IMG/VR virus record: IMGVR_UViG_3300037502_000788
Coordinates: 1 to 33,420 of that record
Strand: one strand, 5' to 3'
Source of the DNA: a virus
DNA: 33,420 bases
In this document: in pieces, positions 1 through 33,420 of the stretch
How positions within the stretch are numbered: the first letter of the stretch is position 1
Layout of the letters: each line of letters starts with the position of its first letter
Notes under the pieces: generated by a model
Database searches by the model: none
Told to the model about the DNA's origin: nothing
Seen by the model: the letters and a program-made list of their open reading frames with translations, nothing else
Translations under genes and position numbers: made by a program

Positions 1-1
1 T

Positions 2-1189
2 TCGCCCGCAGAAAAACTGACCGTTGCAGCAGGGGGCGTTGATCGTGTGGGCGCAAACATATCAGGAGCGGTGACGCAACTGCGACTCGGTTCCAGCGGG
101 GTTGGTGATGCAATGCTAGTGTTGCAATACAACCGCACCACGGGCGCGTATCAGTTTAGTGAAGGCACTAACGGCAACACAGGCAGCCCAGATATCGCTG
201 TAGATGCAGCAGGTAACGTGGGGATCGGGATAAGCAGTCCAACTTCAAAACTCGACGTTGATGGGTCTGTAGTTTTTGGCGCATCTATTTTTACTGGCAA
301 AAATGTATCGACTAGTGATGTTGCAATCGAATTAGGCGGACAGCGAACCGGCAACGGAAACGCTTATCTTGATCTTCATGCGTTCTCTGGCGTTGATTAC
401 GCAGCGCGTTTTGGACGCACTTCTGGCGTAAACGGAACTGCTCAAATTTTTAATACTGGTACTGGAGACATGCAGATAACACAATTTGGTGCTGCGCCAA
501 TTGTGTTTAGTACAAACGGGTCCGAACGCATGCGCCTTGACTCCTCCGGCAATTTGGGGGTGGGGACGAGTTCGCCAACAGCAAAGCTGGATGTAAACGG
601 AGACGCCAGATTTACCAGCATTACTGGCAAAGCCTTCAGCGGCGAAGGCGGGCAGTTATCGCTTAACAATACAACAGACACTGGCACCGTTGTTTCGCTG
701 GATGTTGATAGTTCCAATCAAGCTCGCCTTTTTACTACCGTAAACAACACCAATCTAACTATTGGGCAGTTGGGCGGTACTGGTGGGCAAGTTTTATTTT
801 TTACTGAAAACACCGAACGCGCCCGGTTTGCCGCAACTGGTGAGTTTACGATTGCTGCCGGTGCGCAGACCACCCCGGTGGTGGTAACATTCTCTGCCAC
901 TGCGATGACGGTCAACTGCCGTCTTAGCAACGTGTTTACTACGACGTTTACAGCGAACGTCACCACCGCACCGACGATCAGCAACCCGCAGGACGGACAG
1001 ACCATCAACTGGTTCATCACCCAGGACGGCACGGGTGGGCGCACAATGACTTGGCCCGCTAGTTTTAAGTGGCCGTCTGGGTTCTCGACCACGCTGAGCA
1101 CTGCGGCTAACGCTGTAGACCTCGTGACGGCTACGTACCGCAGCGCCACGGGCTTCTGGTACGCTTCACTGCTGAAGGACTTCGCATGA
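2..1189 (+). CDS. Tail fibre / receptor-binding protein, 5'-truncated by the window
   Basis: Probable distal tail fibre protein contacting the host surface. The frame is open from base 2; the first in-frame start-like codon is a GTG at 47, but the preceding codons read SPAEKLTV, which matches the repeated motif inside the protein, so the true start lies upstream of the window. The motif 'G(N)(V/L)G(I/V)G..SP..KLDV(N/D)G' occurs at about bases 220-270 and 550-600. Such repeats are typical of phage fibre shafts that often end in a peptidase S74 chaperone, but no S74 domain is visible here. The C-terminal 100 residues are Thr/Ala/Ser-rich and end in a Trp/Tyr-rich segment. The middle is richer in A/T than the genes from 1.6 kb on, which fits exchange of host-range modules. 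The stop overlaps the next start (ATGA). Confidence 0.8.
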   Translation, partial: SPAEKLTVAAGGVDRVGANISGAVTQLRLGSSGVGDAMLVLQYNRTTGAYQFSEGTNGNTGSPDIAVDAAGNVGIGISSPTSKLDVDGSVVFGASIFTGKNVSTSDVAIELGGQRTGNGNAYLDLHAFSGVDYAARFGRTSGVNGTAQIFNTGTGDMQITQFGAAPIVFSTNGSERMRLDSSGNLGVGTSSPTAKLDVNGDARFTSITGKAFSGEGGQLSLNNTTDTGTVVSLDVDSSNQARLFTTVNNTNLTIGQLGGTGGQVLFFTENTERARFAATGEFTIAAGAQTTPVVVTFSATAMTVNCRLSNVFTTTFTANVTTAPTISNPQDGQTINWFITQDGTGGRTMTWPASFKWPSGFSTTLSTAANAVDLVTATYRSATGFWYASLLKDFA

Positions 1190-1611
1190 GCTTTGCTGCG
1201 CGGCCTGCTGGAAACGTATCAAACAGTCTCGTAATTTTACCCGTTAGTTTGTACGTTTTTGATGAGAGTATTTTTACCAGCACTGCAACTTTTTTGCTAA
1301 ATAGCGACGGGACGTACTCAAGTACTGCTAATAAATCTAGTCCTTCTGGAATTTGGCTTCTTTCGGGCGCTTCTAGTGCGTATGAAACGCGTTTTGTTCT
1401 GACTTCTGGCTCATTAAACAATGGCGGAACATTAAATACTTGGCAGTCTTTGGCATCAAATATTTCTTGGAGTAACCAATCTGTCCCTTCTGGAGGTATA
1501 TATTATATAGATAGGGATGCCGTTGGAATACTTCAAATACGCAGTGCAATAACTTTAGCAGTGCTATCTTCCGTACAACTAAGAGTTAGATCTCTATCCA
1601 CAAACGTGTAG
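1186..1611 (+). CDS. Hypothetical protein downstream of the tail fibre
   Basis: A 141-residue protein of unrecognised family. It starts on the ATG that overlaps the fibre stop codon (ATGA), so translation is probably coupled to it. The sequence is rich in Ser, Thr, Asn and aromatic residues, with many short predicted beta strands and no cysteines, which resembles phage fibre tips or fibre-associated proteins. No signal peptide or membrane segment is obvious. The DNA is clearly more A/T-rich than the lysis genes that follow, suggesting separate acquisition. From its position it may be a fibre accessory or adhesion protein; that is inference from context only. Confidence 0.7.
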   Translation: MSFAARPAGNVSNSLVILPVSLYVFDESIFTSTATFLLNSDGTYSSTANKSSPSGIWLLSGASSAYETRFVLTSGSLNNGGTLNTWQSLASNISWSNQSVPSGGIYYIDRDAVGILQIRSAITLAVLSSVQLRVRSLSTNV

Positions 1612-1622
1612 TTTGGTCGGCC

Positions 1623-1868
1623 ATGATCCCCCGCGACAAACTCCTCCATGTTGCCCTTGGTGTGCTTGCCATCGCCTGTGCGCTCATCGCGCTCACCATC
1701 CACGCATGGTTTGGGCTAGGGCCTACGCTCGCGTACACGACAACGGTTGTCGGGCTGCTTTACGAAGTCCAGCAAAAATACCGTGGTGAAGGCACCGTGG
1801 ACATCTGGGACGCCGTAGCAACCGCCGCGCCGGGGTTTGTAGCCTGGGCTGTATTGGAACTCCTATGA
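1623..1868 (+). CDS. Small membrane protein, possible holin or lysis accessory
   Basis: An 81-residue protein with hydrophobic stretches at about residues 8-28, 30-47 and a weaker one at 62-81. It begins with a charged 'PRDKLLH' segment and has a conserved-looking Asp/Trp/Asp segment (TVDIWDAVAT) before the last hydrophobic region. It lies directly before the endolysin, whose ATG overlaps its stop by four bases. Small multi-span proteins next to an endolysin are often holins or other lysis helpers, but a clearer three-TM holin lies downstream of the endolysin, so the role of this one is uncertain. The ATG at 1623 comes 12 bases after the preceding stop. Confidence 0.7.
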   Translation: MIPRDKLLHVALGVLAIACALIALTIHAWFGLGPTLAYTTTVVGLLYEVQQKYRGEGTVDIWDAVATAAPGFVAWAVLELL

Positions 1869-2341
1869 ACTTTGACGCCGCCTTTGACATCGTCCTCAAG
1901 CACGAGGGCGGGTTTGTTGACCATCCAGATGATCCGGGTGGCGCCACTAATTTTGGCATCACTGAGGCTGTAGCTCGGCGTGCGGGATATCGGGGGCATA
2001 TGCGAGACCTGCCCGTGGATCTTGCCAAGCGCATTTACAAAGCCGAGTATTGGGATGCTGTCCGTGCCGATGAGCTTCCGCCCAGTGTGCGCTACGTCAT
2101 TTTCGACGGTGCGGTGAACAGCGGTGTGGGGCAGGCTACGCGCTGGCTCCAGCGTGCAGTGGGTGTACCGGCTGACGGCATCATCGGGCCCCGGACTCTT
2201 GCAGCCGCCAACGCGCTCAACGGCGATGCACTGCGTAGTAAGGTGCTGGGTCAACGCTTGCGCTTCATGACGGACCTCAAAAACTGGCCTTCGTTTTCAC
2301 GTGGCTGGGCGCGGCGTATCGCTGACCTGCTGGAGATGTGA
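1865..2341 (+). CDS. Endolysin, GH108-type muramidase with peptidoglycan-binding C-terminal part
   Basis: Cell-wall hydrolase that degrades host peptidoglycan at the end of infection. The N-terminus carries the glycoside hydrolase 108 signature: HEGG at residues 13-16, with Glu14 the expected catalytic acid, followed by 'DDPGGATNFGIT' at about 22-33. A second conserved block around 75-116 (FDGAVNSG, WLQ, DGIIGP) matches the PG_binding_3 region usual in this family. At 158 residues it is slightly short but complete. There is no signal peptide, so release would depend on a holin. It overlaps the small membrane protein upstream (ATGA) and the holin gene downstream, forming a lysis cassette inside the virion gene block. 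Confidence 0.92.
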   Translation: MNFDAAFDIVLKHEGGFVDHPDDPGGATNFGITEAVARRAGYRGHMRDLPVDLAKRIYKAEYWDAVRADELPPSVRYVIFDGAVNSGVGQATRWLQRAVGVPADGIIGPRTLAAANALNGDALRSKVLGQRLRFMTDLKNWPSFSRGWARRIADLLEM

Positions 2342-2880
2342 TGTCCTGGAACCGCGAAGACTGGAAGAACCTTGTCAGGACGGTTGCTCCTGGCCTCGCC
2401 ACGGCCCTTGGTGGCCCGCTGGCGGGCGCTGCGGTTCAGACCATCTCCACGGCAGTCCTGGGCAAACCTGACGGCACGGAAGAGGAAGTTGCCACCGCCG
2501 TCGCCTCCGGTGGGGCGGATGCCCTAGTCAAGCTCAAGGAAGCCGAGAACGCCTTCGTCATCAAGATGAAGGAACTGGGGATTGACCTTGAGAAGGTCCA
2601 CGCGGGTGACCGTGCCGATGCCCGGAACCGGGAAGTGAAGACCGGAGATGTCTGGACGCCCCGTGTGCTTGCAGCTACTATCGTTGGCGGCTTCCTGACG
2701 ATGGTCTACATGGTCTTGTCCGGTTACGTCGAAGGGCTCAAAGATCCGCTGGTGGCAGGCATGGTCGGTACGCTAATTGGCTACGTCAGTGCTAAGGCCG
2801 ATCAAGTCGTTTCCTACTACTTCGGATCCAGCGCAGGCAGTGCAGCCAAGACGGATCTGCTGGCACGAAACGGTAAATAA
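2341..2880 (+). CDS. Holin, three-transmembrane family
   Basis: Membrane protein expected to time lysis by permeabilising the inner membrane for the endolysin. Hydrophobic segments lie at about residues 13-33, 108-128 and 135-160, separated by a long charged alpha-helical stretch (about 45-100). This is the layout of the 3TM holin family (Holin_3TM, DUF3154), whose usual length is close to the 179 residues here. The ATG at 2341 sits in a TGATG overlap with the endolysin stop and is preferred; a GTG three bases earlier would add one residue. A two-base gap separates it from the gp10-like gene. Confidence 0.8.
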   Translation: MSWNREDWKNLVRTVAPGLATALGGPLAGAAVQTISTAVLGKPDGTEEEVATAVASGGADALVKLKEAENAFVIKMKELGIDLEKVHAGDRADARNREVKTGDVWTPRVLAATIVGGFLTMVYMVLSGYVEGLKDPLVAGMVGTLIGYVSAKADQVVSYYFGSSAGSAAKTDLLARNGK

Positions 2881-2882
2881 TT

Positions 2883-4751
2883 ATGCTCCGCAAAGTCATA
2901 CTAAAGCCCGGAGTTAACAGGGAAGGAACCCGCTACGCGACGGAGGGTGGGTGGTATGACTGCGACAAAATTCGTTTTCGTCAAGGTAACCCCGAAAAGA
3001 TCGGCGGCTGGCAGCAAGTCAACAACCTGCAATTTTTTGGCGTTTGCCGTTCGCTATGGACCTGGGCAACGCTTAGCAGCGTCAAGTACGTAGGTCTCGG
3101 GACGAACCTAAAATACTACATCGCGCTTGCTGGCGGCGGTGCATACAACGATGTCACGCCACTGCGTAAGACCGTCAATCCGATGCTGGGGCCAAATCCT
3201 CCAGGGACGGGCAATCCTTTTTCCGCCAACGGCACGACGACGGTCACGGTTACTGACGCAGCGCACGGCTGCGTCACGGGAGACTTCGTCACCTACAGCG
3301 GATCAACGACTGCCGTCTTCAACGCAGAGTATCAGGTCACGGTGCTGACCAATGATACGTACACCATCACGTTGGCGTCGCCGCTTGCGGCGGGTTCCTA
3401 TGGTGGCGCGGCGGTAATTGCCCAGTATCAGATCAACGTTGGCGACGAAGTCCAAACTCCGCTCAGTGGTTGGGGCGGTGGCGGCTGGGGCCTGGGTACG
3501 TGGGGTGTGGGCGCTACGTCCACGACGTCTATCCGGATCTGGAACCATTACAACTTTGGTGAAGACCTGATTTACGGCCCAAAAGACAGCGCCCTCTATT
3601 ACTGGGACGCATCAGCGGGCACATCCACCCGAGGCGTAGCCCTGACGTCTCTTTCCGGCGCGTCGGACGTCCCGACGGTGCAGCGGGTGTTCTTAGTCTC
3701 TGACGCTTCACGCTTCGTCCTGGCCTTCGGGTGCAACGACTACGGAAGCTCGGCGCAAGACTTCATGCTGATCCGTTGGTCAGATCAGGAGAGCGCGGTC
3801 AACTGGACTCCGTCCGCGATTACCCAAGCAGGCAGCTTGCGCTTGTCTCACGGCTCCGCTATTCAAGCGGTGGCTCAGGTCCGTCAGGAGATTGTGGTCT
3901 GGACGGACACTGCGTTCTACTCTCTCCAGTACCTTGGCCCGCCGATTGTCTGGGGCTCGCAGCTTCTGGCAGACAACATCTCCATTGTCAACGACCGCGC
4001 CTGGGCAACGGCTGCGGGCATCACCTACTGGATGGGCGACGAGAAGTTCTACGTCTACGATGGCCGAGTTCAGAGCCTCGTATGCGATCTGCGCCAGTAC
4101 ATCTTCAACGACTTCAACTTCAATCAGACTGAGCAAGTCTTTACGTCTACCAACGAGCAGTTCACGGAGATCTGGTGGTTCTACTGCTCCGCGAATTCAA
4201 ACACGGTAGATCGCTACGTTGTATACAACTACACCGAAAAGGTGTGGTACTACGGGACTATGGCTCGGACGGCTTGGATCGACGCCAGCATCGCCAGCAA
4301 CGTCCCGATGGCAACGGACTACAACCGACGCTTGATCTATCACGAAGTTGGTGTGGACGATGCGGCCACTACCACTCCCCAGCCCATCGAGGCGTACATC
4401 ACCTCCAGCCAGTTCGACATCGACGATGGTGACCGGGCGAGCTTCATCTGGCGTGTACTGCCGGACGTAAATTTTACGGGCTCCACGGCGACCAATCCGG
4501 TCATGAAGCTCACGCTTCTGCCGCTGCAAAGCTCCGGCTCGGGTTACAACGTCCCGGCCTCTCTCGGCGGCTCGGACAACGGCACGGTTACGCGCTCCGC
4601 GACGGTCCCCATTGAGGCTTACACCCAGCAGGTCAACATCCGGGTGCGCGGCAGGCAGTTGTCTCTGAAGGCTTCTTCTGACACGCTGGGCGTTCAATGG
4701 CAAATGGGCGCTACCCGTCTAGACCTTCGGCCTGATGGCAGGCGCGGATGA
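2883..4751 (+). CDS. P22 gp10-like DNA-stabilising / head-tail junction structural protein
   Basis: A 622-residue virion protein. The N-terminus ('KPGVNREGTRYATEGGWYDCDKIRF', with 'KIGGW' at about residues 40-44) resembles the phage DNA-stabilising family typified by P22 gp10, which closes the portal channel after packaging. A Gly/Trp-rich run lies at about residues 195-210, and much of the rest is beta-rich with repeated Trp/Tyr motifs, as in propeller-like tail-hub proteins. It follows the holin by two bases and its stop overlaps the next ATG (ATGA). The family assignment rests on the N-terminal pattern, so a general 'tail hub structural protein' is the safe reading. Confidence 0.7.
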   Translation: MLRKVILKPGVNREGTRYATEGGWYDCDKIRFRQGNPEKIGGWQQVNNLQFFGVCRSLWTWATLSSVKYVGLGTNLKYYIALAGGGAYNDVTPLRKTVNPMLGPNPPGTGNPFSANGTTTVTVTDAAHGCVTGDFVTYSGSTTAVFNAEYQVTVLTNDTYTITLASPLAAGSYGGAAVIAQYQINVGDEVQTPLSGWGGGGWGLGTWGVGATSTTSIRIWNHYNFGEDLIYGPKDSALYYWDASAGTSTRGVALTSLSGASDVPTVQRVFLVSDASRFVLAFGCNDYGSSAQDFMLIRWSDQESAVNWTPSAITQAGSLRLSHGSAIQAVAQVRQEIVVWTDTAFYSLQYLGPPIVWGSQLLADNISIVNDRAWATAAGITYWMGDEKFYVYDGRVQSLVCDLRQYIFNDFNFNQTEQVFTSTNEQFTEIWWFYCSANSNTVDRYVVYNYTEKVWYYGTMARTAWIDASIASNVPMATDYNRRLIYHEVGVDDAATTTPQPIEAYITSSQFDIDDGDRASFIWRVLPDVNFTGSTATNPVMKLTLLPLQSSGSGYNVPASLGGSDNGTVTRSATVPIEAYTQQVNIRVRGRQLSLKASSDTLGVQWQMGATRLDLRPDGRRG

Positions 4752-6097
4752 GTATCTGGGCCAACATCATCAAGCGGTTTAAGGCTCCGGCGCTGCCTAA
4801 GCCGACGGCTGAGTACAGCCAGCAGTATTTCGACAGCCTTGTAAACGTCCTCCGACTGTACTTCAATCAACTGGACAACCTGCTTGGAGAGATCGTGAGC
4901 GCACAGCCTGTAAATGTCCAGTTCTTCGGCAGTGCCATCGACGCGTTTGGTCGCGCCAGAACGAGCGCTCCGTACACGCTTTTTGATTCCCAGAACCGCT
5001 ACGAGAAGAACGACCAGTTTAGTGAGACCACCGCCACGGGCGGAACAGTCACGTACACTGCCAACGAAAGCACGGTCAATCTGAACGTCACCGCGTCCAG
5101 TGGTTCCGAGGTTGTTCGCCAGACTTACAGGTCTTTTTCTTACCAGCCGGGTAAGGGCCTGCTGGTGATGAACACGTTCGTGCTGCCCACGGCAAATGCG
5201 AACCAGCGGATTCGGATTGGTTACTTCAATACTGAAAACGGCGTGTTTCTTGAGCGAGATGGCACGACGGTTTACATCGTTCGCCGCACGTACGTAACGG
5301 GTATGGCGGTGGATACCCGGGTCACGCAATCTGACTGGAACGGAGATAAGCTTGACGGTACGGGGGATTCTGGCTTCACTTTGGATTTGACCAAGGCGCA
5401 GATCTTCTGGGAAGACTTTGAATGGCTGGGCGTCGGATCCGTCCGGGCCGGGTTCGTCATCAACGGGCAAACCATCATTTGTCACACCTTCCAGAATGCC
5501 AACAATCTTACCAGCGTTTACATGACGACGGCGATTCTGCCGGTGCGGTACGAGATTACGAACACGGGCGCCAGCACAGGGGCAACGGTCAAGCAGATCT
5601 GCTCGACGGTGATTTCCGAGGGTGGCTACGAGAAGAAGGTTGCCACCACCGTGGTCCGAATGACTTCGGCCAATGCAAGCATCGGCACTTCTTTTGTTCC
5701 GCTGATGTCTATCCGGCTGGCTTCTGGTAGGACGGGCGCAATTGTTGTGCCGGATGGCTACTCGGTTCTTCCGACTGCTTCTTCGGCGGTGACGTTTGAG
5801 GTTGTGGCGGTCAGGAACCCAGTCTTGTCGGGCGCGTCCTGGGGCGCTACGGACTCCAACAACGTTGAGCGAGACCTGTCGGCCACGAGCTACACGGGCG
5901 GCACGGTTGTGTTTTCGCAGTATGTCCTGGCCTCAAACCTGTCCAGCGGCCTGACCGGAAACGGCCAAGATTACAACTGGGATCTGCAACTTGGCGCTAC
6001 CATCGGGGGTGTGAGTGATATTTACACCATCGCCATCCGAGCGCTCAGCGGCACGCACAGTGCAATCGGTAGCCTCTCCTTCTGGGATCTGACCTGA
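4748..6097 (+). CDS. Virion structural protein, probable tail component
   Basis: A 449-residue protein. Residues 23-50 form an amphipathic helix (YFDSLVNVLRLYFNQLDNLL), followed by 'DAFGRARTSAPYTLFDSQ' at 65-82, a pattern I associate with structural proteins of environmental tailed phages. The rest looks beta-rich, with many Thr/Val/Gly stretches and no catalytic motif. It overlaps both neighbours by start/stop fusion (ATGA at 4748; the next ATG shares its last base), so it probably belongs to the same structural operon as the gp10-like protein. The exact role in the particle cannot be read from sequence. Confidence 0.65.
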   Translation: MSIWANIIKRFKAPALPKPTAEYSQQYFDSLVNVLRLYFNQLDNLLGEIVSAQPVNVQFFGSAIDAFGRARTSAPYTLFDSQNRYEKNDQFSETTATGGTVTYTANESTVNLNVTASSGSEVVRQTYRSFSYQPGKGLLVMNTFVLPTANANQRIRIGYFNTENGVFLERDGTTVYIVRRTYVTGMAVDTRVTQSDWNGDKLDGTGDSGFTLDLTKAQIFWEDFEWLGVGSVRAGFVINGQTIICHTFQNANNLTSVYMTTAILPVRYEITNTGASTGATVKQICSTVISEGGYEKKVATTVVRMTSANASIGTSFVPLMSIRLASGRTGAIVVPDGYSVLPTASSAVTFEVVAVRNPVLSGASWGATDSNNVERDLSATSYTGGTVVFSQYVLASNLSSGLTGNGQDYNWDLQLGATIGGVSDIYTIAIRALSGTHSAIGSLSFWDLT

Positions 6098-8007
6098 TGG
6101 CTCGCAACCGGCTCGCAACGGAAAACGAACTGGAGTTCGGTGGAGACGAGTTTTTCCAGCCGACTGACCTGAGCTTTGTCGCGCCCGTTGTTCCCGTTGC
6201 GGCTACGCCTGCTCCCGTAGTTCCCGCTCCCGCCCCTGCGTTCTCTCTGCCCGCTGGTTGGGAGGCTTCGTATATCGACACTTTCCGGATGCCGGGTAGT
6301 GAAGAGATTATTCAGCAGGAAACCAAACCCTACGAGTTCGGAATTCGGGATGAAGACATCCTACGTTCTCTTGGGTTCCAAGGTCCTACGATAGGCGAGA
6401 CCATTGAAGGCTACGGCGAGTACGCAACGCCGAAGCAATCCTTGACTCCCGAAGCGCAAGCGTTTCTCCAGCAGGGCGGTTACAAACTAGCTTCTCGTCG
6501 CGGCCAAGGTGGGGATTGGTTTACGGCTGTAGATCCTACGGGTAAGCCTGTTGGTGAAGCGGTGTTCCGCAAGGATGAGTTTGATCCGTTGTGGAATTTG
6601 GTTACTGGGGTTCTTTCCGCCGCCGCAGGTAATGTAGCTGCCGCAGGGCTGGCTGGTGCGGGGATGCCGTCAGCGCTCGCCAGGGGGGTTACGTCCTACA
6701 TCGGTACTGGTGGTAATGAGCAAGCCGCGCTGGGCGCGGGTATCGGCTCCCTCGCAACACCCTACATCGGCGGCGCAGCCAAGGCGGCGAGCGAGGCTGT
6801 TGGCGGGGGAACGCTTGGAGATATTGCCGGTCGGGCTGTTACGGGCGCAGGTACTTCTGCTCTTGGCGCAGCCGTACGTGGCGGGGATATTGGTGAAGCG
6901 CTTCTTTCAGGGGCGCTGGGGGGTGGTACGGGTGCGGCTGTAAACGCCACAACTGCTGGCGTACTCGATCAGTTGGACTTGCCTGCTCCGGTGGAGCGTG
7001 TTGTCGGAACAGCACTGACTAATGCGCTGCTGGGTCGAGACGTTGAGAAGGCTGTTACCAATGCGCTTTTTGGTGAAATAGTTACAGCGGGGAAAGAAGC
7101 AGCCGCACAGGAAAAACTGCTAGAAACTGCGTACGGTCCTAAAAGCGGCTGGAGCCAGGACACTCCGAAAAACCAGGAGATGTACCGGGAGATCTGGTTT
7201 GATGAAGCCCCTGCCCCTGCCCCTGCCCCTGCCCCTGCACCTGTTCCCGAATCCGCTCCAGTAACACCCATCCCCGTCTCTTCCCTGGTAGACGAGATTT
7301 TGGCGGCGCCCACCGTGGAGTCCATCAGTGACGAGGAGCTACTAAGCTACATCTTGCCGGACTACGTGTTTGAGCAGCCGGCGCCCGTTACTGAACTGGC
7401 ACCTTTTGAGGTCACCGCTACACGGCCTGAAGAAGCACTTCCTGAAGAGTTCGTGCCGGTGACGATGCCTGAGGAAGAGCCTGCTCCTGTTACGCAACTT
7501 GCGCCCCAGGAGATTACCGCTGCGAGACCTGAAGAGGCGCTCCCTGAGGAGTTCATCCCGGTGACGATGCCTGAAGAAGAACGGCGTGTTAACGTAACTG
7601 AAGGTACACCTGCTCAGGTAGAGATTATTGCGCCCCGGGTCGAGCCGGCGCCTATCCCGTCAGTGCTGGACATCGAAGACATACTGCGCACACCGATCCC
7701 GCAGGAAGACCTCGGCGACCTGACGAAGCCTGTGCTGGGCTACATGGAAGAGGACAGAACGCCTGTTGCTCCCAGCCCTGCACCTAGCCCAGCCCCTGCG
7801 CCCGCTCCGGCTCCCTCACCTGCTCCCGCCCCCGCTGCAAAACCGAAAAACGATCTTGACGCATTGCTGTTGGCGCTGGCGATGATGCAGCAGCGGCAGC
7901 CGGAAGAGGATGAGTACCGCGTTGCGCAAATCCTAGCGCGCTCTCCCTTCGGGTCGATCTTGGACGAAACTGGACGGGGCGGCCTACCGGGTATTTTGAG
8001 AGGTTGA
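6097..8007 (+). CDS. Structural protein with Gly/Ala-rich core and Pro-Ala linkers
   Basis: A 636-residue protein of unrecognised family. Residues about 165-290 are Gly/Ala-rich with alternating small and hydrophobic residues, a glycine-zipper-like composition seen in phage proteins that enter the host envelope during DNA ejection. Two Pro-Ala linkers occur (about residues 370-382 and 557-580). Between them a 34-residue unit is repeated in tandem (from about residue 429), with acidic Glu-rich segments. The architecture suggests a modular, flexible particle protein. It shares a base with the preceding stop and ends one base before the next ATG. An internal virion or ejection role is inferred from composition and position. 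Confidence 0.6.
   Translation: MARNRLATENELEFGGDEFFQPTDLSFVAPVVPVAATPAPVVPAPAPAFSLPAGWEASYIDTFRMPGSEEIIQQETKPYEFGIRDEDILRSLGFQGPTIGETIEGYGEYATPKQSLTPEAQAFLQQGGYKLASRRGQGGDWFTAVDPTGKPVGEAVFRKDEFDPLWNLVTGVLSAAAGNVAAAGLAGAGMPSALARGVTSYIGTGGNEQAALGAGIGSLATPYIGGAAKAASEAVGGGTLGDIAGRAVTGAGTSALGAAVRGGDIGEALLSGALGGGTGAAVNATTAGVLDQLDLPAPVERVVGTALTNALLGRDVEKAVTNALFGEIVTAGKEAAAQEKLLETAYGPKSGWSQDTPKNQEMYREIWFDEAPAPAPAPAPAPVPESAPVTPIPVSSLVDEILAAPTVESISDEELLSYILPDYVFEQPAPVTELAPFEVTATRPEEALPEEFVPVTMPEEEPAPVTQLAPQEITAARPEEALPEEFIPVTMPEEERRVNVTEGTPAQVEIIAPRVEPAPIPSVLDIEDILRTPIPQEDLGDLTKPVLGYMEEDRTPVAPSPAPSPAPAPAPAPSPAPAPAAKPKNDLDALLLALAMMQQRQPEEDEYRVAQILARSPFGSILDETGRGGLPGILRG
7207..7240 (+). repeat. Hexanucleotide GCCCCT-type tandem repeat coding for Ala-Pro
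   Basis: About five near-perfect copies of a six-base unit code for an Ala-Pro repeat in the structural protein. Copy number could vary by replication slippage without breaking the frame, since the unit is a multiple of three. Confidence 0.85.
7381..7584 (+). repeat. 102-bp tandem repeat, two copies (34 residues each)
   Basis: Two adjacent copies begin at 7381 and 7483. They encode 34-residue units starting APVTELAP and APVTQLAP and sharing 'RPEEALPEEF' and 'PVTMPEEE'. The DNA copies differ at many third positions, so the duplication is not recent. Confidence 0.85.
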
Positions 8008-8008
8008 T

Positions 8009-8728
8009 ATGATTGGTGACGAAGACATTGACAGCCAAGTACTGTTTGATTTTATGAAACAGTATGACGTAAATCCGTACGGCGTACTTAGCGGTTGGGG
8101 TGAAGACACGCTGTCTGCTATGGGCGTAGCAAATGATACGGAGCCAGGAAACTTCGATAAGTTTATCGGTGCGGTGCGCAACATTCCGGGCATCGGTAAG
8201 TTCGGCGCTGACTTACTGAAAAATTACGGACCTAGCATTGGAAACGCACTTACTTCCCGTGCTGGCTTAGCGGGTATCGCAGCGCTAATTTCAGCGCTTG
8301 ACCGTCAGAAAGCGAGTGGCGGCGGAACCCCGATGGCCTACGCAGGGCCGAAGCCTGTCACGAGGACGATGGAGCAAGGCAAGTACGGGCCAATTGCCCG
8401 GTACGCAGCCCAAGGCGGACTGATGCAGGCCTACGCCCAAGGCGGACATGTGAAGATGGAAGATGGTGGGTTCGTGCTGACCAAGAAGGCCGTTGATGGC
8501 GCAGGTGGTCCGCGAGGCTTGGCGGCGCTCGTGCCGCAGGCTAGAATGATCCGAGGCCCCGGCACAGGCACGAGTGATAGTATCCCTGCCAGTATCCAAG
8601 GTCGCAGCGGCGTAACCCCCGCCAAGGTGTCGAATGGTGAAGCGTACGTCCCCCGCCGCGCAGTTCAAGAAGCTGGAGGCCCTCAAGCCATGTACGCACT
8701 GATGAACAAACTCCAGCGGAGGGCATGA
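8009..8728 (+). CDS. Virion-associated protein with 'SDSIPA' and 'GE(A/F)(Y/V)V' motifs
   Basis: A 239-residue protein. The N-terminal half is helical with a short hydrophobic Ala/Ile stretch (about residues 83-96). The C-terminal half holds 'GGLMQAYAQGGHV' (about 136-148), 'GPGTGTSDSIPA' (about 184-195) and 'SNGEAYVPRRAV', a combination common in minor virion proteins of environmental phages. The first of these motifs recurs in the protein encoded at 9684. The ATG at 8009 follows the previous stop by one base, and the stop overlaps the next ATG. I assign a structural role from context; no enzymatic motif is visible. Confidence 0.6.
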   Translation: MIGDEDIDSQVLFDFMKQYDVNPYGVLSGWGEDTLSAMGVANDTEPGNFDKFIGAVRNIPGIGKFGADLLKNYGPSIGNALTSRAGLAGIAALISALDRQKASGGGTPMAYAGPKPVTRTMEQGKYGPIARYAAQGGLMQAYAQGGHVKMEDGGFVLTKKAVDGAGGPRGLAALVPQARMIRGPGTGTSDSIPASIQGRSGVTPAKVSNGEAYVPRRAVQEAGGPQAMYALMNKLQRRA

Positions 8729-9687
8729 TGGCAGACGGAATTACCACCGGACTCGACCCCTCTCAGTCCACTCTTTCCCCCAATTTCTCTCAGTATGTCT
8801 ACAACATGCTGGGTAAGGCGGAGGGGCTTGCCAACCTGCCGTATCAGGAGTACACCGGCCAGCGCTTCGCGGGCCCCTCTGCGCTTCAGGAGCAAGCGTT
8901 TAAGGGTATCGGATCGCTAGGCACCCCGGGGCAGTTTGGCACGGCGACTCAATTTGCCACACAGGCTGGGCAGACGGCTGGGCAGATCAACTACGCTCCT
9001 GCGGGGATCACGACGAACTTGGGCCCGGTCGGCACGGTGCAGTCGTACATGAACCCCTACATGTCAGCGGTCACTGACATCCAGGCACGGGAAGCACGGC
9101 GGCAAGCAGACATTGCCCGCACTGCGGAGCAGGCGCGGCTGGCCCAGGCGGGTGCGTACGGTGGCTCGCGTCAGGCCATCATGGAGGCTGAGCGGCAAAG
9201 GAACCTGGGGCAACAGATCGGTGACATCACCGAGAAGGGTCTTCAGTCTGCCTTCGACCGTGCAACGCAACAACGTCTCCAAGAGGCGGGTCTTGGGTTG
9301 GAAGCCCAGCGTGCCAGCGAGCAGTCTCGGCAGTTCGGTGCAGGGCTCGGCATTCAGGGCCTCGGGCAGCAGCTTCAGGCAGCAAGCACGCTCGGTTCGC
9401 TCGGCACGCAAGAGTTTGGCACAGGGCTCAGGGGTCTGGAGACGCAGCTTTCTGCTGGCGAGACGCAACGCAAACTTGTGCAGGAGCCGCTAGACTTTGG
9501 CTACCAGCAATTCCAAGAGTCCATGAAGTATCCGTACCAGCAGTCCACGTTCTTACAGAGCATGCTGCAAGGACTGCCGCTTGAAGCGATGCGATATCAA
9601 GATGGTGCTTCTGGTATGACTTCTGCCCTTCAAGGCGGATTGAGCACGCTTGCCCTGCTTAAAGCATTGGGGATTGGGGGCCAATGA
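8725..9687 (+). CDS. Putative internal virion protein, Gln/Ala-rich
   Basis: A 320-residue protein. It includes 'YMNPYMSAVTDI' (about residues 109-120) followed by a long helical, Gln/Arg/Ala-rich segment (about 120-270) with coiled-coil character, and a short hydrophobic C-terminus. Proteins with the 'MNPYM..V.D' motif are frequent in short-tailed environmental phages, next to ejection proteins. The start is an ATGATG: the first ATG (8725) overlaps the preceding stop, the second (8728) is equally possible. The stop overlaps the next gene in the same ATGATG manner. No domain of known biochemical function is recognised. Confidence 0.6.
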   Translation: MMADGITTGLDPSQSTLSPNFSQYVYNMLGKAEGLANLPYQEYTGQRFAGPSALQEQAFKGIGSLGTPGQFGTATQFATQAGQTAGQINYAPAGITTNLGPVGTVQSYMNPYMSAVTDIQAREARRQADIARTAEQARLAQAGAYGGSRQAIMEAERQRNLGQQIGDITEKGLQSAFDRATQQRLQEAGLGLEAQRASEQSRQFGAGLGIQGLGQQLQAASTLGSLGTQEFGTGLRGLETQLSAGETQRKLVQEPLDFGYQQFQESMKYPYQQSTFLQSMLQGLPLEAMRYQDGASGMTSALQGGLSTLALLKALGIGGQ

Positions 9688-11297
9688 TGATCGCACAACA
9701 GCAAGGTATCGCCGGTCTCGCCCCGGGTCAGGCTGCGCCGCAGCAAGTGCTGCCTCAACAACAGGGCGCTACGCCGCAGGCGGTGACTGGTACGCTTGAG
9801 AAACTGCCCCCGCAGCAGTTGCTGTCCATGTACAACAACCCGCAGGATATGACGCCTAAGTGGGCGGTTGCTACTGCGTACGCCAAGGCTATTGAACAGG
9901 CTCGTCTGATGCAGGCCGCAAGCGGCCAAACCGCTATGATGCAAAGCGCCGCGCAAGCACAGCAGCCTCCGGTAGTGCAGCAGATCATGTCGCAGCCGAT
10001 GCCCGCCGCTGAAGGCGGCATCATGCAGGGTTACGCGCATGGCGGGGCGGTTGCGTTTCAGACCGGTGGCTACGCCCCCGACTATCAGGATGCACGGCGA
10101 TTTGGCATCGACCTGAGCCCATACGATTCTCCCGAGGTTCGCGCCCAGAAACTTGAACGCGTCAAAAAGATGCGTGAGTTTGAAACGCAGATGGCAGGGA
10201 GGCGCGCAGAGATTCCTACGGAGGCAGGGCTTGCAGCGACGGAAGCTGCTTCTGAAACCCAGCGTCTGAAAGCAAGGCCGACTGGCATCATGGGACAGAT
10301 TCCGCCTCCCACCGCCCCCCAACGCGCACCTCGTCCGGGTACTGGTCGGCCTGCGGCTGCTCCCGCTGCGGCTCCTGCGTCCGCTATGGGCATCGCCGCT
10401 CCTGCCAAGCCCGACAACTGGGCTGACATCGAATCACAGGGGCTCAAGGGCATCGCCGCCTTGCAGGATGTGTCCCGCAAGCAGGGGGAGGTGGACCCAG
10501 AACTTGCCCGCCTTCGTGCGGCGGCGTACGAGTCCGCCCAAGGTATCGCTCAGCGTCGGGAACGTGATCGGCTGGCTGCACTGACAGCGGCCGAGAAGGC
10601 TGCGACTGCACCGCTCATGGACAGCCAAGAGGCTTTGCTCCGTCTCGCCGGGTCCATCGGTGGCAAGATGCGGTTTGGTGAGGCTCTCGGTGCGATGGCC
10701 GGTGCCGCTGGCGGCATCCGTGGTGAACAGCGCAAGGCGCTCGAAACTGCCCAACGCGAAAGTCGTCTGGAGCAGAATGCCATCGACCAACTTAATCAAG
10801 CTCTGGCGGAGAAGCGCATTGCCGACCGCAGCGGGGACGTAGATCGGATTCGTGCAGCGGATACCAAGGTGGCTGAGGCTCAACTGAAGGTCACTGAACT
10901 GCGTACCACCATCGGAAAGGAACGGTCGCTTGAAGCTGACCGCGCCGAGCAGCGAGCGCTCACGAAGAGAGATCAGGACATTCGACTTCAGATCGCCCGC
11001 GAAGCCGCTACGGCTAAAGAGGGTGCTGCTGACACTGCCCAGCAGCGTCTTGCAATTCAAGCCATGCGCGCAAATCCTAACTACGCTTCAATAGTGAAAG
11101 AGTTGACTGAGGCACAGAGAATAGCTGCAATCAGCAAGTCCCCCACTGCCCAGGCGCGGTTAACTGCCGCCAAGACCGCTGCCAGTAGTTTGGCTAACGC
11201 GTACGGAGTGAATCCTGCTATGGTAGGCGGTGTAGCGCCCGCTGCACCTACCAGTACCGCAGCGCCTGCTGATCCCCTCGGCATTCGGAAGCCCTGA
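9684..11297 (+). CDS. Putative internal virion / ejection protein with coiled coil
   Basis: A 537-residue protein rich in Ala and Gln. The N-terminal 110 residues are Gln/Pro-rich. 'GGIMQGYAHGGAV' at about 112-124 matches a motif in the protein encoded at 8009. Residues about 190-240 form a Pro/Ala linker. Residues about 314-460 are a long charged helix with coiled-coil composition, preceded by a Gly/Ala patch (RFGEALGAMAGAAGG). It is translationally linked to the genes on both sides (ATGATG at 9684; TGATGA at 11295). Architecture and position directly before the giant protein fit the internal core protein set of podovirus-like particles; this is inference. Confidence 0.6.
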   Translation: MMIAQQQGIAGLAPGQAAPQQVLPQQQGATPQAVTGTLEKLPPQQLLSMYNNPQDMTPKWAVATAYAKAIEQARLMQAASGQTAMMQSAAQAQQPPVVQQIMSQPMPAAEGGIMQGYAHGGAVAFQTGGYAPDYQDARRFGIDLSPYDSPEVRAQKLERVKKMREFETQMAGRRAEIPTEAGLAATEAASETQRLKARPTGIMGQIPPPTAPQRAPRPGTGRPAAAPAAAPASAMGIAAPAKPDNWADIESQGLKGIAALQDVSRKQGEVDPELARLRAAAYESAQGIAQRRERDRLAALTAAEKAATAPLMDSQEALLRLAGSIGGKMRFGEALGAMAGAAGGIRGEQRKALETAQRESRLEQNAIDQLNQALAEKRIADRSGDVDRIRAADTKVAEAQLKVTELRTTIGKERSLEADRAEQRALTKRDQDIRLQIAREAATAKEGAADTAQQRLAIQAMRANPNYASIVKELTEAQRIAAISKSPTAQARLTAAKTAASSLANAYGVNPAMVGGVAPAAPTSTAAPADPLGIRKP

Positions 11298-14200
11298 TGA
11301 ATATCGCCCAAATCCGAGCAAAATATCCTCAGTACAACGACCTGAGTGATAAGCAGCTTGCAGATGCTCTGCATGGTAAGTTTTACTCGGATTTACCTAT
11401 TCAGGACTACTACAAACGGATTGGTTTTGCACCCGAAACCACCGTCCTTGGTCAAGTCAAGGAGTTTGGTAAGGGGCTGATCCCGGGTGCGGTGGGTCTG
11501 GTTGAGCAGGCTGCCATCGGTGCGTCTGCGCTCCTGCCGGAGGAAACCGAGAAGGCTGCGCGGGAAAAGATCGCCAGCATCGCGGGCGCTGCCAAGGCAC
11601 CGTTCGCTGCGGCTCCGGGATACGAGGAGTCAGTTGGGCGTAAGTCCGGACAGGCTGTTGGCTCGACAGTGCCGTTTCTGGCTGCGGGCCCGCTTGGGCT
11701 CGCGGGGCGTCTTGGCGCAGTTGGTCTTGGTGTGGGTGCTGGTGCTGGTGAAGCAAGGACGCGGGCTGAAGAGTCTGGTGCCACTGCGGAGCAGCGGGCG
11801 ACGGCGACGGCGTTGGGTATTGCCCCAGGTGCCTTGGAGGTCTTTGCACCGTTCCGGATCCTGTCCCGCATTCCTGACGCCGCTACGGCTCAGGGTGTGC
11901 AGTTGGTCAAGCGGGCTGCGCTCGCGGGTGGTGAGGAAGCAGCCCAAGAAGCCGCGTCGAACTTCGCCCAGAACCTGATCGCCAAGGGCGTCTACAAGCC
12001 TGAGCAGGAACTCATCGAGGGGCTGGGTGAGGCGGCAGCTTACGGCGGTGCCACTGGTGCCATCGTCCAGGGTCTGCTGGACTTGGCTCTGGGACGGCGC
12101 GCACGCGCTGCGCAGACTGCTCCCACGGAAGCCCCTATCGTGCGTGCAGAACGCCTTGCCGCTGAGAAAGCTGCGGCTGAGGCCCCGCCCCCTGCGCCCG
12201 CTGCTGAAATTCCGCCTGTACCTGAAAGCTATGTCGATCTGGTTTTGTACACGGAACGGTTAAAGCTACTCCCAAAATCCAAGGAACGCGACGCTGCTCT
12301 AAAAGAAGCATACGAGAAGCGCAAAGCTCTTGTTATTGCTGATGTTGAAGCACAACGTGGTGCAGCGGAGAAAGCCAAGGGGTTCATGACTGCCGAAGAG
12401 GCGGCAGCGGCGCAAATTACGCCGAGGGAAGAGGTCACGCCGCCTGAAACACCCCCTGCGCCCCCTGCGGCTGAAACTCCTACTCCGCCCGTCGAAGAGC
12501 CCAAGGTCCGCAAGGTGGGTGAACCTGCACCGCTGCCTGACGTTCTCGACGCCCCGACGATTGCGAAGATCGGCTTCACCCGAGGCTCGATCCACAACAT
12601 GCTGGTCGGCAAGTCTGTCACCGATCCTGAAGTCCGCGAAGTCCTGCAAACGTATCTGGACGCCAAGCGGGAAGAAGGCACGCTGAACCCCAAGACGGAA
12701 GCCAAGATCAACGCGTTCCTGGCACGCTTGCCAGAGGCCGCCGCACCCACCACGGCACCTGCGGTGCCTGTCACGGAGACCCCAAGTGCTGATGCAACTC
12801 AACCAGAAGCAGGTGGAGCAGGCGCTCCAGTGGCTGGCGAGCCCGGTGCAGGAACCGCCCCCGGAGGGGCTGGAGTCGTTGAGCCAACTGGAGTGGTTCC
12901 TCCTGTCGCGGATGCTCAACAGCCTGCTGGAGGAGAAGGACAGCAACCCGCTCCAGTAACGCCCCCTGCTCTAGCCCCGGCTCCCGCGCCCGCTCCCGCC
13001 GCGCCCAAAGAGAAAGGCTCTCTCGAAACCCGCATCAAGGCGCTGAACATCAATGCCGCAGTGGGCGGGGTGCCTGACCTGAAGGTGGTGCGCGGAGCGT
13101 TGGAGTCCCGCGACCCGAAGATGTATCAGGCGGTGGCCTACTACCTGGGCCTTGACCCCGAGGGCAACCTTCTCGTCGGCGCGAACAACATGCCGCAAAC
13201 GCCTTCGGCGCAAGAGGCGGCGCAGATGGCAGGGCTGGGTACAAACTCTGGTGATCGGGTCATAAAGGTTGCCAAGGCGCTGGGTATTACTGCGCCGATT
13301 ATCCGGAAGTTTCAGGCTTCACAGAACGAGACTTTTGCTGCTGGGCGTAGTAAGACTACTTCTGAAGCGGGTACCGGTGCACGATTGGAATCTCCAGAAA
13401 CTGCACTGATTACTGATCAGGAATGGTACAAACCCGTTGCCGCTAAAGGACTTAAAGGGGCTAATCATACGGAAATCGCCCGTGCCGTGCTTCTAGGACA
13501 GCGTTTTCTTCAAAACAAAGAAAACGAACCAGTGTTCATGGAGGTTGCAAAGGAAGCTCAAGCTCGCGCTAAGCGCCCAGAATTTGCCGCCGCCTTCAAG
13601 TCCCAGCAGAGTCTACTCGCCCCTGATCAGACAGGGTTTACGCGTGGTAAAGCAGACGAAGATGCTCTGACTGCGGAGCCCGAGTACGAAGACGACGTAG
13701 CACCTGGGCGGGAAGAAGCTGTTGAAGAGGGGAAAGATCGCGGAGAGGAAATCGAATCCGAAACTCGCGCCCGTGAGACTATCTACCCCGACATCACCCC
13801 TGAAGCTGCGCAATACATTCAGGAGCAAATACAAGGTAAGTCACTGATCGAAGCCGCGCAGTTTACCGCTGACCTTTTCAAGGAAGGCGATCAGAAACTG
13901 ATTGCAGAAAAGACGGTTGAACGCTTGCGGCGTATGGAGGCTGCGGGGGTAAAGTTTGGCTTTGTCGTTGTAGAAAACGGTACGCGTGCACCTACTAGTG
14001 TTGCATCAGGTACGGCACGTGGTGTGTCGGTTCTGAAATTTACAAACGGTAAACCCGACATTACAGTCTATCTGCGGGCACATGATCTGGGGAGCAGTGG
14101 TATTAATCCTCGGATTATGCTGCATGAGTTTCTTCATGCCGCAACACAAGCTGGTATTGAGCTTGGTGTCCGTAATGCTGCGGTGGGGTCTGATATCTCC

Positions 14201-17200
14201 CGCATGACTATCAGCCTGATTGAAGCACAACGGGCGTTTGCAAAACATTTTAATGCGCGTATCGCTGAGTTTAAAGCGGGAAAGACAGAGCTTTCTGAAA
14301 TTGAAGAAGCTATGTATAACCGCAACGTCAACGCTGGAGTTGACGCGCATGAGTTTCTTGCGTGGGGTTTAACGAGTCCAAAGTTCCAGCAATACCTAGA
14401 GACTATCCCTTACAAGGGGCGCTCTCTGTGGACTAAGTTTGTTGACAGCATTCGTTCATTCCTGGGCATGTCTCCTCAGGCAGATACGTTGCTATCTGAA
14501 CTGCTTCACGTTTCTGAAGAAATTCTGAACGCTGACCCCAACGAAGAGATTGCTGTTGGGAAACGAATACTTGGTACGCAACAAGCACCGGCAGTGCAGA
14601 GCGCTGCCATCACACCCCAAACCGAAGAAGCGGTGAAGGGTCTCGATGTCATCGGGGAGCAGAAAGAAGCTCGGCCCATGTCGGGCAACCCGGCGATCAA
14701 GGCGCGTATCAGAGTCGCCAACAACATGGCGGGACTGTTCGATAAGTTTAACGAGTGGTACGGCGGTGCTATTCGTACGAGTGGTAACCGTCTCATCCCT
14801 TCCATATTCCTTTCCCGTGCGTTGGACGCAGACCGTATATCCAACGAAGCGCAACTTGTCGGTGGCCTGCAAAAGGTAAACGAGCTTATTGTTGCTGGTG
14901 AGATTCGTGATGCTAACGGGAACCAAGTTCTTGGTGTAGATGGTAAGCCCCTGAGCTACGCAAATGTGCTCAAGCGTATCGCTGATGCTGCTAAGAAAGA
15001 AGGTAAGTCCTACGAGCAGTACAAGTCTGTTATCGACAAAGTTCTGTACGGGCACCGGGAATTCAACATCCGTGAGAACAACCGTATTATCGAGCAGCAA
15101 GCTGCTGCCCTGGAGGCTATCGGTAAGAAGGATGAGGCTAAGAAGCTGCGGGAAGATATCGCGGTTCTGGCGATCAAGGATAACGCCAAGCTAGATCAGA
15201 TCGAAGCAGAGTTTCAGAACAGTGAGTTTATCAAGGGTGTCTCCTCTGACTTCGATGCTATCCGCTTCAACTTCATTGACATGTTGGTCGAGACCGGACG
15301 GATCAGTAAAGAAGTTGCGCAGGAGTGGAAAGACAACAACGGTTATATTCCGTTCAACCGGACGCAGGATTACGAAGAGGCGTTCGACGCTGAAGGTTCT
15401 CGTGTAAGGGGTGTCGGTGTAACACGCAACATCAAGAAGTTCAAAGGAAGCACGCGTCAGTCTACCTCGGTTATCGACAACTTTTCCAAGCTGCTGGATT
15501 GGGCTACGGGCGAAGCGATGCGGAACGAGGCGAAGAACCGTGCCCTGAAGGACATGGTCTTGATGGGCGCAGCGAAGCCGCGTAACGGCAAAACCCTTGC
15601 ATCCGATGAGCCGGGTGGAGTCGTTAAGACGTTTGAAGACGGCGTTGCTCAGGAATACATCGTTCCCGATCCGATGCTTTTCGTCGGGTTCACGATGCAC
15701 ACGCCTGAGATGAACAAAGTCATCCAGGCATTCAACCGGTACGGTACCCGCGTGCTACGTGCTGGCGTCACTATGATGCCTCCGTTCGCCATTAAGCAGG
15801 TGTTCGACGACATCACCCGCGCCTATACTTTTGCGGGGGTCAAGGATAACGTCACACTTACTAAGAATATCCTGACTAACTTCCCCAAGAACTGGCTGAA
15901 CGAAATACTGAACAAGGAAGTTTGGAAGACCGCAGCAGGGCAGACCAGCGTTAAAGAACTGCGCAGACTCGGCATCGTCGCGTCGTTTGACCTTAGCCGT
16001 GAAGGCAACCTTAAGAACATCGAAGTCGAGGCTGGAGCCAAGGGCGAAACGCTGTGGAACAAGGTCTTGCGTATCATGGAGGCCGGTGCCAAAGCGTCAG
16101 ACGTTTCTGTCCGTCAGGCGATCTACGACCAAGTCCTGAAGGAAACCAAGGATCAGGTTCAGGCTGAATCTGCTGCACGAGAGATCATCAACTTTAGCTA
16201 CCAAGGTGCGGAAAGCACCGTTCGTAATATCGCTAGTGTAGTGCCGTTCTTCAACGCCTACGCGCAAGGTACGGACAAGCTGGCTGTAGCAGCCGCAGGT
16301 AAAGTTGTTGGCATGACCCCCGGCGCTGCGCGGTCCATGTTCTACACCCGCATGACGGTGCTGACTGCACTGGGCTTCGCCTATGCCCTGATGATGCAGG
16401 ACGACGAGGAGTACAACAAACTGCCTGACCACGTGCGGGATACGAACTGGATCATTCCTGGGGCTAAGATCGCGGGGATGCCCGTTGGTATCCCTGTACC
16501 ACAAGACCTTGCTTTCTTCTTTAAGGCGATTCCTGAGCGCGTTGTGCGGTACTACAAGTACCAGGGCACCGAGGAAGAGCGTGCGGCTGTCGAAGTGCTC
16601 TCACAGCTTGCGGCGCGGGGCTACGATGTTTTCTCGCCGCCCAACGTGACCCCGCAGCTTATCCGCCCCCTCTTTGAGAACCTTGTCAACTATTCGTTCT
16701 TCCTGGGCAGGCCGCTGGAGTCGCAGGCTCAGATACAACAGCTTCGCCCGTTTGAGCGGTACGGTGTCGGCACCTCTGACAGCATGAAGATCGTCGCCAG
16801 ATGGCTGGAGAACCTCGCCAACGCTACGGGCATCGACGCCTTCGCTGTGTCTCCGATCAAGCTGGAGAACGCCATGCGGGGCCTTCTGGGTACCACGGGT
16901 GGTACCGCGCTCGCCGTTGTGGACATGATGGTCAACCCATCTCGGACAGACCGCCCCCTGCATCAGCAGTTGTCCACGCAATTGACCGGTGCCAGCGCGG
17001 TACTGAAGAACTCGGTTGGCACGGCCTTCATGGACGAAATCTACAACTTGGAGAAGCGGGTCGAGCAAGTCAACGGCACCTACAACCGGCTGCTGAAGAC
17101 GCAGCCCGAGAAGGCCGAGGGCTACCTCAACGACAACATCGGCATCTACTCCATCCGGGGGCCGGTGCAGGGCATCATGGACGCCATCCGCACGCTCAAC

Positions 17201-17350
17201 GAAGCTGCCATGACCATCGACCGGGACACCTCCCTGAGCCCCGAGGAGCGCCGCAAGCTCATCGACGAACTGCGTGTCGAGCAGAACGAGATCGCCCGGG
17301 TGGTCTTCTCCTTGCGCAAGCAGGCCCGCGACATCCAAGCAGGGCTCTGA
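11297..17350 (+). CDS. Giant (2017-residue) ejection / polyvalent virion protein with HExxH metallopeptidase motif
   Basis: The largest gene in the window and the last of the rightward block. The N-terminal motif (YPQYNDLSDKQLADALHGKFY, with K/R-rich continuation) is common at the start of very large phage proteins. Residues about 100-160 are Gly/Ala-rich and hydrophobic. Pro/Ala linkers occur at about 295-310, 375-400 and 490-575. A zinc peptidase motif HEFLH lies at 943-947, with a probable third ligand Glu1019 in 'AHEFLAWGLTSP'. 'GYIPFNR' near 1347 and 'NFSYQGAE...VVPFFNAYAQG' near 1632-1658 resemble the large polyvalent-protein-associated domain (LPD38 type). The C-terminus is a charged helix. 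Family members are thought to be injected with the DNA. The peptidase might open the cell wall or process host proteins. Confidence 0.75.
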   Translation: MNIAQIRAKYPQYNDLSDKQLADALHGKFYSDLPIQDYYKRIGFAPETTVLGQVKEFGKGLIPGAVGLVEQAAIGASALLPEETEKAAREKIASIAGAAKAPFAAAPGYEESVGRKSGQAVGSTVPFLAAGPLGLAGRLGAVGLGVGAGAGEARTRAEESGATAEQRATATALGIAPGALEVFAPFRILSRIPDAATAQGVQLVKRAALAGGEEAAQEAASNFAQNLIAKGVYKPEQELIEGLGEAAAYGGATGAIVQGLLDLALGRRARAAQTAPTEAPIVRAERLAAEKAAAEAPPPAPAAEIPPVPESYVDLVLYTERLKLLPKSKERDAALKEAYEKRKALVIADVEAQRGAAEKAKGFMTAEEAAAAQITPREEVTPPETPPAPPAAETPTPPVEEPKVRKVGEPAPLPDVLDAPTIAKIGFTRGSIHNMLVGKSVTDPEVREVLQTYLDAKREEGTLNPKTEAKINAFLARLPEAAAPTTAPAVPVTETPSADATQPEAGGAGAPVAGEPGAGTAPGGAGVVEPTGVVPPVADAQQPAGGEGQQPAPVTPPALAPAPAPAPAAPKEKGSLETRIKALNINAAVGGVPDLKVVRGALESRDPKMYQAVAYYLGLDPEGNLLVGANNMPQTPSAQEAAQMAGLGTNSGDRVIKVAKALGITAPIIRKFQASQNETFAAGRSKTTSEAGTGARLESPETALITDQEWYKPVAAKGLKGANHTEIARAVLLGQRFLQNKENEPVFMEVAKEAQARAKRPEFAAAFKSQQSLLAPDQTGFTRGKADEDALTAEPEYEDDVAPGREEAVEEGKDRGEEIESETRARETIYPDITPEAAQYIQEQIQGKSLIEAAQFTADLFKEGDQKLIAEKTVERLRRMEAAGVKFGFVVVENGTRAPTSVASGTARGVSVLKFTNGKPDITVYLRAHDLGSSGINPRIMLHEFLHAATQAGIELGVRNAAVGSDISRMTISLIEAQRAFAKHFNARIAEFKAGKTELSEIEEAMYNRNVNAGVDAHEFLAWGLTSPKFQQYLETIPYKGRSLWTKFVDSIRSFLGMSPQADTLLSELLHVSEEILNADPNEEIAVGKRILGTQQAPAVQSAAITPQTEEAVKGLDVIGEQKEARPMSGNPAIKARIRVANNMAGLFDKFNEWYGGAIRTSGNRLIPSIFLSRALDADRISNEAQLVGGLQKVNELIVAGEIRDANGNQVLGVDGKPLSYANVLKRIADAAKKEGKSYEQYKSVIDKVLYGHREFNIRENNRIIEQQAAALEAIGKKDEAKKLREDIAVLAIKDNAKLDQIEAEFQNSEFIKGVSSDFDAIRFNFIDMLVETGRISKEVAQEWKDNNGYIPFNRTQDYEEAFDAEGSRVRGVGVTRNIKKFKGSTRQSTSVIDNFSKLLDWATGEAMRNEAKNRALKDMVLMGAAKPRNGKTLASDEPGGVVKTFEDGVAQEYIVPDPMLFVGFTMHTPEMNKVIQAFNRYGTRVLRAGVTMMPPFAIKQVFDDITRAYTFAGVKDNVTLTKNILTNFPKNWLNEILNKEVWKTAAGQTSVKELRRLGIVASFDLSREGNLKNIEVEAGAKGETLWNKVLRIMEAGAKASDVSVRQAIYDQVLKETKDQVQAESAAREIINFSYQGAESTVRNIASVVPFFNAYAQGTDKLAVAAAGKVVGMTPGAARSMFYTRMTVLTALGFAYALMMQDDEEYNKLPDHVRDTNWIIPGAKIAGMPVGIPVPQDLAFFFKAIPERVVRYYKYQGTEEERAAVEVLSQLAARGYDVFSPPNVTPQLIRPLFENLVNYSFFLGRPLESQAQIQQLRPFERYGVGTSDSMKIVARWLENLANATGIDAFAVSPIKLENAMRGLLGTTGGTALAVVDMMVNPSRTDRPLHQQLSTQLTGASAVLKNSVGTAFMDEIYNLEKRVEQVNGTYNRLLKTQPEKAEGYLNDNIGIYSIRGPVQGIMDAIRTLNEAAMTIDRDTSLSPEERRKLIDELRVEQNEIARVVFSLRKQARDIQAGL

Positions 17351-17359
17351 CGAAAAGAA

Positions 17360-17386
17360 GCCCCGGGGACTTGCGCCGCCCGGGGC
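17360..17386 (-). terminator. GC-rich hairpin with T-rich tail for leftward transcripts
   Basis: An 8-bp perfect stem (GCCCCGGG / CCCGGGGC) encloses an 11-base loop. On the minus strand the stem is followed by TTCTTTTCG, as expected for an intrinsic terminator of the leftward replication operon. On the plus strand there is no T run, although the hairpin begins only nine bases after the giant gene's stop, so it may work weakly in both directions. Confidence 0.65.
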
Positions 17387-17401
17387 CAACTAGGAGGAGA
17401 A

Positions 17402-17426
17402 CCACTGGCAACTGCATAGCCAGTGG
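17402..17426. terminator. Second perfect hairpin at the convergent junction
   Basis: An 8-bp perfect stem (CCACTGGC / GCCAGTGG) with a nine-base loop starts five bases after the stop of the leftward 75-residue gene. It lacks a T run on either strand, so it may instead protect transcript 3' ends or assist the neighbouring terminator. Confidence 0.45.
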
Positions 17427-17431
17427 CCGGA

Positions 17432-17659
17432 TTATGCCACGCGCCACACTCGGATGCCAAGCACCCCGCCCTCGATCCGCTCTGCCCAGGTCAATACGTA
17501 ACCAAGATTGTAGTAGTGCAGTTTCACAGCGTTGAATGTCTTCTGATGTTTTAGTGCTGGTATAAAGAAACTGTGCCCTATATTTAGAGTAGGCGGCACT
17601 CTGAAGACCGCTGAGTTGACCTTTAGCGTATCACTCGGGTTTATCAGTGACCAGTTCAC
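17432..17659 (-). CDS. Small conserved-looking phage protein (75 residues), last leftward gene
   Basis: The C-terminal half reads as a genuine protein: 'SFFIP' near residue 30, then a helix, then 'ERIEGGVLGIRVWRVA' at the end. This layout resembles small phage proteins ending in 'G(I/V)RVWR', of unknown function. The gene starts from a GTG that overlaps the primase-helicase stop by 29 bases; a GTG 60 bases further in is an alternative start. It is the final gene before the terminator hairpins. The 29-base overlap is unusual for this genome, where most overlaps are 1-14 bases. No function is assigned. Confidence 0.65.
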   Translation of the reverse strand: MNWSLINPSDTLKVNSAVFRVPPTLNIGHSFFIPALKHQKTFNAVKLHYYNLGYVLTWAERIEGGVLGIRVWRVA

Positions 17660-20444
17660 TGTCTTCGATCCCCAGTACCTGGGCGGCGTTCAGGATACAG
17701 TACGCGTTCACCGCGCCAAAGTCTGCGTCCCAGCCAGCACCCATGCGCTTCTTCACAACCAAGAGCTTACTGCCCGTCTCAGCTTCAAGCATAGCTGGCA
17801 ACTCGCGTGTGTTGATGTAGTTCTCGCTGCACCACCGGTTGAAATCTTTCTGGACGATGAAGAGACTCTTCGTGTCGGGCTCGTAGCGAATCGTGAGGTT
17901 GTGCTTGGGCTTGATGTACGGTTCATTCTGCAAGCCGTTCGCCCGCTGCCTGGAGTCGATGCTCAGCATGTTGTTGACGTTGTGGTTCACGAAGGCCGCA
18001 ATGGTCTCCGAAGCCTGCACGCTGCGCAGTGCCTGCTCCACCACTCCGACGCGGATCACATCGATCATCCGCCGTGCGATGCGTGAAAGGTTGAATTTGG
18101 TCAACCCAAGGTTGTTCGTGATGACCCCCGCCGCGATGGCGCAGATCACTGCGTTCAGACGGTACCGCTCAGTCTGGGTCCATCGGCCCTTGGAGTAGAT
18201 GAGGTCGCGGGTCTCTGCCCACATCTTCTTCACGGAGTCAAAATTAGACACTACGTAATTGACGAAGATGTCTCCAGCATGACCGTAATTTTCGTTCAGG
18301 TCGTTGAAGAGCTTTTGCGACTCCAGCACATCGGAGGGAACGGGTGTCTGTAGGTTGATCTCGATGACGCGGGCCAGTTCGCCCTGCGGGTCTACCTTGA
18401 TCATACCCAGCCGGTCTTCGACGCTGGTGTTGCTGGACCAGATGGTGATCATCTTCCAGACCAGATCGTTGGACCGCTCCATGTTGCGGCCAGACTCCAT
18501 GCGGTCACGAGCCCGCCCCTGCGTGCTGCCGTAGAGCAGCCCGGACAATTCCTGCGGGGAGGCATTGGTCATCTCGTCCAGGCACATCGGGATGCCGTTC
18601 AGCGTGCCCATGCGGTGCACCTTGGTCAGGTGCGTGTCCTGCGAGTCCTTCATCAGCGCCCGGGAATCCCCGAAGATCGAGTTGATGCTTCGCAGGATGG
18701 TGGTCTTACCCGTGCCGCTCTTCTTGGAGAAGTAGTTGATCACTGCCCCGTTCTCTGGCGACATCATCATGAGAACGCTGCCAAACCCAGAGAGCACACC
18801 GAACGCATGCAGGTCGAACTCCGGTGCATTGTAGGCGTTGATGATCTCCTTCCACGTTTCCAGCGACCCCTTCGGCGTGAACCACGGGACGTACTTCTCT
18901 AGATGCCGAGCGACCGGTGCATGGACTACACCCTTCGGCGTGTACTCACGGTTACCTATGATGAATGTGTTCTCTCTCGTCCAACCAAAACGCGTATACA
19001 TTTCTTCCGCCCTATCACGTGCTTGCAGATCTTGGATTGCCTTGGCAACGTAGGCTTGCAGCTTGGTCAACTGTGCTGGGGTAAAGACCGCTACCCCCTG
19101 CTCATTCAGCTTCTCACGAAACTTGTCTATCGCACCGACTTCTTTCTGGGCGATCATGAAGTCACGGATCGCATCATTGGGCAGGTGGTGGCGCATCCAG
19201 ACAACGTCACCCAGGTCACTCTCGCGCATGCGACGGTAGACGTACAGGTCATACGGGTAGACGATCTCGACCTCGGGCTCCTCGCCATCGGCAGGCTTCT
19301 TGTGCATGTACACGCCGCCCTTGGCTCCCCGGGTATAGGGGAACGGGAACGCCGGGATGACGACTGCCTTACCATCCACCTCCACCTTGCTCGGGCCGGG
19401 AGGGGCTTCCTTGATCACGTGCCCAAGTTGGATGGGAGAGGTGATCTTCCCAGCATACTGACAGTCCGCGCACAGCGAACCAGTGTCCGTCGTGCTGAAC
19501 GTCTCGCAGGTGTAGGGGCCACGAGTGTTGATCGCCTTCGTTTCGGTCTCGTCAGGCGAGTAGTTGGGGTGGTTCTTGGAGATCTCGTGTATGCCCCAAT
19601 CCCGGTCATCGCAGTGCTGGGCAATCGACAGCACGCCACGCCACACTGGCTCAGGCAGCGTGTCTGAGTTCTCAATCGCGTTCTTGACCTGAGCGCATCC
19701 GTTGCCGCTCGCGGACTTCACCCAGATGACCTGAAACTTGCTGACCCTGTTGGGGTCACCCTGCGCAAGGCTCTGAGTTGTGCTGCTTCCACTCTTGGAC
19801 AGGGCCCGCGCCTTGGCGAACAAGTCCTTCGACGGGATCATGATCTGCCCAATGACCGCACGCAGGGCAGAGAATTCGTAGTGAACGACGGGCGTGAGCA
19901 GTGTCACCAACTGCCCGTTCTTACTGTTGATGGTCTCCGGTACGCGGAGCACGCGCACGATGTCGGCTGTGCAGGCGCTATCGACCTTGAAGTCTTTGTC
20001 CTTGCAAAGAGCCTTCAGAGAGGTAGCTACCTCAGACCACTCATGGACTGCCACTGACTGCGTAAAAATCCAATGCGCGTGGAGTCCGTTACCAGAATCA
20101 ACGATGGTAGGACGGGGTAGGTTCGTCTCCTTGCAAAAGGCGCGCAGTGCAACGGCGCCTTCGTTCTTGTCTGCATACGGCTTCCCTGGGCCGCAATCTA
20201 TGTCAACATACAGTTCCCTCTTAGCCACTGCGTTATCGGCTACTGCGGTCTCACCCGCGCCGAATCCAGCGGTCACATAGTAAACGTCCAGTCCTTGGTC
20301 TACAAAGCTCTGCGTGCTGTCAGCCATTTTATCGGCTGACAAGAAGAACCTATTAAACGCTGTGCCGGATGCTCTATTGATTAGTCTAAGTGAGTACCGT
20401 GTTCCTTCTGGGAGAATACCTTCTAGGAATTCAAGTTGGGACAT
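17631..20444 (-). CDS. Bifunctional primase-helicase (AEP-like primase plus SF3/DUF927-like ATPase)
   Basis: A 937-residue replication initiation enzyme. The N-terminal part looks like an archaeo-eukaryotic primase: Asp81-x-Asp83 in 'LYVDIDCG', 'SGNGLHAHW' at 117-125 with His122, and 'DIVRVLRVPETIN' further on. A Cys cluster follows in the middle (TCETF...CADCQY then GKITSPIQLG), probably zinc-binding. The C-terminal ATPase has Walker A 'SGTGKTT' near 573-579, Walker B 'CLDEMTN' near 621-627, and 'IWSSNTS' as a likely sensor. It should prime DNA and unwind the fork. The ATG at 20444 lacks a clear Shine-Dalgarno site and is preceded by a small hairpin (GTGGC / GCCAC). It lies between the HTH gene and the last small gene. 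Confidence 0.85.
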   Translation of the reverse strand: MSQLEFLEGILPEGTRYSLRLINRASGTAFNRFFLSADKMADSTQSFVDQGLDVYYVTAGFGAGETAVADNAVAKRELYVDIDCGPGKPYADKNEGAVALRAFCKETNLPRPTIVDSGNGLHAHWIFTQSVAVHEWSEVATSLKALCKDKDFKVDSACTADIVRVLRVPETINSKNGQLVTLLTPVVHYEFSALRAVIGQIMIPSKDLFAKARALSKSGSSTTQSLAQGDPNRVSKFQVIWVKSASGNGCAQVKNAIENSDTLPEPVWRGVLSIAQHCDDRDWGIHEISKNHPNYSPDETETKAINTRGPYTCETFSTTDTGSLCADCQYAGKITSPIQLGHVIKEAPPGPSKVEVDGKAVVIPAFPFPYTRGAKGGVYMHKKPADGEEPEVEIVYPYDLYVYRRMRESDLGDVVWMRHHLPNDAIRDFMIAQKEVGAIDKFREKLNEQGVAVFTPAQLTKLQAYVAKAIQDLQARDRAEEMYTRFGWTRENTFIIGNREYTPKGVVHAPVARHLEKYVPWFTPKGSLETWKEIINAYNAPEFDLHAFGVLSGFGSVLMMMSPENGAVINYFSKKSGTGKTTILRSINSIFGDSRALMKDSQDTHLTKVHRMGTLNGIPMCLDEMTNASPQELSGLLYGSTQGRARDRMESGRNMERSNDLVWKMITIWSSNTSVEDRLGMIKVDPQGELARVIEINLQTPVPSDVLESQKLFNDLNENYGHAGDIFVNYVVSNFDSVKKMWAETRDLIYSKGRWTQTERYRLNAVICAIAAGVITNNLGLTKFNLSRIARRMIDVIRVGVVEQALRSVQASETIAAFVNHNVNNMLSIDSRQRANGLQNEPYIKPKHNLTIRYEPDTKSLFIVQKDFNRWCSENYINTRELPAMLEAETGSKLLVVKKRMGAGWDADFGAVNAYCILNAAQVLGIEDSELVTDKPE

Positions 20445-20462
20445 GGTGGCGAAAAGTTAGCC

Positions 20463-20487
20463 ACTGACGCGTGACGCATCGTGACGG
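20463..20487 (-). promoter_or_regulatory. Repeated CGTCA motifs between the HTH gene and the primase gene
   Basis: On the minus strand the spacer contains three CGTCA-type repeats within about 25 bases (CGTCAC, CGTCAC, CGTCAG). They lie just downstream of the HTH gene and just upstream of the primase-helicase start, so they could be an operator for the HTH protein or a replication protein site. This is a pattern observation only. Confidence 0.3.
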
Positions 20488-20495
20488 AGGACCGC

Positions 20496-20729
20496 TCAGG
20501 TCGGGGGAAGGGTCGAACGATAGTACGCGAGAACCTTGGCGCGCAAGTGCTTCCCGACCTCTCGTTTACCCGAGAACCACCGGTACACGGTGGCCTTCGA
20601 TACGTCGAGGTCTTGGCAGACCCGGGCAACCGGAACCTGCCTGTGGATGCACAAGCGCCCCAAGGCGACCCCGATGAGTTCGGGGTCCGCGTCAGCGTTC
20701 AGCCTGATGATCTTGGCTGAGTAGGGCAT
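20496..20729 (-). CDS. Small helix-turn-helix DNA-binding regulator
   Basis: A 77-residue protein. Residues about 32-58 form a helix-turn-helix: 'VPVARVCQDLDVSKATVYRWFSG', with the 'S.ATVYRW' recognition helix typical of Cro/XRE or resolvase-like DNA-binding folds. The protein is nearly all DNA-binding domain, so it probably works as a dimeric repressor or activator. It lies between the ssDNA-binding protein gene and the primase-helicase gene, with the repeated CGTCA motifs next to it. It may tune expression of the replication genes. It starts at an ATG 30 bases after the preceding stop. Confidence 0.75.
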   Translation of the reverse strand: MPYSAKIIRLNADADPELIGVALGRLCIHRQVPVARVCQDLDVSKATVYRWFSGKREVGKHLRAKVLAYYRSTLPPT

Positions 20730-20759
20730 GGTCGCCGTAGGGGTTGCCCCCTACGCTCC

Positions 20760-21677
20760 TCAGTCGTCAGCGTCTGCCCAATCGCTCAGGATCGACTTCA
20801 CGCTCGGCGGGGCGGCTACCGTAGCCTTTGCGGCTTCGCGGACCACAGGCTCTTCGACCACTTCCGGCTCTGCCTTCGGCTTGACCTTCGGGGCGGGCGC
20901 AGCGGCCTTGGGTTGCACGAACACCGGGGCTTCCGCAGGTGCAGCGGCAGGTGCCTCTTCCACCCCGTCAATGTCCGCCACGGTCATCGTCACTGCGTCG
21001 ATGGCAGCCTGCTCGTTCATGCGAGCGGTCACCTTGGCCCACTCGTGCTCCTCCAGCGGGCGCACCGCGCTGAAGACCAGCTTCATGTTGGCAGAGGTGT
21101 CGAAGCGCATCTCGGTCACCACAGCGTTGACCTCGATCCCGTGCCCGCCCAGGAAGCGTGCGTACTGCTGCAAGCCCATCTTGCGGCCTTCACCCTGCGC
21201 GAACAGGCTGGACGCGTTGATGTTCATCGCGTAGATGTCCCCGTCGATGTCAGAGGCCAGCAGAACGGCCAGACGGCGGCTGTAGCGGCACGCTTTGGAA
21301 TCACCCTGCCCAGACCCCTTGATATCCTGCGGGCAGCCGTTGCAGGTCTTGTGCTGCGGGGCCTTGACGTTTGCATGCGGGGTGACGCTGTTGTCGGACC
21401 AGCAGACCGGTCGGACCTTCACACCCTTCTCGTACTGCCCGCCGTAATAGGTGCGGGCATTGGCTTCTGCTGCACGAACGATGATGATGTTCATCGCACG
21501 GTCTTCGTTAACGGCAACCGACTTGCCGCCGACCATCATGGTGAAGACGTTGTTGTCGATGCTGATGCGCTTGCTATTGCCGCCACCCATCAGAGACTTG
21601 GTCAGGTCGCTCAGTTGCCCACGACGCAGGTGAGCAGGCAGTGCGCTACCGGATTGGAAAAGAGTCATCTCAGACAT
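20760..21677 (-). CDS. Putative single-stranded DNA-binding protein with acidic C-terminal tail
   Basis: A 305-residue protein. The N-terminal two thirds carry 'KRISI', 'VNEDRAMNIIIVRA' (about 57-70) and four cysteines (Cys92, Cys112, Cys115, Cys130) that could bind zinc. Then 'VVTEMRFDTSANMKLVF' leads into a Pro/Ala/Glu-rich linker (about 238-290) and a short acidic end (SDWADADD). The folded core, flexible linker and acidic aromatic tip parallel phage and bacterial ssDNA-binding proteins, whose tips recruit replication partners. I recall related phage proteins annotated this way; no biochemical motif proves it. It lies within the replication operon, one base from the upstream conserved gene. 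Confidence 0.65.
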   Translation of the reverse strand: MSEMTLFQSGSALPAHLRRGQLSDLTKSLMGGGNSKRISIDNNVFTMMVGGKSVAVNEDRAMNIIIVRAAEANARTYYGGQYEKGVKVRPVCWSDNSVTPHANVKAPQHKTCNGCPQDIKGSGQGDSKACRYSRRLAVLLASDIDGDIYAMNINASSLFAQGEGRKMGLQQYARFLGGHGIEVNAVVTEMRFDTSANMKLVFSAVRPLEEHEWAKVTARMNEQAAIDAVTMTVADIDGVEEAPAAAPAEAPVFVQPKAAAPAPKVKPKAEPEVVEEPVVREAAKATVAAPPSVKSILSDWADADD

Positions 21678-21678
21678 G

Positions 21679-22083
21679 TTAAGCCCTTCTTACAGTTACC
21701 GTGTACTTCGATTCAACATTCATGCCCTTGGGCATCTTGTCGGGGTTGGCCTTGAGGAACTCCCCCATAGCCTTCTGCGCAATGCGCCGTTCAAGTAAAT
21801 CTACCGCGTCGTTCTCCTTGATGAAGTTATGCATGGCTTCCCAGTCGGAAGTCCAGTAGCGGGTAGACACACCGCGAATGACTGTGCCTACACCAGGGAT
21901 GCTGACATTCCCGCCAGCACGCTTGCAGGTTTCGAGGAGATAGGTTTCGACCATCTCCATCTGATCTCTAATCTTCTTGTCTTCTTCTTCGTACTTCGCG
22001 GACAGCACCGCACGTGCGTCACGCATCTTGATATACGCCTTGACCAATGTCTGGGTCGGTGGCAGTTCTTCGTCTTCTTGCAT
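21679..22083 (-). CDS. Conserved-looking phage protein in the replication operon
   Basis: A 134-residue protein. Residues about 10-55 form a charged helix (KMRDARAVLSAKYEEEDKKI), probably a coiled coil. This is followed by a compact 'GVGTVIRGVSTRYWTSDW' segment and a helical C-terminal half ending in 'SKYTVTVRR'. I have no named family for it; its place directly upstream of the putative ssDNA-binding protein, with one base between them, suggests a role in replication or recombination. A good Shine-Dalgarno site (AGGAG, seven bases before ATG) follows a strongly structured leader. Confidence 0.75.
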   Translation of the reverse strand: MQEDEELPPTQTLVKAYIKMRDARAVLSAKYEEEDKKIRDQMEMVETYLLETCKRAGGNVSIPGVGTVIRGVSTRYWTSDWEAMHNFIKENDAVDLLERRIAQKAMGEFLKANPDKMPKGMNVESKYTVTVRRA

Positions 22084-22101
22084 TGTTCACTCCTAGTAGG
22101 T

Positions 22102-22187
22102 GGGGCTGTGTGGCTCGCATAAAGCAGCGTGCTTCACTGATCGGGAGATCTCAACTCCGGCGCTAACCCGGAGTACCACACAGCCCC
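22102..22187 (-). promoter_or_regulatory. Branched inverted-repeat element in the leader of the 134-residue gene
   Basis: A perfect 12-bp closing stem (GGGGCTGTGTGG at 22102-22113 with CCACACAGCCCC at 22176-22187) encloses three small hairpins: AAGCA-GCG-TGCTT, GATC-GGGA-GATC, and ACTCCGG (22154-22160) with CCGGAGT (22168-22174). The fold resembles a cloverleaf, but it lacks a tRNA T-loop and CCA end. It lies between the helicase stop and the Shine-Dalgarno site of the next gene, so it could act in transcript processing, attenuation or translation control. Confidence 0.6.
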
Positions 22188-22213
22188 GAACACAAAGTTT
22201 ACTCTTCAACTTT

Positions 22214-23755
22214 TCAGGTGTCAAGCTCCTCCTTGTACAAGTTGAGCAGGGTGTCCATGTCCTCGGTCTTGGCGTCCAGTGCATCGTAGAGCTTGCGCTC
22301 CACCGCGCACCCGCAAAGCCTGACCACGAGGCAGGGGTTCTTCTGGCCCGCCCGGTGCACGCGGGCGTTGGCTTGATGCCAGATCTCGTTACTGGTCACA
22401 GGGCCCCACCAGATCACCGTGTTGGCCGCATGCAGCGTCACGCCGTGCGAAGCAGCCGCAGGCTGGATAAGGAGGATGCGCGGCTCTGGCTCGGTCTGGA
22501 ACGCCTGGAAGACCTCTGTGCGTCGGGTCACCGAGACGCCCCCGTGGATCGCCTCCACCGCGAAGCCGTCCTTGCGCAGCCGGTCACGCAGAACCTCGAT
22601 GGCATGCCGGAACGGGACGAAGACCAGCACCTTGTGCGTGCTCTCCTCAATCGCCTCCACCAGCACGTTGTACCGGTGCGTGATGTCAAACTCGACAGTG
22701 TTACCGTTGTCGGAATACACCGCCCCGGATGCCACCTGAAGAAGTTTGTTGAGGTTAGTCGCGGCGTTAACTGAGGTGACGGTCTCTCCCGCTGCCGTCA
22801 TGATGAACTGATCCTTGAGCAGCTTGTAATACTTCGACTGCTGCGGGGTTAACGATACTTCACGTGTGGTGTAGAGCATCTCGGGTAGGTCCAGGCATTC
22901 CTCTTTGGTGAAGCGTATCGCTGGCTGTAGCACTCGGTTGACGATTTCCGCTGCGTTGTTCTTCGCCTTCCACTTGAACTGCGTCACCTTCCACATCACC
23001 ATGTCACGGAACGAGTAGAAGTTAGGCGGCACCGACGATGGATTCATCATCTTCGCTAGACCGTAGGCATCGGTCGGAGCTTGTGACGCAGGGGTGCCTG
23101 TCGCCATCCACAGCCATGTGTCGGGCTGGATCAGTGAGTTGATTGCCTTCCAGCGTTTAGTGGTAGCAGTCTTCACCGCGTTCGCTTCGTCGATCACGAC
23201 AAGGTCAAAACTCCGTGCCTTAAGTTCGTCGAGCACCGTCTCCACACCATCGAAGTTGATGATGACGAACTCAGCGTCTGACTGAATGACCTTGACCCGC
23301 TTGTCCCGACTACCATGCGCTACATCGACGCGCCGATGCATCAGCGTCTTGAAGAGATCCGCCTGCCATGCGGACTTCATGATCGACAGCGGACAGATCA
23401 CCAGCACGCGTTTGATGAAACCTTTACTTATCAGATAGTCGGCAGCCCACGCGATGCTGGCGGTTTTCCCCGTGCCGGGTTCGTTGAAGATGAAAGCCCT
23501 GCGGTACAGCGTGATGAACGACGCGGTTTCTTTCTGGTGACTAAAAGGCTTGAAGAGCCCAGGCCACTTGTAGCGTCGCTCGATGGGAGACGGCACGGAC
23601 TTGACCCCGAGGTTCTTCAGAACCTGTGCCTCCTCAAGCCCCCAGTGAACCAGCACGGTCCCGTCGTCAAGTTGCCGGGATTTAGGTATGGTTGCGAGCA
23701 CCCGCTCGGGGTGCCGCAGCTTCAGCAGGAGGGCTTTATCCTCAATGACCTGCAC
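22214..23755 (-). CDS. SF2 helicase, SNF2/DEAD-like
   Basis: A 513-residue ATP-dependent DNA translocase or helicase. Motif I (Walker A) is 'NEPGTGKT' at 91-98; motif II is DEAN at 189-192 within 'LVVIDEANAV'; a motif III-like 'MATGTPASQ' follows. The second RecA-like domain ends with 'NARVHRAGQKNPCLVVRL', the motif VI region typical of SNF2-type proteins. Length is normal for compact phage SNF2-like helicases. The first 14 bases overlap the upstream 73-residue gene. It is in the same operon as exonuclease, polymerase and Cas4-like nuclease, which fits a role in replication, fork restart or recombination. Substrate and polarity cannot be read from sequence. Confidence 0.9.
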   Translation of the reverse strand: MQVIEDKALLLKLRHPERVLATIPKSRQLDDGTVLVHWGLEEAQVLKNLGVKSVPSPIERRYKWPGLFKPFSHQKETASFITLYRRAFIFNEPGTGKTASIAWAADYLISKGFIKRVLVICPLSIMKSAWQADLFKTLMHRRVDVAHGSRDKRVKVIQSDAEFVIINFDGVETVLDELKARSFDLVVIDEANAVKTATTKRWKAINSLIQPDTWLWMATGTPASQAPTDAYGLAKMMNPSSVPPNFYSFRDMVMWKVTQFKWKAKNNAAEIVNRVLQPAIRFTKEECLDLPEMLYTTREVSLTPQQSKYYKLLKDQFIMTAAGETVTSVNAATNLNKLLQVASGAVYSDNGNTVEFDITHRYNVLVEAIEESTHKVLVFVPFRHAIEVLRDRLRKDGFAVEAIHGGVSVTRRTEVFQAFQTEPEPRILLIQPAAASHGVTLHAANTVIWWGPVTSNEIWHQANARVHRAGQKNPCLVVRLCGCAVERKLYDALDAKTEDMDTLLNLYKEELDT

Positions 23756-23963
23756 GGGTCCATTCCTTATCGCCGTTGGCTTTGTAGTATTCCCTCACTG
23801 ATTCGACCGCATCATCTACATCGATGTCGTTGTCTACCAGTACAAAACCAAACACGTTGAGCGCAACTTCACAAGCCTCCTGCCACAAGAGGCCATTCAG
23901 GCAGTTCAGCATCTTGTCTCGGATTGCTTCAAGTTCTTCCCGAGTAGCTTCTCGTTCGTCCAT
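23742..23963 (-). CDS. Small acidic hypothetical protein
   Basis: A 73-residue protein, mostly helical and acidic, with an N-terminal 'REATREELEAIRDKML' helix and an acidic 'DNDIDVDDAVESVREYY' helix near the C-terminus. No family is recognised. It starts eight bases after the exonuclease stop with a GAGG Shine-Dalgarno site and overlaps the helicase start by 14 bases, so it is almost certainly a translated member of the operon. It might be a small partner of the exonuclease or helicase, but only the position suggests this. Confidence 0.7.
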   Translation of the reverse strand: MDEREATREELEAIRDKMLNCLNGLLWQEACEVALNVFGFVLVDNDIDVDDAVESVREYYKANGDKEWTRAGH

Positions 23964-23970
23964 GACTGCC

Positions 23971-24504
23971 TCACTTCAATGCAAAACCGTGGGTCTTAGA
24001 AAGCTCAATCAGCGTCAGCGCCTGCGTCACTGCATCGTCCAACGCGTTGTGTTCCACGCCGACGTTTTTCTTCTTGTCCTTGGCGAAGAGCGCGAAGACC
24101 GTGCGGTAGCAGCGGTCATTCCAGAAGTGCCACGGCACGTCCATCTTCAGGGCGCGGTACGCCGCAGCGAGCAGGGCATTGTCGAAGTTCGCACCGTTTC
24201 CCCAGACGATGGCGTCGTCCAACGGCGGCATCCACATGGTCAGCTTGAGCAGTGCAGCGTCGAGACTGAACTCGCCCTTGAATGCGGCAGTACGTGCAGC
24301 CTCAGACTGCTTGCTCCACCATTCCAACGTGCTCTTCTGCGCACGCAAGCCCGCCGCTTTGCACGACTCGGAGTCGATGGTGACGTAGAACTTCTCAATG
24401 ATCTCTTTATCAACGTCGAACTTCACAGCCCCAATCGAGAGGATCGTATCCCCTGGTCGCGTACCCAAAGTCTCAAGATCAATCATCACATGTCGTCGGT
24501 TCAT
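23971..24504 (-). CDS. DEDDh 3'-5' exonuclease (DnaQ / RNase T fold)
   Basis: A 177-residue nuclease. Active-site residues are visible: Asp9 and Glu11 (MIDLETLG), Asp108 (GANFDN), then His152 and Asp157 (HNALDDAV), the order of a DEDDh exonuclease. 'TLEWWSKQS' at about 59-67 and 'WHFWNDRCYRTV' resemble the T4-type 3'-5' exonuclease-like family (PF16473). The start is ATG 24504, preceded by TAGGAG at good spacing; an in-frame codon 15 residues upstream exists but would lie inside the structured leader. It probably trims 3' ends in DNA replication or repair or in RNA processing; the polymerase has its own proofreading domain. Confidence 0.88.
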   Translation of the reverse strand: MNRRHVMIDLETLGTRPGDTILSIGAVKFDVDKEIIEKFYVTIDSESCKAAGLRAQKSTLEWWSKQSEAARTAAFKGEFSLDAALLKLTMWMPPLDDAIVWGNGANFDNALLAAAYRALKMDVPWHFWNDRCYRTVFALFAKDKKKNVGVEHNALDDAVTQALTLIELSKTHGFALK

Positions 24505-24532
24505 TTGTACTCCTAGAGATGGCAAAACAGCC

Positions 24533-24606
24533 CGATGGTGGAATCCCATCGAGCCGGTAACCCCGATCCTGTCGGGGAATCGAAAGCGTAGCCCTATGCG
24601 GGCTAC
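24533..24606 (-). promoter_or_regulatory. Three consecutive hairpins in the leader of the exonuclease gene
   Basis: Between the small HNH gene and the exonuclease start there are three perfect stems: GTAGCCC/GGGCTAC (24588-24606), CCCCGA/TCGGGG (24561-24577) and CGATGG/CCATCG (24533-24551). They fill almost the whole 105-base spacer. No T run follows, so a role in RNA processing, stability or translation control is more likely than termination. Confidence 0.55.
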
Positions 24607-24609
24607 ATG

Positions 24610-24879
24610 TCAACGTCCGCCTGAGCGCGGACCTTTGAAATTCTTGGCGCTGTTCTTGCTGAAACTCGTCAGCCTGACATTGCCGGGTTTACTCTTCCCA
24701 CCGTCCTTGATGGGCTTCACATGATCGAGGGCTTTACCCTCTCGGGACGCTTTTCCATGTTCCTTGTCCCACGCTCGACGCGCCCGTTGTCTTTCGGACT
24801 GCTTGGCCCGACCACCGTTGGCGAGGAAGTCTTTGTATTCCTGACGGTGGTCTCGGTCGGATTTGTCTTTGTATGGCAC
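24610..24879 (-). CDS. Small HNH endonuclease-like protein
   Basis: An 89-residue protein. The HNH core is 'LDHVKPIKDGG.....GNVRLTS..KN' at about residues 51-77, with a very basic N-terminal half (RAKQSERQRARRAW). No zinc-binding CxxC pairs are visible. It starts with GTG at 24879, preceded by GGAG seven bases away. Small HNH proteins in phages serve in packaging, in recombination or as homing enzymes. Here it sits in the replication operon between the Cas4-like nuclease and the exonuclease. A second reading frame with its own GTG and Shine-Dalgarno site overlaps its first half. Confidence 0.8.
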   Translation of the reverse strand: MPYKDKSDRDHRQEYKDFLANGGRAKQSERQRARRAWDKEHGKASREGKALDHVKPIKDGGKSKPGNVRLTSFSKNSAKNFKGPRSGGR

Positions 24880-24910
24880 GGTGTATCTCCGAAGTCCAAT
24901 TCAAGTTGAA

Positions 24911-26518
24911 TCACGTGTTAACTCCATTGTGCGGGCATGACGTAACAACGCAGTGCTTTTTGCAGAGGCCTGAGGGATTAGGGTTCCACACACCGGTTTT
25001 GTACGCAGTCTCCAGCCTACCGACGTCCTGCATCCACTGCCGCCAGTAAACCTTCTCTTGCTCCCGCTCGTACTCAGCGGGCTTGAAGTGGTTTGCCACT
25101 ACGAAGAGCAGCCCGCCCTTGACCTTGCGAATCTTGGGGAAGTGCTTGAAGATCATGAGCGCCATCAGTTCCAACTGCGCGGTGTCCGCGTACTTGGCTG
25201 ACTTACCTGTGTTATGAGTCGGAATGTAGTGTTCCGTACATAAATACATATTGTTTGGTGACCCAACAGATATGCACTGGGTAGGGCGACTTTCTGTAGG
25301 TACGACTTTAAGTATCTCTAAGTACGTGCGCCCACCAAAAAAAGACTCCGCTACTATAGCTTTCTTTGGTGTTAAGAAAGGGTTGAACCTATGAGGGCGA
25401 AATGACAGAGGATAGGCGGTTCCCGTTGTACCGAATCCTTTATACTGCGTCACACTCTGCAAACAACGTACACCCAAAGACTCAAGTACCTCTCTTACAT
25501 CATCAGACAGACGCTTACTGACTATGTTTAGCACCGCTTGTTTTCTTATCGGGTTGGCGTAGCCGTCGCCGTCCATTATACCGCGTATAAGATCAACTCG
25601 TTGTTCGTAAGAACAACGTTTATACAATTCGGGTATGTGTTTGTTACCCATAACGGATAACTGATGTAACGCGTTACGAATACCTTTGATAGTTCTTGTC
25701 TCGCATTGAGCGCCCGTAATGTTAGTATCTACCCCAAGATTGTACCCGCGTCTTTCTACTTCTTGAAACATAAACGCATCACCTTTGGTAACAACCGCAG
25801 CGGACTTATGTCCATCTGCCAACCAAAACCCGAGCACATACGGGTCGATAGGAAGATCAGCGGTTGAGTACGCAACGGGGGCTGGTATTGGGATGCGATC
25901 TCTTGGACTAAGACTTTTTACGTTTACTATATCACCAGAAAGTAGTCCCCATAGATGTTCTTCATCGCACACAACAGAGACGCCGTTAGTAAATTGTACT
26001 TCGTAACACGGTAGGTTTTTAACTTGTGATTTGCCAGTAACAGGATAAGGTAACCCGTCAGTGCCAAATACTAAGTCACCTACTTTTAGGCTTCCCATAG
26101 TTACAAACCCATTGGGAGTAGGGATGAGCGTGTTAACGTCCAAACCCTTGTAGTCCACCACCCGCGCCGTGCCCTTCTCTTCGTTGACGATGAGCAAGTC
26201 GGCCACGCCCCTGCACCATACATCGGGCGCATCGAACGCGCAAGGCTCCAAAGCCTGTGTCAGGCCCATCTTGTGCTCGCAGAGCTTCTGGCCCGGGATC
26301 GCCCGCAGGGCGTCGAGGTGGGGCTTGACGTAAGCGAACGCCCCAGGCAGTGGGGTGCCATCCTGCACGTAGTGCTCAGCGGCCTCGTGGAAGTTCGTCC
26401 CGTAGAGCGTAGCCTCGGTAAAGGGCGGCTCGGTGAAGTTCCGGTACACCTTGACTTCAGCATACTGCTTCGGACAGGTCTTGAACTTCTTCAGGGACGA
26501 GTACGACCAAGCCTTCAC
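24911..26518 (-). CDS. Cas4/RecB-like PD-(D/E)XK nuclease interrupted by an intein
   Basis: A 535-residue precursor; removing the intein (residues 125-436) leaves a 223-residue nuclease. The nuclease part shows His44 (TNFHEAAEHY), Asp106 (GVADLLIV) and Asp122-x-Lys124 (VVDYK), the PD-(D/E)XK exonuclease pattern. Rejoining the exteins restores DYKTGK. Four cysteines, Cys15 plus Cys519, Cys523 and Cys528 at the C-terminus, match the arrangement that holds an iron-sulphur cluster in Cas4 and AddB nucleases. It starts with a GTG that overlaps the upstream stop (GTGA). The probable role is end resection in replication or recombination. Activity should require splicing, because the intein separates the catalytic Lys from the TGK segment. 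Confidence 0.88.
   Translation of the reverse strand: MKAWSYSSLKKFKTCPKQYAEVKVYRNFTEPPFTEATLYGTNFHEAAEHYVQDGTPLPGAFAYVKPHLDALRAIPGQKLCEHKMGLTQALEPCAFDAPDVWCRGVADLLIVNEEKGTARVVDYKGLDVNTLIPTPNGFVTMGSLKVGDLVFGTDGLPYPVTGKSQVKNLPCYEVQFTNGVSVVCDEEHLWGLLSGDIVNVKSLSPRDRIPIPAPVAYSTADLPIDPYVLGFWLADGHKSAAVVTKGDAFMFQEVERRGYNLGVDTNITGAQCETRTIKGIRNALHQLSVMGNKHIPELYKRCSYEQRVDLIRGIMDGDGYANPIRKQAVLNIVSKRLSDDVREVLESLGVRCLQSVTQYKGFGTTGTAYPLSFRPHRFNPFLTPKKAIVAESFFGGRTYLEILKVVPTESRPTQCISVGSPNNMYLCTEHYIPTHNTGKSAKYADTAQLELMALMIFKHFPKIRKVKGGLLFVVANHFKPAEYEREQEKVYWRQWMQDVGRLETAYKTGVWNPNPSGLCKKHCVVTSCPHNGVNT
25211..26146 (-). mobile_element. Class 3 LAGLIDADG intein (312 residues)
   Basis: Precursor residues 125-436. 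Block A reads 'GLDVNTLIPTPNGFVTMGSL', with Gly, not Cys or Ser, at position 1. Block B has His188 and Trp190 (EEHLW). Block F has Cys415 (TQCISV) where class 1 inteins usually have Asp. Block G is 'PTHN' with Thr434, His435 and Asn436, followed by Thr437 as +1 residue. Trp, Cys and Thr at these places are the marker set of class 3 inteins, which use the block F Cys as first nucleophile. Two LAGLIDADG helices (LGFWLADGH near 229-237 and LIRGIMDGDGY near 310-320) indicate a homing endonuclease. The DNA is visibly more A/T-rich than the flanking nuclease sequence. Confidence 0.88.
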
Positions 26519-26697
26519 GCTTTCTCCATCATCAGTTCCAGCATACGCTGGAGAATCCGCACCTCGGCACCCAGCCGCATCGCGGCGTCGTGGGCCCCTT
26601 TGAGGTCGCCGTCCAGTGCACGGTGGTGCACCTCCTTCGCCAGCCGCTCCACGTTCATCAGCGGCATCGCATAGTCGATGATGTCTTCAGTCTTCAC
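26515..26697 (-). CDS. Small helical protein between polymerase and Cas4-like nuclease
   Basis: A 60-residue protein with a GTG start at 26697, chosen because GGAGAG lies at good distance and the start overlaps the polymerase stop by 11 bases. The longer open frame upstream is a shadow of the polymerase gene. It ends in GTGA, overlapping the nuclease start. The sequence is fully helical: 'NVERLAKEVHHRALDGDL' then 'RLGAEVRILQRMLELMMEKA', which may pair as a helical hairpin or coiled coil. The family is unrecognised. Coupling on both sides makes it a real operon member, perhaps a small subunit or modulator of the polymerase or nuclease. Confidence 0.7.
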   Translation of the reverse strand: MKTEDIIDYAMPLMNVERLAKEVHHRALDGDLKGAHDAAMRLGAEVRILQRMLELMMEKA

Positions 26698-28558
26698 GCA
26701 TCTCTCCGTAGTTGTAGCCCCACTTGGACTCGCAGTTGATCGGCAGGCCATCGGCCCACGCAGGCACCCAGCGCATGCAGGACTCGACGTAGGCCCGTGC
26801 CTCGTCGCGCTCATCCTCTCGTGCCAGGGCGATGATACTATCATGGACGGTCAACGCAACCCTGAGTTTCTTGGAGATCCGCACAAGCTGCGACATGACG
26901 ATGATGCGGGCTAACGCTTGCACCCCGTTTTCCACTTTTTTAGCGCCGTATATATGTATTAATCCAGTGTCGTCTTTGTACACCCATTGATCATCATAAC
27001 TATTCGGGTCTTTTCTTTTGTGTAGCTGCGGGTAGCTGATGTATAAGCCGCTGGGTAGCTTAATTCCTTTTTGTCCTTCTATAAGCAATACACCCTGTTT
27101 ACCGAACCACCGTGTTTTGTTGGCGTGCATAGCTTCTAAACATTGCTCACCTTCGTACCACAAGTTCTTAATGCGCGGATATGTTCTGCGGTAGATATCA
27201 ATAATCCGCTGACATTCTGATAGTTCTAGCTCCATTGGAGAATCTGCGGTCTTAAGCGTAGAGCGTAGCTTCTCAGCCCCGGTGCCAAAACCGCACCCGA
27301 GCGTGACGGTCTTCCCTACAAATCTTTCCTTTTTATCTGCCTTAGTTATCTGTCGTCCGTAGATCTTCGATGCCATCTTACAGTACACATCGACCTTGTT
27401 GGCGAAGTCCTGCACCAGATCATTCTGCCCAGCCAGCCACGCCAGCACCCGCGCCTCGATGTTGGACGAGTCACAGTCGATCAGCACGTACCCGGGCGGT
27501 GCCTCGATGCAGGCTTTGAGTTCCGTCCCGCCCCGAGCCGGGAGGTTCTGGAGGTTGATTCCGTCGCCCCCGCTGGAGCGCTTGGTCCGAGCGTAGCTGT
27601 ACTTCAGTGGCACAGGCAGAGTGCTGCCCCGTGTGGTGATGCCGATGAAGGTCTGCGTGCGGGTCTCCTCCAGGGTGCTCTTGGTCCCTAGCCGCGCAGC
27701 CACGGCAGCCTGTACCCGCTCGTCGGGATGGTCCAGCAGTGCCTTGAGTTCCGGATCCGTCTTGGCAAAAGCGAACGCTGTCTTGCCCGTTGTCTTGCTG
27801 ATCTTGGTCGGGGGTGTCACACCTAACTCAGTCAGCACCTCCGCGAACTGCGGGTTGGAAGACAGCCGCTCCTTACTGAACTCTGTCCTGCTGAGTAGCT
27901 CTTCCTTGCGCCGGATCACACCTTCAAGGTGTGCCTCCAGCTTGGCCCGGTTCAACCGCAGCACCGGCTCCGAAAACATCCTGATGTGCAGGTCGATGAG
28001 CTTCAGTTCTTCTCGGGGGTAGTTCTCCCGCTTGTCGAACTCTTCGATGTTGTACCAACCCTCAGACATCAAGTGCCACATGTCGTAGCAAAGTTGGACG
28101 TCGTTGAGGCAGTAGGTAGCATAGCTATTGAACTCGTCAGGCTCAAAGTCTTGACGGCGCATGCCGATGGCGTTGACGACCTCGTTACCTTTCTCCCCTA
28201 TACCGTAGCGCTTGGCAAGCATCGCAAGAGAGTTGTTCCGCGCACCGAACATGGCGCGGGCCATCGACAGGGTATCCAGCCACAAGCGTGGCCGCACGCC
28301 GAAATACCATGTGAAGATCGCTGCATCGAACAGCGTGTTGTGACACAGGACTGCGTACTTACTCCAGTCGATGGCGTCGAGTCTGTACTGAATCTCCGCG
28401 TGTGTGCCCGTCACAACCTCTTTCGTCCCATCCGGCCAGCGCAGGCCGAGCATGATGACCTCGAACTTGGGATCACGGACGTAGGCTTCGGTGGTGAGCT
28501 TGGTGAGACTGTACTCCTTGGTGTAGTAGGTTTCAAAGTCCGCTGTGATTATTTCCAT
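26687..28558 (-). CDS. Family A DNA polymerase with 3'-5' exonuclease domain
   Basis: A 623-residue replicative polymerase. The exonuclease domain has Asp7 and Glu9 (DFET), Asp78 (NTLFDAA) and Tyr149-x3-Asp153, a DEDDy set, so proofreading should be active. The polymerase domain has motif A 'DSSNIEAR' with Asp363, motif B with Arg412, Lys416, Leu420 and Phe424, and motif C 'VHDS' with Asp573. Leu420 aligns with Escherichia coli Pol I Phe762, a position linked in viral metagenomic studies to phage life style. There is no 5'-nuclease domain. The segment around 490-545 is more A/T-rich than the ends. It overlaps the upstream 68-residue gene by 10 bases and the downstream 60-residue gene by 11. 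Confidence 0.95.
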   Translation of the reverse strand: MEIITADFETYYTKEYSLTKLTTEAYVRDPKFEVIMLGLRWPDGTKEVVTGTHAEIQYRLDAIDWSKYAVLCHNTLFDAAIFTWYFGVRPRLWLDTLSMARAMFGARNNSLAMLAKRYGIGEKGNEVVNAIGMRRQDFEPDEFNSYATYCLNDVQLCYDMWHLMSEGWYNIEEFDKRENYPREELKLIDLHIRMFSEPVLRLNRAKLEAHLEGVIRRKEELLSRTEFSKERLSSNPQFAEVLTELGVTPPTKISKTTGKTAFAFAKTDPELKALLDHPDERVQAAVAARLGTKSTLEETRTQTFIGITTRGSTLPVPLKYSYARTKRSSGGDGINLQNLPARGGTELKACIEAPPGYVLIDCDSSNIEARVLAWLAGQNDLVQDFANKVDVYCKMASKIYGRQITKADKKERFVGKTVTLGCGFGTGAEKLRSTLKTADSPMELELSECQRIIDIYRRTYPRIKNLWYEGEQCLEAMHANKTRWFGKQGVLLIEGQKGIKLPSGLYISYPQLHKRKDPNSYDDQWVYKDDTGLIHIYGAKKVENGVQALARIIVMSQLVRISKKLRVALTVHDSIIALAREDERDEARAYVESCMRWVPAWADGLPINCESKWGYNYGEMRED

Positions 28559-28755
28559 GCGTCGTCCGCCTCGGCGTCCTCTGCCGCTTCGATTAAGTTT
28601 TTATTAGTCGATAAAAAGTTGTATAGAGTTTTTACCACGTCTGGTGCTATAAGGAAACTAGCCCCATCCCCATCTTTAAACTCAATCCACTCACCAAAAA
28701 CCTCGACGCTGTCAACAGTTTCTATTTCTACGTATCCATCAGAAATCTTCGCCAT
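28549..28755 (-). CDS. Small acidic hypothetical protein upstream of the polymerase
   Basis: A 68-residue acidic protein, with a beta-rich first half (GYVEIETVDSVEVFGEWIEF) and a helical end rich in Glu and Asp (LIEAAEDAEADDAW). No family is recognised. It overlaps the polymerase start by 10 bases and begins 12 bases after the VRR-NUC stop, so it is a coupled operon gene. The acidic composition is reminiscent of small DNA-mimic or partner proteins, but this cannot be established from sequence alone. Confidence 0.65.
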   Translation of the reverse strand: MAKISDGYVEIETVDSVEVFGEWIEFKDGDGASFLIAPDVVKTLYNFLSTNKNLIEAAEDAEADDAWK

Positions 28756-28767
28756 TTGATACCCCTA

Positions 28768-29049
28768 TTATTTCCACTGTGACCTCTCATTGAACCACTG
28801 CTCCAGCATATCGATGGTGTCTTCTCGGACAATCATAGCACTGCCACCTGCCTTGTGGATGGCCGCCATCTCCCGTTCTTGCAGGGCAGTGGGTTTGTTG
28901 AATCCAGCTTTACACTCCACCCCAAGGAACATACCACGGTAGCAAACAATAAAATCTACTACGCCTACGCCTTTTTGTTTAGTATAGTAGGTTCTGTACT
29001 TGCGGAGTATGTGCTCTACGCAAGCTATGACTTCTGTTTCTTTAGTCAT
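28768..29049 (-). CDS. VRR-NUC domain nuclease, short copy (93 residues)
   Basis: A minimal nuclease of the VRR-NUC branch of PD-(D/E)XK enzymes. Visible residues are Asp32 (GVVDF), Glu45-x-Lys47 (VECKA) and Gln57 (TALQEREM), followed by a 'GGSAMIV' strand. Stand-alone phage VRR-NUC proteins of this size are known as structure-specific nucleases, and Holliday junction cleavage is a plausible role. The ATG at 29049 overlaps the stop of the HNH endonuclease gene by eight bases. It shares layout and motif with a second VRR-NUC protein encoded at 29721-30107, so the two are probably distant duplicates or were acquired separately. Confidence 0.85.
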   Translation of the reverse strand: MTKETEVIACVEHILRKYRTYYTKQKGVGVVDFIVCYRGMFLGVECKAGFNKPTALQEREMAAIHKAGGSAMIVREDTIDMLEQWFNERSQWK

Positions 29050-29812
29050 TCTGTGTTCTACTCTTGTACTTTTTAAGCGTTAGCGATACGCCGCCTTGAG
29101 ACAATCCTAATTGACGAGCTATGTTGTACTGAGAAGCACCTGCTTTACTTAAGCGAAGCATTTCTTGTACCATTTCTGGAGTTATTTTTGTTTTCGTTTT
29201 AATTTTTGGTGTTTGTACAGCTTGTGTCACATCCCAGCCAAGTTTGTTTACACGATCAAAGACTATATCTGGCGGAAGTCCAGCGTCACGGGCAAGGGCA
29301 GACAAATGCTTTGTTGTGCCTGCTACTGTTTCCGTACGATTACGTGAAGTATTGGCCCCTTGCTCAAATAAAGGTGTCCAACGACAGTTACCAGGCATGT
29401 ACCCTTTAGTGTTATCGATGCGGTCTAGTGAATATCCCGGTGGACATTCCCCCATATCTGCTAAAAAATTATCGTACACGCTCCACCGAATGTCTATGGT
29501 GACCCCTCTGTAACATTGATTTTTTAACTTGTGTGTGCTTGCTACACGGCTGTGCATAGACCTCCATTTTTCATAGGTATATGTTTCGGTGCTTCCGTGC
29601 GTAGTGTTTCTGGCGCGTAGCTGCTCTTTATGTAAACAGCCGCAGGACCGTGAATGACCGTACCGGAGTTCCTGCTGTGCAACGGACTTAATTGTTCCGC
29701 AAAAACAAGCACAGTTCCACCTACGACGCTTCCCCACCGCTGTCTGTGTGTCCTCCGACAACACCGTCAAACGGCCAAACACTTGCCCTGTCAAATCCAG
29801 CGGCTTTCGCAT
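29042..29812 (-). CDS. HNH homing endonuclease with C-terminal HTH
   Basis: A 256-residue protein. The start is ATG 29812 with an excellent AAGGAGA Shine-Dalgarno site; the longer frame upstream is a shadow of the VRR-NUC gene. The N-terminus (LTGQVFGRLTVL) with Cys34, Cys36, Cys38 and Cys57, Cys59 suggests a zinc-binding knuckle. The nuclease core 'YSLDRIDNTKGYMPGNCRW' (about 127-145) with following Glu and Asn is HNH-like. The C-terminus (about 211-250) is a helix-turn-helix, 'ASQYNIARQLGLSQGGVSL'. This order matches free-standing phage homing endonucleases. Its first 92 bases overlap the 3' end of the upstream VRR-NUC gene in another frame, and its DNA is A/T-rich relative to the neighbours, both signs of insertion. 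Confidence 0.85.
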   Translation of the reverse strand: MRKPLDLTGQVFGRLTVLSEDTQTAVGKRRRWNCACFCGTIKSVAQQELRYGHSRSCGCLHKEQLRARNTTHGSTETYTYEKWRSMHSRVASTHKLKNQCYRGVTIDIRWSVYDNFLADMGECPPGYSLDRIDNTKGYMPGNCRWTPLFEQGANTSRNRTETVAGTTKHLSALARDAGLPPDIVFDRVNKLGWDVTQAVQTPKIKTKTKITPEMVQEMLRLSKAGASQYNIARQLGLSQGGVSLTLKKYKSRTQND

Positions 29813-30107
29813 TTGCGATCTCCTTGAGTAAAGCGTCCAACAGAGCCACGTTGTCCGTATGGATAAGCAGGACGGGGGCCCCCGCAGCCAAGGTCTTGGC
29901 CGCATTATGGGATTGTAATCCCGTTGGCCGGTTTTTGGAAGTGGCTTTACATTCGATCCCCACAAAATACCCGTTTAGCACGCAGCAGATGTCGAACGTC
30001 CCTGACACGCCATAACCGTTCTGGGCGGGGAAGAAGTGCCACGCCTTGTACTTCTCGATGATGCTGACGCACGCTTGCTTGACTTTTTTCTCAGGGGTCG
30101 CTGCCAT
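29721..30107 (-). CDS. VRR-NUC domain nuclease, longer copy (128 residues)
   Basis: Nuclease with the VRR-NUC motif: Asp39 (GTFDICC), Glu52-x-Lys54 (IECKA) and Gln65 (TGLQSHNA), with a preceding 'HFFPAQNGYG' segment usual for this fold. Residues after about 100 (DRASVWPFDGVVGGHTDS) look unstructured and coincide with the region shared with the HNH endonuclease gene, so the native C-terminus may have been altered when that gene arrived. The start ATG overlaps the upstream stop (TAATG). The probable role is resolving or trimming branched DNA during replication and recombination. Confidence 0.85.
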   Translation of the reverse strand: MAATPEKKVKQACVSIIEKYKAWHFFPAQNGYGVSGTFDICCVLNGYFVGIECKATSKNRPTGLQSHNAAKTLAAGAPVLLIHTDNVALLDALLKEIANAKAAGFDRASVWPFDGVVGGHTDSGGEAS

Positions 30108-30385
30108 TAGCGCACCTTACCTTCCAGCCGATCTGCGACCAACTTTGCGTATCCAGCTATATCTACCCAAGAATCCGCGTAGTTTGGGTCGCCATTGATT
30201 ATGCGTCCAATTTTATGTGCAATCATTTCTAGAGCCTCTTGTTGATCATCATCGAGTTTCTTGTCTCTGGCTATGAGATGTTGACGAATGGTACGCTTAA
30301 GATCCATAGTGATATGCGCGTGGCCTAGGAAACTGCCGTAGCGTGATCCGCGCTCGTCGAGGGTTTGGTTGATATCAGTTGTCAT
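30107..30385 (-). CDS. DUF6378-type small phage protein
   Basis: A 92-residue protein. The pattern 'ERGSRYGSF', then 'DQQEALEMIAHKIGRIINGDPNY' and 'DSWVDIAGYAKLV' is one I recognise from a widespread phage family (DUF6378, as I recall) of unknown biochemical role. The helical layout with conserved Glu, His and Asp residues is loosely like MazG-type nucleotide pyrophosphohydrolases, so a nucleotide-related function is possible but unproven. It overlaps the Cys-rich gene upstream by 11 bases and joins the VRR-NUC gene by TAATG. Length is normal for the family. Confidence 0.75.
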   Translation of the reverse strand: MTTDINQTLDERGSRYGSFLGHAHITMDLKRTIRQHLIARDKKLDDDQQEALEMIAHKIGRIINGDPNYADSWVDIAGYAKLVADRLEGKVR

Positions 30386-30632
30386 CGGTTTCCTTGAAAA
30401 GTTTCGCCTCGGGCCCGCACTCGCGGCCCTTCGCTCGGGCGTCTATGCAGTATGCCCACGGTTGGCGCCCCACCGTGACCGGTGTGACCTTGCAGCGCAG
30501 CACCTCGGTCAACTCCTTGTGGCCCTCCAGGCGCTTGTCCACGTGCGCGCACCGCTGGCACTGCTCGCGCTGCTCCCACCACAGCTTGGTGGCGGGGTGG
30601 ACGGAAAGGAACTCAGAACGAAGGGTTGCCAT
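30375..30632 (-). CDS. Cysteine-rich small protein, possible zinc-binding
   Basis: An 85-residue protein from ATG 30632; the longer upstream frame overlaps the neighbouring gene and is poor in protein-like features. It contains five cysteines: 'CQRCAHV' near residues 24-30, then single cysteines near 46, 61 and 70. A zinc ribbon is plausible. Lys/Arg content is moderate, and 'QPWAYCIDARAKGRECGP' near the end is typical of small phage proteins of unknown role. It overlaps its neighbours by 20 and 11 bases. The start lacks a strong Shine-Dalgarno site, so the exact N-terminus is uncertain. Confidence 0.6.
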   Translation of the reverse strand: MATLRSEFLSVHPATKLWWEQREQCQRCAHVDKRLEGHKELTEVLRCKVTPVTVGRQPWAYCIDARAKGRECGPEAKLFKETDDN

Positions 30633-30969
30633 CGTCGGGGTCCTGTATGGAGGTTTGGCCTCGGGCGCGGATGGCGGCGGAGCATCTGCGCGCCTCCATA
30701 TCTTCGCGGTTGTTGTCGCCCATGTATCGACTTTCACACACCCGCGCACACGCCTCGCGTTCTTCTAGCCGAGCCTGCTCGGCCAAGGCGCAGAACTGCG
30801 TGGTCGTCTGACCCTGGGCGCACTGCCGCCAGCCTTCGGAGAGCATGTGGTCGCGTAGCAGGGCGGCGAAGCGGACAAGATACAACGGCACCACAAAGCG
30901 AACTTCCACACCGTTGTCATGCGCTCCGGCAATCCGTGCCAGTTTGATGAGGTCTTCGTCGGTGTTCAT
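30613..30969 (-). CDS. Small accessory protein with 'EREACARVCE' helix
   Basis: A 118-residue protein from ATG 30969, preceded by a G-rich Shine-Dalgarno site. Near the C-terminus it has 'LEEREACARVCESRYM' followed by 'EARRCSAAIRARG'. The same helix-plus-tail motif occurs in the next gene upstream, so the two are related in their C-terminal halves and differ in their N-terminal halves. The motif is common among small phage proteins of unknown function. No catalytic residues are recognisable. The N-terminal 'DEDLIKLARIAG' resembles the N-terminus of other genes in this run. Confidence 0.7.
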   Translation of the reverse strand: MNTDEDLIKLARIAGAHDNGVEVRFVVPLYLVRFAALLRDHMLSEGWRQCAQGQTTTQFCALAEQARLEEREACARVCESRYMGDNNREDMEARRCSAAIRARGQTSIQDPDDGNPSF

Positions 30970-31175
30970 GTATTCCCCCTTGCGCGGATTGCGGCGGCGC
31001 ACTCTTGCCAATCAAAAGCATTTGATTCTTCACACACCTTCGCACACGCCTCGCGCTCGGCTGCGGCGACGAGGTCCATGAACCGCCGCACCTCCTCGTA
31101 GGTGAACACCACGGTGTGATCAAACGCAGACCCGCCGACCTGCCGAGTGAGGCGGATGATGTCTTCGGTGGTCAT
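30966..31175 (-). CDS. Small accessory protein, relative of the adjacent gene
   Basis: A 69-residue protein. After 'TTEDIIRLTRQVGG' it has a short beta-like segment and then 'AEREACAKVCEESNAF' and 'ECAAAIRARGNT', closely matching the end of the neighbouring 118-residue protein. It starts at an ATG preceded by GGGGGGAAAG and ends in an ATGA overlap. Its last codons (GCGCAAGGGGGAAT) also contain the ribosome binding site for the next gene. The function is unknown. Confidence 0.7.
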   Translation of the reverse strand: MTTEDIIRLTRQVGGSAFDHTVVFTYEEVRRFMDLVAAAEREACAKVCEESNAFDWQECAAAIRARGNT

Positions 31176-31423
31176 TTCTTTCCCCCCGCCTTATAAGCAA
31201 GTTCAGCCTTGAGGTAGCCCGCGAAGAAGGCCTCGGCAATCTCCCATGACTGGAAGCGCTCAAGGCACACGTCCTTTGCGAAAACCGGGTTGTCGGGCGC
31301 GGCGTACAGATAGATCTCTCCGGCTACGTAGTGGTTGCCGTTTTCTCGCAACTCGAATCCGCACTCCTTGGCGAGCCGGAAGCAGTTGTCGATCTTGTAC
31401 TTGATGGCGAAGGGTCCGTTCAT
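31172..31423 (-). CDS. Small hypothetical protein in the accessory run
   Basis: An 83-residue protein, 'CFRLAKECGFELRENGNHYVAGEIYLY' in its first half and a helical, aromatic second half (FQSWEIAEAFFAGYLKAELAYKAG). No family is recognised. The start overlaps the preceding stop (ATGA) and its ribosome binding site (GGGAGGAA) lies inside the end of the upstream gene. It ends by overlapping the next ATG by four bases. Translational coupling on both sides supports it as a real gene. Confidence 0.7.
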   Translation of the reverse strand: MNGPFAIKYKIDNCFRLAKECGFELRENGNHYVAGEIYLYAAPDNPVFAKDVCLERFQSWEIAEAFFAGYLKAELAYKAGGKK

Positions 31424-31740
31424 GTCATATTCCTCCCAATCTCAGCCGCAGCCCTGACGATGGCGCGGCGGGTGGCGGCGTAGGGATCGTTTTCCACGTC
31501 GATGCTCAACGCAACATTCCCGCGTTGATCTGATACCTCTACAAAATCGCTGCGGATGTTGACTTCCAAGCGCAACTTCACCGCCAGCCGCAGCGCATCG
31601 CCGTCGTCGTGAAGTGGAGCCCACCAGTAACCGAGTCGCGTCACGCCCTTGCCTGCATCGGTGCCATCTTCGACAACGCTTTCAAGTTCAATCCCAGCCG
31701 CCTTCGCAGCGGCCTCCAGCAGTTCGCGGTCGGTAGTCAT
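31420..31740 (-). CDS. Small phage protein with 'DDGDALRLAVKL' motif
   Basis: A 106-residue protein from ATG 31740, preceded by AGGAG. The upstream extension of the frame belongs to overlapping genes. The N-terminal helix (ELLEAAAKAAGIE), the middle 'WWAPLHDDGDALRLAVKL' and a C-terminal helix 'ATRRAIVRAAAEIGR' form a pattern I have seen in many small proteins of Gram-negative phages and prophages. The biochemical role is unknown. It overlaps the upstream gene by four bases. Confidence 0.75.
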   Translation of the reverse strand: MTTDRELLEAAAKAAGIELESVVEDGTDAGKGVTRLGYWWAPLHDDGDALRLAVKLRLEVNIRSDFVEVSDQRGNVALSIDVENDPYAATRRAIVRAAAEIGRNMT

Positions 31741-31970
31741 CCCTTGCTCCTCTCTGCCAGCATGGCGTCGGCGTATTCGTAAGCTACTACGGGCATCTCC
31801 TCTGCAAACTTCCGTTTGTCCGTGTTCGCCACATTCGGAAACGCGGAAAGCATCCCCTGCATCGCCTTCGCCGCAAAGTAATCGCGCAGCGAAAGCCCGC
31901 CTGTAATGTCGTAGCCACCTTTGAGGTTGTAGCTGCATTGCGGAAACGCCGGTCCTCCGGTGTCTTTCAT
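31737..31970 (-). CDS. Small phage protein with 'LRDYFAAKAM' motif
   Basis: A 77-residue protein from ATG 31970, with GGAGGAAG directly upstream. 'GGPAFP' at residues 5-10, 'GLSLRDYFAAKAMQGM' near 25-40 and 'AYEYADAMLAERSK' at the end match a small protein family very common in phages and prophages of proteobacteria, function unknown. The start overlaps the stop of the 27-residue gene upstream (ATATGA), and its Shine-Dalgarno site lies inside that gene. Confidence 0.8.
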   Translation of the reverse strand: MKDTGGPAFPQCSYNLKGGYDITGGLSLRDYFAAKAMQGMLSAFPNVANTDKRKFAEEMPVVAYEYADAMLAERSKG

Positions 31971-32050
31971 ATCTTCCTCCTCAGCCACCGCCACAGCGGC
32001 AGCAGCGCCAAACCTTTCCAGAAGCCGCGTTTGAATGCGGGCCAGTTCAT
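31967..32050 (-). CDS. 27-residue cationic hydrophobic peptide gene
   Basis: A short open frame encodes MNWPAFKRGFWKGLALLPLW followed by RWLRRKI. It has a strong AAGAGGAG Shine-Dalgarno site six bases before its ATG, the start overlaps the upstream stop (ATGA), and its own stop overlaps the next ATG. The peptide has a Trp/Phe/Leu-rich hydrophobic stretch flanked by Arg and Lys, so it may insert in or lie on the inner membrane. Its coupling to both neighbours is hard to explain by chance. The function is unknown. Confidence 0.7.
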   Translation of the reverse strand: MNWPAFKRGFWKGLALLPLWRWLRRKI

Positions 32051-32277
32051 GTGTAACTCCTCTTCGGCCAATCATCGGGCCGGTCTGTCCATTCGATGAT
32101 GCTTTGAGAGCGTGTATCCCTCCTTGCGAACCAACTAGCTTCCGTGGCAGTCATATCGGAATACGCGGGCAGGCTCCACCATCTGCCGTTCCACCAGCGC
32201 AGAGATCGGGGCTCACGGCAAACACTCGCAGGCCACCAGCCGATGCTGGGCGGCGGGCCTTTGTGCCATGTGGTCAT
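32047..32277 (-). CDS. Trp-rich small phage protein
   Basis: A 76-residue protein with eleven Trp residues. 'TWHKGPPPSIGWWPAS' at the start, 'LRWWNGRWWS' near 26-35 and 'IEWTDRPDDWP' at the end form a pattern I associate with small phage proteins of unknown role. A textbook AGGAGG Shine-Dalgarno site sits five bases before the ATG at 32277. The stop overlaps the start of the 27-residue gene (ATGA), and the start overlaps the upstream stop by four bases. Confidence 0.75.
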   Translation of the reverse strand: MTTWHKGPPPSIGWWPASVCREPRSLRWWNGRWWSLPAYSDMTATEASWFARRDTRSQSIIEWTDRPDDWPKRSYT

Positions 32278-32807
32278 GCGAACCTCCTACGAAACTCGGC
32301 GGCTTGTGCGGCCCACGCTGCGGCCCACGCTGCGGCACTCGCTGCGCCCCTCGCTGCGGCACTCGCTGCGGCACTCGCTGCGCCCCTCGCTGCGGCACTC
32401 GCTGCGGCACTCGCTACGTCCCACGCTGCGGCACTCGCTGCGCCCCTCGCTGCGGCACTCGCTGCGTCCCTCGCTGCGGCACTCGCTGCGTCCAGTTCTT
32501 TGTCTGTCGCTTCGCCGTTAGCGTGTCGCTCTGCGACATCCAGTGCAGCCAGACTGCGCGGGTCCGTCATCAGGTGCTGCACCTGTCTGGCGCACCACAC
32601 GGCGTAGAGTCGCGCTTCACGGTCGATGCCGTCGCAGGCACGCAGGCACCACAGCGTATCGTCCAGCCCGTTGCTGTCGAGGATCGTCGTCAGCGCCAGC
32701 GGCTCGTCGTCGGGTTGCGTCTTGCCAAGGTGACGCAGCAGTTTGGCCCAGCCGTCAGCGCAGGGGGCGTGTGCGCGGATTTTGTTGAGGGTGGTGTAGG
32801 TGGTCAT
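32274..32807 (-). CDS. Small protein with long Ala-rich repeat tail
   Basis: A 177-residue protein from ATG 32807, preceded by GGAGGGGAAGG. The first 105 residues look folded ('HAPCADGWAKLLRHLG', 'LTTILDSNGLDDTLWCLRA', 'LYAVWCARQVQHLM'). The rest is a degenerate repeat of Ala-Ser-Ala-Ala-Ala-Arg-type units, about 60 residues, which should form a long helix with regular Arg and Trp positions. Similar Ala-rich repeat tails occur in phage proteins of unknown function. The repeat is encoded by a 12-base tandem unit and could change length in frame. Confidence 0.75.
   Translation of the reverse strand: MTTYTTLNKIRAHAPCADGWAKLLRHLGKTQPDDEPLALTTILDSNGLDDTLWCLRACDGIDREARLYAVWCARQVQHLMTDPRSLAALDVAERHANGEATDKELDAASAAARDAASAAARGAASAAAWDVASAAASAAARGAASAAASAAARGAASAAAWAAAWAAQAAEFRRRFA
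32311..32493 (-). repeat. 12-bp degenerate tandem repeat, about 15 copies
   Basis: Units related to CTGCGGCACTCG (plus strand) follow each other for about 180 bases, differing mainly at two positions that alternate GGCA, CCCC and GTCC. All copies keep the frame and code for four-residue Ala-rich units. Confidence 0.9.
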
Positions 32808-32842
32808 ACCTTCCCCTCCGCCCGTGCGATGGCGGCGCGGGC
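32804..32842 (-). repeat. 39-bp direct repeat at a gene junction, copy 1
   Basis: Identical over 39 bases to 33028-33066. It covers the last 12 codons of the 'HTPGPW' gene plus the Shine-Dalgarno site and ATG of the next gene. The two copies are 224 bases apart. Confidence 0.9.
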
Positions 32843-33031
32843 TTTCTCTGCGTGCACCGATCCATACGCCGGGTCTTCTTCCCAGACCTCCAACATCTCC
32901 TTCAACGCCTCCAGCAGTTCCGGCGCGGCGGCGGCAAGTTTCCAGTCCTGCTCTGTAACAGGTCCGTTCAGATCCCAATCGCTGCTGCCGACGTAGACAG
33001 CCTCCCACGGCCCCGGTGTGTGCTTGCTCAT
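32804..33031 (-). CDS. Small phage protein beginning 'HTPGPW'
   Basis: A 75-residue protein from ATG 33031. 'KHTPGPWEAV' at the N-terminus and 'LAAAAPELLEALKEML' in the middle identify a small protein type that is very common in phages of proteobacteria and has no assigned function. It ends in 'EKARAAIARAEGKV', identical over its last 13 residues to the end of the next gene upstream. The ribosome binding site (GGAGGGGAAGG) lies in the last codons of that upstream gene. Confidence 0.8.
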   Translation of the reverse strand: MSKHTPGPWEAVYVGSSDWDLNGPVTEQDWKLAAAAPELLEALKEMLEVWEEDPAYGSVHAEKARAAIARAEGKV

Positions 33032-33066
33032 ACCTTCCCCTCCGCCCGTGCGATGGCGGCGCGGGC
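33028..33066 (-). repeat. 39-bp direct repeat at a gene junction, copy 2
   Basis: Identical to 32804-32842. It covers the C-terminal codons of the coiled-coil gene plus the ribosome binding site and ATG of the 'HTPGPW' gene. Confidence 0.9.
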
Positions 33067-33420
33067 CTTCTGCTCCACGCCGTAGGTCTTCCACGCCTCC
33101 TGCGGCGGGTCTGACAGCAGCATCGTGCCGTGCGCGGACAGCGCCAGCTTCAACGCCTCCAGCAGTTCCACATTCTTCTCCCGCTCCTTGGCGTACAGCC
33201 GACACACAGCTTCCGTGTCCCCGCGTTCACGCTTGATGCGCTCGGCGGGCGTCTCGCCTTCCTTCAGGTACGGTTCGCAGGCGGCGACTAGGTCGTGCAG
33301 GCGGCGAATCTGCGCATAAGCGCTGTCCAGCAGCTCGCGCAGTTTGTGGCACTCGGCCTCAAGGTCGCGCTTATCCTGCACCACCACGCCGAAGGCTTCC
33401 GCCGCGCCTTCTTCGGCCGC
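33028..33420 (-). CDS. Coiled-coil small phage protein, 5' end outside the window
   Basis: The frame is open to the right edge of the window. A run of GTG codons near 33387 could serve as start, but the upstream codons (AAEEGAAEAFG) look like protein and no good Shine-Dalgarno site precedes the GTGs, so the gene probably begins outside. The visible part is a charged helix with coiled-coil character ('DKRDLEAECHKLRELLDSAY', 'REKNVELLEALKLAL') and one 'CEPYLKEGETPAERI' loop. It ends in the 'KARAAIARAEGKV' tail shared with the next gene. The function is unknown. Confidence 0.7.
   Translation of the reverse strand, partial: AAEEGAAEAFGVVVQDKRDLEAECHKLRELLDSAYAQIRRLHDLVAACEPYLKEGETPAERIKRERGDTEAVCRLYAKEREKNVELLEALKLALSAHGTMLLSDPPQEAWKTYGVEQKARAAIARAEGKV

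Follow-up and report, generated by a model that had tools for sequence, protein, structure and literature searches.

A class 3 intein with a LAGLIDADG endonuclease domain at the catalytic lysine of a phage PD-(D/E)xK nuclease

The DNA under study (the window) is an entire IMG/VR virus record of 33,420 bases, and it encodes a PD-(D/E)xK (Cas4/RecB-like) nuclease that is split by an intein. We consider it very likely, at a probability of roughly 94%, that the insert is a mobile class 3 intein carrying a LAGLIDADG homing endonuclease, seated between catalytic Lys124 of the D-x-K motif and Thr+1 of the phage nuclease. Close relatives of the virus carry the same nuclease gene without the intein, and the intein itself belongs to a group that extends well beyond the mycobacteriophages in which it was reported in 2016.

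Results

The precursor is read from the minus strand (26518..24911) from a GTG start and has 535 amino acids, of which residues 125-436 form the 312-residue intein (26146..25211). The intein begins with Gly1 and ends with His311-Asn312, residue +1 is Thr, and the junctions read VVDYK/GLDV and YIPTHN/TGKS. When the whole protein was used as query in a scan of IMG/VR, 14 relatives (L001-L014) matched both ends of the open reading frame (ORF) but not its middle. The closest of these, L001 (97% identical over its best segment), has RVVDYK/TGKSAK where the window has the same residues separated by 312 others. Since L001 joins K directly to T (empty site GTGGACTACAAG/ACGGGCAAGTCA), both intein junctions are fixed exactly, and the boundaries 25211-26146 and the Gly at position 1 given in the original prediction proved correct to the residue. 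The reading frame is open all the way through the insert, natural empty alleles join at K/T, and the G+C content is 44.7% in the intein versus 59.1% in the exteins, all of which argues that the insert is not a product of chance. The features of the precursor are listed in Table 1.

Table 1. Parts and key codons of the intein-split nuclease gene in the window
Feature	Position	Strand	Evidence
N-extein, nuclease residues 1-124, ending at catalytic-motif Lys124 (VVDYK)	26147..26518	-	PF12705, phrog_69; conserved in L001-L014
Class 3 intein with internal LAGLIDADG endonuclease domain	25211..26146	-	Empty-site relatives, class 3 matches, AlphaFold/Foldseek
Block B His188 codon (intein H64), two codons upstream of Trp190	25955-25957	-	Alignments
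Trp190 codon (B:12; intein W66)	25949..25951	-	Alignments
LAGLIDADG motifs, VLGFWLADG (intein D111) to LIRGIMDGDG (intein D192, D194)	25562..25837	-	PF14528 LAGLIDADG_3, E 5.4e-05
Cys415 codon (F:4; intein C291), proposed initiating nucleophile	25274..25276	-	Aligned with block F Cys of 6rix/6riy/6bs8; 139/139
Thr434 codon (G:5; intein T310), followed by His435-Asn436	25217..25219	-	Alignments
C-extein, from Thr+1 (TGKS) to terminal Cys cluster (GLCKKHCVVTSC)	24911..25210	-	Continuous with N-extein in L001-L014

The exteins matched PF12705 (PDDEXK_1; E 3.5e-10) in two stretches outside the insert and the exonuclease family phrog_69 (E 9.3e-16), and residues 4-214 of the uninterrupted L001 protein matched PF12705 with an E value of 4.7e-16. 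The nuclease motifs H44, D107, D122-x-K124 and Q136 are invariant in 8 intein-less relatives, and so are four cysteines, one N-terminal (C15) and three C-terminal (C207, C211 and C216, spliced numbering). We take this pattern of four cysteines with H/D/D-x-K/Q to be that of Cas4/AddB-type Fe-S nucleases, with a putative cluster. The Pfam matches, phrog_69 and the conserved motifs support the Cas4/RecB-type host that had been proposed from the sequence. L001 scored under the family cut-off of PF01930 (Cas_Cas4); 'Cas4-like' is an acceptable loose label, with no CRISPR role implied. A terminase identity, taken from PHROG matches, was rejected, as those matches reflect shared inteins and the extein is not a terminase. 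The intein-less form of the nuclease gave a poor structural model (pLDDT 47.7).

Two other ORFs of the window were noted. Just downstream of the precursor, an 89-residue ORF (24610-24879, minus strand) has HNH endonuclease-like letters (DHVKPIKDGGKSKPGNVRL), and a Pfam search at 0.001 gave no match for it. In a 2017-residue ORF on the plus strand (11297-17350), the stretch 849-1089 matches the virion RNA polymerase family phrog_2206 (E 1.6e-11).

To place the splicing domain, we compared it with known inteins. Among solved structures, the best phmmer matches were the DnaB class 3 inteins of Mycobacterium chimaera and M. smegmatis (6rix, E 2.7e-16; 6riy, 9.4e-16; 6bs8, 3.2e-15). Block B reads DxxHxW in these alignments, with Trp190 two residues past His188, and the C-terminal stretch PTQCISVGSPNNMYLCTEHYIPTHN aligns with PVRCVEVDNPAHLYLAGRGMVPTHN of the DnaB inteins. 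The alignments thus place Cys415 at F:4, Trp190 at B:12 and Thr434 at G:5, matching the positions published for class 3 (PMC5050341, PMC5222942, PMC3196547). We also gathered inteins from viral contigs, bacterial genomes and annotated phages and compared the 139 full-length ones, for which a terminal His-Asn was a selection criterion. The Trp, Cys and Thr (WCT) and the block B His were invariant in this set (139/139). Position 1 is Ala in 86 of them and Gly in 34, residue -1 is Lys in 126/139, and residue +1 is Thr (78), Ser (59) or Cys (2). Gly1 of the window intein, set by the empty-site relative, is a non-nucleophile, as is general in class 3, and the C-terminal end PTHN/T supplies both the Thr at G:5 and the terminal His-Asn.

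The original prediction had located Trp190, Cys415 and Thr434 and hung on Cys415 lying at block F position 4; it does so in the alignments with 6rix, 6riy and 6bs8, and the collected inteins all share it. The WCT set, the block B His, the terminal His-Asn and the matches to class 3 structures support the predicted class. PF14890 (Intein_splicing), the general Pfam model of intein splicing, had no match anywhere in the window, so this intein would be overlooked if that model alone were used. Two variants were seen within the collection. The nuclease-site class 3 inteins of viral contigs L039 and L041 have Cys at +1 in place of Thr (VLDLK/G...THN/CPGT), and that of Mycobacterium phage Ghost (gp214; L022) has a complete WCT set even though its first residue, Ser, could serve as a class 1 nucleophile.

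An AlphaFold2 model of the intein, based on an alignment of 31 inteins, reached a pLDDT of 95.6 and a pTM of 0.92. In Foldseek searches of the PDB, PI-SceI matched over the entire length of the model (TMq 0.71-0.78) and the class 3 DnaB inteins matched over the splicing domain (TMt 0.85-0.92). The third match among viral models was the 'HNH endonuclease' precursor of mycobacteriophage Shrimp (TMq 0.93), a relative of the mycobacteriophage RecB/Cas4-like group. Both LAGLIDADG motifs keep their catalytic acids, with D111 present in 131/139 inteins, D192 in 139/139 and D194 in 131/139.

Because Gly1 offers no N-terminal nucleophile, we propose Cys415 as the attacking residue. Helped by His188, Trp190 and Thr434, it would attack the Lys124-Gly1 bond to form a branched intermediate at block F, from which the N-extein would be handed to Thr+1. 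Asn436 would then cyclise, and an O-to-N shift would leave ...VVDYKTGKS..., the same as in the intein-less relatives. The intein directly follows the catalytic lysine and interrupts the active site, suggesting that the precursor would lack nuclease activity before it splices.

A non-nucleophile at position 1 is also found in class 2 (KlbA) inteins, and a class 2-like element would have Thr+1 attack the N-junction directly, leaving Cys415 dispensable. We regard this as extremely improbable, since the block F Cys, the block B Trp and the block G Thr-His-Asn fit class 3 in 139/139 relatives, whereas the class 2 inteins known so far are KlbA orthologues only, with Ser at G:6 and Asp at F:4 (PMC4031507). 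It is also highly improbable that the window holds a degenerate class 3 intein that has lost splicing and left the nuclease dead. Such pseudogenes are on record, as in Arthrobacter Arth_1007, but there F:4 is not Cys, B:10 is not His and the exteins are very short (PMC3196547). The gene in the window retains all catalytic residues, both endonuclease acids and the motifs of the nuclease in an open reading frame.

The relatives L001-L004 are without the intein, and the flanking DNA of L001-L003 is about 84-90% identical to the window on both sides of the site. Compared with other relatives, the intein is 34-50% identical, more than the nuclease exteins (17-32%; 45% in L025). Within the relatives that share Gly1, intein identity is 37-50% and extein identity mostly 21-32%, which is consistent with horizontal movement. 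No near-identical intein was found among those collected (best 50%, L025), so it is only from base composition and the empty alleles that we infer recent mobility of this copy. The G+C contrast, the empty alleles, the difference in identity and the intact acids support a horizontal gain as a homing intein. In such a process, co-infecting relatives without the intein would have their allele cut by the endonuclease domain and would then receive a copy of the element.

To relate the inteins to one another, we examined a tree of 102 of them, with SH-aLRT support only, in which the window intein falls inside the WCT inteins as judged with a single, long-branch class 1 outgroup (L187). The nuclease-site set was first drawn by the junction pattern [DE].K, and 12 RLEGK/S junctions and L103 were then removed; its members lie in two parts of the tree that are apart from each other. 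In one, the inteins of Ghost and ScoobyDoobyDoo (Ser1/Ala1) are joined by the terminase-type intein L103 (support 100), and Kelley et al. likewise grouped RecB inteins with TerL1-d (PMC5050341). The other 25 of 25 nuclease-site inteins in the tree, all with Gly1, lie in one set (support 98) with a single outsider, L119. Nuclease hosts were for the most part assigned by junction motif, and Pfam confirmed PDDEXK_1 in 5/9 of the nuclease-junction precursors scanned. A single clade of nuclease inteins was rejected (p-AU 0.0039) in a reduced set of 61 inteins, for which both the rows and the tested grouping were picked after the first tree was seen.

The rejection of one clade and the two places in the tree suggest that class 3 inteins probably entered the catalytic Lys/Thr site of phage PD-(D/E)xK nucleases on two or more occasions. 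One lineage would be that of the C1 mycobacteriophages, which is related to terminase inteins, and the other a wide Gly1 lineage that includes the window and spans phages of Pseudomonas, Mycobacterium, Streptomyces and gut bacteria, from Gram-negative to actinobacterial hosts, as well as the host of the window. In the literature searched, which took in few subscription papers, we found no paper describing this wider lineage.

L119 (2501-3487 of a Hydrogenophaga MAG contig) is a Gly1 class 3 intein in a RecT-family protein (PF03837), with the junction EMIKK/TAVK, and the tree places it nearest to the Gly1 nuclease lineage. CN1A and Slicko01 were rejected as nuclease-hosted, as their exteins are of terminase type, though one CN1A record is annotated as an exonuclease.

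Discussion

With the window, a known group gains a class 3 intein whose limits are well defined and for which close relatives provide natural alleles without the insert. The nuclease-hosted group is far wider than the mycobacteriophages, but no new class of host protein is opened. A Lys/(Thr or Ser) junction has been used repeatedly in folds that are not related (DxK/T in the nuclease, GK/T or GK/S in P-loops), which supports the view that class 3 inteins spread when homing takes them into short, conserved stretches of active sites.

The combination of a class 3 intein, a Cas4/RecB-like nuclease and an active-site insertion is not new, as it was reported in mycobacteriophages in 2016. The original prediction expected the class 3 host range to be extended, but Kelley et al. 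had already listed 40 inteins in the 'CRISPR-associated Cas4 RecB-like exonuclease' of C1 mycobacteriophages, all inserted at a single point of the PD-(D/E)XK motif, and placed them in the class 3 tree (PMC5050341). Catera gp206 and its C1 orthologues carry an intein, intein-less C1 homologues exist, and more distant versions occur in Omega and Kostya (PMC3029335). According to PMC3196547, class 3 splicing of the Catera Gp206 intein was efficient when tested. From PMC3029335, PMC5050341 and our tree, this intein probably belongs to the C1 RecB group. The public phages Ghost, ScoobyDoobyDoo, Zeeculate, Frankenweenie and Rollin each have a class 3 intein at this (D/E)xK/T position as well.

Like the window intein, the C1 mycobacteriophage inteins have the WCT set, a LAGLIDADG endonuclease and a Cas4/RecB-like PD-(D/E)xK host, and those of Ghost and ScoobyDoobyDoo (L020) sit directly after the (D/E)xK lysine with Thr at +1. 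They differ in having Ser or Ala rather than Gly at position 1, share only about 34-36% intein identity with it, and form a separate lineage, sister to the terminase-type intein in the tree. The inteins of Pseudomonas phage Rollin (OR577172), Zeeculate, Frankenweenie and metagenomic phages share with it Gly1, the DxK/T site, WCT, the endonuclease and a place in the same tree set; their host proteins are labelled in public records as exonuclease, RecB-like/Cas4 exonuclease or hypothetical protein. Intein identity to this lineage is 40-50%, and the exteins are mostly 22-27% identical (45% in L025). The Mycobacterium DnaB class 3 mini-inteins (6rix, 6riy, 6bs8) share the splicing-domain sequence, the fold and the WCT active site with the window intein, but they are without an endonuclease domain and are hosted by the DnaB helicase.
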